Positions 1 through 64,000 of a DNA stretch of 64,000 nucleotides are shown in pieces. How positions within the stretch are numbered: position 1 is the stretch's first letter; each line of letters starts with the position of its first letter. This DNA is from Prochlorococcus sp. AG-409-J16 (lineage in GTDB: Bacteria; Cyanobacteriota; Cyanobacteriia; PCC-6307; Cyanobiaceae): NCBI GenBank assembly GCA_003215655.1, contig QCKB01000001.1, positions 372,001 to 436,000 on the forward strand, read 5' to 3'. A model generated the notes under the pieces. It had not been told where the DNA came from and did not search any database. It saw only the letters and a program-made list of their open reading frames with translations. Both the position numbers and the translations under genes were made by a program.

Positions 1-482
1 CACTCATTTAAGCCAGATTCAAACCAAGTCGGTATTTTTTCAAACCAAGCTGCATTGATGTCATTCTCTCGTGCCTCTACCCTCCAACAACAAGTTCTGC
101 CACAATCCCTATCTAACAAAAAATCATTCGCCCAACCCCATACCAACTCACCACTAGCCTCCATACCTACATTCTCCATTACCCGAAGATCCAAAGCTCC
201 CAAGCCATGTAGTCTCTGCCATTCAGGGAGAAGAGGATCATCTTCATTAACAAGGAATGTGTGGTCAAAATGACCTCTAAGCTTTTCCTCAAAACTACGC
301 AAGCTCGAGAAATCGACGACAAAACCGTATTCATCTCGCTCATGAGCAGTAAACCAAAAAGTAAAGCTTCGGTTATAGCCATGCACAAACTTGCATTTTC
401 CTGGGTGACTCCATTGCCTATGTGTGCAGGGATACCCACCAAAACGCTTGCTACAGGTATAACGAAAGGATGGGATAGACAT
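1..482 (-). CDS. 6-pyruvoyl-tetrahydropterin synthase/QueD-like protein (3' end outside window)
   Basis: This is a T-fold pterin enzyme of the PTPS/QueD family, whose members make 6-carboxy- or 6-pyruvoyl-tetrahydropterin from dihydroneopterin triphosphate. Translating the minus strand from the ATG at 482 gives about 160 residues with no stop before the window edge. Visible landmarks are a THR segment that lines up with the first zinc His, a KCKFVHG segment holding the usual catalytic Cys and a second zinc His, and FDHTFLVN holding the DH catalytic motif. The third zinc ligand, normally the second His of HGH, reads Tyr (HGYN). The true substrate is therefore uncertain. It is divergent from hisIE, with 63 bp between the two starts. 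Confidence 0.75.
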   Translation of the reverse strand, partial: MSIPSFRYTCSKRFGGYPCTHRQWSHPGKCKFVHGYNRSFTFWFTAHERDEYGFVVDFSSLRSFEEKLRGHFDHTFLVNEDDPLLPEWQRLHGLGALDLRVMENVGMEASGELVWGWANDFLLDRDCGRTCCWRVEARENDINAAWFEKIPTWFESGLNE

Positions 483-545
483 CAAAAATCCTCTTAACGT
501 ATCTAAAGGGAATTCAAAGACCAAGTCTTATTTTTCAAGGGCAAA

Positions 546-1220
546 ATGCAACTCCTTAATCAAAACTTCATTGATAACCTCCGCTTTAATAAAGACGGGC
601 TAATACCTGCCATATCACAAGACTGGCTCGATGGTGCCGTACTAATGCTGGCTTGGATGAATCGACTTGCAATTGAAAAGACTATCAAAACTGGAGAAGT
701 TCACTTTTGGAGTCGTTCAAGAAAGGAACTCTGGCATAAAGGAGCTACTAGCGGCCATACTCAAATTCTCAAAGAATTCCGTTATGACTGTGATGCTGAT
801 GTAATTCTGCTAAGTGTCCAGCAAACTGGAAACATTGCTTGTCATACAGGCGCAAGAAGTTGTTTCTTTGAACAAATTGATCAAGACAAAAAAGATGATC
901 CTCTGATAAAAGAGCCCCCAACTGATTCCTGTAGCGAACTTTCCAGAATTATCAATATGAGAAAGGAAGTTCCTCAGAAGAATAGTTATACCAACCACTT
1001 GTTAGATAATGGGGACAATTTAATACTTAAAAAAATTGGCGAAGAATCAACTGAATTTGTAATGGCCTGCAAAGATAAAGACGCGAATGCAATTGCCAAT
1101 GAAGCAGCGGATATAATTTTCCATTTGCAAGTTGCTTTAGCCCATAACTCAGTTAACTGGAAAGATGTTCTTAAGATATTAAAAGAACGCCAAAACGCAC
1201 CTAGGCGATTTAAACCCTAA
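546..1220 (+). CDS. hisI: Bifunctional phosphoribosyl-AMP cyclohydrolase / phosphoribosyl-ATP pyrophosphohydrolase (HisIE)
   Basis: The protein catalyses steps 2 and 3 of histidine biosynthesis in the cytoplasm. Residues 1-125 form the cyclohydrolase half, with [21 protein letters not shown] and the Cys-containing [13 protein letters not shown] stretch that binds metal. Residues 135-224 form the pyrophosphohydrolase half, with [15 protein letters not shown] and the [14 protein letters not shown] helix. At 224 residues it has the normal length of the fused cyanobacterial enzyme. The ATG at 546 is the first in frame. hisG lies elsewhere in this window (18131-18799), so the histidine genes are scattered as is usual in cyanobacteria. 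Confidence 0.97.
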
Positions 1221-1331
1221 TTTTTCGATTACAAAGTCAAGCAATATTAATTGCATAAAGCTAGCAATCAATTCATGCCGTTGTTATTTAAATTTTAGAT
1301 AAGTTGTGCTACTACTAACTTCAAAAGCCAA

Positions 1332-1802
1332 TCACGATCCACCGAGACCAATCCCACGTGCCATACAAGTAGCAAGCAGTGGAATTGCGGCAAATCCAGC
1401 TATTTCAAAATTAAGAATCCAACCCAAGCGAACAACTAATCCCTTTGGGACTAAAGGTAGTTCCCCCTTTCGTAGTGGTATCACCCAAAGTATGTAAGTA
1501 ATTGTTGGGTAAAGAGATAATGCACCTACAAATACAAACAGACCTACTTTCAACCAAAACAAGGGATTTGCAGTATAAAAGTCACTACCTTGCCCAAAAT
1601 ACAAGACTCGTAAAATCCCACTTGTTAAAAGAGCTAAGCCAGCAATTCCATAAAAAACGTCAGTAATTACCATTGCTATCGCCTCACCTCTATTTGGATT
1701 TTCCCTCAAAAGCCTTCTCTCTAAGACCAGGGCGGCGAAGCAAACCATGAAGCTTAGATAATGAATGTAGCCAACAAAAGCATTGTTAAAAGCCTGAGGC
1801 AT
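1332..1802 (-). CDS. DUF2214 family integral membrane protein
   Basis: This 156-residue, strongly hydrophobic protein has about four predicted membrane helices: near residues 8-27, 45-65, 82-105 and 128-148. The opening AFVGYIHYLSFMVCFAALVLER and the central GIAGLALLTSGILRVLYFGQG match what I recall of the DUF2214 family, found in cyanobacteria and proteobacteria. No function is established. It converges on hisIE across a 111-bp spacer and has its own 232-bp upstream region shared with the divergent sigma factor gene. Confidence 0.75.
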   Translation of the reverse strand: MPQAFNNAFVGYIHYLSFMVCFAALVLERRLLRENPNRGEAIAMVITDVFYGIAGLALLTSGILRVLYFGQGSDFYTANPLFWLKVGLFVFVGALSLYPTITYILWVIPLRKGELPLVPKGLVVRLGWILNFEIAGFAAIPLLATCMARGIGLGGS

Positions 1803-2034
1803 AAAAAGAGACTCCCAAAATGTATTGGGCAGGATGATTTCCTAAAACAATAGCGACATGACGCACCAAGAATAGGCATCCCAATAAGTCCTAAACAATC
1901 ATCAACAACAAGGCTTGTCAGTGCTTCCTAAAGAAACTATTCAATAGGGAATAAATAATTAATTCCGAACACTTCCTTACAGAGGAAGAATGTAATGGCT
2001 TTGGCCCTAGCTTAAATAAAGAAAGGGTTTCGAA

Positions 2035-2970
2035 ATGATGAGTTCCCTAAGCGCTTATCTAAGCGAGATTGGCCGCCACCAACTCTTAACTCCCGAACAA
2101 GAGTTAACCATGGGACGTAAAGTCCAGGCAATGATGGCGATCATTGAGCCCTGTCGACTTGCAGGAGGCAAGGGAAAAGAATGCGAATATACAGATGAAC
2201 AACTAAGAATTATTCATATAGGTGAAAAAGCTAAGAATCAGATGATCACTGCCAACTTAAGACTTGTTGTAAACCTGGCTAAGAAATATCAAGGGAAAGG
2301 TCTAGAACTGCTTGACCTTATTCAGGAAGGGACTTTAGGGCTAAGTAGAGCTGTAGAGAAATATGATCCTGCAAGAGGCCATAGATTTTCGACATATGCA
2401 TATTGGTGGATTCGCCAAGGCCTCAACCGAGCCCTATCTACCCAAAGCAGAACTATACGCATTCCAGTAAATGTAAATGAGAAGTTAACGAAGCTAAGAG
2501 CAGCAAAAGCGCGACTAATGCAAATAAGTGGTTTATCTCCCACTGCTAATCAACTTTCAGAAACGTTAAACCTTCCCTTAGAAGAAGTAGAAGAGCTTCT
2601 TGCTTGTGAGCTGCGAAGCATAACTCTTAGTCTGCAGGGAGTTATTAAATCAAAAACAGATCCCTCCGAATTAGGAGATATCCTGCCTAGTGAAGAAATT
2701 CCTCCTTTGGAACTTGCTGAATTAGCAGAGCGCAGCGACTGTGCGTGGAAATTACTTAACAAAGCAAATCTCACCCCGAAGGAGACAACTGTTGTCAAAC
2801 TCCGATTTGGCCTAGATGGAACCCATGAGTGGAGAACACTAGCAGAAGTGGCTAGGCATATGCATTGCAGCAGAGAGTATTGCAGACAAGTCGTTCAAAG
2901 AGCTCTCCGAAAACTAAGGAAGGCAAGTGTTCAAAGCGGACTACTAGAAAGCACTTTCTGTAACAACTAA
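2035..2970 (+). CDS. RNA polymerase sigma factor, group 2 (SigA-related)
   Basis: This non-essential-type sigma-70 factor of 311 residues directs RNA polymerase to alternative promoters. Region 1.2 is the opening YLSEIGRHQLLTPEQE. Region 2 runs through NLRLVVNLAKKYQ, LLDLIQEGTLGL and the -10 recognition helix FSTYAYWWIRQGLNRAL. Region 3 occupies roughly residues 150-225. Region 4, with its helix-turn-helix, ends the protein (LAEVARHMHCSREYCRQVVQRALRKLRK). The long acidic N-terminal region 1.1 of the principal factor is absent, which supports group 2. Two tandem ATGs (2035 and 2038) are possible starts. Which paralogue it is cannot be told by eye. Confidence 0.93.
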   Translation: MMSSLSAYLSEIGRHQLLTPEQELTMGRKVQAMMAIIEPCRLAGGKGKECEYTDEQLRIIHIGEKAKNQMITANLRLVVNLAKKYQGKGLELLDLIQEGTLGLSRAVEKYDPARGHRFSTYAYWWIRQGLNRALSTQSRTIRIPVNVNEKLTKLRAAKARLMQISGLSPTANQLSETLNLPLEEVEELLACELRSITLSLQGVIKSKTDPSELGDILPSEEIPPLELAELAERSDCAWKLLNKANLTPKETTVVKLRFGLDGTHEWRTLAEVARHMHCSREYCRQVVQRALRKLRKASVQSGLLESTFCNN

Positions 2971-2999
2971 CTTTTATACATCACTCAAACAATTTCTGA

Positions 3000-3032
3000 G
3001 GTTTTAGACAAAGCCTAAACCAATTATTTTTA
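3000..3032 (+). terminator. Probable rho-independent terminator after the sigma factor gene
   Basis: GGTTTTAG pairs with CTAAACC, with one bulged T, around a 7-nt loop. A T-rich stretch (AATTATTTTTA) follows. The hairpin sits 30 bp past the sigma factor stop codon. The stem is modest. Confidence 0.45.
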
Positions 3033-3251
3033 TAGAAATCGAAAACTGCGTCATTTCTTTTTAACTGGATACTTCTGACTATCATCAAAAAGATAATAGA
3101 AAATTACTTCAAAAAATGTTGCATTCCACTGGCATTAGTCACAGTTAGGTTGTATTTAAAGAAAAGGAGCAAAATTAACCAACAATGAAGGCTGACTCTT
3201 TCTCTGAAATCCTAAAAAAGAGTGGGCTCAAAACTTTTACCGAGGTTGCCA

Positions 3252-3566
3252 ATGTCTCCATGGACTAAGGACATGGAAGAAGATCTTGCTGGAATAATCA
3301 AAGACTGGCTGAAGCAACAAGGACGAACCCAAGCAGATCTTGGAAAGAGTCTTCAAGCCGTTTCTTCAAGGATGCCCGCATTAATAGAAGTTCTAGAACG
3401 TGATTATCAACTTGGAGGGCTACCGAAGATCGCCTCACATCTTTGCTCAGTAGAGAATGAATGGAACAATTCTTTAGAGGGTACACCTCTACCCTCAATC
3501 AATACAGACCCATTTGGACAATTAGACCTTCTCTTAGAAGAGATCAAAGAAGACTGTACTAACTGA
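3252..3566 (+). CDS. Conserved-looking hypothetical protein, possibly frameshifted at its 5' end
   Basis: I do not recognise a named family. From the ATG at 3252, which has GAGG six bases upstream, the product is 104 residues: soluble, with a helical centre (GIIKDWLKQQGRTQADLGKSL) resembling a small helix-turn-helix, and an acidic C terminus. An in-frame GTG at 3222 is an alternative start. An ATG at 3185 in a different frame opens a 27-codon reading frame that ends inside this gene at 3268. Its amino-acid character (FSEILKKSGLKTFTEVAN) would run smoothly into PWTKDMEEDL if one base were skipped. Either the gene has a +1 frameshift or sequence error here, or 3185-3268 is an overlapping upstream ORF. 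Confidence 0.6.
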   Translation: MSPWTKDMEEDLAGIIKDWLKQQGRTQADLGKSLQAVSSRMPALIEVLERDYQLGGLPKIASHLCSVENEWNNSLEGTPLPSINTDPFGQLDLLLEEIKEDCTN

Positions 3567-3697
3567 AATCCATTCAAACAATGCTCTTAACCTTTCCAAC
3601 AAATGCTAATCTGCTTGAAATTATAAAAAATCTTGCTCCTTAGCGGCTTTAGAGTTGAATTTATCCAGCAATCATCTTCATTGATTTCATCTTTAAC

Positions 3698-3883
3698 TCA
3701 AGAAGTTTCTCCCCATCGGCGACCAATTTCGAAGCCCCAAGACTTTGCAAGAGCAACTACCTGCTTGTGGTTAATACAAGAGGCAAGCTCTTCTCTCCTT
3801 TCTGGAAAGTGATCAAGAGACTTAACCATTTCATTAAGCTGATCAACCTTGAACAAAAACCTCCTCAAGTCCTCTTCGGCCAT
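3698..3883 (-). CDS. Nif11-like domain small protein
   Basis: This 61-residue soluble protein has the outline of the Nif11 domain: a short amphipathic start (EEDLRRFLFKVDQLNEMV), a central charged helix, and the typical end VVALAKSWGFEI. Nif11 domains also serve as leader peptides of prochlorosin-type lanthipeptides in picocyanobacteria. This one stops 10 residues after the domain and shows neither a GG/GA cleavage site nor a Cys/Ser/Thr-rich core, so it looks like a stand-alone protein of unknown role rather than a natural-product precursor. No lanthipeptide synthetase is nearby. It is divergent from the cytochrome gene at 4198. Confidence 0.7.
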   Translation of the reverse strand: MAEEDLRRFLFKVDQLNEMVKSLDHFPERREELASCINHKQVVALAKSWGFEIGRRWGETS

Positions 3884-4197
3884 AAAAAGTAAGCGGAGCG
3901 AAAGGAAAACCGGTTTCCTAATCTATTTATTATGTATCAGTTAAAGGAATGTAGTCAATTCAAAGGGAATTTATTTGCAACCAGCAAATCTTTAAAAACC
4001 AAAAGATTCCATCTAATAAGCTGTAGAGTTTAAAAGCTTTCAGAAATCAATTTAAATACCATAAGCAGAAAAGTCCAAAATCATGGCAGGAGAAAATAGA
4101 CAATGAAAACATAAACAAATATCTAACATATAAAGCAATTCCAGTGCATCTAGTTTAAATTAATTATAATATATATCCCTTATATAATCAATCTAAT
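3884..4197. promoter_or_regulatory. Divergent intergenic region, Nif11-like gene / cytochrome gene
   Basis: These 314 bp hold no convincing ORF. An inverted repeat at 3903-3919 (arms AGGAAA and TTTCCT around ACCGG) lies 20-36 bp upstream of the Nif11-like start and could be an operator or a 5'-UTR hairpin. Near the cytochrome gene the sequence is very AT-rich, with TATAAT at 4165-4170 and again at 4183-4188. No Shine-Dalgarno sequence precedes the ATG at 4198, so the cytochrome mRNA may have a very short leader. Confidence 0.4.
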
Positions 4198-4557
4198 ATG
4201 AAACAGGTCTTCAGAAAAGGAATTAAAAAGATCATACTCCAAGCACTCATTCTTATGCTCATTTTATTTTCCCCTCTGCAATGTTATGCCCTAGAGATGA
4301 CTTCAGGTGAATCACTCTTTAATAAGAACTGTTCAAGTTGTCATTTAAATGGTGGGAACATTATTCGAAGAGGAAAAACACTAAAGCTATCAGCACTCAA
4401 GAGCAGAGGATTAGACAACCCTGAAGCCATAGCAAAAATAGCTAGTGACGGTATAGGAATCATGAGTGGCTACAAAGAGGTTCTGGGCAATGGCGGCGAT
4501 GAACTTGTTGCAGTCTGGATATGGGAACAAGCTCAAAACGCCTGGGTCCAAGAATAA
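4198..4557 (+). CDS. Cytochrome c6-like (PetJ-family) c-type cytochrome
   Basis: A small soluble lumenal electron carrier of 119 residues. The signal peptide covers about residues 1-31 (basic start, hydrophobic core, cleavage probably after CYA). The haem-binding motif is CSSCH at residues 45-49, and Met89 in GIGIMSGYKEVL is the likely axial ligand. The family carries electrons from cytochrome b6f to photosystem I. The Met environment differs from the MPAF of the classical PetJ, which suggests one of the low-potential c6-like paralogues (c6B/c6C) whose partner is unsettled. The 3' end overlaps the convergent YciI gene by 25 bp. Confidence 0.85.
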   Translation: MKQVFRKGIKKIILQALILMLILFSPLQCYALEMTSGESLFNKNCSSCHLNGGNIIRRGKTLKLSALKSRGLDNPEAIAKIASDGIGIMSGYKEVLGNGGDELVAVWIWEQAQNAWVQE

Positions 4558-4802
4558 ACCTCAAATGAAGTCCAAATCCTCTCTTTTGTGTATATGTCTT
4601 GTTCAATTAGGTATTTAACATCTTCAAGATGCTCAGCCTCAAAAATACCAAAAACATATTTATTGCATTTTGTTGGACCAAGCGTGATAAGAGTGCCTTT
4701 CTCTTTAAGTGATGCAAGCCTGCTTAGATGCTCTTCGCGAAATGGTTCTCGCTTTTTAATAGCATCATCACAGTATGTGCCCCAAAGAACAAATCGATCC
4801 AT
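4533..4802 (-). CDS. YciI-like protein
   Basis: This 89-residue cytoplasmic protein belongs to the YCII-related superfamily, a dimeric ferredoxin-like fold with a conserved His/Asp pair. Visible features are the strand opening MDRFVLWGTY, the REEHLSRLASLKEKG helix, the Gly-rich turn TLITLGPT, and VFGIFEAEHLEDVKYLIEQD leading to the C-terminal strand. The cellular substrate is not known. It overlaps the cytochrome gene tail to tail by 25 bp. Confidence 0.8.
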   Translation of the reverse strand: MDRFVLWGTYCDDAIKKREPFREEHLSRLASLKEKGTLITLGPTKCNKYVFGIFEAEHLEDVKYLIEQDIYTKERIWTSFEVYSWTQAF

Positions 4803-4903
4803 AAAAATAAATTAAAGAACCTGTGAAAAAAATAACCACTAAATATTGACACGAAAGGGTAGGAAAAAGCTATATTATTTATTAGATCTCTAATCTACTG
4901 ATC

Positions 4904-5272
4904 ATGCTCACTGGTCGCGACCTTCTAGCAAAAGTAAAAGAACTAGGTGATGTAAGCAAGTCTGATCTGGTTCGTGCCTGTGGATATGTTTCCACCAAAA
5001 AAAGTGGTGGCGAGCGTCTTAATTTTACAGCCTTCTATGAATCACTTCTAGAGGCCAAGGGAGTAAGTATTGGTGATACCGGAACAACTGAGGTAGGCAA
5101 AGCAGGTCGTAAACTTAACTATATAGCTACAGTTCAAGGTAATGGAAATCTATTAATCGGAAAGGCTTATACAGCATTACTCGATCTCAAACCAGGAGAC
5201 GAATTTGAAATAAAGCTTGGTAGAAAGCAAATAAGACTGAAGCCTGCTGGATCAGAAGATACCGATGATTAG
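4904..5272 (+). CDS. AbrB-like transcriptional regulator (cyAbrB family)
   Basis: This 122-residue protein matches the cyanobacterial AbrB-like regulators, which bind DNA and influence carbon/nitrogen balance and cell division. Residues 1-50 (GRDLLAKVKELGDVSKSDLVRACGY and RLNFTAFYESLLEAKG) are the helical N-terminal part. The C-terminal beta-rich swapped-hairpin part is about residues 65-115 (LIGKAYTALLDLKPGDEFEIKLGRKQIRL). Cyanobacteria carry two conserved clades, and I cannot assign this copy by eye. It stands alone, convergent with trpA. Confidence 0.88.
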   Translation: MLTGRDLLAKVKELGDVSKSDLVRACGYVSTKKSGGERLNFTAFYESLLEAKGVSIGDTGTTEVGKAGRKLNYIATVQGNGNLLIGKAYTALLDLKPGDEFEIKLGRKQIRLKPAGSEDTDD

Positions 5273-5306
5273 TTTATCAATATAAAAAAAACTTTTTATA
5301 ACTAAG

Positions 5307-5343
5307 CACCTTCAATAAAAAAACTAGAAGCTTATTCAAGGTG
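5307..5343. terminator. Bidirectional terminator between abrB-like gene and trpA
   Basis: CACCTTCAATAA and TTATTCAAGGTG form a 12-bp stem with one mismatch around a 13-nt loop. T-rich sequence follows on the plus strand, and a run of A (T on the minus strand) lies on the other side. A second, shorter hairpin (TCTTCC/GGAAGA) is at 5351-5368. The position between convergent genes fits a shared terminator. Confidence 0.55.
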
Positions 5344-5382
5344 TTTAGTTTCTTCCTTCAGAGGAAGATACAAAAAGTTGAT

Positions 5383-6222
5383 TTATAAATCTGCTGCTTT
5401 GCGAAGTTCCTCGCAAAAAAGGCCTGCTTGCTCTACCTCAGATCCATTCTCAGCAAGAGCAATATGATTAACAAGTGCACTTCCTACAATCGCACCATCA
5501 GCCCCCCAACTACGAACTTGTTGAATTTGCTTTGGTCCTGAAATACCAAATCCAATTGCCACAGGATTATCAGAGGATCTCTTTAAGTCTTTTACTAATG
5601 TTTCAACACGTTCTTCCAAAACTGAACGTACACCAGTCACTCCAGTAACACTTACCAAATAAGTAAATCCCCTACTTCTTTCTGAAATTCTTTCCATACG
5701 CGTCGGTGTAGTAGTTGGAGCAACTAGTAGAACTAAGTCAATACCTCTTGCTTCAGCAATCGGAGAAAGACGCTCTGCTTCTTCTAGAGGAAGATCAGGA
5801 ACAACAAGTCCTACAGCTCCGGCCTCTGAAGCTTCATCACAGAAACGCTCCATACCTAAATTAAGTAATGGATTGCTATAAGTGAAAAGAATAATTGGTA
5901 CCGTTAGTTTCCCTCTCAAACTTTTGAGCATCTCTAATACTCGTGGTGTAGTTGTACCTGAATTTAAAGATCTTGCTGCTGCAGCTTGGATAACAGGGCC
6001 ATCTGCCAAAGGATCGCTATAAGGTATACCTAACTCAATCATATCTGCACCAGAATCTTGCAGTCTTAGTAAAATCTCTCTAGAGATTTCTATATCTGGA
6101 TCACCAGCCATAATGAAGGGCATAAGAGCAATACGACCTTCCCCCTTTAGTCTTAAAAACCTACTAGCAATAATGCTCCGGGGGGGTTTGTTTACCTTCA
6201 GTAAATCTTCTTTAAGAGTCAT
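5383..6222 (-). CDS. trpA: Tryptophan synthase alpha subunit
   Basis: The enzyme cleaves indole-3-glycerol phosphate to indole, which it channels to TrpB. The 279-residue TIM barrel has the catalytic Glu63 in [10 protein letters not shown] and Asp74 in PLADGPV, the same spacing as E49/D60 of the Salmonella enzyme. Other landmarks are the phosphate-binding IGFGISGP and [15 protein letters not shown] near the C terminus. It is the last gene of the minus-strand run ndhL - DUF3007 - trpA and sits 51 bp after the DUF3007 stop. Confidence 0.97.
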
Positions 6223-6273
6223 TTTGCAGAAATGGAACTAGTAAATATAAATAGATTGATGTATCTGAGCCAC

Positions 6274-6627
6274 CTAAATAGATTCCCTTTCATTCTCAAG
6301 ACCTTCTAGAAGCTTAATCCTATCTTCTTCGGGCAGAGCATCAAAAGTTGCCTGAAGTTCAGCCTCTGTCATTGCCTCATATGCCTTGCGATAACGCCTT
6401 CGTTGTTCCATAAAAGTCATATTACCGTTAACTACTCGAAACAAATATGAAGCAGTCCAAACAACTACCAAGAAGATAAGAATTGCTTCTGAGGCTATCC
6501 CAGCAGGAGCCGCATCAAATCCAAAAAGTCTGAAGCCTCCATAGCCCAATCCACCTACAGCTAAAACCAAAAAGCCCAACTGAATAACCTTTGCTCGTGT
6601 CAAATGTCTAAGCCTCGTCTTGACCAT
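6274..6627 (-). CDS. DUF3007 family membrane protein
   Basis: This protein of up to 117 residues has two membrane helices (about residues 15-34 and 44-63). They are followed by a soluble acidic tail with [29 protein letters not shown], the pattern I associate with DUF3007 of cyanobacteria and chloroplasts. From the ATG at 6627 it would overlap ndhL by 20 bp. A TTG at 6603, just after the ndhL stop and preceded by GAGG at good spacing, is the better-supported start (109 residues). Its position between ndhL and trpA suggests, but does not show, a link to the NDH-1 complex. Confidence 0.8.
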
Positions 6628-6859
6628 TCAAGCGGAGATTTAAAAAAGGTGAAAACAAAATCAAGCCAGGAAAAAATAGGAATACAAAACCATAAACCAG
6701 TAATCGTTCATATTTGCCCATAATGTGCCATCGTGTACTCATCCAAAAATACAAACCCAAAGGTATGACAATCAAATAAAGACCTCCCACAACTGCAAAC
6801 ATCGCGGGCACCAACAAAGAGTTGTTTGAAATTTGGCTGTCTATTGCCTGCAAAGTCAC
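6608..6859 (-). CDS. ndhL: NAD(P)H-quinone oxidoreductase subunit L
   Basis: NdhL is a small membrane subunit specific to the cyanobacterial and chloroplast NDH-1 complex, which drives cyclic electron flow and CO2 uptake in thylakoids. The 83-residue protein has two membrane helices, about residues 14-38 and 50-70, joined by [20 protein letters not shown], a typical NdhL segment. It heads the run with DUF3007 and trpA. Its start lies 62 bp from the divergent tRNA-Leu. Confidence 0.93.
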
Positions 6860-6921
6860 AATTAAGAGCAGAATACATCGTGAATCTAGGATGGATTGAG
6901 GGCATAGGCCTAACTAATGTC

Positions 6922-7007
6922 GGGGGCATGGCGGAATTGGTAGACGCAAGCGACTTAAAATCGCTAGTCCTGAAGAGGATGTGGGGGTTCAAGTCCCCCT
7001 GCCCCCA
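6922..7007 (+). tRNA. tRNA-Leu (anticodon UAA), no intron
   Basis: The acceptor stem GGGGGCA (6922-6928) pairs with TGCCCCC (7000-7006), followed by discriminator A. The anticodon stem AGCGA/TCGCT encloses the loop CTTAAAA, giving anticodon TAA at 6956-6958. A leucine-type long variable arm and a GGTTCAAGTCC T-arm are present. CCA is not encoded. The group I intron that interrupts this tRNA in many cyanobacteria is absent. Confidence 0.97.
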
Positions 7008-7110
7008 CTCTTAAAAATCCCATCAAAACCATCTCAAGAATCAAAAAACTTCAGAATCAATATCCTCTAGAAGAAAGTTTCTAATAGGCTTAAAAGTCTC
7101 TTAACCAAAA

Positions 7111-8178
7111 TCACTGATCCAACTCAATAGACCAACTCAAGGTCTCCCCTGCATGAAAGGGCAAAATCTTCTCAATAGAGTTGGTTGCATTAACGACCTC
7201 GAAAAAAGTAGGTACAACTTGAGTTTTTTTAACAATCGTTAGGGACGAGGTATTCAATGGAAGGCCGTAAAAAGCTGGGCCATGTTCACTTGCGAAAGCC
7301 TCAAAATAATCCAAGGCACCTTCCTCTTCAAAAACTTCGATATAACTTTCAAGAGCATTTGGAGCATTAAAAATTCCTGCACATCCGCAAGAGTTCTCTT
7401 TCGCAGATCGGGTATGTGGTGCCGAATCAGTACCAAGAAAGAAACAAGCCTTTCCACTAGTTGCTGCACGTCGTAGCGCTAAACGATGGCGCTCTCGTTT
7501 GGCTACGGGAAGGCAATAAAAATCACTTCGAAAACCACCAGCAAACATTGCATTGCGATTAATTCTTAAATGATGAGGAGTAATTGTCGCTGCTACGTTC
7601 GAGCCACTTCCCTCTACAAATTCAACTGCTTGCTCTGTAGTGATGTGCTCAAGTACAACACGAAGATCTGGATGGCGATTCAATAACGGTGACAAATGAT
7701 TTTCAATAAAATACGCCTCTCTATCAAAAATATCTATATCCGGATCAACGACTTCACCATGAATTAATAATGGCATCCCAATTCGAGCCATTGTCTCTAC
7801 CAAGGAGTCAATAACTGTTAAATCACTAACTCCATCTTCTGAATTAGTTGTTGAGTGAGCTGGATAGAGCTTTGCTGCACTAAAAACATCTTCAATGTAT
7901 CCCCGCTCTAAAACATCTTCAGGAAAATTATCCGTTAGGTAGGCTGTCATCAAAGGTGTAAAAGAAACACCAGTAGGAAGTGATTCAAGAATCCTTTCCC
8001 TATAAGCCACCGCAGCATCAATACTCTTTATAGGAGGGTTAAGGTTAGGCATAACAATCGCCCTTCTAAAGACCCTGGCTGTACTCTCAACAACTGCCTT
8101 CAAAATCGGACCATCTCTTAGGTGGACATGCCAATCATCTGGTTGTCGAATAGTTAATCGTTCAGAGGAAGAGGTCAA
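7111..8178 (-). CDS. pyrC: Dihydroorotase
   Basis: The enzyme interconverts carbamoyl-aspartate and dihydroorotate in pyrimidine synthesis. Metal-site motifs of the single-domain PyrC type are visible: DDWHVHLRDG (HxH), the carbamylated Lys in AAKLYPA, LLIHGEV, LEHITT, ITPHHL and LGTDSAPH. I chose the TTG at 8178 because AAGGAG lies eight bases upstream and the resulting 355 residues match the E. coli type (about 348). The first in-frame ATG (8253) would add 25 residues that do not look like the family. Confidence 0.93.
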   Translation of the reverse strand: MTSSSERLTIRQPDDWHVHLRDGPILKAVVESTARVFRRAIVMPNLNPPIKSIDAAVAYRERILESLPTGVSFTPLMTAYLTDNFPEDVLERGYIEDVFSAAKLYPAHSTTNSEDGVSDLTVIDSLVETMARIGMPLLIHGEVVDPDIDIFDREAYFIENHLSPLLNRHPDLRVVLEHITTEQAVEFVEGSGSNVAATITPHHLRINRNAMFAGGFRSDFYCLPVAKRERHRLALRRAATSGKACFFLGTDSAPHTRSAKENSCGCAGIFNAPNALESYIEVFEEEGALDYFEAFASEHGPAFYGLPLNTSSLTIVKKTQVVPTFFEVVNATNSIEKILPFHAGETLSWSIELDQ

Positions 8179-8630
8179 AGTTATAACTCCTTGGTTGAAT
8201 TTTAAAACTCGATCAACTGGGCAAACTACAAAAAACCCTAATAGTGAAAACAATTAGAGAGTTTCGGCTTGAGAAAAAAAGGAATACGAACCCAACACCC
8301 AAATCATATCCTTCTCAGACAATTATTTCGAACACTGATTTTTTTTCGTCTTAGGCGCTTAAGAAAGCTAATGGTATCTATTAAAATTCCTCTTTTGACC
8401 TATAAAAGAGCCTCGTGTCAAAGCTTCTAAGTTCCAAAGTATTCATTAACTCATCTGATTCAAAGAACAATCAACATCTGGGGGACAACTCCTATGAGTT
8501 TAAATAGCAGTCTCTACAGAACATAGGTATGTAATCTCTTTTAAAAGAGTCCTCTCTTTCAGACTTTAACCTGAGCAAGAAGTCATAGGGTTATTGCCTG
8601 ACATCAAATCCCCTACTTCTCTAAGAAACT
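8179..8630. other. Non-coding stretch between pyrC and the antiporter gene
   Basis: About 450 bp between divergent genes. I see only very short ORFs (10-12 codons), no tRNA and no strong hairpin. It must hold the promoters of both neighbours. A small RNA is possible but nothing in the sequence shows one. Confidence 0.3.
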
Positions 8631-9755
8631 ATGTCGCCATTCCTTATTTCAGCAATTGAGGTGCTGATAGGAATAGGCCTACTCTTTTGGGGAGGAGAAT
8701 TATTTGTGCAAGGGGCTGTATCCCTAGCACTGATCTTTGGAATTCCACAACTAGTAATCGGCCTAACTGTCGTTTCTCTAGGCACAAGTGCTCCTGAATT
8801 ATTCGTAAGCGTAAGCTCAGTCCTAAATGGATCTGATGCCCTCGCAGTAAGCAATGTCATTGGAAGCAACATCTTCAATGTGATGGTTGTATTAGGAAGC
8901 AGTGCGCTTGTCTTGCCTTTAAAAGTAGAAAGTCGTCTTGTACGAAGAGATGTACCAGTCCTTCTTGCAGTTTCTGCAGCTGTTTGGGGCATGGCTTCAG
9001 CTGGACAGTTCACATGGCAAGCAGGAACTGCTCTTCTGATAGCACTAGTAATCAACTCGGTTTGGGAGATACGAACCGCTCGCGAAACTCCTGAGGAACT
9101 TAAAGAAGCAGAACCAGAAGTAAACGCAACGTCGACGAGCAATACCTGGCCAAAGTCAATTTTGAATCTTATCGGAGGGATATTAGTTCTAACTTTCGGA
9201 TCAAATATCCTTGTCAAAGGAGCAAGTGCTCTAGCTACATCATTAGGAGTTAGCGAAGCCGTTATCGGACTGACCATTGTCTCGGCTGGAACTTCTATGC
9301 CGGAATTAGTAACTTCTTTAGTAGCAGCCTTCAAAGGGCGCACTGACCTTGCTATCGGCAATGTTATTGGAAGCAGCCTGCTTAATCAGCTTCTAGTCCT
9401 GGCTGGATCAGCGGTTGTTTCTGGCAGCAGAGGTCTCAACGTAGAGGAATCACTAATACATCGAGATCTTCCAATAATGGTACTTACAACAATCGCTTGT
9501 ATGCCAATTTTCTGGACAAAAGGGAAGATAAATAGATTAGAAGGAGGCATATTATTAGGTCTATATTTTATTTATCTAATTGATAAAATAATTCCTAGGA
9601 CATGGCCTGGTTGGCAAGACGAGTTTCGAACAATAATGATATGCCTAGTAATTCCAATAATACTTATCCTAATTGCCGTTCAAAGTATGATCTATTGGAA
9701 AGAATTGCAAGATAAAAAACTCGGGCAAAAAACAATTAAATCAAAAGAAAATTAA
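8631..9755 (+). CDS. CaCA-family calcium/cation antiporter
   Basis: This 374-residue inner-membrane protein has about ten or eleven helices and the two alpha repeats that define the Ca2+:cation antiporter superfamily: GTSAPELFVS with SNVIGSNIFN in the first half, and GTSMPELVTSL with GNVIGSSLLN in the second. The polar loop after the first half (about residues 150-185) separates the inverted halves. It resembles E. coli YrbG and the K+-dependent Na+/Ca2+ exchangers. The exported ion cannot be read from the sequence. It is convergent with gor, with an AT-rich hairpin (TTTATT/AATAAA) at 9781-9795 between them. Confidence 0.92.
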   Translation: MSPFLISAIEVLIGIGLLFWGGELFVQGAVSLALIFGIPQLVIGLTVVSLGTSAPELFVSVSSVLNGSDALAVSNVIGSNIFNVMVVLGSSALVLPLKVESRLVRRDVPVLLAVSAAVWGMASAGQFTWQAGTALLIALVINSVWEIRTARETPEELKEAEPEVNATSTSNTWPKSILNLIGGILVLTFGSNILVKGASALATSLGVSEAVIGLTIVSAGTSMPELVTSLVAAFKGRTDLAIGNVIGSSLLNQLLVLAGSAVVSGSRGLNVEESLIHRDLPIMVLTTIACMPIFWTKGKINRLEGGILLGLYFIYLIDKIIPRTWPGWQDEFRTIMICLVIPIILILIAVQSMIYWKELQDKKLGQKTIKSKEN

Positions 9756-9806
9756 AAATATTCCACTAAATTTCAGGAGATTTATTTCGAATAAATACCT
9801 TTAACT

Positions 9807-11168
9807 TTAGCTCATTGTTACAAATTCCTCAGCCAAAGTGGGGTGAAGCGCCATTGTCCTATCGAAATCAGACTTTAAAGCTCCCATCCCTATAGATATT
9901 GCCGCCATTTGTATTATTTCAGCAGCATGCTCACCTAACATATGGCAGCCAAGTATCCTTCCTGTCTCTTTAAGAACAACTAGTTTTAATACGCACCTTG
10001 GTCCTGACTTCTGCAGAGATCTTGACATCGGTCTAAATTTTGAAACATGTGTAACAATGTTTTCTTCACCATAAGCCTCTACTGCCTTTTCCTCAGTTAA
10101 TCCAACCATAGCCAACTCAGGCTGACTAAAAACAGCACTTGCTATTAACTCGTGGTTTACCTTCCTAAATTTACCTCCAAAAATATTATCAGCGAAAGCT
10201 CTCCCCTCATCAATAGCTACAGGAGTCAAGTTGACCCTATCTGTAACATCACCAACTGCAAATATATGAGGTAGATTCGTGGCATGGTTTTCATCTACAG
10301 TAATCCGCTCTTTATAAATATCTAACCCAATATTCTCTAGGCCTAATTTCTTTAAAAAAGGTTTTCTTCCTGTTGCAAAAAGCACAGCACCGCATTCGTA
10401 AGACTGCCCTCCTTTTGTTACAACATTTAGATCGAAAGGTTTACCTTTTATCGAATCAATAGTCTGATCAAAATTAATCTCAATTCCTCTTTGAACCATG
10501 TATTCCTTAAGAGTAGAAGTCAATTCACTATCGAACCCCCTTAACAATGAATCTCCCCTAACAATCTGTGTAACTTTGACCCCCATCCCACTCAAAATAC
10601 ATGCAAATTCACAAGCAATAAACCCTGCCCCTACAACCATTACATGGTCTGGGAAATCTTTCTGGAGGAAGATATCATCGCTCACCCAAGCCATATCAAT
10701 CCCTGGAATATCAGGTAAAGAAGGCCGCCCTCCAACTGCTATCAAAATTTTCTGACCATAAAGCTCACAAACCTTATGGGACTTATCCCTATCAAATACA
10801 GAAATATGATTCGGGCTGGAAAAACAACCCCACCCATCAACCAAGACAACTCCTGCCTTGCTGAGCAAGTCAATATGCAATTTATTTAAACGAGAAACCT
10901 CCTCTCTCACATTCTTCAATAAAACTCCGGCATCTATATGAGCATTACTGATATGGACACCATAGCTAGAGGCTGCTTCCAAAAATTCACTATAAAGAGA
11001 GCCATAGACCAAGAGCTTTTTAGGAACGCATCCACGAATCACACAAGTCCCCCCAACACGATCACCTTCAACCAACGCAACCCTTGCGCCATACTTGGCA
11101 GCTCGTTTGGCAGCCGCAAGACCTCCCGAGCCACCCCCTAAAACAATCAAATCAAAAGAATCTTCCAT
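9807..11168 (-). CDS. gor: Glutathione-disulfide reductase
   Basis: This FAD-dependent homodimeric flavoenzyme reduces oxidised glutathione with NADPH. The FAD-binding GGGSGGLAAAKRA motif is at residues 11-23. The redox-active pair is Cys42 and Cys47 in GGTCVIRGCVPKK. The second Rossmann motif is VVGAGFIACEFA, FATGRKP and AVGDVTDRVNLTPVA mark the FAD domain, and the interface motif with the catalytic His is LHPTLAEEF at the C terminus. The 453-residue length is normal. A glutaredoxin/GST-like gene is divergent, which suits a shared glutathione role. Confidence 0.96.
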   Translation of the reverse strand: MEDSFDLIVLGGGSGGLAAAKRAAKYGARVALVEGDRVGGTCVIRGCVPKKLLVYGSLYSEFLEAASSYGVHISNAHIDAGVLLKNVREEVSRLNKLHIDLLSKAGVVLVDGWGCFSSPNHISVFDRDKSHKVCELYGQKILIAVGGRPSLPDIPGIDMAWVSDDIFLQKDFPDHVMVVGAGFIACEFACILSGMGVKVTQIVRGDSLLRGFDSELTSTLKEYMVQRGIEINFDQTIDSIKGKPFDLNVVTKGGQSYECGAVLFATGRKPFLKKLGLENIGLDIYKERITVDENHATNLPHIFAVGDVTDRVNLTPVAIDEGRAFADNIFGGKFRKVNHELIASAVFSQPELAMVGLTEEKAVEAYGEENIVTHVSKFRPMSRSLQKSGPRCVLKLVVLKETGRILGCHMLGEHAAEIIQMAAISIGMGALKSDFDRTMALHPTLAEEFVTMS

Positions 11169-11354
11169 GGATACCTCTCATAACAAACTCAATTTTCAAG
11201 TCCTTGTATTAAATACGCTATATCCAAAGTCAATACTTCGGTTTACCTACATCAAGAAAAAGTTTTTAAGGATTCCTTGAATCCAAACAGTTCGACTCGA
11301 AAAAAGTTGATTCTGGCTTATAGAAAGCTAAAACTCTCTTACAAATGAATCATG

Positions 11355-11372
11355 CTCCTTAAATTTAAGGAG
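11355..11372. promoter_or_regulatory. Perfect 18-bp palindrome upstream of the GST-like gene
   Basis: CTCCTTAAA is followed directly by its exact reverse complement TTTAAGGAG. It lies 32-49 bp before the ATG at 11404 and overlaps the possible earlier ATG at 11352. It is a candidate operator for a dimeric regulator. Confidence 0.35.
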
Positions 11373-11403
11373 CGACCAAGAAGTTTTTCCCTTAATCAAA
11401 AAA

Positions 11404-12662
11404 TGAATAGCAAAGAGTCCTCCTTAAAAGAACTTAGCTGGGAAGATTTGGACAAGATGATCTGTTCTGATGAGAATCTAGTTAATGGGCCAACCAACTC
11501 GCAGGCAAAGCTACGTCTTTTCGGACAACCAGAAAAGAATCTAAGAGTAACTCTATATAGGGATCATCATGCCTGGTGTCCATACTGCCAAAAAGTATGG
11601 CTATGGCTCGAATGGAAAAAAATTCCTTATCAAGTCAAGAAAGTGACAATGCGATGCTATGGAAAAAAAGAACGTTGGTATCTCAATAAAGTTCCTTCAG
11701 GATTACTTCCTGCACTAGAGGTTGATGGTCGACTTTTAACTGAGAGTGACTTAATTCTCCTAACTCTTGAGGAGCATTTTGGACCTCTTGGCAATCCACT
11801 GAATAGCCCCAAAACGATTGAATTAAGAGTTCTTGAACGAAAACTATTTCGAGCCTGGTGTCAATGGCTTTGCACTCCTCGATTAAATCCATCTCAAGAA
11901 AAGCAAAGGAGAAAAGAGTTTCAAAAAATAGCCAAAGAAGTCGAACTGCGAATGTCTACGGGAACAGGGCCTTGGATGGATTCAAAAATCGATCAGCAAG
12001 GCAAAAACAACCCTGGAAGTGGAGACCTGATTTTTATCCCCTATATAGAAAGAATGAATGCTTCTCTTGCTTACTACAAAGGGCTAAGTCTCAGAAAAGA
12101 GTTCCCCCTAATAGACAGATGGTTCCAGGCGCTTGAAGGTTTTGAAGAATACCGTGGAACACAAGGAGATTTCCATACCCATGCGCATGATCTACCGCCG
12201 CAAATGGGAGGGTGCTGGAAAGATCCAAATCCAGAACAAAAGCGTTATGAGCGACTGATTGATTGCGGAGAAGGTCTTGGTGAACAAGAAACTAGTTGGA
12301 TAGTCCCAAAAAACATTCAAGCCGAATCAATTGCACTTGGAAGAGTTCTTAAACACCGAGAACGACTATTGGAATTAAATCCACTTGGTCCACAGCGTTT
12401 CGACCAACCATTAAGAGCAAGTCTCACATTAATGATGACAAACAAGATTTGTTCCCCAGAATCTGGAAGCGCCCTAGGACTTAGATATCTTAGAGATCGA
12501 ATTTCTGTTCCAAGGGACATGCCATTAATAGCTGCACGCAAACTAAGGACAGCTCTTGAAATAACAGCACAAATAGATGGGTCTACTGAAGGTCCACCTA
12601 TCCCATTTCATAATCGTTTTGACCAAGACCCGTATCCATTTCAACCCAGAGAAATAAGCTAA
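11404..12662 (+). CDS. Glutaredoxin/glutathione S-transferase-like protein
   Basis: The 419-residue cytoplasmic protein begins with a thioredoxin-fold glutathione-binding domain (about residues 45-130). It contains a CPYC active site (Cys59, Cys62), the cis-Pro loop VPSGLLPALEVDG, and the ESDLILLTLEEHFG glutathione-contact segment. A helical GST-type C-terminal domain follows, to about residue 250. The last 170 residues form an extra domain I cannot name, with NPLGPQRFDQPLRASLTL and the ARKLRTALE helix. Two starts are possible (11352 and 11404). I prefer 11404 because the upstream sequence carries a perfect palindrome, but neither start has a clear ribosome site. The substrate is unknown. Confidence 0.8.
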
Positions 12663-12679
12663 ATCACTATTGAAAATAT

Positions 12680-12703
12680 CAATAAATCTCACTTTATTGT
12701 TTT
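12680..12703. terminator. Bidirectional terminator between GST-like gene and dnaA
   Basis: CAATAAA and TTTATTG form a perfect 7-bp stem around a 6-nt loop, with T-runs following in the plus direction and A/T-rich sequence in the other. It sits between two convergent genes. Confidence 0.5.
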
Positions 12704-12717
12704 AAAAAACTTTCTAT

Positions 12718-14127
12718 TTAGCGTTTTTTTCTTGAATCTATTTGAAGCAAATCTCTAACTTTTTGAACCTGACTAGCCAATTGAGGTTCACTTGACAATT
12801 TTTTCTCCACTTGCTCAATTGCATACATAACTGTGGTGTGGTCTTTTCCTCCAAAGGCTTCCCCTATACGTGGCAAGCTCAAATCTGTTCCCTGTCTCAT
12901 CAAATACATCCCAACCTGACGAGCCTGACTTACAGGCCTCCTCCTGCTACTACTTCGCATTTCATCAGGAGTTACATCAAAAACCTCTGAGACCTTATCT
13001 AAAACTTGCTTTGGCGTAACTTCAACACCCTGACCACTTGGATCGATCATTGGTGCAACAGATTCAACTGTCATAGGAAGACCGGTGATCGAAGCAAATG
13101 CCACAGCTCTAGTAAGAGCCCCTTCTAATTCACGAATATTTGAAGTAAATCTTCCTGCAATAAAGTGAATCAAGTCACGTGGCAATCTCATCCTTTCTTG
13201 CTCAGCTTTTTTCTGAAGAATCGCCATACGAGTCTCTAAATCAGGAGGCTGAATATCTGCGATAAGCCCCATAGAGAATCTGGAAATCAATCTTTCTTGA
13301 AGCCTGGGGATCTGACTAGGAGGCCTATCACTTGTTATAACAATTTGCCGACCAGCTTCATGAAGAGCATTAAAAGTATGGAAAAACTCTTCCTGGGTAT
13401 ATTCCTTACCTTCTATGAACTGAATATCATCAACAAGAATAAGGTCCGCAGCTCTATATCTATCTCGAAAAGCCTGCATACCATCCTTTCTAATAGCCAA
13501 AATCAAATCATTGGTAAATGTCTCTGTAGACACATAGGCAACCTTCGCCTCAGGATCAATTTCTAACCGGTACTGACCTATTGCCTGCATTAAATGTGTT
13601 TTACCAAGTCCAACACCACCACAAATAAAAAGAGGGTTAAATTCCCTCCCAGGAGCTTCTGCTACTGCCAATGCTGCAGCATGCGCCATCCTGCTATTAG
13701 GCCCAACTACAAATCTATTAAAGACATATCTTGAATTCAAGTCGGGAATAATTTGTCTTCCCCCACCCAGGAATCCTCCCCTAGATGCGACAGACTGGGG
13801 AATAACAGAAGAGGATCCGCCAGAAGAGGATACGGCTGGAGGAGCCGAAGCCATAACCATCTGAGGAGTCTTTCCATCTTCTTGTGCCTTAACTATGACC
13901 CTCACTTCTTTGCCATAAATCCCTCGAGCAACCTCTTCGATCGTTTGGGCATAATTCTTGCGAAGCCAATCACTTGAAAAGCTGTTTGGCGCAACAAGAA
14001 TCAATTCACCATTTCGAAAATCACTACACCTTGCGGGGCGGATCCAAGTCTCAAAGGTTGGCTTACTAAGGTTCTTCTGAAGGGCATGCTGCACCTTGAG
14101 CCACAGCTCTTCGCCCATTAAATTCAC
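12718..14127 (-). CDS. dnaA: Chromosomal replication initiator DnaA
   Basis: DnaA is the AAA+ protein that opens oriC. Domain I (residues 1-85, with [13 protein letters not shown]) is followed by a Ser/Gly-rich linker to about residue 130. Domain III has Walker [11 protein letters not shown], Walker [11 protein letters not shown] and sensor motifs ([24 protein letters not shown]). Domain IV ends with the DNA-binding signature [15 protein letters not shown]. The length of 469 is normal. Start could be Met1 or Met4. No DnaA-box cluster flanks the gene, so the origin is not here. Confidence 0.97.
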
Positions 14128-14424
14128 GTCCTTACTTTCTGGAAGATGAATCTAAGCATTAGTTTGAGATTGGTCAGGCTAGCTTTCTTCAGATCTTGAC
14201 TTTTCAACAAGCTAGACCCCTTAAAACCCTTGTAAAACGGTGCATATCAGATTCGAAATCATGAATTTCTTCTAAACTCTTCATCCAATCTGCTCTCTGC
14301 TTTCTCACATCCAAGTGCGAACCAAAACGATATGAGAAGGCTCTCCCAAAGCTTCAAGCCCATGAAACGCTTTTACTACGAGTTTCAAAAACCATTTCTT
14401 TCTCATCCCAAAAAGTAAATTGAA
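14128..14424. other. Divergent spacer between dnaA and the TIGR04282-like gene
   Basis: 297 bp with no ORF of note. I looked for TTATCCACA-type DnaA boxes on both strands and found none. It presumably carries the dnaA promoter. Confidence 0.3.
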
Positions 14425-15057
14425 ATGGGAAAACCCGTTTTAGTTGTAATGGCTAGATGGCCTGCCATCGGTCGCTGTAAAAAACGTTTATCAGCCAACC
14501 TTGGGGCCAAAAAAGCAGCCTGGATACAAGCACAATTAACAAAACATACTATTCAAGTTGCAAAATCCTTTTCGAAAAAAGCCCAAGTAGAAATACACTT
14601 TGCTATTAGCGGTCTTGGCCCGAGAGCAATAAAGAGATGGGGCAAGGTCAATGGATTGGAGTCTTTTTCAATGCAAGGGGAAGGAAGCCTTGGCCTACGA
14701 ATGCGAAGACAAGTATTGCTAGTTCAAAGAAAATATACAAAAAACAGAACAACAATCCTTATAGGTACTGATCTCCCAGAACTTTCGACACTAGACCTTC
14801 ATCAAGCATTAGAAGCCTTAAATAGAAACGAGATAGTTCTAGGTCCGGCCTCAGATGGAGGATATTGGCTAATAGGTCTTTCAGGTCGCCAAATAGCTCC
14901 TGTAGCGACTTGGCCCTTCTGCGGAATCCCTTGGGGGACTAATCAAGTCCTTGCAAAGACACTCCAGAAAGCCAAGCTTTCAGGCGCCGAGTACGCTCTT
15001 CTTCGCGAACATAACGATCTAGATCTGCTTACTGATTTTTCTCCTTGGCAAAAATGA
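14425..15057 (+). CDS. TIGR04282-family (DUF2064) nucleotidyl/glycosyl-transferase-like protein
   Basis: This 210-residue cytoplasmic protein has a nucleotide-diphospho-sugar transferase fold. The N-terminal VLVVMARWPAIGRCKKRL matches the nucleotide-binding APxPGxxKTRL region of the CofC/GlmU-like group. LIGTDLPELS holds the metal-binding Asp, and LGPASDGGYWLIGL is the family signature. The family is often named for arsenosugar biosynthesis because some members sit beside arsM, but no arsenic gene is near. Its stop overlaps the next gene's ATG (ATGA), so the two are translationally coupled. Confidence 0.8.
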   Translation: MGKPVLVVMARWPAIGRCKKRLSANLGAKKAAWIQAQLTKHTIQVAKSFSKKAQVEIHFAISGLGPRAIKRWGKVNGLESFSMQGEGSLGLRMRRQVLLVQRKYTKNRTTILIGTDLPELSTLDLHQALEALNRNEIVLGPASDGGYWLIGLSGRQIAPVATWPFCGIPWGTNQVLAKTLQKAKLSGAEYALLREHNDLDLLTDFSPWQK

Positions 15058-15746
15058 AAATGCCAATTCTTAGCGTGATTTTGCCAACACTTAACGAGGC
15101 AGAAAGACTGCCCTTACTTGTTGCAGACCTCCACAAATGTAACGAACAAATAGAGATCATCGTTGTAGATGGTGGGAGCACTGACAAATCAGTTGAGATC
15201 TCGAGGCTTTCCGGGTGTCAATTAATTAAAAGCACTGAGGCGAACCGTGGAGCTCAAATGCATTTAGGAGCTTGCCACGCAGAGAGCAATTGGTTCCTTT
15301 TCCTTCACGCTGATAGTCGGTTAACCGACAACTGGTCAGAAATAGTTTCTAATACCATATTGGCTCGAAATTCAAATAAGAATGCATGGTATTTTGATTT
15401 TAAAGTTAAAAGAAATGGTTTAAATATGCGCTTATTAGAAAGCATAGTATTTCTTCGGAGCCAATTTTTACAAAGACCTTATGGAGATCAAGGTCTCCTA
15501 ATAAATAAAAATCTATATAACTCTGTAGGTGGTTTTGCACCTCTTTATTTAATGGAAGATCTAGATTTTATCGAGCGGGTATCAAAGAGAGCAAAGCTAA
15601 ATCGATTGAAATCAAATATTTTTACAGATGCAAAAAAGTGGGATGAAAAAGGATTAATCAAGCAAACCTTAATAAACCTAAGACTTAGAATTCTCTGGAA
15701 AAAAGGCAAAATAAATTCAGATTTATACAAAGAGTATTACCTCTAA
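15054..15746 (+). CDS. TIGR04283-family GT2 glycosyltransferase
   Basis: This family 2 glycosyltransferase of about 230 residues has the opening LSVILPTLNEAERLPLL, the nucleotide-binding VVDGGSTDKS, RGAQMHLGA, and the metal-binding LFLHADSRL (DxD variant). The ending GDQGLLINKNLYNSVGGFAPLYLMEDLDFIERV carries the ED catalytic-base motif. I chose the ATG at 15054 because it overlaps the upstream stop; a TTG at 15045 is also in frame. The pairing with the TIGR04282-like gene is common in cyanobacteria. The sugar and acceptor are unknown. Confidence 0.85.
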   Translation: MKMPILSVILPTLNEAERLPLLVADLHKCNEQIEIIVVDGGSTDKSVEISRLSGCQLIKSTEANRGAQMHLGACHAESNWFLFLHADSRLTDNWSEIVSNTILARNSNKNAWYFDFKVKRNGLNMRLLESIVFLRSQFLQRPYGDQGLLINKNLYNSVGGFAPLYLMEDLDFIERVSKRAKLNRLKSNIFTDAKKWDEKGLIKQTLINLRLRILWKKGKINSDLYKEYYL

Positions 15747-15765
15747 AAGGCAATACTCTTAATGG

Positions 15766-16269
15766 TCAATTCGCATACCAAAAGGCACATCGACGCCCCT
15801 CTGGCTCAAGCTGCCAACCCAAGTGCTCATAGAAAGCGACAACACCTGGATCAGCGAACAAAGTAACTCTCTCCAATCCCATTTCTCTAAGGGCATCAAG
15901 TATGTAGTCCATCATTTCCTCCCCCAAGCCGAAGCCCTGATAGATGGGATGAACTACCACATCCCATACAGTCGCCTCAAGAACACCATCACCAGTGCAA
16001 CGAGCAAAGCCAACTAACCTTGGAAAACGAAGGTCATGCCGCCAAAGCCCTACCTTCAAAAGGCTGTGATCAAGAGCCCTCCGGACTCTTCTTACAGGTC
16101 TTCTACTCCAGCCAACCGTTTGCAAGAGCTGCTCAAGCTCAACCAAGTCAAATTCCCTTGATTGACTAAACACCAAGTTTGCTTGAGTGTCTGGCACAGA
16201 GCATTCTCGGGCCCCCTTGCCATAGAGCCTTTCTAAAACATCGGCGTTAAGAGAACAGATACTGATCAC
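15766..16269 (-). CDS. GNAT family N-acetyltransferase (Ycf52/NSI-like)
   Basis: A 167-residue acetyltransferase. The acetyl-CoA-binding motif A is VVVHPIYQGFGLGEEMMDYIL at about residues 104-124, preceded by the VGFARCTGDGVLEATVWDV strands. The end carries VTLFADPGVVAFYEHLGW, typical of GNAT enzymes. The overall pattern resembles the Ycf52/plastid NSI acetyltransferases that act on protein Lys or N termini, but the substrate here is not known. It is followed on the same strand, 61 bp upstream, by the ABC exporter gene. Confidence 0.87.
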   Translation of the reverse strand: MISICSLNADVLERLYGKGARECSVPDTQANLVFSQSREFDLVELEQLLQTVGWSRRPVRRVRRALDHSLLKVGLWRHDLRFPRLVGFARCTGDGVLEATVWDVVVHPIYQGFGLGEEMMDYILDALREMGLERVTLFADPGVVAFYEHLGWQLEPEGRRCAFWYAN

Positions 16270-16330
16270 AGATCTGAATCCTTAGTACATTCATCCTGAC
16301 TCATATAACCTCAAAAGTTTCAACAAAAAC

Positions 16331-18127
16331 TTATTTCTTGGAAAACCCACGTTCTTGAAGCTCTGCCAATTGCGCATAAAGCCCCCCATTGGAAATTAGT
16401 TGGCGGTGGGTCCCCTGTTCCATAAGCTTTCCCTTACTCATAACCAAAATACGGTCTGCAGCTTCAACGGTTGCCAATCGATGAGCAATAACTAAGGCGG
16501 TTCTTTTTTCTAAAAGGGTATTTAAATCCTTTTGAAGAGTCGCTTCTGTAGATGGATCCATGAAGGCTGTTGCTTCATCCATCACAAGCACTTTTGGATT
16601 CCGAATTGCCACTCGTGCGACTGAAAGCAATTGGCGTTCCCCTGAAGACAAATTGCCCCCTCTCTCTCTTAACTCTGTTTCAAGTCCATTTGGGAGACTT
16701 TTCAAAAGAGATGAAAGCCCAAGATCATTACAAATTTGCTTCAGTCGGAAATCTTCGATCTTTGAATCTAAGCGAAGGTTATCTGCGACATTGCCACTAA
16801 AAAGGAAAGTGTCTTGAAGCACTACGCCAAGATGCTTTCGCAGTTCTCTAATAGGAATCTCCTTAATATCTTTTCCATCAAGCAAAATTCGACCTTTCTG
16901 AGGTTCATAAAGACGGCAGAGCAACCTAATTAAAGTTGTTTTACCTGAACCTGTAGGCCCAACTAAAGCGACATGCTCACCAGGTTCAATATGAAAAGTA
17001 AGATCTTCAATAATCTGCTCGTCATCTCTATACGCAAAACTTACATCTTCAAATAAAATCTCCCCTTTAGACGAAATAGAAGAATTTTTTGCTTTAACTT
17101 CAATCTGCTTTAAAGGAACCTGATCTGTTATCTCCAAGGGTTCTTCAAGCAGCTCTCCTATCCTCTCAACAGCAGTCAAACCTCCTTGAATCTGAGTGAA
17201 GCGTTCAGCAAGTTGTCGTAAGGGTTCAAAAAGTCTCTGAGAATAAAGAATAAAAGTAGTCAAAGTCCCCAGCCCCATAACCCCAGAAGTTACCATTACC
17301 CCACCTAAAGCAAGTACTAAAGAAACCGCTGCTAAAGAAACCCATTCAATAAATGCTGAAATGCTGCTGTCATAAAAGATAGTTCCATTGACAGCCTTTC
17401 GATAAGCGGATCCTGTCCGTCCAAATTGTTCAGAGTTCAATTTCTCCCTACGGAACATTTGTACAACCTCCAATCCCTGAAGGTTCTCTTGAAAATCTGC
17501 ATTTAACTGAGACAGCTCTTCCCGAACTCTGTAATTTGATTTCCGATAACGGCTCTGCAACCACAGGACGAAAAGTGTTACAGGGATCTGAGTCGCTAAA
17601 AGTAAAAATCCTAGTCTCCATTCAATTAGCACCATGGTGACGGCAATAACCATGAGAGTTACCAAGTCAGCTAAAACGCCAACAGCACCACTACCAAAAA
17701 CCTCGGCTAAAGCGTCTACATCACTTGTAAGCCGCGTCAACAACTTACCAACTGGCATCTTGTCATGGAACCTCAATGACAGTGACATTGAATGAGAAAA
17801 AAGATCTTGACGAATCCTTGCGGTGAGACGTTGACCAACTGCCTGAATGTTGTAGGTCTGAACACCCTGCAGGCATAAACGCAAAATGACTGATACAAGT
17901 AAAATGCTTAACAAATACCTCACTGCTAAAGCAGTGGACAAGTCATCAAGCCATGGGAAAACAGATTCACCCCGCAAAACGCTTATAGCTTGACCAACCA
18001 AAAGCGGCTGAAGTGCACCTGCTAGCGCAACAGGTATAAGAATTAAAAGGATTAGGAATAAACGCTTTCGATCTTTTCTGAGATAACGTCCAAGTCGACC
18101 AAGTCTTCTAAAATCGTCTAGTGCCAT
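16331..18127 (-). CDS. ABC transporter half-exporter, fused permease and ATPase
   Basis: The 598-residue protein has six membrane helices in residues 1-320 and a nucleotide-binding domain in the rest. Walker A is GPTGSGKTTLIRLL, the signature is LSSGERQLLSVARV (LSSGE rather than LSGGQ), Walker B is KVLVMDEATAF, and the switch His is in IAHRLATV. The arrangement matches MsbA/LmrA-type type IV exporters, which act as dimers. The substrate (lipid, drug or peptide) cannot be told. The start lies 3 bp from the hisG stop, so the two probably share a transcript. Confidence 0.93.
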   Translation of the reverse strand: MALDDFRRLGRLGRYLRKDRKRLFLILLILIPVALAGALQPLLVGQAISVLRGESVFPWLDDLSTALAVRYLLSILLVSVILRLCLQGVQTYNIQAVGQRLTARIRQDLFSHSMSLSLRFHDKMPVGKLLTRLTSDVDALAEVFGSGAVGVLADLVTLMVIAVTMVLIEWRLGFLLLATQIPVTLFVLWLQSRYRKSNYRVREELSQLNADFQENLQGLEVVQMFRREKLNSEQFGRTGSAYRKAVNGTIFYDSSISAFIEWVSLAAVSLVLALGGVMVTSGVMGLGTLTTFILYSQRLFEPLRQLAERFTQIQGGLTAVERIGELLEEPLEITDQVPLKQIEVKAKNSSISSKGEILFEDVSFAYRDDEQIIEDLTFHIEPGEHVALVGPTGSGKTTLIRLLCRLYEPQKGRILLDGKDIKEIPIRELRKHLGVVLQDTFLFSGNVADNLRLDSKIEDFRLKQICNDLGLSSLLKSLPNGLETELRERGGNLSSGERQLLSVARVAIRNPKVLVMDEATAFMDPSTEATLQKDLNTLLEKRTALVIAHRLATVEAADRILVMSKGKLMEQGTHRQLISNGGLYAQLAELQERGFSKK

Positions 18128-18130
18128 TAG

Positions 18131-18799
18131 CTATAGCTCAACAGAGTTTTTTTCTTGAAGGCGGAAATCCTCCAAAACCGTTCGAAGCTCTCCTCGATCC
18201 AACCTCAATGAAAGAGGGTGACCAACCAAGCGAGCAGTCGATTGAAAAAGTTCTTCAATAGCAACCAAACCGTTTTCTCGAAGAGTGCGACCAGTTGCAA
18301 CCAAATCTACGATCGCTTCCGCGACTCCTGTCATTGGACCAAGTTCAACTGAACCGGTTAGATGCACTAACTCAACAGGAAGGTCTAAATCATCAAAAAA
18401 CTCTCTGGCACAATGCGTGAATTTACTAGCAACGCGACAATGCGGAGGCAAGTCAGCAGCACGTTTATAGCCACTGCTTTCCTTGACAGCGACAGCCATT
18501 CGACAACCTCCAAAGCCAAGATCTATCAGCTGAGCAACAGGCATCTGATGTTCCCTAAGCACGTCATAACCAACAACACCTAATTGGGCTTGACCATATG
18601 CGACATAAACTGGAACATCACCATTTCGAACGAGCAAAGCTCGTGCCCGACCACATTTGGATGGCACCATTAACTGACGGTTATCTGGATCAAGAACTGC
18701 AGTAAAATCAAGACCAGCATTTGCAAAACTAGTTACAGAATCCTTTAGCAAGGCTCCTTTGGCGAGAGCAACAGTAATCATGAAGTCATTAGTCGACAT
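18131..18799 (-). CDS. hisG: ATP phosphoribosyltransferase, short form
   Basis: This catalyses the first step of histidine synthesis, ATP plus PRPP to phosphoribosyl-ATP. The 222-residue protein is the short HisG form, which needs the HisZ regulatory subunit (not in this window). The opening [15 protein letters not shown] and the PRPP-binding [16 protein letters not shown]-like stretch (here [21 protein letters not shown]) are diagnostic. Homologues usually begin at the Met corresponding to 18781; the ATG at 18799 adds six residues. It is divergent from gloB with only 11 bp between the outermost starts. Confidence 0.94.
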
Positions 18800-18810
18800 G
18801 GACTTTAACG

Positions 18811-19587
18811 ATGACTAAAACTAGAAAAGCCATGTCCACATCCAATGAACTATACGAAATCAGCCCTATTCCTGTCCTGAAAGACAACATAATTTGGGTA
18901 TGGGTCTCAGGACAGGAGGCTGTTGTTATAGACCCGTCATTAACAGAGCCTGTTAAACAATGGCTGCAAGATCGCAATCTCAATCTAATTGCAGTCTTAC
19001 AGACACATCACCATTCAGATCATATTGGAGGAACAGAAGGACTAACAAAAACATGGCCAAAAGCAAAAGTTATCGCCGCTAAATCAGATCGAGAGAGAAT
19101 CCCTTTCCAAACAATCTCTGTAAGTGATGGAGACAAAATATCACTTATGGAAAGTAAATTAACTGTAATTGACGTCGCAGCACATACAAAAAATCATATT
19201 GCTTTTTATCTACCTACAGAAAGAAGAGCGCAAAATCAACCTGCTCTTTTTTGTGGCGATACCCTTTTTGGAGGTGGGTGCGGAAGACTATTTGAGGGGT
19301 CACCAGAAGACATGTACAGAGCCCTTAACCGACTTGCATCACTTCCTTCTGAGACAAGAATATATTGTGCACACGAGTACACAGAAGATAATCTAAAATG
19401 GGCTTCAGCCCTTTTCCCAAATAATAATCAAATTAAAAATAGACTTCATAAGGTATCCAAACTACGCCAACAAGGGAAATTAAGTTTACCAAGTACACTG
19501 TCAGAAGAAAAATCAACTAATTTGTTCCTCCTGGCTAAAACGAGTCAGGAGCTAGGGAAACTTCGTAAGCATAAAGATTCATGGTAA
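18811..19587 (+). CDS. gloB: Hydroxyacylglutathione hydrolase (glyoxalase II)
   Basis: This hydrolyses S-lactoylglutathione to D-lactate and glutathione in methylglyoxal detoxification. The metallo-beta-lactamase fold shows the binuclear metal site [11 protein letters not shown] (HxHxDH), [30 protein letters not shown] and [13 protein letters not shown]. The 258-residue length fits. The family usually starts near [10 protein letters not shown], so either the ATG at 18811 or that at 18832 may be used. gor and a GST-like gene lie within 10 kb, a loose glutathione grouping. Confidence 0.94.
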
Positions 19588-19690
19588 GTATAAAGTTATA
19601 ATTCTACCGCTCTACATTCTTATTAAAGTCTAATAGATATTCTCCTAGAGGTTAGATCAACTATTAATCACCCCCTAATAACTCCCACCA

Positions 19691-20089
19691 ATGTCTTCCA
19701 ATCCGATAACACCGATCACAACCGAATCCGCTCCATCCCCCGTTGGGCCATACAACCAAGCAATACTTGTTTCTGATTGGCTTTATTGCTCCGGACAAAT
19801 TGCCCTAGATCCATCCAATGGGCTAATGGTCGGCGAAGGTAATGTGGAGAACGAAACTCGACAAGTCTTACAAAACCTATTAGCTGTCCTCAAAGCAGCA
19901 GGAGCGGAGCCGTCACAGGTAATAAAAACGACAATATATCTAGTAGATCTAAATGATTTCGGGAAAGTAAACACAATCTATGCAGAGGTCTTCGGGAAGG
20001 GAATAAGTCCTGCTAGAGCATGTGTACAGGTTGCAGCTTTACCAAAAGGAGGCTTGGTTGAAATAGATTGTGTAGCTTGGCTTGGATAA
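19691..20089 (+). CDS. RidA family reactive intermediate/imine deaminase
   Basis: This 132-residue trimeric enzyme hydrolyses 2-aminoacrylate and related imines from PLP-enzyme side reactions. Signature parts are SAPSPVGPYNQAILVSDWLYCSGQIALDP, ENLLAVLKAAG-like helix VLQNLLAVLKAAG, and PARACVQVAALPKGGLVEIDC, which holds the catalytic Arg and the terminal Glu. The length is full and the ATG at 19691 is well placed. Confidence 0.95.
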   Translation: MSSNPITPITTESAPSPVGPYNQAILVSDWLYCSGQIALDPSNGLMVGEGNVENETRQVLQNLLAVLKAAGAEPSQVIKTTIYLVDLNDFGKVNTIYAEVFGKGISPARACVQVAALPKGGLVEIDCVAWLG

Positions 20090-20279
20090 CAAGAACCTAT
20101 ATATGCCAACCATCTTGACCGCCCCAGAAATCACAAATTTCTATCAAACCGCCTAAGGGGCAAGTGGCAACAAACCAACCAAAAGAGCAGCAACCAAGGT
20201 AGAAATACTCCCCGCAAAACTACTCATAAAAAGACATCTAGCACCAGGCGGTCCGATGATTGTCTAAATTAGTCTTGCG

Positions 20280-20525
20280 ATGCGACTGACCATGGCAGTA
20301 GCCAAGCTAACGATAGGCGAACTAGAGGCTGGCTATCCCCTTTATTGCAAGGCCTTGAGGCGACTGCTCCAAGAAGGTCGGACCGACAAAGAGATTGAAC
20401 GAACTGTTTGCTGGAGCCACCTAGAGACACTCAATAGGTGTCTTCCTGGGCGTTACAAAGCACCTTCATACCTTCTTGTGCTGATCAAACGTGATCTAGA
20501 GCAACCCAAAGACACTGATAGCTAG
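20280..20525 (+). CDS. Small hypothetical protein, possibly DUF3136
   Basis: An 81-residue soluble protein, basic in the middle and rich in Leu and Arg (LTIGELEAGYPLYCKALRRLL, then HLETLNRCLPGRYKAP). The pattern resembles short picocyanobacterial proteins that I recall as DUF3136, but I am not certain. The true start may be the second ATG at 20292. It converges on cbbX at the end of the carboxysome operon, and no role there is indicated. Confidence 0.6.
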   Translation: MRLTMAVAKLTIGELEAGYPLYCKALRRLLQEGRTDKEIERTVCWSHLETLNRCLPGRYKAPSYLLVLIKRDLEQPKDTDS

Positions 20526-20574
20526 ATATCAACAATCCAGTTCAGTCTATGCATGCAATAAATATTCCGTCCCT

Positions 20575-21483
20575 TCACCCAAGAGGGCTTTGAGCACCTT
20601 CTCTTCCCTCAACTTCTCCAGAGAAGACCCTACTAGCCAAAATATCGTCTTTCTCGATTGTCATAAGCTCTTCACGGGTCAAGGCATCTCCCATTCTTGA
20701 AAACAATCGATTTGCCTGTCTCAATCGTGTTCGGTCCAAAGCATTTCGAATTGATCGCGCATTAGCAAAAAAAGGAAGCTGGCTTCTTCTATCTATATAG
20801 TCTTCAAAAACCTTGGTTGCATCTTTGCTGAATTTATAACCCTGATTGCCAAGAAATAATTGTGCTATTTCCATTAATTCATTCTTATCATAATCAGGGA
20901 AATCAATATGATGAGCAACTCTTGAATACAATCCTGGATTAGACCTATAAAATTCATTCATACGATCTTTATAACCTGCAAAAATAACAACAAATTCATT
21001 CCTCCTTTTTTCCATATCTTGAAGAAGAATCTCAATTGCTTCTGCCCCATAATCCCTTTCATTATCTGATTTATATAAATAATAAGCCTCATCTATAAAA
21101 AGGACTCCACCTTGGGCTCGCTTGATAATCTCTCGGGTTTTAGGTGCTGTATGACCAACATATTGACCAACTAAATCATCTCTTGTAACCGTAATCAAAT
21201 GTCCTTTCCTCAAATAACCAAGCCGGTGAAGGACAAGTGAAATCTTTCCCGCTACTGTTGTCTTTCCAGTGCCAGGCCTCCCTGTAAATGACATATGCAA
21301 AGAAGGAGTTGTGCTTTGAAGGCCTAAATGCTCTCTCGCTCTTTCAATCAACAACAAAGCAGCTATCTCTTTAATCCTTGTTTTGACTGGTTTCAGCCCT
21401 ATAAGCTCAAGCTCTAATTCTCCAAGAACTTCAGCAACCCCCGAATCGGCATAAGCTGATGAAATATCAAATGAAGAGCTCAT
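20575..21483 (-). CDS. cbbX: RuBisCO activase CbbX
   Basis: CbbX is an AAA+ hexamer that threads the RuBisCO large-subunit tail and frees inhibitory sugar phosphates. The 302-residue protein shows Walker [12 protein letters not shown], Walker [12 protein letters not shown], and sensor/arginine-finger regions [10 protein letters not shown] and [17 protein letters not shown], the last typical of CbbX. It is the last gene of the carboxysome operon and overlaps the acRAF gene by 17 bp, pointing to translational coupling. Confidence 0.93.
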
Positions 21484-21709
21484 CTATTCCTTCTGCGAAC
21501 TGATAATCAGCCATACACAAATCCTCCTGAACCTCTGGCCGGAGAGTGATATTCACATATGTCTTACCAAAACTTATATCTGGAAATCGTTCAGACGATT
21601 CACTGAAGTCTCCTAAACGATCCAAAAAATCTCTTGTAGCTTCATAGGTCTCAAATTCAAACCTCCTTTCAAGCCTGACAGGACGTTTTCGCTCAACCCA
21701 TTTATCCAT
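21467..21709 (-). CDS. Alpha-carboxysome RuBisCO assembly factor (acRAF, PCD-like)
   Basis: This 80-residue protein has a pterin-4a-carbinolamine-dehydratase-like fold. The opening [23 protein letters not shown] and the strand [17 protein letters not shown] correspond to the family, but the catalytic His pair of true dehydratases is missing. That matches acRAF, which helps assemble form IA RuBisCO before encapsulation. It sits between csoS1E and cbbX, as expected for the alpha-carboxysome locus, and 108 bp separate it from csoS1E. Confidence 0.88.
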
Positions 21710-21817
21710 TAAGAGAAAGTCTGATAGGGACTTATTTACCTCAAGTAAAACAAAGAAATAATCACCTGGCCCCCTTAGATATATAACTTAGAAGAGCGGA
21801 TTCTCCCTTGCTATCGA

Positions 21818-22390
21818 CTAGCTACGCCTTTTAGCCCCAGAAGGCTTCAAAACTGGCTCAACTTCTAAATGAGGCCTAGCAATAATATGCGCCGCAACAA
21901 GTCCATCCCCGACACGTTCACAAGCATCAGCACCCGCACGGACAGAGGCATTTACAGCCCCCGTCTCTCCCCGAACCATCACAGTGACATACCCGCCTCC
22001 AACATATTCTCTAGAAATCAAACAAACCTCTGCTGCTTTCGTCATAGCATCAGCGGCCTCAATAGCTGGAACCATTCCACGAGTTTCAATCATTCCCAAA
22101 GCAATCCCGTGAACTGATTTAAATCCATTCTCAAGTTTTTTACGCCGTAATCCTCCTCCTGAAGAAGTTCCTCCAGCACTAGGAGGTGTCGTTGATTTTC
22201 CTCCCTTATCTTTAGAAGAACTAGTATTTTTCTTTGCAGGACTTGATGTTGACCCTTTGCCAGAATCCGAAACCTTACTTGGAGTTACTTCCACTGAAGA
22301 GACATCAACAATTTGACTTGATGGAGGAGAGCTTTTTGAGTTAAGAGAAGAGGCGTTACTAAAATCACCTCTATTAGAAGTTGCAGTCAT
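21818..22390 (-). CDS. csoS1E: Carboxysome shell protein CsoS1E (BMC-H with N-terminal extension)
   Basis: The C-terminal 95 residues are a complete hexameric shell domain (GIALGMIETRGMVPAIEAADAMTKAAEV, GGGYVTVMVRGETGAVNASVRAGADACERVGDG), nearly identical to CsoS1. The N-terminal 90 residues are low-complexity, rich in Ser, Lys and Gly, and probably disordered. That architecture defines CsoS1E, a minor shell component of some marine picocyanobacteria. It is 44 bp downstream of csoS4B in the same operon. The role of the extension is unknown; exposure on one shell face is an inference. Confidence 0.92.
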   Translation of the reverse strand: MTATSNRGDFSNASSLNSKSSPPSSQIVDVSSVEVTPSKVSDSGKGSTSSPAKKNTSSSKDKGGKSTTPPSAGGTSSGGGLRRKKLENGFKSVHGIALGMIETRGMVPAIEAADAMTKAAEVCLISREYVGGGYVTVMVRGETGAVNASVRAGADACERVGDGLVAAHIIARPHLEVEPVLKPSGAKRRS

Positions 22391-22433
22391 TTGATTTCAA
22401 AGAATTAAAACGCAAGAAAATAAAAAGAGTTAT

Positions 22434-22685
22434 CTACCCATCAGGAGACCAATAATCAATAATGCCTCCTATCGTGAGATCAGTTTGAGTACTTGGCTCA
22501 GGACAAGCAAAACGAGCAGCTGATCCACTCGCAGTAAAAACCCAGTTACCTTCACGAGCACCCACTGGGTCCACAGCAACGAATTTCTTACCCTTGTTAT
22601 TTTGGAGGATACGAAGATTCATGTGCCCTAATCCTTCCACTCGTTGAGTGCAAACCAATCGACCCATAACTTGCATAATTTCCAT
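22434..22685 (-). CDS. csoS4B: Carboxysome vertex protein CsoS4B (BMC-P)
   Basis: An 83-residue pentamer-forming protein of the EutN/CcmL type that caps the icosahedral vertices of the shell. It has the characteristic opening MQVMGRLVCTQRVEGLGHMNLRI, the VAVDPVGAREGNWVF turn, the SGSAAR segment and the final LTIGGIIDYW. Its ATG shares one base with the csoS4A stop (TAATG), so the two vertex proteins are made from coupled reading frames. Confidence 0.93.
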   Translation of the reverse strand: MEIMQVMGRLVCTQRVEGLGHMNLRILQNNKGKKFVAVDPVGAREGNWVFTASGSAARFACPEPSTQTDLTIGGIIDYWSPDG

Positions 22686-22960
22686 TAACTAGATCCTCCC
22701 TGCGAAGGGTTAGCAGCATCAGGATCCCAATGATCAATGATCCCAACTATGGTTAGGTCGCTTGGGTATGACTTACTACCAGCGGCCTCTCTTGCGGCTG
22801 AGCTGCCAACACAAATAACCCAATCATCAGGTTTACATCCGACTGCATCAACAGCGACCTTTTTTGAGCTGCCATCTAATACAACCTGAAGATGTTTATG
22901 CTCAAAGCCTGGGATTCTATTTGTAGAAACTAGTGGCTTGATAACCTTACAAATCAACAT
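22685..22960 (-). CDS. csoS4A: Carboxysome vertex protein CsoS4A (BMC-P)
   Basis: The paralogue of CsoS4B, also a pentameric vertex protein. From the ATG at 22960 it is 91 residues: MLICKVIKPLVSTNRIPGFEHKHLQ, VAVDAVGCKPDDWVICVGSSAARE, LTIVGIIDHWD. An earlier in-frame start at 22990 would reach into csoSCA and adds residues unlike the family, so I reject it. One base separates it from the csoSCA stop. Confidence 0.93.
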   Translation of the reverse strand: MLICKVIKPLVSTNRIPGFEHKHLQVVLDGSSKKVAVDAVGCKPDDWVICVGSSAAREAAGSKSYPSDLTIVGIIDHWDPDAANPSQGGSS

Positions 22961-22961
22961 G

Positions 22962-24512
22962 TCAATGTCCCTCCTGTTGTACAGGATCAAGTGAAGACCC
23001 TACAACTTCTGCAGGGACCTTTTGATCTCGATCTCTAATAGTCAGCAAAGTATGCAAAAGTCCATCTTCTACCAATTCTCGATAACGAACTGAAATCGCA
23101 CTATTTACTCTAAGACAATCAGCAATTGCTCTATCTCTCGCTCCAGGTACTCTTCCTGAGTAATCAAAACGAATAACTACGGGTATAGGTAAATCCCTAG
23201 AAACATTTAGGCCTTTGAATATCTTAACCCCAACATCTAAATCGGGTGCTCCTTCTTCAACCGTATCAAGATGAGAAAAATAAGTAAGGTTTCTCAAATG
23301 GACCTCTTTAAAACCAATCCCAACTCCAATAAATCTTTCAGCATGACCAGCATCAGGATATAGCCCTCCATAGATATCACGAACATAATCTATTTGAGAA
23401 ATATTATTCGAAAGTATTCTCGTGATAAAAGCAACCATACCTTGATTAGGTTTACCAGGAGCACTTTCCACAACTCGCTGATTAATTAACTCCAATGCAT
23501 GTTCCTTAGACATTGATTGTGTCTCTTGGAAAAGATCTAAAGCTGAAACCCACTTATCAAGAAGCATCGTGCTGTCAGAAGAAGGTACATGTACACGTAT
23601 TGCATCGGTATCAGTATCCAAACCAATCAAAAGGAGATCAACAGAAGCTCCGCAACAAAAACTATTCTCCACTGCTTCGCGAAAATCAAATAAACGCTTC
23701 AGTCCTGATGCCGCTGCAACTGAGTCATCACTACCATGCGCTGCACAACCCTGATGAGAAGGATCAACAGAACTAAAATGGTAGGTAACAACTTTTAGAT
23801 AGCGACTCTTCTCCTGAACTGCATTAGGTATCCCCTCTCTAAAACGTCGGTGCTCTGTTTTTACCCAACGATTAACTGTGCCTTCTATATCGAAAAGAGC
23901 CCCAGCATGAGACCGGCGACGAACTGCGCTGAAGGGAATTCGCAGTACATAAGCAATTGAATGAGCCAAACGCCCATCTGCACAAGGCGTTACGTCAAGA
24001 AGGTGAAAACCGCAATCGTCAAGAAAAGACTCAAATTCTTTACTAGCCAAACTATCGTCTGCTCCGTTAAGAGGATCAGAATCAAAAAACTGATTACTCA
24101 TTAACTGATGAGATTGAAAGACACACCAAGCAAATAATGCACGCATATCAAGTGGTCTAACCCAAGCTTTTTCAAGCAGATGGTGTGGCAACGTAAATCC
24201 AAGCTCAGCAATTGCCAACTCATCAGCCTGAGAGACAAAATCCTGGTTGTGTTGAAGAGCTGAAACCTTTTTCAGGAAAGGGATTATCCGCTCAAAGCGT
24301 CCCTTTACTTCTTCCTCGTAATTCTTCAAATGTTGATTAGCCTTGACATCTGTAAGAGGATGATTCGCATAAGAACTTCTACTATTAAATAAGCCACTCT
24401 TTTCAAGAGTTGAATAGTCAGTCTGAAGAGATTCATTATTCACATGTCTCTTTCTAGGCGCCGTAGGCGCCTGGTTCCGTCTATTGTTTTTGGCCAGAGT
24501 TCTGTAGGCCAT
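22962..24512 (-). CDS. csoSCA: Carboxysomal beta-class-derived carbonic anhydrase CsoSCA
   Basis: CsoSCA (CsoS3, epsilon-class) converts bicarbonate to CO2 inside the carboxysome. The 516-residue protein has a helical N-terminal domain, a catalytic domain and a pseudo-duplicated C-terminal domain. Likely zinc ligands by family analogy are Cys177 (TPCADGRLAH, which also holds the Asp/Arg dyad), His259 (CAAHGSDD) and one of Cys286/Cys287 (NSFCCGASVD). The C-terminal domain contains IGVGIGFKEVHLRNLTYFSHL. The disordered basic N-terminal 50 residues resemble the segment reported to bind RuBisCO in Halothiobacillus. It lies 8 bp after csoS2. Confidence 0.94.
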   Translation of the reverse strand: MAYRTLAKNNRRNQAPTAPRKRHVNNESLQTDYSTLEKSGLFNSRSSYANHPLTDVKANQHLKNYEEEVKGRFERIIPFLKKVSALQHNQDFVSQADELAIAELGFTLPHHLLEKAWVRPLDMRALFAWCVFQSHQLMSNQFFDSDPLNGADDSLASKEFESFLDDCGFHLLDVTPCADGRLAHSIAYVLRIPFSAVRRRSHAGALFDIEGTVNRWVKTEHRRFREGIPNAVQEKSRYLKVVTYHFSSVDPSHQGCAAHGSDDSVAAASGLKRLFDFREAVENSFCCGASVDLLLIGLDTDTDAIRVHVPSSDSTMLLDKWVSALDLFQETQSMSKEHALELINQRVVESAPGKPNQGMVAFITRILSNNISQIDYVRDIYGGLYPDAGHAERFIGVGIGFKEVHLRNLTYFSHLDTVEEGAPDLDVGVKIFKGLNVSRDLPIPVVIRFDYSGRVPGARDRAIADCLRVNSAISVRYRELVEDGLLHTLLTIRDRDQKVPAEVVGSSLDPVQQEGH

Positions 24513-24520
24513 TTAATTCC

Positions 24521-26893
24521 TTAACCTCTCGCTCCGCCAGAGAAAGTAACCAATTGTCCTTCCCTAGTATTCCCACTGGAACCAGTTATCAAGAAGTCTG
24601 GTTGAGCGACCTCATCGTTACGCTTTCCTTTGGAGTCTGGCATAGCATTAACAGGGCCTGGACGGCTAGGGTTTCGGCGTCGTGCTGATGCCCCTTCAGT
24701 CCCTGTGACTTTTTCTCCACGCGCCCAATCGTCTCCAGTAATATTTAAACCCGCTGACTGGCCTTCTCCAGTAATCCTAGACATTGGGCGACTGGAAATT
24801 TCATTATCAGTGTTAATTGATTCTTCATTAATCAAGCCAGCTTTAAACTGACGTTTCTTGTAGTCGTAGCGGAACTGCTCAGTTCCAGTAATCTTGTCAA
24901 CCGCCATATCGAAGGGGCCTGTAATTTTAGAACCATCTTCGTAGCTTGTACCTGTCACACCATCATTAATTTCTCTCTGTGCCTGAGCAGCTCTAGCTGG
25001 AGATTGAACACTAAATTGTGTCCCGAAAGAGTTTTCTGATGAAGAGTTCTGATACAGAGAACTTCCAGCAGGAGCATTTTTTCCACATGCTTCCACTAGC
25101 TGGTCTCCTCCAACATATGGAGTCCCTGTCAAAGGTTCACATGCGCCTTTATTCGCACCAGTCATAGTTCCACCCAGTCCAGGCTGTTGACCTGTCATCC
25201 GTGCACCAGGAGTACCCAATCTTTTAGGTGTTCTTTTCTGTATCTCTTCAACCGAACGCCCATCACACAATTGGCCAGCCTGCTCAGCTCCAGCATATGG
25301 GGTACCAGTAATTGCCTTACATGTTCCAGGCTCATCTCCTGTAACCAGATCGGAACGACCGGTAAGAGTGCCGCTTACAGCTTGTGATTTATTTGTAAGA
25401 CTCAAACCAACCTTTGCCGCCTCGGGCTGTGGGGTGCCGCCACAAAATGATTGATATTGCTGGGATCCAACGTATTCATCACCGGTCACCCGCTTACAGC
25501 TTCCAGGCTCATTACCTGTAACGAACTCCGAACGCGACACATTTGTTCCAGTTACTCCAGCTCCACGGAGAGTGTTAAAGGAGCCAACCTTTTCTGCAGG
25601 TCTACCACTAGGTAGTGGATCAGCACCTAAGTATTGATCTCCAGTAAGTCCTTTATCTGATCCTGCCTCATTACCTGTAACCTTTTCCGAACGACCAACC
25701 ATAACCCCACTTACTTGACGACCATCAAGAGTAAGACTCTGGCCAACTTTACGGGGCGAGGGCTGAGAACCTCCGCAATAAGAATTTGATTGATTAGCAG
25801 AAATATATTCTGTTCCCGTCAAGGTCTTACAAGTTCCTGGTTCATCCCCAGTCACTTTTTCTGAACGACCCACTTCATTCCCTGTAACCCTATTACCATG
25901 GGTAGTGTTAGTAACTGCAACTTTTGAAGGTTGGCTTGGGCCTGGACTGGATTGACAGAACGTGTCAAAAGCTTCCGAACCTAAATATTGAGTACCCGTT
26001 ATCGACCTACATGTACTTGCTTCATTACCAGTTGTTTTAGAAGATCTATTTGCTTGTGTACCAGTAACTACTTGCCCAGAGATTGTCTCACTTTCTCCAA
26101 CTTTCCAATATGCATCTGCCACAGCGGATTGCTGTTTAGCCCCATTTCGATTCGGGCCACACGGACGAGTAGCACAAGAACGTTTTTTTCCAGTAGAGCC
26201 ACTTTTGCTTCTCAATTCGCGAACTCTTTGAGCAAGCTCTCTACTAGTCAAATCTGGGTCACCCTGACGAGCAACTGAAGCTGCAGAAGCTGGTTGCTTT
26301 GCTGCTGTTTTGCCATGTTTAGATTGTGCTTCACGTCTAGCAAGAACAAGTGCACGACTAGTATTTTGTATGGCGCGACGTTTTGTAGTGGTTCGTCGTT
26401 CACTACTCCTTGGTTTTAAGCTTGTAGATCTTCCAAGAGTAGTTACAACGGTTGTAGAAGATTTTTCGTTTTCTAAGGAATCCTTTTTCTCAATAGATTT
26501 AGGAGTTGAAACTGCATTAGTAGACGTAGCTTTTTCCACATCTATGCGTGTACGGTCTTTACTTGTTTCAGCAGATTTTCCTCTCCTAGAAAGCGCTTCA
26601 CGCCTAGCCAAAACCAGGTCACGGCTTGGGCTGCTTACAGGTTTGATGTTTCTTCGCGCAGTAGACGTAACTGAAACAGATCCACTCCCTTGTGAACTGA
26701 AAGATGTTTTTTTAGAAACGGAATGAGTATTAGTTGGCTTGACAAAGGATGAATTCGTCCTTGTGACACGTGCATCAGCAGATGTTCTTATCCGAGTAGT
26801 GCCTGCAGCACTAACCGAAGTAGATTTCTTCCCTGATTCACTAAGAGCCTTGCGGCGCTCAAGTGCCAGTTCTCGACTTGATTGTTTTGCCAT
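24521..26893 (-). CDS. csoS2: Carboxysome scaffold protein CsoS2
   Basis: CsoS2 is an intrinsically disordered linker that joins RuBisCO to the shell and sets carboxysome assembly. From the ATG at 26893 it has 790 residues. The N-terminal part carries four RuBisCO-binding helices (SRELALERRKALSESGK, SRDLVLARREALSRRGK, SRALVLARREAQSKHGK, SRELAQRVRELRSKSG). The middle has about six repeats of some 50 residues with paired VTGNE/VTGDE and TGTxYxG motifs, mostly with two Cys. The C terminus contains repeated ITG motifs and ends in a short conserved peptide. The third middle repeat lacks both Cys. An A7 run at 26183-26189 could permit frameshifting. The ATG further upstream (26986) gives a tail unlike the family. 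Confidence 0.95.
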   Translation of the reverse strand: MAKQSSRELALERRKALSESGKKSTSVSAAGTTRIRTSADARVTRTNSSFVKPTNTHSVSKKTSFSSQGSGSVSVTSTARRNIKPVSSPSRDLVLARREALSRRGKSAETSKDRTRIDVEKATSTNAVSTPKSIEKKDSLENEKSSTTVVTTLGRSTSLKPRSSERRTTTKRRAIQNTSRALVLARREAQSKHGKTAAKQPASAASVARQGDPDLTSRELAQRVRELRSKSGSTGKKRSCATRPCGPNRNGAKQQSAVADAYWKVGESETISGQVVTGTQANRSSKTTGNEASTCRSITGTQYLGSEAFDTFCQSSPGPSQPSKVAVTNTTHGNRVTGNEVGRSEKVTGDEPGTCKTLTGTEYISANQSNSYCGGSQPSPRKVGQSLTLDGRQVSGVMVGRSEKVTGNEAGSDKGLTGDQYLGADPLPSGRPAEKVGSFNTLRGAGVTGTNVSRSEFVTGNEPGSCKRVTGDEYVGSQQYQSFCGGTPQPEAAKVGLSLTNKSQAVSGTLTGRSDLVTGDEPGTCKAITGTPYAGAEQAGQLCDGRSVEEIQKRTPKRLGTPGARMTGQQPGLGGTMTGANKGACEPLTGTPYVGGDQLVEACGKNAPAGSSLYQNSSSENSFGTQFSVQSPARAAQAQREINDGVTGTSYEDGSKITGPFDMAVDKITGTEQFRYDYKKRQFKAGLINEESINTDNEISSRPMSRITGEGQSAGLNITGDDWARGEKVTGTEGASARRRNPSRPGPVNAMPDSKGKRNDEVAQPDFLITGSSGNTREGQLVTFSGGARG

Positions 26894-27003
26894 GTCCGCC
26901 CAAAAGAAACGTCTAATAAAAGAAGAAATCAATCCCCTCGAAGGAGGAGGGAATAGCCCCGAAAAAGGATCGAGGCTATATATCAAATGTCAAAAGATGA
27001 CTA

Positions 27004-27345
27004 TCAGCGACCTTCGAAAACAACGAACGCAGTCCCTTGACTTTGGGTATATGCGTCGTAACCAACCATTCGAACATGGTGGTCTGGATAAGCACGATGG
27101 CAAGCTTCAAGCTCATTGACAACCACGTTTAGATCCTTCTCTCCAAAGAAAGGCAACTTCCAATAAGACCAATAGGTCTGCATGGAACCGCTTGGATGAA
27201 CGTGCTCGATAACAGGGCTCCAGCCCTGAGCAATGATGTAAGCGATTTGATCGTAAATTTCGTCCTGGGTCATCGGCGGTAAAAAGCCGAAGGTTTCCAG
27301 GGTGGCGACTGTTTGGTAGTCACCAACTGTGCTCTGGAAAGGCAT
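27004..27345 (-). CDS. cbbS: RuBisCO small subunit, form IA
   Basis: The 113-residue small subunit caps the L8S8 enzyme. Recognisable parts are the N-terminal VATLETFGFLPPMTQDEIYDQI, WSPVIEHVHP, YWSYWKLPFFGEKD and HVRMVGYDAYTQSQGTAFVVFE. It lies 100 bp downstream of cbbL, and the spacer holds a stable hairpin. 110 bp separate its stop from the csoS2 start. Confidence 0.97.
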   Translation of the reverse strand: MPFQSTVGDYQTVATLETFGFLPPMTQDEIYDQIAYIIAQGWSPVIEHVHPSGSMQTYWSYWKLPFFGEKDLNVVVNELEACHRAYPDHHVRMVGYDAYTQSQGTAFVVFEGR

Positions 27346-27417
27346 GGTGAACCTGGGATTGCGAGTGGGAATAGGTGCCGATTTAATTACCGGCGGCTTA
27401 AATTAAGGGAGTAATTC

Positions 27418-27438
27418 GAGGAGGCATTTAGCCTCCTC
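27418..27438 (-). promoter_or_regulatory. Intercistronic hairpin between cbbL and cbbS
   Basis: GAGGAGGC and GCCTCCTC form a perfect 8-bp GC-rich stem with a 5-nt loop, 8 bp past the cbbL stop. No U-run follows in the direction of transcription, so it is better read as an mRNA-stabilising or partial-termination element than a full terminator. A weaker GCCG/CGGC hairpin lies just downstream. Confidence 0.55.
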
Positions 27439-27445
27439 ATTCTTA

Positions 27446-28861
27446 CTATTGCTGAACGTCGAGCTTGTCGACTGTGTCAAATTCGAACTTGATTTCCTTC
27501 CAGGTCTCAAGCGCGATTGCAAGTTCAGGACTGTGCTTAGCTGCTTCCATAAGGATGTCGCGACTTTCCTTCTCAATCTCACGACCTGCATTACGTGCTT
27601 TCACGCAAGCTTCAAGTGCTACACGGTTAGCAGCTGCTCCAGCAGCAGAGCCCCATGGATGTCCATGAGTACCACCACCGAACTGTAGACAAGAATCGTC
27701 ACCGAAGATTGCCAACAAAGCTGGCATATGCCAAACGTGAATACCACCAGAAGCAACAGCAAATACTCCAGGCATTGAACCCCAATCCTGATCAAAGAAG
27801 TTACCGCGAGTGCGATCTTCAGGGACAAAGGATTCACGAAGGTTGTCTATGTAACCAAGAGTGGTCTGACGATCACCTTCGAGCTTTCCTACAACGGTTC
27901 CGGTGTGGAGCTGATCTCCACCAGAAAGGCGCAAACACTTAGCAAGCACTCGGAAATGGATGCCATGCTTAGGATGGCGGTCAATCACAGCATGCATTGC
28001 ACGGTGAATGTGCAGAAGCATTCCGTTTTTGCGACACCAGTTAGCTAAACCAGTATTAGCAGTGAATCCACCAGTGATGTAGTCATGCATGATTATGGGC
28101 ATGTCAAGTTCTTTGGCGAACTCAGCACGCTCATACATCTCTTCCGGAGTAGTAGCTGTGCAGTTGAGGTAGTGACCTTTAACCTCTCCAGTCTCTTGCT
28201 GAGCAAGCTTTACAGCTTCAGCAACAAACTCAAAACGCTCTCTCCAGCGCTGGAAAGGCTGTGAGTTGATGTTTTCATCATCTTTGGTGAGGTCTAGGCC
28301 ACCACGAAGACACTCATAAACAACACGACCGTAGTTTTTACCAGAAAGGCCAAGTTTTGGCTTAATGGTGCAACCAAGAAGTGGTCGGCCATACTTATTT
28401 AAACGGTCTCGCTCTACAACGATTCCATTAGGAGGTCCTCCACAGGTCTTAATAAAGGCCATTGGGAAACGAATATCTTCAAGGCGCAGATGACGTAGTG
28501 CCTTGAAACCAAATACGTTACCAACCAAAGAGGTCAATACGTTTGTAATAGAGCCTTCCTCGAAGAGGTCTAAGGGATAGGCAATAAATGCATAAAAGGA
28601 CTCCTTATCTCCAGGAACGTCCTCAATTCGATAGCAACGACCTTTATAAAACTCAAGGTCAGTTAGCAACTCAGACCAAACTGTGGACCAAGTACCTGTT
28701 GAAGATTCCGCAGCAACTGCAGCTGCAACCTCTTCTCTAGGGACTCCTTCCTGACCTGTGCACTTAAAGCAGGCCAAAAGGTCTGTATCTAGGGGGACAT
28801 AGTCGGGAGTCCAGTAGGTGTCTCTGTACTCCTTTACCCCAGCGTCATACTTCTTGCTCAT
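27446..28861 (-). CDS. cbbL: RuBisCO large subunit, form IA
   Basis: The catalytic subunit of CO2 fixation, housed in the carboxysome. The 471-residue protein has [13 protein letters not shown] (catalytic Lys), [17 protein letters not shown] (carbamylated Lys and metal-binding Asp/Glu), [10 protein letters not shown], loop 6 [11 protein letters not shown], and [15 protein letters not shown]. The short N terminus and overall pattern match the proteobacterial-type form IA enzyme of alpha-cyanobacteria. It follows csoS1 by 70 bp. Confidence 0.99.
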
Positions 28862-28931
28862 TAGATAACTCCTTTAGGTCGGTATTGAGATTGATATTGC
28901 GAAAGTACTATTTGAGTACTCTCTACAAATG

Positions 28932-29243
28932 TCAGTCCTTCTGACCTAGAAAGTTGCCATTGCCAAGAGCAGGCTCAACTTCACGATGAGGACGCGCAAT
29001 GATATGTGCAGCAACAAGACCGTCGCCTACACGCTCACATGCATCAGCTCCTGCACGAACAGCCGCGTTAACAGCACCTGTTTCTCCACGCACTAAAACT
29101 GTTACGTAGCCGCCACCGACAAACTCACGACCAATGAGGCGCACTTCTGCTGCCTTGGTCATTGCGTCAGCTGCTTCAATTGCGGGAACAAGGCCGCGGG
29201 TCTCGATCATGCCGAGAGCGATGCCCATAGTTTCGTTAGCCAT
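28932..29243 (-). CDS. csoS1: Major carboxysome shell protein CsoS1 (BMC-H)
   Basis: This 103-residue hexamer-forming protein tiles the carboxysome facets. The single BMC domain reads GIALGMIETRGLVPAIEAADAMTKAAEV, FVGGGYVTVLVRGETGAVNAAVRAGADA, then VGDGLVAAHIIARPHREVEPAL. It is the first gene of the operon, directly upstream of cbbL, and should be the most highly expressed. The 348 bp before it hold the operon promoter. Confidence 0.98.
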   Translation of the reverse strand: MANETMGIALGMIETRGLVPAIEAADAMTKAAEVRLIGREFVGGGYVTVLVRGETGAVNAAVRAGADACERVGDGLVAAHIIARPHREVEPALGNGNFLGQKD

Positions 29244-29591
29244 TGGCTGCCTAAGTAAATGGATGGAATGTTCGTGATGGACAATGCTCTGTAAGGACCA
29301 TTCACGTCAAGAGAAATTCGCAAAAAACCCGATCACTTTCCTTATTGACTCTGATAAGCCCTGCTTATCACCCTGTCCCTGACTGTTTTAAACGACTGTT
29401 GGGTTTTGAGTGCGCACCTCAAAACATTCCCTTACAGAACCTTGCAAAAGTTACTAGCTTCTCCATCTGAGACAGACCCCAAGGTTTTGCCAAGGGATGG
29501 AATGTTCAGCCAAGTCTGTCTCACAAATCTGATCAAACTTGTCCATATCTCACAATGAGAGTCAGAATCGATAGGTGGTCAATTAATCCGT
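29244..29591. promoter_or_regulatory. Divergent control region, carboxysome operon / rdgB
   Basis: This 348-bp spacer contains no ORF but unusual structure. GGATGGAATGTTC occurs at 29261-29273 and again at 29495-29507. The core GGAATGTT also appears inverted at 29423-29430. A palindrome GATAAGC-CCT-GCTTATC spans 29353-29369. A second, GTTTTGAG-TGCGCAC-CTCAAAAC, spans 29403-29425; its TGAG-N7-CTCA centre would suit a LysR-type regulator such as the CbbR/RbcR group. Which elements act on cso and which on rdgB is not visible. Confidence 0.55.
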
Positions 29592-30179
29592 TTGTCTAAG
29601 CCTCTAATTACTATTGCGAGTGGCAATTTAAAGAAAGTTGCTGAAATAGAGCACATGCTTGGGCCATTGCCTATTGAGGTTCAGAGGCAACCAAACGACC
29701 TGAATGTTGAAGAGACAGGCGCAACATATCTAGAGAACGCCCTCTTAAAAGCCCAGGCTGCAGCTGAAAGGACCAAAAGCTGGACTATTGCTGATGATTC
29801 CGGATTAGAAGTGGATGCACTTGATGGCAAACCTGGTATTTACTCAGCCCGCTTTGCTCCTACCAATAAAGAAAAAATACACAAATTACTAACTACTCTT
29901 GCTGAGAACCCTTATCGAAGTGCTCGCTTCTGCAGCGTCATGGTTCTTTGCGATCCAGCAGGGAATTTCATCAAGGAAGCGGAAGGAATTTGCTGGGGAG
30001 AACTTCTAAAAGAACCAGCCTATGCAGGTGGAGAGTTCGATTCACTTTTCTGGATACGCGAAACAAAATGTACTTACGGTGAATTAAATCAAGAACAGCT
30101 TTCTCGATTTGGGAGCAGAGGGAAAGCGGCCAGAAGCCTCGCCCCTTGTCTAAGGGAACGCCTAGGAATAAAAATTTAA
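29592..30179 (+). CDS. rdgB: dITP/XTP pyrophosphatase (RdgB/Ham1)
   Basis: A 195-residue house-cleaning enzyme that hydrolyses non-canonical purine triphosphates to monophosphates. Motifs are the opening ITIASGNLKKVAEIEHML, ADDSGLEVDALDGKPGIYSARFA, FCSVMVLCDP and the final SRFGSRGKAARSLAPCL. The start is a TTG at 29592; no better codon precedes the conserved opening. It is transcribed away from the carboxysome operon and converges on csoS1D with 23 bp between stops. Its place inside the carboxysome locus seems to be synteny, not function. Confidence 0.94.
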   Translation: MSKPLITIASGNLKKVAEIEHMLGPLPIEVQRQPNDLNVEETGATYLENALLKAQAAAERTKSWTIADDSGLEVDALDGKPGIYSARFAPTNKEKIHKLLTTLAENPYRSARFCSVMVLCDPAGNFIKEAEGICWGELLKEPAYAGGEFDSLFWIRETKCTYGELNQEQLSRFGSRGKAARSLAPCLRERLGIKI

Positions 30180-30202
30180 ATCCAGAATCAGCTAAAAGAT
30201 AA

Positions 30203-30973
30203 TCAACGATTAATTTGATCAATCGCTCTCATAGCAGCTGCTGCAGCCTCTTCTACATCACCTTCTTTTCCAGCAAGAGTCAAACGGCCAAATGCACCTA
30301 CCCCTTTTACATCAACAATAGTGATATTTGAAGCTTTCTCAGCTTCGTTAGCAGCAATAAGTACATATCCAGCGGGCTCTGTCTCGAGAATAAACATGCT
30401 CATTCCTGACTCAATCATCGAGCCACGCCTGTTCTGGCGGTTAATTAAAACTGCGTGATCAGGAGTTATCGCCCTTATCACCTCTGTCCAGCTGACCTCA
30501 CAAGGACTTCTTCGACTGACTTTGCTCCCAATAGCATCAAGAACAACGTCTCCTGAATGAAGGACTGTGCTCTGATCTCGATGATATAGGGCCAAGGAGC
30601 CAAAAGCCCTCTCAACCACCATCTGACCAAGGCGAACATTGCTTGCCTTTAAAGCAATGTCAGTAACTCTATGAACTGCCATGCCTGGAGAGACCTCCAT
30701 CCAAAGACATGCATCTCCAGGGATAGGCAAAAAGCCTTGACTAACAGTGCCCATATAGGCCGCCAGCTGAGGCTGAAGTGAATCAAGAAAAACGTAAGTC
30801 CGCAGCTCTATTTGCTGCACATGACTATTTTGACGAGCAACCCTTGTAGTTTCTGAATCAGTTGTAATGACGCAGCTTGCCCCCGATGCCTGAGGATGCA
30901 CCTCAGTACCTGTAACGAGAGAACTTCCACCTTCTCTCCTCTCCCGTATTTCTAGGCCAGGGAATCGGTTCAT
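30203..30973 (-). CDS. csoS1D: Carboxysome shell pseudohexamer CsoS1D (BMC-T)
   Basis: A tandem BMC-domain protein of 256 residues. It forms stacked trimers with a gated central pore, thought to pass larger metabolites such as RuBP. The N-terminal 50 residues are an extension. The first BMC domain covers about residues 52-150 ([20 protein letters not shown] ... [20 protein letters not shown]), the second residues 155-256 ([32 protein letters not shown]). It lies beyond rdgB on the same strand as the main operon, so it must have its own promoter. Confidence 0.95.
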
Positions 30974-31073
30974 GGCGCGGATACTACCGGATGACTTGTA
31001 AAACTTCTAAACTTCTTGACCTTGCACCATGGGAAAGAGCCGATAACTTCCAGGTCAGCGACCTCTAGAGACA

Positions 31074-31445
31074 ATGCCAAGCAAACAAGAAAGTACGACT
31101 AACTCAACAAGCCTCCCAAGCGACTTAAAGGCCGAACAAGCATTGGGACTCATCGGGATGGGCCTGATGCAAAAAATGACGAATGAAGGGGCTCCAGCTT
31201 GGACTTGGCCTGAACCAGAAGATGATAGAAAAGCAGACCTCCACTCATTGCGCCAACGGCTCGAAATAACCTCATTAGCCATAGAGACGGGAGCACCTCT
31301 AAGCACCTCGGAAGTTACACAATTACTCGGAGCTCGACCAGGATCAACAAAAACAGTACGAGGAGGTTTAGTTGCAAAAAGGCTCAGTCGGAATATATGG
31401 AAACTTAGTCGAGCTGACAAAGATGATTCCTATTGGCGCAATTAA
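31074..31445 (+). CDS. Hypothetical protein upstream of chlN
   Basis: I do not recognise the family. The 123-residue soluble protein has a Ser/Thr-rich N terminus and a middle helix (LRQRLEITSLAIETGAPLSTSEVTQLLGARPG) that looks like a small helix-turn-helix. It ends in a basic GGLVAKRLSRNIWKLSR segment, so DNA or RNA binding is possible. It reads in the same direction as chlN but 310 bp upstream, so a shared transcript is uncertain. Confidence 0.65.
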   Translation: MPSKQESTTNSTSLPSDLKAEQALGLIGMGLMQKMTNEGAPAWTWPEPEDDRKADLHSLRQRLEITSLAIETGAPLSTSEVTQLLGARPGSTKTVRGGLVAKRLSRNIWKLSRADKDDSYWRN

Positions 31446-33012
<1,567 letters not shown>

Positions 33013-33016
33013 ATCA

Positions 33017-34588
33017 ATGGAATTAACTCTCTGGACATACGAAGGGCCTCCTCATGTTGGAGCCATGCGAATCGCCTCTTCTATGAAAGACGTGCACTAC
33101 ATATTGCATGCACCGCAAGGTGATACTTATGCTGATCTGCTATTCACCATGATCGAACGTCGAGGTAGCAGACCTCCCGTGACTTATACAACTTTTCAAG
33201 CCAGAGATCTTGGCGGTGATACAGCAGAGCTGGTAAAAGGTCACATCAAAGAGGCCGTTGAGCGTTTTAAACCATCTGCCCTCCTAGTAGGAGAAAGTTG
33301 CACAGCTGAATTAATTCAAGATCAACCTGGATCCCTTGCTCAAGGGATGGGGTTTGATCTTCCCATTATCAACTTGGAATTACCTGCATATAGTAAAAAA
33401 GAAAACTGGGGAGCATCAGAAACCTTCTACCAACTCGTAAGAGGGCTTCTAAAAGATCAACCCAAAGAATCTGAACATATCTCTACAGCCTGGAAAGAAG
33501 AAGGCCGTAGGCCTAGGGTTAATCTTCTAGGCCCTTCCTTACTTGGATTTCGGTGCCGTGACGATGTGCTGGAAATACAAAAAATTCTTGGTGCACATGG
33601 TATCGACATCAACGTAGTTGCCCCCCTAGGAGCTAAACCAGCCGACGTTTTACGACTTCCAAAAGCAGATATCAATGTTTGCCTTTATCCAGAAATTTCT
33701 GAAAGCACATGTAGCTGGCTAGAGCGCAACTTCGGCATGCCTTTCAGCCATATAGTTCCTATCGGGGTAAACGCAACACAAGACTTTTTAAAAGAAGTCC
33801 ATCAATTATTAGGAATGGACCCACCTACTATTGAGCAAGGGAATCATCAATCAAAACTTACTTGGTATTCGAAATCAGTTGATTCCAATTATTTAACTGG
33901 AAAACGAGTCTTTATTTTTGGAGACGGAACTCACGCAATTGCAGCCGCAAGAATAGCTAAAGAAGAACTTGGATTTGAAGTCGTAGGCCTCGGCACATAT
34001 AGCCGAGAGATGGCACGCCATGTCAGATCCGCAGCCAAAGAGCTTGGAATCGAAGCTCTTATTACTAACAACTATCTTGAAGTAGAAGCAGCCATGGCGG
34101 AGGCAGCACCAGAACTAGTGCTTGGCACTCAAATGGAGAGACACAGTGCAAAACGACTAGGAGTACCTTGTGCTGTAATCAGTACCCCAATGCATGTTCA
34201 AGATGTACCGGCTCGCTATAGCCCTCAAATGGGCTGGGAAGGAGCGAATGTAATTTTTGACGATTGGGTTCATCCACTAATGATGGGCCTTGAAGAACAT
34301 TTAATAGGAATGTTCCGTCATGACTTTGAATTCGTTGATGGTCACCAGAGTCACTTGGGCCACCAAGGTGGATTACAAAATGAAAACGACCTTCCTAACG
34401 AATCCAATACTGTTTCCAACGAGGAAACACCTATATGGACATCAGACGGTAAAGCAGAACTCGCTAAAATCCCATTCTTTGTAAGAGGCAAAGTTAGAAG
34501 AAACACAGAAAAGTATGCAAGGCAAGCAGGGTGTAGAAATATTGACAGCGAAACGCTTTATGACGCCAAAGCTCATTTCCGAGCATAA
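33017..34588 (+). CDS. chlB: Dark-operative protochlorophyllide reductase subunit B
   Basis: The partner of ChlN. From the ATG at 33017 it has 523 residues and begins [18 protein letters not shown], the usual ChlB start; the reading frame stays open further upstream inside chlN but is not coding there. Asp36 (PQGDTYADL) is the unusual Asp ligand of the NB-cluster. Other parts are [44 protein letters not shown], and the C-terminal ChlB domain ([21 protein letters not shown]). Confidence 0.97.
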
Positions 34589-34771
34589 CAACAGAAACGA
34601 CCAACAAGAAAAGTCTCAGGCCACTAATGCGCATAGGCATTTAGGCCTAATTTGGCAATTCCTATCCCAAGTTTATAAATAAATTCCTAAGCATATGTGT
34701 CGAATTTCGCAAACAATCACCACTAATAGATATACAGGCCAAAATAATAATATGCCATATCAAAAAGTTAA

Positions 34772-35665
<894 letters not shown>

Positions 35666-35698
35666 TTAGTAAAAGGGAATACTTCGCTTTAATCCCTC

Positions 35699-36712
35699 TT
35701 ACTCCAAACCAACTAATTGCATAGACAGGTCCCAAACACGTTTAGCGGTAGAAGGATCTGTCACCCTATCCGATAGTTCCTGGGAAAATTGTTGGCGGTT
35801 TTTCTTTTGACGATTACCCCAACTCCAATGCACACCTGAAAGTCCAAACTCCGGGTCATTGACTACCTGAGCTACACGCCTACCCGCTAATTGCTGGCTG
35901 ACATATCCACCTGTAATCAACCTCTGAAACCAAGGAAACAAAAGTTGGAAAATCCTTGGAGTATTTCTGAAAAGCTTTGTGTCTGCAACACAACCTGGAT
36001 ATAGAGAACTGAAAAGTATTGGTGAGTCCTTATAACGTCGATGTAGTTCTTGAGTCGTAATCATGTTGCATAACTTGCTGTCCTTATAAGCCTTGCCAGG
36101 CTTAAAACGCTTTCCACTAGCCATTGATATTGGCGCAAGAAATCCTTGCTCAAATCCAGATAGATCTCCTAAGTCAGCGGGGGCTGGTATTGGAATCTTC
36201 CCTCCTAACTCCTTAATATTTGCTGTCACAGTTCCAAGGATCACAAGTCTTGGCGCTTCCACTCCCCACGAAGTACCTTTCCAAACAGGCCTTCTAGAGT
36301 GACGAAGGTTGTCTAGAAGAAGATGGATCAAAAGAAAGTGACCAAAGTGATTTGTAGCCATCGAAACCTCATATCCCTGAGCAGAGCGATTAGGCCTTTT
36401 TAGTCGAGGTAAATAAACCGCTGCATTACAAACCAATGCATCAAGAGGCTGATCAAGCGAACTTAAAAGTGCCTCAGTTCCAGATCGAACGCTCTCAAGA
36501 TCTCCAAGGTCCATAAATAAATGTTGTAGCTGTCGAGGCCTGCCAGAAGGTAAACCAATTTTTTCAGCTGCAGCCTCAGCCTTTAAAGGAGAACGATTTG
36601 CAGTAATTACTCGCCAACCAAGGTCTACGAGTGCCTTGGTTGCATATAACCCAACGCCAGAAGTTGTTCCTGTAATCAGAACGGTGCCAGGAGCAGCTTG
36701 AGATGAAGCCAT
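35699..36712 (-). CDS. por: Light-dependent protochlorophyllide reductase
   Basis: POR reduces ring D of protochlorophyllide with NADPH and light. It is a short-chain dehydrogenase: nucleotide-binding [43 protein letters not shown], and the catalytic Tyr-Lys pair in [10 protein letters not shown]. The Cys residues near the substrate and the [12 protein letters not shown] loop before the end are POR-type. The 337-residue length fits. It faces chlL, with 33 bp between stops and a short GGGA/TCCC hairpin between them. Confidence 0.96.
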
Positions 36713-36748
36713 TGAAAAAGCCTGTTAAGCGATTGTTTAAATTGAACT

Positions 36749-37165
36749 TCAGCGCCAAATAACTCTCAAGCGGTTAGGCGCAATCCATTGATCTTGCTCA
36801 TCCATAAGACGACGCTCTCCACCAATTGTGAATAAATTATCGAAACGCTTCTGAAGGCCTTTGAGTTTTACTGATTCGACATTCAATAAAGCTGATACTT
36901 CACCATGCCTTTCAAGTCGTTGCTGATAGGCGAAGCACAATCTGACTAAACTAACAAGGCCAAGGGAAAGCAATCCCATTTTCATAGCTAGCGCCAAAAA
37001 ACTACAAAGCATTTCCCTACGCTGTTCTTGCAACTGCAACTTAGAAGCAAGAGTTGCAGTATCCATTTTTTGTGGATTTACTTTTGAAGGCTGCAAATTC
37101 TGACTTCGGCGCCTTGGTCGCCTTGGCGTGAACTTGGACCTGGATGTAACCAGGGGGATAGACAA
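36749..37165 (-). CDS. Small bitopic membrane protein with coiled coil, FtsB/DivIC-like
   Basis: No firm family. The 138-residue protein has a very basic cytoplasmic N terminus (RRPRRRSQ), one membrane helix at about residues 54-79, and then a coiled-coil stretch (residues 80-115). It ends in a compact tail, GGERRLMDEQDQWIAPNRLRVIW. This order, and a tail resembling the ExARxxLGMVxPGE-type end of septum-initiator proteins, recall FtsB/DivIC. That is inference only. It lies 36 bp upstream of por on the same strand and 73 bp from psaM. Confidence 0.6.
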   Translation of the reverse strand: MSIPLVTSRSKFTPRRPRRRSQNLQPSKVNPQKMDTATLASKLQLQEQRREMLCSFLALAMKMGLLSLGLVSLVRLCFAYQQRLERHGEVSALLNVESVKLKGLQKRFDNLFTIGGERRLMDEQDQWIAPNRLRVIWR

Positions 37166-37238
37166 GACTACTTATCAATTACCCGGTTTCTATCGCAGAG
37201 ATCCATCTCTGCCAAGGCTCAGCTAACACCAATAAGCA

Positions 37239-37340
37239 TTAGGTCCGATAAAGAGTTACACCTAATCGAAGAGCAAGTACTCCAGCATGTACGAGTACCA
37301 CTAAAAGCAAACCAGCGAGGTCGATAGTGAGGCTGTCCAT
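37239..37340 (-). CDS. psaM: Photosystem I subunit XII (PsaM)
   Basis: Found by translating the minus strand by hand. The 33-residue peptide is one hydrophobic helix (IDLAGLLLVVLVHAG) ending in LALRLGVTLYRT, which matches the LAxRLGxxLY ending of PsaM. This single-helix subunit helps stabilise photosystem I trimers. An in-frame ATG at 37385 would give 48 residues, but PsaM is normally about 31, so I prefer 37340. The neighbouring por and chl genes also serve photosynthesis. Confidence 0.75.
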   Translation of the reverse strand: MDSLTIDLAGLLLVVLVHAGVLALRLGVTLYRT

Positions 37341-37582
37341 TAAGCAAACACTAAAAGCAGTTCTATTCTCCATCGAAAACGGCATAAAGGGACAAAATCA
37401 GCCAATCCCTGTCACACCTATATATGTATATGTATGGATCTGCCCAATACTCTCGCCTCAGACTCGCCCAATAAGAAAACAGATGGCAAGATAATCACGA
37501 ACAGAAGGCGAGTTCATCCAAATTCCTTTTTTATCTCTCTAAAAAAGTTAAACAATAATCAATTAAAAGCAATAGTTATAAA

Positions 37583-38341
37583 ATGGATCTCGACAATTTC
37601 CACCAAACAAACACCCCCTTAATAGGCAGAATAATCCCTTCACTGGTTTTGCCCGGGCATCAACAAATGGCCATCGATGCAATGCTTTTAGAGGGAACAC
37701 TAGAAAAAGAGCTTCCTATCCCATCACTTCGTTTCTATAGATGGGAGAAGCCATGTTTATCTATTGGGAGAAACCAACTAAAATGGCCAAAAAGATGGAA
37801 TGATCTAAGTGCAAAAGGAGAAATAACTTTAGTAAGACGACCAACTGGTGGGAGTGCTGTTCTGCATGGCAGCGGACTTACTTATGCACTTATTTTGCCA
37901 AAAGCTCCCAAAGGAAAACAAAAGGCCTATCAATTGGCATGCGAATGGCTTCAAAAAGGTTTCAAAGCAAAAGGTTTCCCATTGCAATTTGGCAATGAAC
38001 CAATAAGAAATATTGGGAGCAACTGTTTTAGTACGTCTTCAACAGCTGATCTAATAGATAAAAATGGATTTAAACGTATTGGCAATGCACAACTTTGGAA
38101 AAAAGGCAGCCTTCTTCAGCATGGCGAGATCCTCTTAAATCCTCCTCAGGACCTATGGGAAATGGTCTTTCATTCTTCCCCTCCAGCCTCAGCCACCATG
38201 GAGATCAATACAACGGACTTAGAAGAATCCCTTAAGGATTCTTTGATTAAATCCTGGGATGAAACCACTTGGGAAGAAAAACCCTTAACTAAAAAAGAAT
38301 TGGATCAAGCCAAGGAAAGTTCCTCCGCATATCAAATATAA
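37583..38341 (+). CDS. Lipoate/biotin protein ligase family protein
   Basis: This 252-residue cytoplasmic protein belongs to the LplA/LipB/BirA catalytic family. Landmarks are LRFYRWEKPCLSIGRNQ, the Arg-Pro-Thr-Gly-Gly motif LVRRPTGGSAVLHG and the catalytic Lys segment KRIGNAQLWKKGSLLQHGEIL. Members attach lipoate, octanoate or biotin to carrier proteins; which one is transferred here cannot be told. The position of the usual ligase C-terminal domain is short and Lys/Glu-rich. Divergent from psaM. Confidence 0.85.
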   Translation: MDLDNFHQTNTPLIGRIIPSLVLPGHQQMAIDAMLLEGTLEKELPIPSLRFYRWEKPCLSIGRNQLKWPKRWNDLSAKGEITLVRRPTGGSAVLHGSGLTYALILPKAPKGKQKAYQLACEWLQKGFKAKGFPLQFGNEPIRNIGSNCFSTSSTADLIDKNGFKRIGNAQLWKKGSLLQHGEILLNPPQDLWEMVFHSSPPASATMEINTTDLEESLKDSLIKSWDETTWEEKPLTKKELDQAKESSSAYQI

Positions 38342-38352
38342 AAAGTTCTCTT

Positions 38353-39597
38353 TCAATCCCTCTTTTTTACTAGACCTGAGGAGACCATGGATTCAACGAC
38401 ATTTGGCAGAGACATTCCCAAAGGGTAAATATTTTGATTTCTCGCAGCTTCAATAAAAGACGGTGGGAGAGTTATGCCTAAACGCTTTAGGACAGCTTCT
38501 CCAAGATCTACTCGGTCCAGGGTTCCTGAAGGAAGACCTGCAAGGTTAAAGACCAGAAGCCGCCCATCTTTTGACTTTTCAAGTTCTTCTACTGCCTTCC
38601 ATAAGGGAGCCTTTTCACCAATAGAGGGCAAATTACTAAGAGGTTGAACAAAGTCACCAATTACTTGCCTGTCCCACTGCTGAACAGGTAATTCTTTAAG
38701 AGGCTTATCAGTCACATAACCAATCCATCTCCCCGAACTACAGATCAAAACCCATTCAGGGAGACTCGGATGTTCTTCGCTTTTAGATAAACGCAACTGA
38801 CTAAGTCTCTTCAGCGTCTGATCATCTTCAAGCACACGAAAACGTCGTGTTGACGCATCACTCACTCTTAATTGAGCCAATGCCTTCTGAAAAGCAAGCA
38901 TCTGACTCTCAGATCTAGAAGAAGCCAGACCAAACCACCCCAGCATTACCAACCAGAGGCCCCCTAAACCTCCTCCTCTCAAACTGATCCAAATACCAAT
39001 AACAATTGCAAACAATGAAAGTCCTTTACCAGTAGCACTTGCGACCTGAACCCCCTTACTCTGACTGCCTGTCCAATGCCATACAAGAGCCTTAAGTATC
39101 AATCCTCCATCAAGAGGCAAACCTGGTAAAAGGTTAAACAATCCAAGAACCAAATTAAGAACACCTAATTGACCAACAAGGTTTGCTAGTAATGGGCTGA
39201 AATCAGACGCAGAGCGAACACTTGTTAACAAGGCGATAGCTAAAAAAAGGCTTACCAAAGGTCCAGCAGCTGCAACCCTTAGTGCGGCCATAGGTGTGGA
39301 GCATTCGCGCTCAACTCTTGCAACACCGCCCATCAGGAAAAGAGTGATGCTTCTAACCTTTACCCCCTCATGCTGTGCGACAAAGGAATGACCCAATTCA
39401 TGCAAAAGAACAGATAGGAATAACAACAAAGCTGTTATTAAACCCAGCCCCCAGCTGGACCAAGCTGCCAATGGGACTCCTGCAGCCCTGGAAATCTGAC
39501 CCTGCGCCGTCCAAGTAAACAACGTCAAAATCAAAAACCAACTGGGGTGGACCTTTACAGGGATACCCCTTATTCTCATCAGTTCCCAACCTTCCAA
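38353..39597 (-). CDS. Site-2-protease family (M50) metalloprotease with CBS-like domain
   Basis: An integral membrane zinc protease of 414 residues. About six helices occupy residues 18-225. The metal-binding HELGH is at 66-70, and the third ligand is in NLLPGLPLDGGLIL. The C-terminal part (about residues 245-390) has the alternating pattern of paired CBS domains, as in the SpoIVFB-like subfamily with adenylate-sensing CBS domains. Such enzymes cut membrane-bound regulators such as anti-sigma factors. The target here is unknown. Confidence 0.9.
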   Translation of the reverse strand: MEGWELMRIRGIPVKVHPSWFLILTLFTWTAQGQISRAAGVPLAAWSSWGLGLITALLLFLSVLLHELGHSFVAQHEGVKVRSITLFLMGGVARVERECSTPMAALRVAAAGPLVSLFLAIALLTSVRSASDFSPLLANLVGQLGVLNLVLGLFNLLPGLPLDGGLILKALVWHWTGSQSKGVQVASATGKGLSLFAIVIGIWISLRGGGLGGLWLVMLGWFGLASSRSESQMLAFQKALAQLRVSDASTRRFRVLEDDQTLKRLSQLRLSKSEEHPSLPEWVLICSSGRWIGYVTDKPLKELPVQQWDRQVIGDFVQPLSNLPSIGEKAPLWKAVEELEKSKDGRLLVFNLAGLPSGTLDRVDLGEAVLKRLGITLPPSFIEAARNQNIYPLGMSLPNVVESMVSSGLVKKRD

Positions 39598-39676
39598 GAA
39601 ATTCTCCTTGATCTGGACTGGTAAAAAACCAGTTACTTAATGATCCTAGAAAGATTTACAGCCTAAAGCCAAAGAA

Positions 39677-40348
39677 ATGAGATTATCTAAGTCACCAGAG
39701 ATAAAAATCTGTGGGATCACAAAATTAAATCAGGCTAAGGAAATCGCTCTTTTGAATGTGAAGGCGATAGGAGTAATAGGGGTTAAAGACTCAAAACGCT
39801 TCGTAAAAGATAAGCAAAGACGTGCGATCTTTTCAGAGCTATCTAATTACGCCAATAGTCTTAAAAGAGTCTGGGTGATAGCAGATCTAAATGACGAAGA
39901 AATTGATTTTGCCCTAACCGGACAAGGGCAGCCATCCGTAATCCAATTGCATGGGAATGAGTCTATTGAAAGAGTCAAATATCTTCGTCAGAACCATCCA
40001 AAGGTTGAATGGTGGAAGGCAATTCGTCTTAGATCTCCTAAAGATCTCCAATTGGCAAATGAATTTTCCACCCAGGCCGATGCATTACTCCTAGATTCCT
40101 GGAGGCCTGACAAATTAGGTGGAACTGGAAACAGAGTTCCATTGGAATGGCTAAAAGACTTTTCAATCAAACCGCCCTGGTGGCTAGCAGGCGGAATCTG
40201 TGCTGAATGGATTCCTGAAGTCTTAAGCGCAGTAAAACCTTGGGGAATAGATGCATCAAGCAAATTAGAAGTCTCACCAGGTGTCAAAGATCTAAATCAG
40301 GTCGAAGCACTTGTTAATGCAGTTCAAAAACAAGCGAACTATTTTTAA
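39677..40348 (+). CDS. trpF: Phosphoribosylanthranilate isomerase
   Basis: Third step of tryptophan synthesis. The 223-residue TIM barrel has the catalytic Cys in KICGITKLNQA, SVIQLHGNESIE (phosphate loop and general acid region), LLDSWRPDKLGGTG, and WWLAGGICAEWIPE. The ending GIDASSKLEVSPGVKDLNQVEALV is typical. trpA is at 5383-6222, so the pathway is dispersed. Divergent from the M50 protease with 79 bp between. Confidence 0.96.
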   Translation: MRLSKSPEIKICGITKLNQAKEIALLNVKAIGVIGVKDSKRFVKDKQRRAIFSELSNYANSLKRVWVIADLNDEEIDFALTGQGQPSVIQLHGNESIERVKYLRQNHPKVEWWKAIRLRSPKDLQLANEFSTQADALLLDSWRPDKLGGTGNRVPLEWLKDFSIKPPWWLAGGICAEWIPEVLSAVKPWGIDASSKLEVSPGVKDLNQVEALVNAVQKQANYF

Positions 40349-40518
40349 ATTTTTAATTAGATTATTTTCATCTTAGAAGTATATTTTTATAGATCATTAA
40401 ATCAACATGATATTGAATCAAAAGGAAAGTATTTATGCTCCTTAATTCTCTTGTTGTCTCACTAATTCAAAGAACTCTTGCTTTAAACTTGAATCATGTT
40501 GGAAGTCATGAATAGTAA

Positions 40519-41226
40519 TTAGAATCTGCCTTTCGCTGGCATAAGGGTCAAATCCTCAATCACTTGGGTTGAGGGTTGTTCGGCTAAATAGAGGAGGGCA
40601 GATGCTGCCTGTTCAAGAGTGAGCATGGAATTTCGATCAAAATCACTTTTAACATTTTCACTATCCCAAAGGGATGAATCAACTGCTCCAAGTGTGAGAG
40701 TACACGCTCTTATGCGATGGGGACGTTCCTCTTCCGCTAAACACTTAGTAAAGCTCGAGAGAGCAGCCTTAGTTGCGCAATAGCACCCCCATTGAGGGAA
40801 TGCATTAGTAGCTGCATGACTACTCACATTAATGACTAAACCACCTTTATCTCTCATAGAAGGTACAACTGCTGAGCAAACCTGAAAAACACTCGTCAAA
40901 TTAAGCTGCAACAATGCTTGCCAATCTTTTAAAGGCATCGAGATGAGATCACCTGTCCAGGCAGAGCCTGCATTATTTATAACTACCGAGGGCTTACTTC
41001 CCACCTGAAGTAGCTCATTAATGCCAAGAGAAATTAATTCAGGCTGTTCAAAATCTATAGCCTTATAAACAACACTTCTTCCTGTAACCGAAAGCTCCTT
41101 AGCCAGTTGACTTAAGGAACTTTCGGTTCTGGCGACCAAGAGAAGGTCCCATCCCGATTCAACAAACAACTTTGCAGCTGCTTTTCCTATTCCACGAGAT
41201 GCTCCTGTAATAAGTGCTGTAGGCAA
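40519..41226 (-). CDS. Short-chain dehydrogenase/reductase
   Basis: A 235-residue NADPH-type SDR with TGASRGIGKAAAKLF at residues 6-20, INNAGSAW (NNAG), and the catalytic Ser-Tyr-Lys set in INVSSHAA and YCATKAALSSF. It resembles FabG-like and sepiapterin-reductase-like oxidoreductases. The substrate is unknown. It is 24 bp downstream of accA on the same strand, in the order ado, aar, accA, SDR, so a lipid-related role is possible. Confidence 0.88.
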   Translation of the reverse strand: MPTALITGASRGIGKAAAKLFVESGWDLLLVARTESSLSQLAKELSVTGRSVVYKAIDFEQPELISLGINELLQVGSKPSVVINNAGSAWTGDLISMPLKDWQALLQLNLTSVFQVCSAVVPSMRDKGGLVINVSSHAATNAFPQWGCYCATKAALSSFTKCLAEEERPHRIRACTLTLGAVDSSLWDSENVKSDFDRNSMLTLEQAASALLYLAEQPSTQVIEDLTLMPAKGRF

Positions 41227-41250
41227 AAGACTTTGAAAATCCTAATAATT

Positions 41251-42240
41251 CTAAGAACCTATTCCAATTTCTGACGAGTTGGAATCAAGGACCCTTCCCA
41301 TTGATCTGAATTTCTTATAACGAGCCTCACGAAGTTGGTCTTCGGAGAGCCTCAATAATTGCCCCAAATGTCGTTCTAAAGCCTCCCTAAGGACTTCACC
41401 TGCCTTAAGAGGGGCCCAATTATTCCCCCCTGCGGGTTCAGGAAGAACCTCATCAACCACACCAAGACTTAAAAGATCTGGACCAGTGATCTTCAAAGCA
41501 GCAGCAGCTTCTGGTGCTTTGCCAGCATCTCTCCAAAGGATGGAGGCGCATGCTTCAGGGCTTGCAACTGTATAAACACTATGTTCAAACATTAAAAGGC
41601 GGTCCGCCACTCCAATGCCTAAAGCCCCACCTGACCCACCTTCACCAATGACAGTTGCAATAACGGGAACACGTAAACGGAACATTTCTCTCAAATTAAC
41701 TGCTATTGCCTCACCTTGACCTTGCTCTTCAGCTAAAAGGCCTGCATATGCTCCTGGAGTATCTATGAAAGTCAAAATAGGAAGATTAAATCTATCAGCG
41801 TGATTCATTAACCTAAGAGCCTTTCTGTATCCCCCTGGGGTTGCCATTCCAAAGTTTCTTGCCACATTCTCCTTTGTATCCCTTCCTTTTTGCTGACCGA
41901 TCAACATTACTGATCTCTCTCCAATAAGTCCGATACCTCCTATAAGGGCCTGGTCATCATTCCCATTGCGATCTCCATGTAATTCAATCCACTCTTCGCA
42001 AAACATCTGTATGAAATCAAGAGTGCTAGGTCTATGAGGGTGCCGAGCGACCTGAATCTTTTGAGCAGGAGTAAGTGCCTGGAATATCTCTTCTCGTCTA
42101 CGTGCTGCAAGAGTTTCCAATTGAAGCAGTTGTTGACTGACATCAACTTCTGAATCTCTAGCGAGCTCTCGTATTTGCTCAATTTGCTTCTCAAGCTCAA
42201 CTAGAGGCTTTTCAAAATCAAGTAAGTATTTTCTGGCCAT
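41251..42240 (-). CDS. accA: Acetyl-CoA carboxylase carboxyltransferase subunit alpha
   Basis: AccA with AccD transfers the carboxyl group from biotin to acetyl-CoA, the committed step of fatty-acid synthesis. Motifs: the helical start [82 protein letters not shown]. The 329-residue length is normal. It lies 20 bp after aar, an adjacency found across cyanobacteria. Confidence 0.97.
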
Positions 42241-42260
42241 AACAAATAAAAGAAGCTTGA

Positions 42261-43301
42261 TCAGGCGATTGCCGCCTGGTAATGGGATTGAAGATTCAAA
42301 GTGGAAAAACCATGCCTTATAGAAGCTTCACCAATGAAATCCATTTTTTCAAGGGTGATGTTATTTCGTCCCCAGCTGAAATTTGTATGGCAATTCTCAA
42401 ATTCCAAAAGCATTGCTTCAGCAAAGCAAGCAAACATCTGCCGCTGTGGCTTTTCCATCTCAGCAAGCTCCATCATGCTCCAACCGATATCACTACAAAA
42501 TTCAACTATCCCCCCTTTAAGAACATGTACACCAGTCCCAGCAAGCTTCGAATCAAGATTCTTTGGATAGCCACCATCAATCATTAGGCAAGGCGATCGA
42601 AGTTTGGTTTTATCAATCTCCAATGTTCTAGGCATACTCGCGACCCAAACGACAATATCCGCCTCAGGCAAAGCTTCTGAAAGGGACAAGATCTTTCCGC
42701 CTCCTAGTTGTTCCTGAAGATCCAACAGAGGTTTTTGCTGCCTTGCAACTAAAAACAATTCCGCCACACCTGTTCTATTCGAAAGCCATCTACAAACAGC
42801 GCTACCTATATCGCCAGATGCGCCAACAACAGCCACTCGAGCTTTTTTAAGATCAATTCCTAATGCAGGGGCATTGAGTTCCAACTGTCTGCATATAACC
42901 CATGCTGTATGTGTATTTCCAGTTGTAAACCTTTCCCATTCAAGAATGGTATTACGAACATGTTGATGCTGAAGCAAATTGAAATTCTCAAAGATGATCG
43001 AGGTGAAGCCACCCAAAGCAGTGATATTTATGCCTTTCTTCTGAGCTAACTCCATTGCATTAAGGACTTTTCGACGAGCAGTCTTAAACCGGCTCAACAT
43101 CTCTGGGACAAAACAAGAGTCGATATATGCCCCTTGAATGGTCTTTCCAGCTGGGCTTACTACCTCAACATGCTCTACAAGCTGAGGGGGTGCACTACAC
43201 CAAACATCCAAATCACCCTCAGCTATATGGTCATACCCAAGCTCCATTGCCTTGCGCTTAGCATCCTCGAAGCTGGTGGAGTGTCCTATAAGACCAAACA
43301 T
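42261..43301 (-). CDS. aar: Long-chain acyl-[ACP] reductase
   Basis: AAR reduces fatty acyl-ACP to fatty aldehyde, which aldehyde-deformylating oxygenase turns into alkane. The 346-residue enzyme opens [24 protein letters not shown], has the Rossmann motif [16 protein letters not shown] at about residues 160-175, and [18 protein letters not shown] near the C terminus. ado is 156 bp upstream on the same strand and accA is just downstream, so the hydrocarbon pair is complete. Confidence 0.96.
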
Positions 43302-43457
43302 TTCCTACCAAAAAACAGAGGAATAGCTAACGCGAAGCCCTAGACAAGGAGATTAAACCATCACGTGTTTTATGTCGTTGAATTAGGGGTTTAAAAGTTT
43401 CTTTAGAGAAAACCATATTAGTAACCACTAAGGAGGTAAAACCCCAATCAAAACAAC

Positions 43458-44186
43458 TTAAACAACTGCTGCGAGAGCCATTCTTGCTATCTCGCGATTA
43501 TCAAGGCCAATTTCAGTAAGAGAGTCTTGATAAGCAATCATAAATTCCTCCATCAATTCTTCCTTATCCATATGTAATTCTGAAGCGTCCTCGGCAACCT
43601 GATCAAGCATTGAGCGAATAAGAGGCAGATTCGCCTTATTAGCCTCCATTAATTCTTGCTTACAGGTTGCAAGATTTGCTTTAAGCCACTCCTGTCCATA
43701 GTTGAGATGCAGATACTCATCCTGAACAACACCCTCGGTGATCTTCTTAGCGAATGGGTCTGCTACACGGATATAAACATGGTAGGCAGAAATAGCAAAT
43801 GCCTCGATCAGAATTGCTTGAATTAAAAAGCAAGTAGTCAGCTTTTTCTCTGAAAAAGCCTTCTGAAAGTTCCCATGAAGTGGAGAGAAAAACTCTTTAG
43901 CGAAAGGAAGATCTGCTTCAACCCCTAAGTTTTTCCCACATGCTGTAAATCCTCGCATGTGTTTTAACTCCATTCGAGCAAGCTTATTGAGCTCTTCAGC
44001 CTCATCTGGGAGCATCTTGGCAATAGAAACGTAGTTGGAATAGGCCTCTTGCTCACCCTCTATGACAATCGCATTGATCCTGCTATAAGCGTCTTTATAA
44101 GCTTCAGCAGTAAAGTCAGGTGTCCCTTCCAAGGGTTTATCTTCCACCTCCAACGTCGGTGATACAAGTGATTGAAGAGCAGGCAT
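43458..44186 (-). CDS. ado: Aldehyde deformylating oxygenase
   Basis: This ferritin-like di-iron enzyme converts fatty aldehydes to alkanes and formate. From the Met at 44186 it has 242 residues. The iron ligands fall at Glu45 (IEGEQEA), Glu73/His76 (MELKHM), Glu128 (ILIEAFAIS) and Glu157/His160 (QDEYLH), with the same spacing as the Synechococcus elongatus enzyme. The in-frame start at 44228 adds 14 residues not usual for the family. The product is probably pentadecane or heptadecane. Confidence 0.97.
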   Translation of the reverse strand: MPALQSLVSPTLEVEDKPLEGTPDFTAEAYKDAYSRINAIVIEGEQEAYSNYVSIAKMLPDEAEELNKLARMELKHMRGFTACGKNLGVEADLPFAKEFFSPLHGNFQKAFSEKKLTTCFLIQAILIEAFAISAYHVYIRVADPFAKKITEGVVQDEYLHLNYGQEWLKANLATCKQELMEANKANLPLIRSMLDQVAEDASELHMDKEELMEEFMIAYQDSLTEIGLDNREIARMALAAVV

Positions 44187-44278
44187 GAACCTTCTTAAGA
44201 AATAAGCAGTGCCGTCGACTTTAACCACGTATGGCCTAAATAGTTCAATTCTTAGTTGTAACTACTTAATTAATCTAA

Positions 44279-45091
44279 TTAATTTCGATCAATAGGCGGC
44301 CAATTGCTGGCCATCAGAACCGTCAAACGATCCACCCAATGATCAACTAAAGCACTTTCGAGCGTTTCTCCTAGCGCAAGATTTGACTCCCGACTATCTC
44401 CAATAACCCCAGTCTCACTAAGATCTGAAGTAAGCCATGCACATGGAGCAGGCCCTTCAAGGCTCCATCCCTTAGGTGGAGTTGCAGAATTGTCGTGGCC
44501 AGTATGCCTACCATCACAAGGCCTATCAGGCCCTACTAACCCAGGTTCAAGAGAAAGCATCAGACTTGTCTCTGCTAACCCTGCATGAAGACCTTGATCT
44601 GCCTCAATTGAAGGAATTAAGTTATTTAGAGCTTCAACACCACTCCAGAGGAAACAAGGCAAAACAGCCATTGAGGGGGACTGCAAACGAAGTTGCCTTG
44701 CCGCAGCTTGCAACAAACCGATCTGACCTCCATGGGCGTTAAAGAAAATCAATCTTCTAAGGCCTGTTTTCGCGAGGCGACTTCCGACTTCCATAACTAA
44801 CTGAAGCATCAACGGAGCCGAGAGGGAAATCGTTCCTGGAAAAGATTCGTGCTCAGGAGAAAACCCCAAAGGCTGAGATGGAAGCATCCAAATAGGAACT
44901 TCTGAAGGCAGTCTCGCGAGGACTGAAGTCAATATTCTCTCTGCGAAGAGGCTATCTGTAGCAAGTGGAAGATGGGGGCCATGTTGCTCACAAGCTCCAA
45001 AAGGCCAAACCAATGTTGCCCCTTCTCTAGCCAAAGAATCTTCAGCCTTAGGCCAACTTAAATAATCAAATCGTCTTGAATTAGCAGACAT
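44279..45091 (-). CDS. Creatininase family protein
   Basis: A 270-residue metal-dependent amidohydrolase-like enzyme. The metal ligands are in VWPFGACEQHGPHLPLATDS (Glu, His, Asp) and FFNAHGGQIGLLQ, and the later Glu is in HAGLAETSLML. The family includes creatininase, the riboflavin/F420-pathway ArfB amidohydrolase and MftE peptidase. Which reaction this one performs is not visible. It ends 50 bp from the ado start region and is divergent from the S1-domain gene. Confidence 0.9.
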   Translation of the reverse strand: MSANSRRFDYLSWPKAEDSLAREGATLVWPFGACEQHGPHLPLATDSLFAERILTSVLARLPSEVPIWMLPSQPLGFSPEHESFPGTISLSAPLMLQLVMEVGSRLAKTGLRRLIFFNAHGGQIGLLQAAARQLRLQSPSMAVLPCFLWSGVEALNNLIPSIEADQGLHAGLAETSLMLSLEPGLVGPDRPCDGRHTGHDNSATPPKGWSLEGPAPCAWLTSDLSETGVIGDSRESNLALGETLESALVDHWVDRLTVLMASNWPPIDRN

Positions 45092-45161
45092 AACTTCTCA
45101 TCTACATAAAGAATCACTCCTTGCCTGTCAGAATGGCCCATCGATGACCCCAAGGCTCCCC

Positions 45162-46466
45162 ATGGCTGGATCAGGCAGTCCGCAGCCGAAGAAACCAAAT
45201 CCACCTAAACCTGCCGCAGAAGCTCCGAAAAAGCCACTGCAGGTATTACACATCAGCCGTCGTGAGACGCAAAAGGTTGATGAAAAGACTTCGGCAATAG
45301 CTTCTTCAGAAGTAACCAATGCAAATATTCCGAATGCAGAAGTTAACAAAAGCTCAGGCACAAATAATGAAGGATTAAAGGGTTCTCCTAAGTCCAATGC
45401 TTCAAACAAAATATTTGAAAAGCTGTCAGAAAGAACCGACTTAGACGAAAAAGGAATTGAAGGCCTAACAATGGCTGATCTAATCGGCCCTTCAGATCAA
45501 AACAATAATTACCGTTCAAGCCCAGTTAAGAAATCTTTTAGAGATCAAGACCAAGAATTCATTTCAAGAAGCGTAGATGACTTCGACTTTGACGAAGATG
45601 CATTTCTTGCTGCACTTGATGAGAATGAGCCAATAGGCAATACAGGTGAAATTGCAAAAGGCAAAGTTATTGCTGCCGAAAGCGATGGTGTTTATGTGGA
45701 CATCGGTGGCAAGGCTCCAGGCTTTATGCCAAAAAGCGAGTGTGGACTTGGGGTTATAACAAATATCAAGGAGCGTTTCCCAACAGGTCTAGAAGTAGAA
45801 GTACTAGTAACTAGAGAACAAAATGCAGATGGAATGGTCACTATCAGCTGCAGGGCCCTAGCACTAAGAAAAAGCTGGGACAAAGTTACAGAACTAGCAA
45901 AAGAGGGGAAAGTAGTCCAAATAAAAATCAACGGTTTTAATAGAGGTGGTGTCACATGTGACCTAGAAGGTCTTCGAGGATTTATTCCTAGATCTCAGCT
46001 TCAGGATGGTTCGGATCACGAGTCGCAGGTTGGGAAAACAATTGGGGTTGCTTTCCTTGAGGTAAACCCAGATACAAGAAAATTAGTTTTATCAGAGAAG
46101 AAAGCTGCAATAGCAGTTCGATTTGCAGAACTTGAAGTAGGCCAACTTGTAGAAGGCCAAGTTGCGGCTATAAAACCTTATGGATACTTCATTGATTTAG
46201 GAGGAGTAAGTGGTCTTCTCCACCAATCAGTAGTTACAGGAGGAAGCTTGCGATCGCTAAAAGAAGTATTTGTTCAAGGAGATCTTGTTAAAGCACTTAT
46301 TACAGAGTTAGACCCTGGGCGAGGTCGGATTGGCCTAAATACAGCGCTACTTGAATCTCAGCCCGGTGAACTCTTGGTTGAAAAAGAAACTGTTATGGCA
46401 GAAGCAGCTGAAAGGGCCCAGAAAGCTCGAAACACCTTAAAGAGAGAGGAAGAGAAACAAGAATGA
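45162..46466 (+). CDS. S1 RNA-binding domain protein (ribosomal protein S1-like)
   Basis: Three S1 domains occupy about residues 160-400: KGKVIAAESDGVYVDIGGKAPGFMP, then VVQIKINGFNRGGVTCDLEGLRGFIPRSQL, then VEGQVAAIKPYGYFIDLGGVSGLLH. They are preceded by some 150 residues of Pro/Lys/Ser-rich, probably disordered sequence and an acidic DDFDFDEDAFLA segment. Such proteins bind mRNA for translation or turnover. The ATG at 45162 has AAGG six bases upstream; an earlier ATG at 45144 has no such site. Its stop overlaps the ATG of the Tab2 gene (ATGA). Confidence 0.9.
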   Translation: MAGSGSPQPKKPNPPKPAAEAPKKPLQVLHISRRETQKVDEKTSAIASSEVTNANIPNAEVNKSSGTNNEGLKGSPKSNASNKIFEKLSERTDLDEKGIEGLTMADLIGPSDQNNNYRSSPVKKSFRDQDQEFISRSVDDFDFDEDAFLAALDENEPIGNTGEIAKGKVIAAESDGVYVDIGGKAPGFMPKSECGLGVITNIKERFPTGLEVEVLVTREQNADGMVTISCRALALRKSWDKVTELAKEGKVVQIKINGFNRGGVTCDLEGLRGFIPRSQLQDGSDHESQVGKTIGVAFLEVNPDTRKLVLSEKKAAIAVRFAELEVGQLVEGQVAAIKPYGYFIDLGGVSGLLHQSVVTGGSLRSLKEVFVQGDLVKALITELDPGRGRIGLNTALLESQPGELLVEKETVMAEAAERAQKARNTLKREEEKQE

Positions 46467-47362
46467 TGCCGATCAATCCTGATAGCAATCAACCAATCCA
46501 GAAAAAAGCTGACTGGGAACTGGACTTCTATTCAAGGCCAATCATTGAGCCAAATGGCAAAAAGCGGTGGGAATTGCTCATTAGTAGTACTCCTGAAGCA
46601 GCAGGACCTGATCCCTTTCGATGGGAAAAACGTTGCCCTGCAGAAGAAGTGAATTCTATCTGGCTATCAAATGCACTCACAGAGGCCTTAAGTGAAGCTT
46701 CCAATCAAGGCTGGGCCCCTCCCTCAAAACTCCGCTGCTGGAGGTCAGCAATGCGAACGATGGTAAAGAAGGCAGCCTCCCAATTGGGATTAGAAGTCGT
46801 AGCAAGTCGTCGAACCTATGCACTCTTCGAATGGCTTGCTGAACGTGAAACCGATATATATCCAAAAGAAGAGGGCTATATGTCAGGCCCACTGGCCCCT
46901 GGACCAACTCCGATTTTAAATCAGCCTACCCCTCTTCCCGAAGCAATCAGGGGTGATGCTTGGACAATTGCTTCCATACCACTAGGGGTGATGCGCGATG
47001 CACAAGATTGGCCTATTGAGTTCAGTGGTCTGTTGCCAATAGGGGCTTTCGAAGACGAAAGCATTGCAATACCTGGGTTGCGACTTTTTAGTAAAACACG
47101 TTCGTTCGCTCTAGCAGGATGGCTTGGAAGCCTAGAGCCCGTGCGTTTAGTGATAGAAGGTAATCAACTGCTTTTAGAAGCAGGCGAAGATGACCGATGG
47201 CTGGTCACTGATATGAATTCTGAAGCAGCGAAATCGACAAGCGTAAATCTTTTAAATTCCAAAAAGAGTGCTGGAGGTCTGCAATTCATTTCTGTACAGG
47301 CAACTCCAGAAGAACAGAAATTCTCAGGTTTCTGGATGCTCCGTGACCTAAATGTCTTCTAG
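46463..47362 (+). CDS. Tab2/Atab2 family RNA-binding protein
   Basis: The 299-residue protein opens WELDFYSRPIIEPNGKKRWELLI and has PPSKLRCWRSAMRTMVKKA followed by SRRTYALFEWLAERE and a middle acidic Pro-rich loop, which fit the DUF1092/Tab2 family. In algae and plants Tab2/ATAB2 binds the psaB mRNA leader and is needed for photosystem I translation. The cyanobacterial role is not settled. The gene is translationally coupled to the S1-domain gene, which suggests a joint mRNA role. Confidence 0.88.
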   Translation: MMPINPDSNQPIQKKADWELDFYSRPIIEPNGKKRWELLISSTPEAAGPDPFRWEKRCPAEEVNSIWLSNALTEALSEASNQGWAPPSKLRCWRSAMRTMVKKAASQLGLEVVASRRTYALFEWLAERETDIYPKEEGYMSGPLAPGPTPILNQPTPLPEAIRGDAWTIASIPLGVMRDAQDWPIEFSGLLPIGAFEDESIAIPGLRLFSKTRSFALAGWLGSLEPVRLVIEGNQLLLEAGEDDRWLVTDMNSEAAKSTSVNLLNSKKSAGGLQFISVQATPEEQKFSGFWMLRDLNVF

Positions 47363-47374
47363 AAAAATATATTT

Positions 47375-48223
47375 TTGGAAGCCTTGAAAACAAAAGATTA
47401 CTCTCCAGAAATACCTACTTGTTTAAATATACTCACTTCCAAAAGTTCAAGGGAGTGGGAATTAATCCGCAAAGCAGAAGGTTTCTATCTGGAATCCAAA
47501 GTTCTTAAGAAAAATGGATTTAAGAATGGGTTCTTCACTCGACATTGGAAGGGGCAATTGCCAACCGAATTAGTAAAACAGCTAAGCAAAAATGCAAGTA
47601 CCCATTTATTAAAGCAAGTTCATGGAAAAAAAATAATTAAAGCATTGAATTCTTGTGAGAATAATCCACAAGAAGCTGATGGACTAATTAGCAATCATTC
47701 CGAACAAAGTCTATGGGTAGCAACAGCAGACTGTGTACCGGTTCTTATTGGTGACGCCCAGCGAGGAACTGCTGCGGCTTGTCACATTGGATGGCGAGGT
47801 GTGGCACTAGAAGCAATTAAGGAAATGCTAAAAAAACTAATCCATGAAGGGTCAAATCCTGAAAATCTCATTTTCACATTAGGGCCATCTATTAGCGGCT
47901 ATAAATATGAAGTAGAGAAAGAGGTGGCTCTATTAATTAAAGGTGAAAAAAAATTAAATAATCTACCAGAAGAAAGAATTTTTAACGGCAATAAATTATC
48001 TCAGAGTATTTTCGAAATAAATAGTGAACCCAACAAATTTTACGCAGATCTGCGATCTGAAATATCCAATCAGTTAATAAAATTAGGATTAAACAAGGGA
48101 CAAATCATTATATGTCCAGTTTGTACATTTTCGGAGCCTGATTACTTTTACTCCCGCAGAAGGGACAAATTCAAAGCAGTGCAATGGAGCGGAATAGTTT
48201 CTAAAGCTAAAAGTGTCTTATAA
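47375..48223 (+). CDS. pgeF: Purine nucleoside phosphorylase-type multicopper-like protein PgeF (YfiH)
   Basis: This protein of the YfiH/laccase-domain family has 282 residues. The zinc ligands are in LLKQVHGKKI, TADCVPVLIGD and CHIGWRGVALEA, and the end carries CPVCTFSEPDYFYSRRRDK. Family members show purine nucleoside phosphorylase/adenosine deaminase activity and edit peptidoglycan precursors. The start is a TTG at 47375, 13 bp after the Tab2 stop. It overlaps the convergent FAD enzyme gene by 6 bp. Confidence 0.9.
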   Translation: MEALKTKDYSPEIPTCLNILTSKSSREWELIRKAEGFYLESKVLKKNGFKNGFFTRHWKGQLPTELVKQLSKNASTHLLKQVHGKKIIKALNSCENNPQEADGLISNHSEQSLWVATADCVPVLIGDAQRGTAAACHIGWRGVALEAIKEMLKKLIHEGSNPENLIFTLGPSISGYKYEVEKEVALLIKGEKKLNNLPEERIFNGNKLSQSIFEINSEPNKFYADLRSEISNQLIKLGLNKGQIIICPVCTFSEPDYFYSRRRDKFKAVQWSGIVSKAKSVL

Positions 48224-49876
48224 AATCGTTCTGGCAATTGCCTCAGCAGCTTTAATCCCATCAATTCCTGCAGAAAGAATTCCGCCTGCATACCCTGCTC
48301 CTTCTCCAGCAGGAATAAGCCCAATTGTATTTACAGATTCCAAGAAAGTATCTCTTAAAATTCTTACTGGAGAAGATGTTCGCGTCTCCACTCCTGTAAT
48401 CAATGCATCAGGGTTTATATAACCTGGCAACCTTAAATCAAAAGCATGCAAAGCCTCTCTAATAGCCTCTACAGCTACATCAGGCAATGCTTTACTAAGG
48501 TCAGCAAGTTTTACTCCAGGCAAATAGGAAGGAGCGACCTCACCCAAAGACAAAGACGGCCTCTGTTCAAGGAAGTCTTGAAGCCGTTGTACAGGTGCAC
48601 AATAATCACCTCCGCCCATTGTAAAAGCCCTACTTTCAAGATCTCTTTGAAAGGCGATGCCCGCAAGAGGGTCTCCTTCCCAACGCTGAAAGCAGGCCAT
48701 ATCCGTTGGTTCCATGTTCACAACAAGGGCACTATTAGCATTCCGCTCATTTCTTGAATGCTGACTCATTCCATTTGTAACCACACATCCTTTTTCAGAG
48801 GTGGAGCCAACTACAAATCCTCCTGGACACATACAAAAGCTATAAACAGAACGGCCATTGCTTGCATGATGAACAAGTTTGTACTCTGCATGGCCTAATT
48901 GAGGATGACCAGCCATTGCGCCCCAGCGAGCCTTATCAATAAAACTCTGAGGATGCTCTATTCGCAAACCAACAGCAAATGGCTTTGCCTCAAGTTTTAC
49001 CCCAGCCATTTCAAGCATATTGAAACTATCCCTAGCAGAATGTCCCAAAGCCAAAACCACCCTTCGAGTATCAACAACACTTCCATCAGAGAGCTTGATC
49101 CCTACGACCTCAAAAGGCTTACTCCGCCCTTGCTCCCCAGAATTTGACTCGAGAAGCAATTCATCCATACGTGTCTGAAATCTGATCTCACCACCAAGAG
49201 CTTCAATTCGAGCCCTTAAACCTCTAACCACAGTTGCCAACTTAAACGTCCCTATATGGGGCCTGTGCTTAGTAAGAATCTCTTTATTTGCCCCACTTAA
49301 AACAAGCTCCTCAAGTACCTTTCGTCCATAGTGCATAGGATCGCTGACTTGGCTATAAAGCTTTCCATCAGAGAAAGTGCCAGCACCACCTTCACCAAAT
49401 TGGACATTAGATTCAGGATTAAGATCTCTAATTTTCCTCCAAAATCCAAAGGTTTCAATAGTGCGCTCCTTAACATCTTGCCCCCGTTCTATTAATAGAG
49501 GGCGAAACCCCATCTGCGCCAAAAGAAGTGTTGCAAAATATCCACAAGGTCCTGCGCCAACGATTACTGGCCTGCCATGAGACTCAATCGAAAAATCCTT
49601 TGGAGCCTTAAAATTGCATTTATAACTTGTATCAGGAGTTTTCCTAACTTTTTTGTTTTTAGAATGCCTCTTAAGTAAAGACTGCTCGTCATTCACTAAG
49701 ACATCTAAGCTATAAACGAAGTGAATATTATCTTTTTTTCTTGCATCAATACTACGCTTAACTAAAACATGACTAATTAAACGAGAAGACTTGATTTGCA
49801 AAAGCTTCAAAACTTCTTCTAATAAATCCTCCTTAGAATGGTCAATCGGTAGTTTTAATCCAATCAAGCGCAACAT
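48218..49876 (-). CDS. FAD-dependent oxidoreductase (YhiN/DUF-type NAD(FAD)-utilising dehydrogenase)
   Basis: A 552-residue flavoprotein. Residues 1-90 form a small N-terminal domain with VLVKRSIDARKKDNIHFVYS. The FAD-binding motif is VIVGAGPCGYFATLLLAQMG at about residue 105, followed by ERGQDVKER and NVQFGEGGAGTFSDGKLY. VVLALGHSARDSF and GLIPAGEGAGYAGGI complete the fold. The family is widespread, with no assigned substrate. It converges on pgeF. Confidence 0.88.
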   Translation of the reverse strand: MLRLIGLKLPIDHSKEDLLEEVLKLLQIKSSRLISHVLVKRSIDARKKDNIHFVYSLDVLVNDEQSLLKRHSKNKKVRKTPDTSYKCNFKAPKDFSIESHGRPVIVGAGPCGYFATLLLAQMGFRPLLIERGQDVKERTIETFGFWRKIRDLNPESNVQFGEGGAGTFSDGKLYSQVSDPMHYGRKVLEELVLSGANKEILTKHRPHIGTFKLATVVRGLRARIEALGGEIRFQTRMDELLLESNSGEQGRSKPFEVVGIKLSDGSVVDTRRVVLALGHSARDSFNMLEMAGVKLEAKPFAVGLRIEHPQSFIDKARWGAMAGHPQLGHAEYKLVHHASNGRSVYSFCMCPGGFVVGSTSEKGCVVTNGMSQHSRNERNANSALVVNMEPTDMACFQRWEGDPLAGIAFQRDLESRAFTMGGGDYCAPVQRLQDFLEQRPSLSLGEVAPSYLPGVKLADLSKALPDVAVEAIREALHAFDLRLPGYINPDALITGVETRTSSPVRILRDTFLESVNTIGLIPAGEGAGYAGGILSAGIDGIKAAEAIARTIL

Positions 49877-49944
49877 ATTAATATCTTAATAATATGGAAA
49901 TTAACTCAATAAATTATTACGACCCTATTGTCTCTCATAATGCT

Positions 49945-50319
49945 TTAATTTTGGATACATTCTGTTTTTGCTAAACCAGCGGAAACAAGCCCTTCAGTAA
50001 GGTCTTGTTTACTATCAAGAGTTATAACCCTGGCCAACAGGACTCCGTCTTGAGAACCTTCAGGCTTTAGATTAACACGGCTTCGCCTAGGCAATTCTTT
50101 CTTTATCCAAGCAATTGCAGCCTCCTCATCTTTAGGGCTTACTTCCAGACAAGAAAGTTGCACTGTATAAGTTCGATTATTATCACCAATCTGCAATAAA
50201 GATGAGCTCCTAACCTGAAGGACTTCAGCCGAAAAAGAGGGTAATGGAGTGATCAAGAAAAGAATGAGAAAAGTAAAAATGAATTCAATAAATCTTACCT
50301 TCAAAGAGATACTCCACAT
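49945..50319 (-). CDS. Exported SNase-like protein, catalytic residues not evident
   Basis: A 124-residue protein with a signal peptide (about residues 1-31, ending PSFSA). The mature part has the strand-helix pattern of staphylococcal-nuclease folds: [12 protein letters not shown] resembles the VRLxCIDxPE strand, and [14 protein letters not shown] resembles the LNxxLVxxGLAxxY helix. The usual Arg and Glu catalytic residues are not obvious, so it may be a degenerate or non-nuclease member. Its start lies 19 bp inside the ilvB 3' end. Confidence 0.65.
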
Positions 50320-52154
50320 TCAGGACAAAAACGATGCTCATAGGCTGTATTTGCTCCACAAGAACTACATTTTCTTGTGACCCCCATTGCAAGCTCAGGA
50401 TGGCTAGGCAAGCCAACCATTTGTGCATTGCTTTTGCCAGGTGGAACCATTGGATAACAATTTTCCCCACGACGTACATGTACATCTATAAGCATTGGGT
50501 CTGGCGACTCAAGAGCCAGCTTTAATTGAGGAATAAGATCTTTTCTCTCATTAATTAATACTCCACCAATCCCAAAGGCCTTTGCTAGCTCAACAAAGTT
50601 AGGCATACCCGAACACATATCGGAAGCTGAGTACCTTTCTTCATAAAAACTTTCTTGCCATTGACGGACCATACCTTGCCATTGATTGTTCACTATTACG
50701 ACCTTCACTGGCAATTGATATTGCGCCATCGTTCCCAGCTCCTGAATATTCATAAGGATGCTTGCATCCCCAGCAATACAAACAACCTTCTCATCAGGGA
50801 AGGCAATCTGAACTCCTAATGCGGCTGGCATTCCATAACCCATAGTTCCAAGGCCAGCACTACTAATCCATTGACGGGGCCCATTCCTTAAATATTGGGC
50901 AGCCCACATTTGGTGCTGCCCAACATCAGTTGTTATATATGCCCTATTAGCTAAATCTTTCAATGATAAAAGCACCTCCTGAGGATATATCTCACCCTTT
51001 TCAGGAGGTGTCATAAGGGGGTAACGAGACTTCCATTCCTGAATACATGAAAGCCAAGCTGAGGTTTTTGGCTCAACCTTTCTTTTTTTACTTAGCTCAA
51101 GCAATTTTGTAAGACTTAGCCCAACATCTCCAAGCACTGCCACTTCTGCCTTCCTGTTCTTACAAACTTCTGCAGGATCAATCTCAAAGTGAACGACACG
51201 GGCACGAGGTGCAAATGTATCCAATTTCCCAGTTACCCTGTCATCAAAACGAGCACCAATAGCAATTAGCAAGTCGCATTCGGTAACGGCAAAGTTGGCA
51301 TACGCAGTGCCATGCATCCCTAGCATCCCTACTGAAAGAGTATGGTTCTCATCGAATGCACCCTTCCCCATCAAAGTTGTTGTTACTGGGATTTGATGAC
51401 GTTTAGCTAATTCAGAAAGAGTTTCATGAGCCCCTGCAGAGATAACTCCTCCTCCTACATACAGAAGAGGACGCTGAGCGTTCTCAATTAGATCTAAGGC
51501 TGAAGCAATAGAAGAAGTATCTGGTTTTAAGGGAAGTTTTAAACCAGGTGGAATAACACTTCCTGGCTCAAGAGGTACATAATCAAACTCTTGCTGGCCA
51601 ACATCTTTTGGGATATCGATAAGAACAGGTCCTGGGCGACCCGACGAAGCAATTAAAAAAGCCTGAGCAACAACAGATGCCAAGTCTCTCGGGTCACGTA
51701 CAACCCATGAATGCTTAACAATTGGGAGAGTAATTCCAAAAATATCTGTTTCTTGAAAGGCATCTGTTCCAATGGATGGTCTTGGAACCTGACCTGTAAT
51801 TACTACCAATGGTACTGAATCCATTTGAGCGGTAGCAATCCCTGTAACCAAGTTGGTCGCGCCTGGTCCTGAAGTCCCGAAACAAACACCGACCTTGCCC
51901 GTCGCTCTAGCAAAACCATCTGCAGCATGAGTTCCGCCTTGCTCATGGCGAACCAAAAAATGCTTTACCCAACCCTGAGCCTCTGCCTTATGGACCGCGT
52001 CATAAATCGGCAGTATTGCCCCACCTGGATAGCCAAAAATCGTATCTACCCCATGACGGCGCAAAGCATCCATAAGAGCATCTGCTCCAGTAACCCTGGA
52101 ATGCTCCTGATTTTTCGCATTATCTAAAGCCGTTGTTGAGGAAGTGATTGTCAC
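50301..52154 (-). CDS. ilvB: Acetolactate synthase large subunit with C-terminal zinc ribbon
   Basis: The catalytic subunit of the first common step of branched-chain amino-acid synthesis. It is a thiamine diphosphate enzyme with [42 protein letters not shown] and the TPP/Mg motif [12 protein letters not shown] ... NNQWQGM. FAD-site segments are also present. At 617 residues it is longer than the usual 570-590, because the end carries a CSSCG ... CPECG zinc-ribbon motif (two Cys pairs 10 residues apart). Its last 19 bp overlap the next gene. Confidence 0.96.
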
Positions 52155-52411
52155 GGCAAGGACAAAATAAATCGTGGATTAACCCTAAACATTAGAGGCC
52201 CAGAGCAATTATGCCCACTAATTCATAGACATTAAACAAACAGTCGGTCTTCAATCGAACGATCAAGCAAGAATAGCTGCCTCTAAAAAAAGAGGAATTA
52301 CTCCTAACTAATCAAAAAATCTTTAATTTACTTAGGGATCCTAGGAAATAACTAAGAGGATTCAACAAGAGCAGTTCCTATACCTATAAATCAAATAAGG
52401 CAAAGAAAATT

Positions 52412-53587
52412 CTATAACAATCCAATTGAATGCAAAGGACCTTTCCCAACAATTAATTCCAACAAAAAGCCTAGAAAACCAAACATTGCTATACGACCAT
52501 TCCATGCTTCAGCACTATTGTTCCAGCCCCATTGCCATTTTTCTTGTGGATAAAGCTTTAACTTTGCTGGTAATTTAGCCGCCTCGTCAAGATTAATTTC
52601 AGGTCCTTCTAAACTCGAAGCAACTAAATCTGCAAGCCCACTTATAAAAGTTGGATAAGTATCTAATGCACGAACTCTTCGAAAATTGACCACTCCTGAG
52701 GAAATCGCAAGTTCCCTGTATTCAATGTCCATTTCCTGAAGTGTTTCGATATGTTCACTCACAAAACTAATTGGAACAATGACCAAATCACGGGTTCCTG
52801 CACTACCAAGTTCTTGAAGGATTTCATCCGTATAGGGCTTCAGCCACTCCTCAGGCCCTACACGACTCTGATAAGCAAGTGTGAAGGGATTTTCATGGCC
52901 TATGAGATTCTTAAGCTCGGACATGATCAAATCAACCCCGCCTTCTATCTCCTTTTGATAAGGGTCTCCAGCCTCCTCGACATAACTTGTTGGGACACCA
53001 TGAGCACTAAAGAACACATGGGCATCACGAGGTAATTCACATAAACGAACCTGTTCAGCAATAAGCTCCGCCATCGCCCGAACATAACCAGGATGGTCAT
53101 ACCAACTACGAATACACCTAATAGGAAGCTTCAAAAAATCAGGATCAGCTTCTCTCAACCTCTTAAGTTCTCGAAAACTAGAGCCGCTCGTACTTAGAGA
53201 AAAGTGAGGATATAAGGGAAGGACTACAACCTGATTAACACCATCGGCCTTAAGGTCTGCAACTGCAGACTCTGTAAAAGGATGCCAATACCTCATTGCA
53301 ACATAACTAGTTGCATCAATACCTCTTTGCCTTAATTCACTCTGCAATTCCCTTGCTTGCTGCTCAGTAATACGACGTAAGGGTGATCCCCCTCCAATAG
53401 ACAAATAGGCCTGCTGAGACTTCCCACTTCGCAAAGTGCTAATAAACCAAGCCATTGGTTTTTGAAGGGCCGGGATCGGCAATCGGATAATTTCCGGATC
53501 TACAAAGAGGTTATACAGAAACGCTTTTACATCCTGAATTCGCTCAGGTCCTCCAAGATTCATTAAGAGGACACCGACCCTCGCCAT
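52412..53587 (-). CDS. hemH: Ferrochelatase with C-terminal CAB domain
   Basis: Inserts Fe2+ into protoporphyrin IX, at the branch between haem and chlorophyll. The catalytic region includes [28 protein letters not shown], the metal-binding His in [17 protein letters not shown], and [19 protein letters not shown]. The final 35 residues ([21 protein letters not shown]) are a single chlorophyll a/b-binding-type membrane helix, the cyanobacterial and plastid extension that tethers the enzyme to thylakoids. Length 391 is normal for that type. Confidence 0.97.
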
Positions 53588-53659
53588 ATAAAAAAAAGAT
53601 TATTTAGGGGTTGAGCGTAACCCCCATCAACGTCAAGGTGATTACATCTCTTCAATACC

Positions 53660-54820
53660 ATGGATATCAATAGCAAGCTAATACAAATAAATCAAGGCCT
53701 TCTTGAGAGAGGGGTATCACTTCGTATTGAGCAGAGAGGAGGGCGACTGAATCTCCGAGGTCCATTGCCCGACAAAGAAACTGGAGACTCAATGAAAGTC
53801 CAACGAATCAGCCTGCATCTCCCTGCAAATCAAAAAAGTATTGATGAATCAGAAAAAATCTTAGAGATGGTTCTCTTACAAATAAAACACAATCAATTTT
53901 CCTGGTCTCATTGGGGCGGGAAACAAAAAAGCAAAAAAGCAAAAGAACTTCCAGATGAATTAGATCACTCAATTCAAAGATTTAAAGAGGCTTTTTTCTT
54001 GGACCCTCATCGTCGTAAATCCATTTCAGGGATGAAAACTACATGGCATTCTGCTTACCTGCCATATATAAGGCGCCTCTCCGCATTGGCGAGAAGTCAA
54101 AAAAAATTTATAGATAGCCAGCTCCTTCTGGATGCCTTGAAAAGCTATGGGGAAAGCACCCGTAGTAGACAGCAATGTGCAACTGCCTTGGGCGCACTAG
54201 CCAAATACTTAGAAATACAACTACCTAATGACTGGAGAGCAGAAGCAAGCGGCTATGGGCTCCATCAGGCACATTTCCGTGAACTTCCTAATGACAAAAC
54301 CATCCTCGAAGGCTTCTTGAAGATCCCAAATCCCAGATGGAGGCTTGTTTATGGATTGATGGCAACCTATGGCCTTCGTAATCACGAGGTCTTCTTCTGT
54401 GACCTTTCGGCTCTTGGTATTAATGGGGACAAAGTCCTAAGAGTTCTCCCTACTACCAAAACAGGCGAACATCAGGTCTGGCCTTTCCACCCAGAATGGA
54501 TAGAAATCTTTGGTCTAGAGCAGCTAGGCAATAGCAAAGGACTACTACCGGCTGTAAAAACAAACCTAAGGGAAACTACCTTGCAACAAGTTGGAAGAAG
54601 AGTTTCTGAGCAATTCCGCCGCTATGAACTGCCAATCTCTCCCTACGACCTTCGTCATGCCTGGGCAGTACGCACAATACATATAGGACTTCCAGATACT
54701 GTTTCTGCTCGAATGATGGGTCATTCGGTCGCTATACACACTCGTACATATCATCACTGGATAACCCGCCGAGACCAGCAACAAGCCGTTGATACAGCTC
54801 TTTCTAGGAAAGCCAGTTAG
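53660..54820 (+). CDS. Tyrosine recombinase (phage-integrase family)
   Basis: The 386-residue protein has an N-terminal SAM-like core-binding domain (about residues 105-200) and a catalytic domain. The first Arg is in YGLRNHEVF, the Lys in LPTTKTGEHQVW, the Arg of HxxR in SPYDLRHAWAVR, the second His in RMMGHSVAIHT, and the nucleophile Tyr in TRTYHHWI. The first His of HxxR is Tyr. No attachment repeats, tRNA or phage genes flank it, so it seems a resident host gene rather than part of an active element. Divergent from hemH. Confidence 0.88.
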   Translation: MDINSKLIQINQGLLERGVSLRIEQRGGRLNLRGPLPDKETGDSMKVQRISLHLPANQKSIDESEKILEMVLLQIKHNQFSWSHWGGKQKSKKAKELPDELDHSIQRFKEAFFLDPHRRKSISGMKTTWHSAYLPYIRRLSALARSQKKFIDSQLLLDALKSYGESTRSRQQCATALGALAKYLEIQLPNDWRAEASGYGLHQAHFRELPNDKTILEGFLKIPNPRWRLVYGLMATYGLRNHEVFFCDLSALGINGDKVLRVLPTTKTGEHQVWPFHPEWIEIFGLEQLGNSKGLLPAVKTNLRETTLQQVGRRVSEQFRRYELPISPYDLRHAWAVRTIHIGLPDTVSARMMGHSVAIHTRTYHHWITRRDQQQAVDTALSRKAS

Positions 54821-54838
54821 TTTCTAACTTCAATCTGC

Positions 54839-55543
54839 TTGGCAAATTCACAATCAAATTCCATCATGAACAATGAAGTATCAGGGAAAGAACTCGACCA
54901 AGAAGCACAACGACTTGGGCAAGGAGGGGATTTTGCGCCAGAAAAAACTGAAGAAAGTTATAAAATTAGAATGAGCAGAAGAAAAGAAATTCAACAAAAG
55001 AGGGTAGCCGAAAGGAGCAAAGAAAAAGGTTTAATAATTGTCTTCACTGGGCAAGGAAAAGGAAAAACAACAGCAGCACTTGGGCTAGCTCTAAGGACAC
55101 TTGGTCATGGTGCAAATGTCGCAATTATTCAGTTCATAAAAGGTGGCTGGGAGCCAGGAGAAGCAAAGGCATTAAGATCCTTTGGCAAGGCATTGAGTTG
55201 GCATGCTCTAGGAGAAGGGTTTACTTGGGAAACTCAAGACAGAGTTAGGGACAAAGCCTTAGTAGAAAAAGCCTGGGACAAGTCATTAACTTATCTGAAA
55301 AGTAATCAAAACAAGTTAGTAATACTTGATGAAATAAATGTAGCAATAAAGCTTGGCTACCTATCAATTGACCAAGTTTTAAATGGACTTTTAATGCGAC
55401 CAGCTTTGACGCATGTTGTCTTAACAGGAAGAGGAGCCTCTAAAGAACTTATTGAACGTGCAGACCTAGTTACTGAAATGACCTTGATTCACCATCCATT
55501 CAAGGAACAAGGCGTCAAAGCTCAACCTGGAATAGAGTTCTGA
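54839..55543 (+). CDS. cobO: Cob(I)alamin adenosyltransferase
   Basis: Adenosylates corrinoids during B12 synthesis or salvage; Prochlorococcus makes pseudocobalamin. The P-loop is IVFTGQGKGKTTAALGLALR, followed by VAIIQFIKGGW, LVILDEINVAIKLGYL (Walker B) and HVVLTGRGASKELIERADLVTEM. The extension of about 60 residues before the P-loop is acidic and basic by turns. The start could be the TTG at 54839 or the ATG at 54866. It follows the recombinase by 18 bp, so the two may be cotranscribed. Confidence 0.94.
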   Translation: MANSQSNSIMNNEVSGKELDQEAQRLGQGGDFAPEKTEESYKIRMSRRKEIQQKRVAERSKEKGLIIVFTGQGKGKTTAALGLALRTLGHGANVAIIQFIKGGWEPGEAKALRSFGKALSWHALGEGFTWETQDRVRDKALVEKAWDKSLTYLKSNQNKLVILDEINVAIKLGYLSIDQVLNGLLMRPALTHVVLTGRGASKELIERADLVTEMTLIHHPFKEQGVKAQPGIEF

Positions 55544-55626
55544 TTAAGTCTAAAACTGGCTAAGCCAATACAATTGCAAATCTGTTTTAGGAAAGCTTGC
55601 TACTCTCATCAAGATCTGGATTGTGA

Positions 55627-56346
55627 ATGGCCTACGAGAGAGCCTTGTTAAAACTGAGCGGTGAGGCGCTTATGGGAGATAAGCCTTACGGCATAGATCC
55701 CGCAATAGTTCAATCAATCTCTGAAGATGTTGCCAGAGTGGTCTCAAACGGGACACAACTGGCAATAGTGGTTGGTGGAGGCAACATTTTTCGAGGGCTC
55801 AAAGGCTCTGCTGCAGGCATGGACCGAGCAACCGCAGATTATGTAGGGATGCTAGCCACAGTAATGAACGCTATTAGTCTGCAAGATGGCTTAGAGCGTG
55901 CTGGAGTGCCCACTAGAGTTCAAACAGCGATAGAAATGAAAGAAGTTGCAGAACCATATATTCGTCGCAAAGCAATTCGCCATTTGGAGAAAGGGAGGGT
56001 CGTAGTTTTTGGTGGTGGATGTGGCAATCCTTTCTTTACTACTGATACCACTGCTGCCCTAAGAGCAGCTGAAATAAATGCCAATGTAGTTTTTAAAGCC
56101 ACAAAAGTAGATGGGGTCTATGACCAAGACCCTAAGGAATTCCCTAATGCCATTCGCTATGAGGACCTAACCTTTCAAGAGGTACTCAGCAGCGAATTAG
56201 GCGTAATGGACAGCACTTCCATTGCTCTTTGCAAAGATAACAACATCCCAATCGTGGTATTTAACCTTTTCGAACCAGGCAATATTGCAAAAGCTATTGC
56301 AGGGGAAAAGGTTGGTACCCGCATAGGAAATGCCAATTGCAAATAA
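55627..56346 (+). CDS. pyrH: UMP kinase
   Basis: Phosphorylates UMP to UDP; an amino-acid-kinase-fold hexamer regulated by GTP and UTP. Landmarks are [64 protein letters not shown] and [12 protein letters not shown]. The 239-residue length is normal. It lies 46 bp upstream of frr, the usual bacterial order. Confidence 0.98.
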
Positions 56347-56392
56347 AATTCACCAAGTCTCCCCATCCAAACTCTTTTTGATCTTCTGAGAC

Positions 56393-56941
56393 ATGTCGAA
56401 CCAAGAACTTGAAGCAAACATGCGCAAATCGATTGAAGCAGCGCAACGCACCTTTAATACCATTCGAACAGGCCGTGCGAACCCATCCCTTTTAGACCGT
56501 CTTAGCATCGAATATTACGGTGCGGAAACTCCTTTAAAGTCTCTCGCAACAATTTCCACACCAGACTCACAAACGATCTCTATTCAACCATTTGATATTG
56601 GATCGCTAAGCCTTATAGAGAAGGCAATTGCAACAAGCGATTTAGGATTCACTCCAAATAATGATGGCAAAGTGATAAGAATCAATGTCCCTCCATTAAC
56701 CGAAGAACGTCGCAAGGAGTTCTGTAAATTGGCATCTAAATATTCAGAAGAGGGGAAAATAGCACTACGAAATCTTCGTCGTGATGCAATCGAAAAAGTA
56801 AAAAAACAGGAAAAAGATGGAGATCTTTCAGAAGATCAAAGTCGCGACCAGCAAGAAGTAGTTCAAAAACTCACTGACAAGTTCATCGCTGAACTTGAAA
56901 AACATTTAGCAGAAAAAGAAGCCGATATTCTTAAAGTTTGA
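56393..56941 (+). CDS. frr: Ribosome recycling factor
   Basis: Splits post-termination ribosomes with EF-G. The 182-residue three-helix bundle carries [53 protein letters not shown] and [27 protein letters not shown]. Directly downstream of pyrH; its stop overlaps the TTG start of the next gene by 4 bp. Confidence 0.98.
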
Positions 56942-58065
56942 GTATTAAGGATGTGCTGGTTATAGGAGGAGGCGCTTCAGGTTCTGCAGCAGCTTTCCAC
57001 CTTGCCCAAGCTGGTCACCAAGTAACACTTTTAGAGAAAGAAGCAAAAGGCACGATTAAGCCTTGTGGGGGTGGGATGTCAGCAGCCGTACAAGAATGGT
57101 TTCCATTTGATCTCCAACCTGTAGTTGATGAAGTAATCAAAAAAGTTGAATTCACATGGTGTCTTCAAGATCAAGTAGTAGCGGAATTACCAGGATCAGC
57201 TCCTTTCTGGATAGTTCGTCGAGAAAAGTTGGATGCTTACCTTGCTAACCACGCTGTAAATGCTGGAGCAGAAATACTCAGCCCATTTACTGTCGTCAAA
57301 GTAAAAAAACAAAAGTCATGTTGGCAGGTCACTTCCCAAGAAGGGGAGGAATTAGAAGGAAGAGCCATTGTTGTAGCAGATGGCTCTTCATCACCGTGGG
57401 CTCAAGCATTTGACTTAGGTCCAAAGAACCTGCATAAAGCATCCACCACATCAGTTCGAATTAAAGGAGAAGGTCTCCTAACAAAAAATACGGCTAGATT
57501 TGAATTTGGACTCGTTCATCATGGCTTTGCATGGGCCTTCCCTATCGCAGGAGGAGTCAATGTAGGAGTTGGTACTTTCATAGGTAAGAATTCTGCTGAT
57601 ACACATGACATTCTGAAAAAGCTATTACCAAACCTTGGCTTTGATTCATCCGCTGGCAAACGACAACATGCATCATTAAATGTATGGAATGGGCATTATC
57701 CACTTCACGGAGAAGGAATAGTTGCAGTAGGTGACGCCGCTTCCCTATGTGATCCATTCCTTGCAGAGGGACTACGGCCAGCTCTGTTGAGCGGATGTGA
57801 AGCAGCCACAAACCTCGACAGATGGCTTCGGAGGGAAACCAGTGATCTTCAAGGTTACAGTCAAGCAATTAGAGCTCGATGGGGTAATTCAATGTCTTGG
57901 GGGAGAAGAATCGCTCAAGTTTTCTATAGGTTCCCAAAGGTGGGATATCAGCTTGGGATAAAAAGGCCAACGGCTCCACAAAGAATTGCGGAAATCCTGT
58001 CAGGTCGAATGGGCTATGGAGATATAGCCAATAGAGTTATTAAACGACTACTTTTTAATCGTTGA
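56938..58065 (+). CDS. Geranylgeranyl reductase family FAD-dependent oxidoreductase
   Basis: This 375-residue flavoprotein belongs to the geranylgeranyl-reductase/ChlP-like group. The FAD motif is [19 protein letters not shown] at residues 8-26, then [18 protein letters not shown], with [23 protein letters not shown] near residue 270. True ChlP reduces geranylgeranyl side chains in chlorophyll and tocopherol synthesis; this paralogue's substrate is unknown. The proposed start is a TTG overlapping the frr stop (TTGA); a GTG at 56953 is the alternative. Confidence 0.87.
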
Positions 58066-58126
58066 TAGGGCCATGAGATAGTAAGAACAAATCCAAATCA
58101 ATTAATCTCACACTCCTACTCAATTA

Positions 58127-58354
58127 ATGGTAATGAATAAAGAAAAAGCTTGGGTTTGGTTCAAAGGGAATCTTGGAGATGGATATTGGATGGGTGGATT
58201 TATTGCTACATCATCTCCAGAAGGAGGAATATTTATAGAAAAACAAGACTTTGTAAATTGTAGAGTCCCTGAATGGAGAGTTAGCCTTTCAGAACCAATC
58301 GACAAAAAAGCTGGTCCTGAAATACCTGAAGGAGCTATTTGGAAGCATACATAG
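58127..58354 (+). CDS. Small hypothetical protein
   Basis: I do not recognise the family. The 75-residue product is rich in Trp, Gly and charged residues (AWVWFKGNLGDGYWMGGF, then FVNCRVPEWRVSLSEP), with an amino-acid make-up that looks coding and a balanced, soluble character. An overlapping reading frame on the opposite strand has less protein-like composition, so I take the plus-strand version as real. The second in-frame ATG at 58133 could be the start. Confidence 0.6.
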   Translation: MVMNKEKAWVWFKGNLGDGYWMGGFIATSSPEGGIFIEKQDFVNCRVPEWRVSLSEPIDKKAGPEIPEGAIWKHT

Positions 58355-58429
58355 AAATTGTTCTTGAGTAGATTAGATCATCTAATTAACAACTAAAGGG
58401 GTTTGACTGATATATAAAACAAATGACGA

Positions 58430-59602
58430 TTAAACTGTACTTAAAGATAAAGCCGCACCCAGCCCACTACATACGTCATCTTGAAGAAGTCGGCCATCAT
58501 GATCATGATCTAACGCGTCAAAAACAGCATCACTGCCTAACCATTCCTCACGAGTGATACATCCATCACCATCAAGATCGTTTAACAGAAAGATTTCTTG
58601 TACGGCATGACTAAATGCTGCTCCACCTTCTAGTACTGCAAGCCGATGAGCCAATTGCAATTCAAGAGTTTCTATAGCCTTACTAAATCCTCTTATCCCT
58701 TCATCCAACTTCTCACTAGCCATCCGGTCCAAAGCCATCATCGAGTCAAACTTATTTTTATCAACATGAATTTCCTCCTCTGCTAAAGAAGGGTTCTCTT
58801 TATTCAACTTACGCAAAAGAGGTTCTTTTGTATTGCGAAGTTGTTCTAATAATTTTGGAGAAATAGTTAAGAGATCACATCCTGCAAGCTCAATGATCTC
58901 TTCAATATTGCGAAAACTTGCTCCCATGACTTCTGTTTTATATCCAAATTTCTTAAAGTAATTAAAAATCTTAGTAACAGAAATAACGCCAGGATCCTCT
59001 GGCCCAGGATAAGAATCACGACCAGTCTCTGCTTTAAACCAATCAAGTATTCGGCCGACAAATGGAGAGATCAAGGTGACCCCAGCTTCTGCACAGGCAA
59101 CTGCCTGACAAAAACCAAATAAAAGTGTCAGATTGCAATTTATACCTTCTTTTTCAAGAGTTTCTGCGGCCTTGATGCCTTCCCATGTAGACGCAATCTT
59201 TATCAAAACACGATCTTTTGTTACCCCAAGCTCTTCATAAAGACGAATTAACTTCCTCGCCTTTTCAATCGTGGCCTCAGTGTCAAAACTCAACCTTGCA
59301 TCAACTTCAGTAGAGACGCGACCTGGAACTATCCTCAGAATCTCCTTACCAAAAATCACACAAATCTCATCAAGCGCCTCATTCACGACATCTTCCACTG
59401 GAGCACCACTCCCAATATGCTCTCTTGAAGACTTAAGCGCCTCATCAATTAATGCTTGATAAGCAGGTTTTTGAGCAGCCGCCAGAATCAAAGAAGGATT
59501 AGTAGTTGCATCCCTGGGTTCAAAAGTCCGAATTGCATCTAGTTCACCTGTATCCGCGACCACAACAGTCATGGCAGATAGCTGATCAAGGAGTGAGGCC
59601 AT
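58430..59602 (-). CDS. tal: Transaldolase with C-terminal EF-hand pair
   Basis: Transfers dihydroxyacetone units in the pentose phosphate pathway, also used in carbon fixation and in dark metabolism. The TalB-type barrel has the opening [31 protein letters not shown], the Schiff-base Lys in [18 protein letters not shown] and [15 protein letters not shown]. After about residue 330 the protein continues with two EF-hand loops: [12 protein letters not shown] and [12 protein letters not shown]. The first is canonical; the second ends in Asp rather than Glu. At 390 residues it exceeds the usual 316 because of this tail. Confidence 0.96.
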
Positions 59603-59691
59603 GAAGGTTTAGAGCTCGCATGAGTCGTAAGGTAGCGATGTTTTTCTATTAACACCCATTTTTAAAAATTAAATATGTGACTTCCCTGCTA

Positions 59692-61497
59692 TTAGATTTT
59701 TGCAGCGTTAAATTTTGCTTGATAATTGCTTGGCGGAATTTTCTCCAAAACCAATAAGGCATCAATGATTTGCTTCGCTACAGGGACTGCAACTGTAGAA
59801 CCAAATGCATTATTCCCCTTCGGTTCATCCACAACCACCAAAACGACATAGCGAGGCCTGTCAGCAGGCAAACTGGCAATAAAGCTACATACCTTTAGAT
59901 CAGGCTGATAAATACCGTTACGTGCTTTCTGAGCAGTACCTGTCTTCCCTCCAATTCGATAACCAGGTGTCTTCACCCCCATTCCACTCCCTTTCTCTAC
60001 AACTGACTCCATCCAATTCCTAACTGTTCTGGTGACATCTGGCCGTAAAAGGACATTCTTTCTCACCGATCCTCTTGGAGCTAAAGAATTACCAGCCCTC
60101 AAACCTCTTGTTATATGAGGGCTGACCAAGTGTCCTCCATTTGCAATCAGAGCATGTAGCTGAGCCAACTTCAAAGGAGTCAAGGAAAAGCCTTGACCAA
60201 ATGCCGCAGTAGCAGGCTCAATAGGGTGGTGAACGAATTCATCTTTATTCTTCAACTGTCCAGCGACAGCACCAGGCAAATCAGTATCAGGTCTTTCATC
60301 TAGTCCTAACTTTTGCAGCCAATCCCAATAAATGGACGCCTCAAGATGACGCATTGTTTTAACCATCCCAATATTGCTTGAGACCTGTAGCAACTTTGGA
60401 AAATCAATTAATCCATGAACCTGTCTGTCATTGTTATAAATAGGCCACCCTCCTATGTTTAACTTTCCATTGTCATACACTTTCCCCTCAGGATTAATCA
60501 CTCCTTCTTGAAGTGCTAAAGCAAGGTTTATCGGCTTAAAAGTAGATCCAGGCTCAAAAAGATCTTGAACAGACCATTCACGAAAGAGGCTTGGCTGGAA
60601 TTCCCAGTATTTATTAGGGTCATAAGTAGGCGTAGACGCCAAAACAAGCAGTTCCCCATTCACCACATCCATCACAATTGCAGCGCCTTTCTTGGCCTTC
60701 CACTTAGCAACTTGTCTTGTCAGAACTTTTGAGGCAAGCTCCTGAAGCCGTGCATCTAAAGTCAACTGAAGGCTGAGGTTGTCCTCATAGAAAACTCCGG
60801 GGGCAAGATCATCAGGTAGTGGGGTCCCATCTTTACCTAGTCGCATACTCCGAGGTTGCTCAAAACGCAATAGCTCCTCGTGGCGACTTTGTTCTAATCC
60901 CGCCTGTGGAACTCGGTCTTGATTTAAAAAGCCAACAACATTCGCAAAAATCTGCCCCTGAGGATAAACACGCTGCGGATAAGGCTCCAAATCCAACCCA
61001 CTAATACCTAAACCACGTATCTCTGCCGCGGTCTCGGAATTTAACCCCTCAACAAGTTTTACACCTGAAGCCCTATCTCCAAACCTATCTACCAATTGCC
61101 CCATAGAGATCGGCAATATACCTGAGAGTTTTCGGGCAACCTCTATTGGCTTTCGAAGTAAGTCAGGGTCATCTCCAGGAAAATTAAAATAACGTGGATG
61201 TGCCCAAAGTCGATACCTTTGCTCATCAAGAGCAACTAAGCGACCATTACGATCAACAATTGATCTACGTGTCCCAAGTGGTTGTGTGCGCTTCGTCTGG
61301 ACTGCTCTTGCACGTGCTTCTAACTCTGAAGACTTAAGCACCTGCAACCAAGCCATTCGACCTGAAAGACCCACAAGGCCCAAACAAAGAACTGCAAAAA
61401 CAGCTCTAACCCTATTTGCAGGAACCAACTGAAATGGAACAACAGGTTGACGTTTCCGCCTGGGTCTTCTACTACTACGAGCCTTACGTACAGGCAT
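59692..61497 (-). CDS. ftsI: Division-type class B penicillin-binding protein (PBP2/FtsI)
   Basis: A transpeptidase that cross-links septal peptidoglycan. A basic N terminus (RKARSSRRPRRKRQ) precedes one membrane helix near residues 30-50, then the pedestal domain. The catalytic motifs are SxxK in PGSTFKPINLAL, SxN in SSNIGMVKT and KTG in RIGGKTGTAQKA. I chose the ATG at 61497; it shares its A with the upstream stop (TGATG), so the FtsL-like gene before it is coupled. Length of 601 is normal. Confidence 0.94.
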   Translation of the reverse strand: MPVRKARSSRRPRRKRQPVVPFQLVPANRVRAVFAVLCLGLVGLSGRMAWLQVLKSSELEARARAVQTKRTQPLGTRRSIVDRNGRLVALDEQRYRLWAHPRYFNFPGDDPDLLRKPIEVARKLSGILPISMGQLVDRFGDRASGVKLVEGLNSETAAEIRGLGISGLDLEPYPQRVYPQGQIFANVVGFLNQDRVPQAGLEQSRHEELLRFEQPRSMRLGKDGTPLPDDLAPGVFYEDNLSLQLTLDARLQELASKVLTRQVAKWKAKKGAAIVMDVVNGELLVLASTPTYDPNKYWEFQPSLFREWSVQDLFEPGSTFKPINLALALQEGVINPEGKVYDNGKLNIGGWPIYNNDRQVHGLIDFPKLLQVSSNIGMVKTMRHLEASIYWDWLQKLGLDERPDTDLPGAVAGQLKNKDEFVHHPIEPATAAFGQGFSLTPLKLAQLHALIANGGHLVSPHITRGLRAGNSLAPRGSVRKNVLLRPDVTRTVRNWMESVVEKGSGMGVKTPGYRIGGKTGTAQKARNGIYQPDLKVCSFIASLPADRPRYVVLVVVDEPKGNNAFGSTVAVPVAKQIIDALLVLEKIPPSNYQAKFNAAKI

Positions 61498-61967
61498 CAA
61501 TATCCTTGATTGATTGGTTGATCTACAAGCTCTCTCAATATTGGAATTTCGATCGAATTTTTCTCAACGTTAGGTCGTTTCAAATAAAGCAAATGAGAAG
61601 CTTTTGTTGGAACCATAGATCTAGGCGAACTATTTTTCTGCAATAAATATCTCTCAAGCATTGCCGTTGATTCTGTAAGCCTATGAGCCAATGCACGAGT
61701 TTTTTCAAGTCTCGTAAAGGCAACTGTCCAACGATGTTGCCAATGCAGAGTGAAAGAGGCTACAAAAGCCACTGCGATCAAAACTCCAACCAACGTCCCA
61801 TCAACAGTCCTATGTATCCCTGCAAGCAATGGTGATTGACGTGCGACTTTTTTTGAAGACAAAGACGCTTGTATTAAATTTAAAGTTCCCACAGAACGAG
61901 TGCTTAAAGTTGCACGTTCTAAAGATTCATTATGTGATTGAACTACAGCAACCACTCTAAAAACCAC
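61497..61967 (-). CDS. FtsL-like bitopic membrane protein
   Basis: A 156-residue protein not matched to a named family by eye. It has an N-terminal polar part, one membrane helix at about residues 57-75 (TLVGVLIAVAFVASFTLHW), and then a coiled-coil-like stretch (FTRLEKTRALAHRLTESTAMLERYL) and a short tail. That order, its size, and a one-base TGATG overlap with the following ftsI are the hallmarks of FtsL, which in most bacteria sits directly before ftsI. Cyanobacteria have no generally recognised FtsL, so this is a candidate, not an assignment. Confidence 0.65.
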   Translation of the reverse strand: MVFRVVAVVQSHNESLERATLSTRSVGTLNLIQASLSSKKVARQSPLLAGIHRTVDGTLVGVLIAVAFVASFTLHWQHRWTVAFTRLEKTRALAHRLTESTAMLERYLLQKNSSPRSMVPTKASHLLYLKRPNVEKNSIEIPILRELVDQPINQGY

Positions 61968-61997
61968 TTAATTTAATCAGTCAAACACCCTTGAAAG

Positions 61998-62010
61998 GCC
62001 TTGGCAAGGC
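61998..62010. promoter_or_regulatory. Short palindrome upstream of the FtsL-like gene
   Basis: GCCTTG-G-CAAGGC, 6-bp arms around one base, lies 31-43 bp before the start of the FtsL-like gene. It is a possible operator or a weak terminator of the neighbouring CPBP gene. Confidence 0.3.
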
Positions 62011-62040
62011 TGCATGAAAGTAAGTCTTACACGTTGCTAA

Positions 62041-63399
62041 TCAACCTCCAAGTAAAACAAGATTCAAAAATGTCACTCCATTCCAGAGTGCATGCATTAG
62101 AACACAAGGCAATAAACGGCCAGAACTTAATCTTAAGATCCCAAGGCCTAACCCTAATACAACCAAGGGGGGCAGCTCTCCTACACTCAAGTGAGCTATG
62201 CCAAAAATAACGGCACTAAAAACAACACCCAGCAATGGACCAAAGGATTTCGCTAATACTGGTAAAAGGACTCCTCGGAACACCACTTCTTCAAACAACG
62301 GTGCCAAGAAAACTGTTGTTGCAATAAGGAGAGCCAATGCTAATGGGTCTCTGCTATTCAAAACCAATCCAAGCAAAGGATTACTACCACCCTGATCTCC
62401 TACTAGCCGAGTCATAAGCCAACCAGTAAACAAAACTGCCGGCAGAACCATTAACCACCCTCTTACCGCACTAAAGATTGCTTTGCTGAATGGTTGCACT
62501 CGCCATTGCAACCATCCATCTACTGGACGCTGAGTACTATCAAGGCTTCTCATCTGACTACGCAAAATCAACAACGGTGGCAACGTCATTACGCTATATC
62601 CAATAACAACTTTTAATGAATCACTTAATGGACTAGCTAAACCCTTAGTCAAAAGACCACTTAAAGGCAAAGAGAAAACTGGAGAAACCACTTCGCCTAA
62701 AACAACAAAGCCACCAGCCACAAGCAAGCCCATATCGGCTAAAGACAAAGGCATTGCTAAAACTTCTGGCCATGGGGCAGCAACCTTTCTAAACAAAAGC
62801 CAAACTTGCCTAATCAATAAACCACTTCCTAATAGCAAGCCAATCGCAGGTAGCCCCTGACTAATCGCCAACCTCAGAGCCATGGCTCTTGATATAGAGG
62901 TATCTACGCAACTTTTTACATCTCCACCTAGGGCTAAACAACTTAATTGATTCAGCAAAGGATCCCTATTTAGAGGAGCTAGATCCTCAGAGAAACCATA
63001 TAAAGCCCCTTCCGGACGTGGGGACTCAAGAAGAGCCTTTTGAATAGGCACCAAAGAAGGTGCCATCAAGGGCTTTGATAGGACCTCCAAACGTTTATCA
63101 ATAGAAGGCTCCAAAGCTGCACGCAAAACTCTCTGACGATCATCTAACTCTTCTAAGGAGATCTGATCCAAAGCATCCCTCAAAAGAATCTCAGGATCAG
63201 GTCCAATCAACAACGGCCTGACAGAAGGGTGTACTGAAGGCTCTGCCAATAAGGCTATTTCCTTCTGCTGTAAAGCCAGCTCAGGAACGACTGAAGGACG
63301 ACTGAAACTATCTTCAAGCCCCTTTTTCCAAATCGCTGCTGCAAGAACTAGGCACAGTACAGAAAGTAGTACTTTCCAGGCAGGTGTTGTTCGTCTCAT
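62041..63399 (-). CDS. CPBP family intramembrane metalloprotease
   Basis: A 452-residue membrane protein of the CAAX-protease/bacteriocin-processing family. The N-terminal 150 residues are a soluble region after one membrane anchor (residues 9-25). The rest holds about seven helices. The catalytic motifs are EExxxR in PLFEEVVFRGVLL, the His in FGIAHLSVG and HALWNG near the C terminus. Such enzymes cut membrane substrates or act in prenyl-protein processing. The target is unknown. It is divergent from the phosphatase gene. Confidence 0.9.
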   Translation of the reverse strand: MRRTTPAWKVLLSVLCLVLAAAIWKKGLEDSFSRPSVVPELALQQKEIALLAEPSVHPSVRPLLIGPDPEILLRDALDQISLEELDDRQRVLRAALEPSIDKRLEVLSKPLMAPSLVPIQKALLESPRPEGALYGFSEDLAPLNRDPLLNQLSCLALGGDVKSCVDTSISRAMALRLAISQGLPAIGLLLGSGLLIRQVWLLFRKVAAPWPEVLAMPLSLADMGLLVAGGFVVLGEVVSPVFSLPLSGLLTKGLASPLSDSLKVVIGYSVMTLPPLLILRSQMRSLDSTQRPVDGWLQWRVQPFSKAIFSAVRGWLMVLPAVLFTGWLMTRLVGDQGGSNPLLGLVLNSRDPLALALLIATTVFLAPLFEEVVFRGVLLPVLAKSFGPLLGVVFSAVIFGIAHLSVGELPPLVVLGLGLGILRLSSGRLLPCVLMHALWNGVTFLNLVLLGG

Positions 63400-63507
63400 A
63401 GGGGAATGACTGTATATGTAAACATCAGAAGAAGCTGATTCTCTATACGAAAGAAAGAGTTAAAGGACCGGCGCCCCATACGATGGGCTCATGAAAGCTT
63501 TTTAAAT

Positions 63508-64000
63508 GTGACGCTGCGTCTTCTTTTAATTCGACATGGCCTCAGCAGCTTTAACTGCGAACGTAGGATTCAAGGTCGCAATGATCTTTCTATCCTCACC
63601 GATAAAGGGCAAGAACAGGCTACTCAAACTGGCAGGGTTTTAGGGAGCCTACCTATAAATGCCATTTACAGTTCTCCATTGCAACGGGCCGCCGAAACCA
63701 CTTCCAAAATCATAAAAGCTGGTGGAATTGATCTAAACCCAGTTTTTGATGAAGGATTGCTTGAAATAGACCTATCCTCGTGGAGTGGATTAAAGCTAAA
63801 TGAAGTTGGCGAAAAGTTCCCGCAGGAGTATGAAACATGGAAGAATGATCCGAGCAACCTAGTCCTTAAAAGAGAAAATGGACAAGAATACAAACCAGTC
63901 GAGGAACTTTTATCTCAAGCAAGAATTTTCTTAAGTCAACTATTAAAAAACCACTTAAAAGGCGACAACCAAACAGTTCTTGTTGTAGGGCATAACGCAA
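63508..64000 (+). CDS. Histidine phosphatase (phosphoglycerate-mutase-like), 3' end outside window
   Basis: A histidine-phosphatase-superfamily member running off the window. From a GTG at 63508 the translation reads TLRLLLIRHGLSSFNCERRIQG, holding the catalytic RHG, then LTDKGQEQATQTGRVLG, IYSSPLQRAAETTSK and LLEIDLSSWSGLKLNEV. The stretch ends near VLVVGHNA, which carries the second catalytic His. The 164 visible codons are about one domain; picocyanobacterial homologues are often longer, with a duplicated domain, but that cannot be seen here. An earlier ATG at 63506 is out of frame and closes at once. Confidence 0.88.
   Translation, partial: MTLRLLLIRHGLSSFNCERRIQGRNDLSILTDKGQEQATQTGRVLGSLPINAIYSSPLQRAAETTSKIIKAGGIDLNPVFDEGLLEIDLSSWSGLKLNEVGEKFPQEYETWKNDPSNLVLKRENGQEYKPVEELLSQARIFLSQLLKNHLKGDNQTVLVVGHNA

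Follow-up and report, generated by a model that had tools for sequence, protein, structure and literature searches.

A conserved hairpin before ham1 in picocyanobacteria has a loop complementary to the predicted 5' end of the carboxysome csoS1 mRNA

In Prochlorococcus and Synechococcus, which are major primary producers of the ocean and possess few protein regulators, Rubisco and the carboxysome are made from the cso operon. Control of Rubisco expression by RNA has a precedent in RblR, which reportedly lies inside rbcL and for which we know of no hairpin seed or leader pairing. RblR, the antisense RNA of rbcL in Synechocystis (PMC5306279), parallels the candidate presented here in that a cyanobacterium controls Rubisco expression through RNA, but it is an antisense RNA of another kind. 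Closer in form are Yfr1 and Yfr10, picocyanobacterial hairpin RNAs with a conserved exposed motif; a Yfr10 pull-down in MED4 enriched csoS1 and csoS2 (Lambrecht 2019, PMC6778093). The hairpin described here differs from them in that it stands before ham1 and has the loop AAUGUUCAA, without the conserved Yfr1 motif. A further RNA of marine picocyanobacteria that is structured, and abundant, is Yfr103, of 290-328 nt and with seven paralogs in CC9605 (PMC5069720).

The region itself has probably been listed before. Cluster 87 of Axmann 2005 (PMC1242208), probably the csoS1-ham1 region, is entered as "Region upstream of the rbcLS cluster containing conserved promoter", with a total alignment length of 336, two sequences, and structure scores of -4.24 and -3.64. 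The cluster is marked NT and ascribed to the conserved promoter, for which Vogel 2003 is cited as the reference on the region upstream of rbcLS, and the available text of the paper proposes no RNA, seed or target for it. Similarly, no RNA is named at the csoS1-ham1 place in the available text of Steglich 2008 (PMC2518516) or in the Results of Lott 2020 (PMC7368042). Among the papers listed by searches of the open literature, none dealt with the hairpin or the seed.

The window analyzed here is a stretch of 64,000 nt from Prochlorococcus sp. AG-409-J16, in which csoS1 and rbcL are divergent from ham1 across an intergenic region of 348 nt (Table 1). Beyond ham1, an ORF at 30203-30973 (-) contains a BMC domain and scored under the NCBIfam cut-off for CcmP; we take its product to be CsoS1D. 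Relatives of csoS1 among the best 80 matches of a contig search came from Prochlorococcus, Synechococcus and a few uncultured cyanobacteria.

Table 1. Positions of genes and sequence elements around the csoS1-ham1 intergenic region of the window
Feature	Position	Strand	Basis or remark
rbcL	27446-28861	-	Same strand, after csoS1; NCBIfam RuBisCO large chain model
csoS1, alpha-carboxysome major shell protein	28932-29243	-	ORF; NCBIfam BMC_CsoS1 model
Copy 1, read GAACATTCCATCC	29261-29273	-	Predicted 5'-terminal nt of csoS1 mRNA; proposed target site
-10-like box CATTGT, csoS1 promoter	29281-29286	-	(C/T)ANNNT, 18 nt after TTGACN hexamer in 60/63 loci
-35-like box TTGACG, csoS1 promoter	29305-29310	-	Sequence alignment of relatives
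Palindrome TGATAAGC-AGG-GCTTATCA	29352-29370	.	T-N11-A spacing; upstream of csoS1 -35; largely conserved
Inverted 8-mer core, AACATTCC	29423-29430	-	Overlaps palindrome arm 29418-29425
-10-like box TAGCTT, proposed + strand transcript	29455-29460	+	TANNNT; 7 nt before hairpin
Predicted conserved RNA hairpin: outer stem TGAGACAGAC/GTCTGTCTCA, inner hairpin, seed-bearing loop	29468-29523	+	Covariation, family search
Copy 2, seed GGAUGGAAUGUUC	29495-29507	+	Complementary over 13 nt to predicted csoS1 mRNA 5' end
Ham1/RdgB-family nucleotide pyrophosphatase gene (ham1)	29592-30179	+	ORF; Pfam Ham1p_like

An initial annotation had pointed to a 13-nt direct repeat in the intergenic region. The repeat GGATGGAATGTTC is indeed exact at both places, and no other site of the window matches it with one mismatch or fewer; when stretched to 16 nt, the copies show 94% agreement. 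A chance origin was rejected as unlikely on dinucleotide shuffles of the 348-nt region, of which 6/4000 contained an exact 13-mer direct repeat, in line with the figure of one in a thousand first estimated. Rather than being scattered over the genome (1.84 Mb, 18 contigs), the 13-mer is present there as just these two exact copies, with three further places at one mismatch. Nor is it absent from related strains: relatives carry it, and both direct copies are conserved in Prochlorococcus and Synechococcus. For comparison across the family, 141 loci with a match were reduced to 69 non-redundant loci and, after six had been dropped by hand as not the element (L024, L081, L169, L180, L181, and L189), to 63.

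On the csoS1 strand, the motif reads GAACATTCC in 60/63 loci having both parts; L006 and L143 read GAACATCCC, and L122 reads GAACAATCC. GAAC follows TTGAC at a distance of exactly 37 nt in 60/63 non-redundant loci, and the distance between the (C/T)ANNNT box and the motif is 7 nt in 59/63. With ordinary sigma-70 spacing, the motif would begin at or next to the predicted +1 and the leader would be 28-33 nt long. Copy 1 is predicted to start at the +1 of the csoS1 mRNA, which bears out the earlier placement of one copy in the likely csoS1 leader. A generic sigma-70 promoter scan returned 0 sites for both the csoS1 promoter and the + strand promoter, a result that weighs against both.

The distal copy lies in a hairpin, the outer stem arms of which are at 29468-29477 and 29514-29523 in the window. 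On an alignment of 27 relatives, 94.7% of the cells of a 7-pair helix were paired, compared with 36-53% for slid control helices, and two-sided changes were found at 7/7 pairs; none of 500 shuffles attained any of five measures. The alignment identifies a conserved secondary structure with compensatory changes. Loop positions 2-8 have a predicted mean unpaired probability of 0.60-0.94. A TANNNT box is present 5' of the stem on the + strand in 62/63 elements (shuffled mean 30.9, maximum 40) and mostly lies at a distance that would place a start at the stem base. This -10-like box is the one mark of a stand-alone small RNA (own promoter and terminator) observed at the locus, where the generic scan gave no promoter and, in the window, no terminator-like site. 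Rfam 15 covariance models run over 27000-31500 gave two weak matches, both outside the element and below the gathering score. In alignment A1, no conserved CUCACAC-type motif of Yfr1/Yfr10 was found in the locus hairpin; a UCUCACAA stretch that the window carries where the stem ends (29519-29526) is unconserved in the same alignment.

Strand tests of the hairpin were mixed. Read on the + strand, cells of the 7-pair helix comprised 15 G.U/U.G against 4 A.C/C.A, an excess that points to an RNA from the + strand. Whole-element energy was lower on the + strand in 26/69 and on the other strand in 41/69, and helix strand counts gave G.U 35 versus A.C 48 with free ends and G.U 25 versus A.C 18 with trimmed ends. 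The side on which terminators lie in the second-locus RNAs described below supports UGGAAUGUUC as the RNA strand.

Given that the two transcripts run in opposite directions, the direct repeat in the DNA becomes complementarity in the RNA: with csoS1 transcribed from the - strand, the copy on the + strand is antisense to the csoS1 mRNA. Over the 63 non-redundant loci, counts from which relatedness was not removed, the two 9-mer cores were identical within the locus in 58, including L006 with the same change in both. Agreement within loci also exceeded partner shuffling at flank positions 10, 11, and 14 (0/500 each); at position 9 it was matched in 4/500 shuffles, and positions 12 and 13 showed no clear within-locus match beyond shuffling. 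At position 10, nine loci have a distal T, and the csoS1 copy then has T in eight, A in one, and C in none; the C/T combination, which gives a G.U pair, occurred 11 times. Mismatches over 14 nt comprised 38 that were G.U-compatible, 8 A.C/C.A, and 23 others. The distal copy is also constrained by its own stem, which may be part of the reason for the C-to-T asymmetry. Contiguous pairing had a median of 15 nt and a mean duplex value of -25.9 kcal/mol, with 13 pairs in the window, 13-19 in 47/63 loci, and just 5-7 in three weak loci of the 63. A tree-aware seed-target test gave a median p of 1, the rows listed holding 0-6 independent pairs on supported branches, which is too few. Judged by sequence and predicted structure, an RNA segment predicted to be exposed is conservedly complementary to the leader of the proposed target mRNA.

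The conservation, the helix, the promoter-like boxes, the complementarity, and the other loci with the same loop, all read from the sequence, are probably best explained by a conserved base-pairing RNA, which would be transcribed, pair in the cell with the 5' end of the cso mRNA, and regulate it. The initial annotation had instead suggested a regulator-binding or looping element. The element is real, conserved, and tied to carbon-fixation genes, as that suggestion held; its protein-site and looping part is less supported. If both copies were DNA sites of one transcription regulator, at the csoS1 +1 and distally, perhaps with looping, the exact spacing to the csoS1 promoter would also be accounted for, as would the near invariance of the 9-mer core, and a regulated region is suggested by the palindrome nearby, which may be a LysR-type (T-N11-A) operator, e.g. 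of RbcR/CbbR. This is nevertheless unlikely, since the distal copy lies within a covarying hairpin, the two copies form complements at the RNA level, further hairpin RNAs at different loci of one genus contain the loop, and the distal copy, unlike the csoS1 copy, has a conserved GGTT extension (CAACC on the + strand). Furthermore, the distance between the copies ranges from about 230-306 nt with csoS1 adjacent to 1.6-2.4 kb in 11 genomes, so that across the loci compared the two sites show no fixed or phased spacing of the kind expected for looping. The third, inverted copy of the 8-mer core that had also been reported is present and overlaps a palindrome arm, but it is unconserved, GGAATGTT being found at that place in the window alone among 23 aligned relatives; it was dropped as a functional site and looks incidental.

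In the 11 genomes with the longer distance, sbtA (Pfam Sbt_1) separates the hairpin from csoS1, and the csoS1 leader retains GAACATTCCA in 11/11. At these loci (L129, L132, L135-L138, L142, L144, L145, L147, and L148), sbtA adjoins the hairpin, and its position between ham1 and csoS1 adds the gene of a bicarbonate transporter to the cso cluster; in L136, sbtA is followed by a P-II-domain gene. As a target, sbtA was rejected, the 330 nt upstream of it having the hairpin's own copy alone at <=1 mismatch in 11/11 loci.

The gene downstream of the hairpin on the + strand is ham1 in 63/63 non-redundant loci, with an extrapolated start that lies at 64-145 nt from the core of the loop in 58 loci and at 207-706 nt in five; since the window locus showed no terminator, the hairpin there may simply be the ham1 leader. 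This constancy, and the conservation of CAACC beyond what the csoS1 match needs, would fit a purely cis-acting ham1 5' leader, with ham1 regulated by the 5' end of the csoS1 mRNA or with the loop recognized by a protein. Such a leader is unlikely to be the whole explanation: in the csoS1 mRNA the motif is the complement of the loop rather than the same RNA sequence, so that one protein would not read both, and the same loop is found away from ham1, in RNAs whose ends resemble a terminator and before a 36-aa ORF.

The exact loop 14-mer TGGAATGTTCAACC is present in 54/121 genomes, compared with 0/121 for its reversed control. The cso copy of the window's own genome has the sequence TGGAATGTTCAGCC, and an exact TGGAATGTTCAACC at G000:C5:123778-123791 (L284, L303) has no clear closing stem and overlaps only a 56-aa ORF. 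A search of that genome for further targets gave 14 exact occurrences of GAACATTCCA versus three for the reversed control; 12 lie outside the cso locus, of which 11 are in ORFs of at least 194 aa and the remaining one is in no ORF other than one of 56 aa. Genus g56 is a Prochlorococcus lineage with a csoS1 leader like those of L017-L021; at other loci of this genus, the loop is found with <=1 mismatch. One class, represented by 8 fetched loci (L224, L252, L253, L255, L256, L258, L259, and L266), has the loop followed by UUCCUCA(C/A)AC; the second-locus RNA of L224 is on the reverse strand at about 1187. The g56 second-locus RNA carries UUCCUCACAC, which we liken to the full Yfr1/Yfr10 motif. 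Of that motif, UCCU is given in the available text of PMC6778093. Most g56 second-locus RNAs end in a terminator-like stem and a U run, with clear folds in L224, L253, L255, L258, L259, and L266. Pairing with a g56 csoS1 leader extends over 16-17 contiguous nt in L253, L255, and L256 and is interrupted in L224, L252, L258, and L266; L259 and L268 were excluded from these counts (2/13 rows), their csoS1 leader having been parsed wrongly. In another g56 class, the loop lies about 50 nt before a 36-aa ORF (MTSINNSSAAKFLALFCIPALLLASGS... and variants; L268, L299, L301, and L302). L300, at about 832 (+), retains the loop and the CUCACAC stretch and has seemingly lost the 5' stem arm; it is possibly a decaying copy of the second RNA. 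The fetched g56 stretches of L257 and L260 contain no second-locus loop at <=3 mismatches, model matches outside the genus had E values of 0.03-0.09 only and led nowhere, and Rfam 15 on five second-locus sources gave a tRNA and a sub-threshold RyhB match. Separate loci bearing the loop imply action in trans.

A covariance model of the + strand hairpin matched 271/400 genomes of the family, in 45/59 genera, at E up to 0.1; this count may include a few false matches such as the R1 match of G041 (E 0.057, L149), which is not near csoS1 and is probably false. Two equal-scoring hairpin copies lie in opposite directions on one contig of G001 (C17:1105-1198 and 35663-35756), possibly an assembly duplication. 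Of the 129 genomes without a model match, 20 were examined; csoS1 reached the cut-off in 17, in 16 of which (L150-L165) it served as the principal gene under study, and a relaxed search recovered a remnant near csoS1 in one, G029. The 9-mer of the csoS1 leader is intact in 60/63 loci with the hairpin versus 4/15 element-less lineages (Fisher p 5e-8, relatedness uncorrected; G008 and G062, of one genus, counted once, and L022 and L084 left out). In L022, L151, L155, and L163, the motif has decayed along with loss of the element while ham1 is still adjacent. L150 keeps the target and has lost the seed from a hairpin remnant; L084 keeps the motif, with no hairpin seen within 2.5 kb upstream. Like the four element-less lineages that retain the 9-mer, these two loci speak against the pairing reading. 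Diverged hairpins before ham1 in element-less genomes were rejected, the longest exact match to the csoS1 leader being 5-7 nt in 14/16 pairs; the two long matches (L311 and L325) came from stretches containing the csoS1 leader itself. That GAACATTCC at the +1 is merely an initial-transcribed or promoter element, its distal likeness being a coincidence or an old duplication, would explain why GAAC near the +1 persists in most element-less csoS1 leaders examined, but is most unlikely given that the rest of the motif has decayed there, that this decay accompanies loss of the element, and that flank positions agree within loci.

The base-pairing RNA favored here would work as follows. A + strand transcript would start at about 29468 with the hairpin at its beginning, either as the ham1 5' leader or as a small RNA cut from that leader, and the hairpin loop would expose GGAUGGAAUGUUC. 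The divergent csoS1-rbcL mRNA would start at about 29273, its first nucleotides being GAACAUUCCAUCC. Pairing would begin between the loop (AAUGUUC) and the very 5' end of the csoS1 mRNA and, in the window, would extend to 13 pairs, giving a duplex that would end just upstream of the ribosome-binding region and could alter the translation start or the decay of the carboxysome/Rubisco mRNA. The sign could be either repression, with ribosome entry blocked, or protection of the mRNA 5' end from decay. We give an even chance to the wider proposal that hairpin RNAs with this loop form a family that controls the alpha-carboxysome/Rubisco operon, its mRNA being capped at the very 5' end; members stand before ham1 across much of the picocyanobacteria and, in a single Prochlorococcus lineage, occur also as a terminator-ended small RNA and in the leader of a 36-aa ORF.

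Such pairing may account for the structured region listed in 2005, and it illustrates that RNA-RNA pairing, and not a protein site, can lie behind a direct repeat in the DNA between two divergent promoters. A directly testable control point would be provided by a conserved RNA that has a defined seed and is aimed at the 5' end of an mRNA. If true, the proposal would mean that some of the most abundant phototrophs of the ocean have a dedicated RNA switch on carbon fixation.

Follow-up and report, generated by a model that had tools for sequence, protein, structure and literature searches.

The small gene that directly precedes ftsI in the window (the whole 64,000-nucleotide stretch of Prochlorococcus sp. 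AG-409-J16 DNA analyzed here) encodes a candidate cyanobacterial FtsL, and we estimate a probability of roughly 0.9 that this protein is an FtsL ortholog that acts in an FtsWIQBL complex. We are highly confident that it is an FtsL ortholog by homology, and an FtsL role in division, in which the protein is predicted to scaffold and activate FtsWI, is quite likely. The sequence-only reading had proposed FtsL on the basis of architecture and gene order. This proposal is supported here, with reciprocal profile scans and hhalign comparisons both selecting FtsL over FtsB. Reviews have described FtsL and FtsB as absent or undetected in cyanobacteria (PMC7766704, PMC4748335), and this stated absence makes the cyanobacterial septal machinery look incomplete. 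According to the accessible text of a dcw-cluster study, cyanobacteria generally have the cluster genes other than mraZ and ftsA, but at scattered positions, and ftsL was assigned partly by position (PMC8871954); the window protein is not described in that text, but the study may have taken an ftsL for granted. The family described below is a divergent member of FtsL, which overturns the stated absence. It may have been identified earlier in bioRxiv preprints, which our literature coverage did not include, or in subscription papers, most of which it also did not include.

The minus strand of the window holds a 156-codon ORF (61967..61497), and its longest frame opens at a GTG at 61967, from which the residues of the candidate FtsL are numbered. 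The true start is probably the GTG at 61955, which would give a protein of approximately 152 aa, because in three relatives (L005, L006, and L016) a stop codon interrupts the frame immediately upstream of the position that aligns with Val5 of the window protein. The frame, topology, and C-terminus were kept in all 29 relatives fetched first, indicating that the candidate ftsL is not a chance ORF. The ORF proposed earlier is therefore real, and its strand, which had not been given, is now assigned as minus. As had also been noted, the stop codon of the candidate ftsL is fused to the start of ftsI, and the two overlap as TGATG (61499-61495), with the ATG of ftsI at 61497. The features are listed in Table 1. 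No rsmH gene lies upstream of the candidate ftsL, and in the window a transaldolase gene lies downstream of ftsI. The transaldolase-like protein encoded at 58430-59602 of the window (minus strand) carries at its C-terminus an extension whose sequence resembles EF-hand calcium-binding loops.

Table 1. Features of the candidate ftsL locus and of its probable partner gene (window coordinates; residues counted from GTG 61967).
Feature	Position	Strand	Basis or remark
Candidate cyanobacterial ftsL gene	61497..61955	-	probable start GTG 61955, stop TGA 61499-61497
Transmembrane helix, residues ~55-75	61743..61805	-	hydropathy in all members; AF2 helix 46-111
Periplasmic coiled-coil-like helix, residues 78-112	61632..61736	-	AF2 and heptad-like periodicity
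Beta-strand-like segment LLYLK, residues 126-130	61578..61592	-	conserved; position corresponds to the C-terminal strand of FtsL
C-terminal Gly-Tyr	61500..61505	-	Tyr in 96/96 members, almost always preceded by Gly or Ala
ftsI, septal transpeptidase	59692..61497	-	Pfam Transpeptidase 3.6e-64, PBP_dimer 2.5e-9
CPBP (Rce1-like) intramembrane protease gene, directly upstream	62041..63399	-	same order in 30/30 and 43/43 Cyanobiaceae loci
slr1601-family protein, probable FtsB partner, unlinked	36749..37165	-	NCBIfam NF052344 'putative cell division protein', E=4.8e-7, below curated cut-off

The layout suggested by the sequence-only reading, one membrane helix followed by a coiled-coil-like stretch and a short tail, was borne out by hydropathy, periodicity, and AlphaFold2 (AF2) modeling, and the transmembrane (TM) helix and coil also agreed across the family when the homologues were checked. 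The candidate FtsL has one strongly hydrophobic stretch, which is preceded across members by a K/R-rich N-terminus. The protein is thus bitopic with a single TM helix, and its N-terminus, to judge from the charge, is probably inside. In the AF2 monomer model, one continuous helix (residues 46-111) was predicted with pLDDT >90 over the TM helix and coil, so that the periplasmic coil directly continues the TM helix. The helical stretch showed heptad-like periodicity (power at 3.5 residues) with a modest shuffle p-value of 0.033. Trp80, located at the membrane exit, was near-invariant (71/76 members). In the window protein the helix runs to approximately residue 112 and is followed by a loop and then by LLYLK, and the tail extends to residue 156. 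A conserved [IL][FY]L segment is found at the strand position throughout the family, and the distance from the TM-exit 'TV' motif to the strand was 51-54 residues in the six members checked, as compared with 52-55 residues in seven FtsL proteins from outside, that is, from sister classes (outside FtsLs). The tail was low-confidence and undefined in the AF2 monomer, with the strand not resolved, as would be expected for a strand that needs partners. A Foldseek search of the PDB with this single-helix model gave 0 matches.

A short second helix with an 'iA..LgM' motif between the coil and the strand is typical of FtsL, but not universal. This helix was absent from the family, and a P-x-x-[LM]-V-P-T-like loop was found in its place. 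This is a difference at the motif level; position, topology, and interactions are what mainly define FtsL. The predicted inside N-terminus, the single TM helix, the long periplasmic coil, and the putative C-terminal beta-strand are shared with FtsL of E. coli and P. aeruginosa (PF04999; PDB 8HHF-H, 8BH1, 8P1U), whose genes also lie directly before ftsI. In contrast to these proteins, the cyanobacterial protein gave no direct sequence signal to them, lacks their second helix, and has a tail of approximately 25 residues after the strand, whereas E. coli FtsL ends there, with Gln-Lys right after the strand.

Not counting the source genome, a protein search detected the candidate FtsL in 30 of 36 genomes of the same taxonomic family, together with one weak match in another family, and a broader profile missed it in none of the good genomes tested. 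Matches in 88 of 291 genomes were obtained with a profile of 17 Cyanobiaceae sequences. With a 25-sequence profile, the family was found in 134 of 135 Cyanobacteriia genomes, essentially as a single copy. When the model was built from non-Cyanobiaceae members only, the window protein was the sole significant match among 1055 window ORFs (E=3.5e-12), and this model also recovered 30/30 Cyanobiaceae members. A search for viral relatives of the candidate FtsL found none. The earlier statement that the FtsL sequence hardly survives has to be qualified: within cyanobacteria it survives well (one profile, 125/125 good-quality genomes), and what hid the family was its distance from proteobacterial FtsL.

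The conservation of the gene next to ftsI, on which the proposal had leaned, was confirmed in 103 of the 134 genomes, where the candidate ftsL lay directly upstream of ftsI on the same contig and strand (median of 138 bases between match ends). In Cyanobiaceae, the order CPBP-X-ftsI (X, candidate ftsL) was found in all 30 loci fetched (own and 29 relatives). Among 43 named loci of Prochlorococcus and Synechococcus (including WH7803), which partly overlap the genomes of the 30-locus set, ftsI was downstream in 42 and the CPBP gene was upstream on the same strand in 43. In most of 40 distal loci fetched, ftsI directly followed the candidate ftsL. In 31 of the 134 genomes, concentrated in a few families, the candidate ftsL was not found adjacent to ftsI. 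In several cyanobacterial families (L274-L293) the gene is unlinked from ftsI but was still kept in every good genome, which suggests independent break-ups of the ftsL-ftsI pair. The CPBP (Rce1-like) protease gene was a constant upstream neighbor of ftsL-ftsI in Cyanobiaceae; we make no claim that the protease acts with FtsL.

Nothing significant was found when the window protein and eight distant relatives were scanned against Pfam and NCBIfam; no model for the family exists there, and the match to an unrelated family that was sought in these scans was not found. The family did not reach the curated cut-off of TIGR02209 or PF04999, and all genomes of the phylum that were tested, including those with the order rsmH-ftsL-ftsI, scored below the cut-offs of the curated FtsL models. 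Non-photosynthetic Cyanobacteriota encode an FtsL-type protein in the ORF that separates rsmH from ftsI, and TIGR02209 (ftsL_broad) gave sub-threshold matches to several sister-class FtsLs (2.2e-5 in G355, 3.9e-5 in G326, and 8.2e-5 in G343). The strongest TIGR02209 match among the Cyanobacteriia sampled was a member of the family (3.6e-4, in G071). TIGR02209 matches in Vampirovibrionia were rejected as FtsL and assigned to the FtsB type on the basis of a TPR-gene neighbor, no ftsI, and DivIC scores above the cut-off, and sister-class FtsL was then located by its position before ftsI. In the Vampirovibrionia-like genomes (L100-L114), a conserved gene for a TPR protein, which is not a division gene, follows the FtsB/DivIC-type gene. 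Two further matches (L088 and L089) were kinase/TPR proteins and were discarded as family members.

Comparison of the cyanobacterial family with outside FtsL by hhalign gave an E-value of 3.1e-7 over 74 columns, and a broader family set gave a score of 50.3 over 110 columns (P 2.4e-9). Among 60 column-shuffle controls against outside FtsL, in which the TM and periplasmic parts were shuffled separately so that the composition of each was preserved, the maximum score was 14.2 and the mean 2.8. A comparison with a two-sequence E. coli/P. aeruginosa FtsL profile, which was judged too thin to count, gave no signal. When the outside-FtsL profile, which contains no member of the cyanobacterial family, was run over 194 Cyanobacteriia genomes, the family accounted for 7 of 7 matches below 1e-4 and for 11 of the 13 best matches; the other two were an slr1601 protein and an unrelated protein. 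In the reverse direction, 6 of the 7 best matches of the cyanobacterial profile in 25 outside genomes (E up to 0.011) were the gene directly before ftsI. The reciprocal scans carry their own null, because every other TM-plus-coil protein in the genomes competed. A single step from the outside-FtsL profile was not enough to reach the Cyanobiaceae version, to which the window protein belongs, and the link therefore runs via other cyanobacteria and the sister classes. In addition to this detectable homology, the FtsL of non-photosynthetic Cyanobacteriota (L161-L180) shares with the family the spacing, the [GA]-aromatic end, and the position before ftsI, but it has rsmH upstream, keeps an 'A..LGM'-type second helix, and lacks the membrane-exit Trp.

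FtsL and FtsB share a fold and distant similarity (outside FtsL versus outside FtsB, hhalign score 37.2, P 5.8e-7), and the family might thus represent the FtsB/DivIC of cyanobacteria, or a protein that merges the FtsL and FtsB types, with its position before ftsI due to chance. We consider this improbable, since the score of the family was 6.5 against sister-class FtsB as compared with 50.3 against outside FtsL, and the reverse scan led to the gene that precedes ftsI, with no FtsB from those genomes among its best matches (0/7). Moreover, the separate slr1601 family, present as a single copy in 113 of 116 Cyanobacteriia genomes, is a better FtsB candidate. That the protein is instead a cyanobacteria-specific accessory protein of FtsI, FtsL-like by convergence and not by homology, appears very improbable. 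Composition-preserving shuffles failed to reproduce the profile match, scans in both directions picked the positional FtsL from whole genomes, and the TM-to-strand spacing and C-terminal [GA]-aromatic pair are common to the family and outside FtsLs. These results outweigh the points that speak for convergence, namely that the curated FtsL/FtsB models all remained below cut-off, that direct similarity to proteobacterial FtsL is weak, and that composition alone can make TM-plus-coil proteins look alike.

The conserved CPBP neighbor in Cyanobiaceae would also fit a small membrane protein without a division function, for example a partner of the protease, that is co-transcribed with ftsI by chance. 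This explanation is hardly credible, because outside Cyanobiaceae the usual neighbor is ftsI, with CPBP detected in few of the fetched loci, and because the candidate ftsL is near-universal. FtsL remains the preferred identity of the window protein.

The slr1601 family (NF052344) shares with the candidate FtsL a TM helix, a periplasmic coil, a short C-terminal segment, and near-universal presence in cyanobacteria. It is, however, a different family (hhalign score 12.7, not significant), and its gene in the window is unlinked from ftsI. Although the match of the slr1601-family profile to FtsB was not significant, this family is probably the best FtsB candidate. CyDiv (All2320 of Anabaena), which has been proposed as FtsB/DivIC-like, is also a small coiled-coil membrane protein and has a division phenotype, but it has been reported to carry the TM helix toward its C-terminal end and the coil toward its N-terminal end (PMC4748335), the reverse of the order in the candidate FtsL; CyDiv was set aside as FtsB on this topology. 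The slr1601-family gene of the window lies beside a gene for light-dependent protochlorophyllide reductase.

In the solved complex, FtsL pairs with FtsB in a coiled coil and contacts the FtsI pedestal and FtsW, and the last FtsL strand extends the FtsQ-FtsB sheet (PMC7614612; PMC10390529); the E. coli strand is N116-Q120 (PMC10390529). The position, topology, and spacing of the window protein fit this role, and FtsW/RodA and FtsQ-type POTRA genes were found in the same genome. By analogy with solved FtsWIQBL complexes, the short basic N-terminus would lie in the cytoplasm, and the single helix would span the membrane and continue as the periplasmic coil that leads to the C-terminal beta-strand. 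The coil would pair with an FtsB-like partner, for which the slr1601-family protein of the window is the best candidate, and would lie against the FtsI pedestal and FtsW, while the strand would be part of a sheet to which FtsB, FtsQ, and the transpeptidase domain of FtsI also contribute. FtsWI would thereby be held in an extended, active state, such that septal peptidoglycan is made only in the assembled divisome, and a gene with such a role may be essential. A single message with the overlapping TGATG may help to balance FtsL and FtsI. If the family is FtsL and slr1601 is FtsB, cyanobacteria would have the whole FtsWIQBL core, in single copy and almost universally, and known logic could be used to test directly how septal wall synthesis is activated in the phylum. 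Morphology engineering would also gain a named target, and thousands of hypothetical proteins could be annotated cleanly.

The C-terminus of the family was strongly conserved. The first 30 Cyanobiaceae proteins (own and 29 relatives) all end in Gly-Tyr, and a terminal Tyr was found in 76 of 76 members. The set in Table 1 reaches 96 with another 20 members whose genes were not found next to ftsI; all 20 end in [GA]Y, indicating that overlap with ftsI does not impose the terminal Tyr. Outside FtsLs likewise ended in [GA][YFW] (16/16). The tail of approximately 25 residues past the truss strand, with its invariant aromatic end, might tentatively be viewed as a phylum-specific docking peptide to which a septal regulator binds, perhaps in place of the missing FtsN. 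The invariant C-terminal Tyr is a specific and testable clue to such a phylum-specific regulator.
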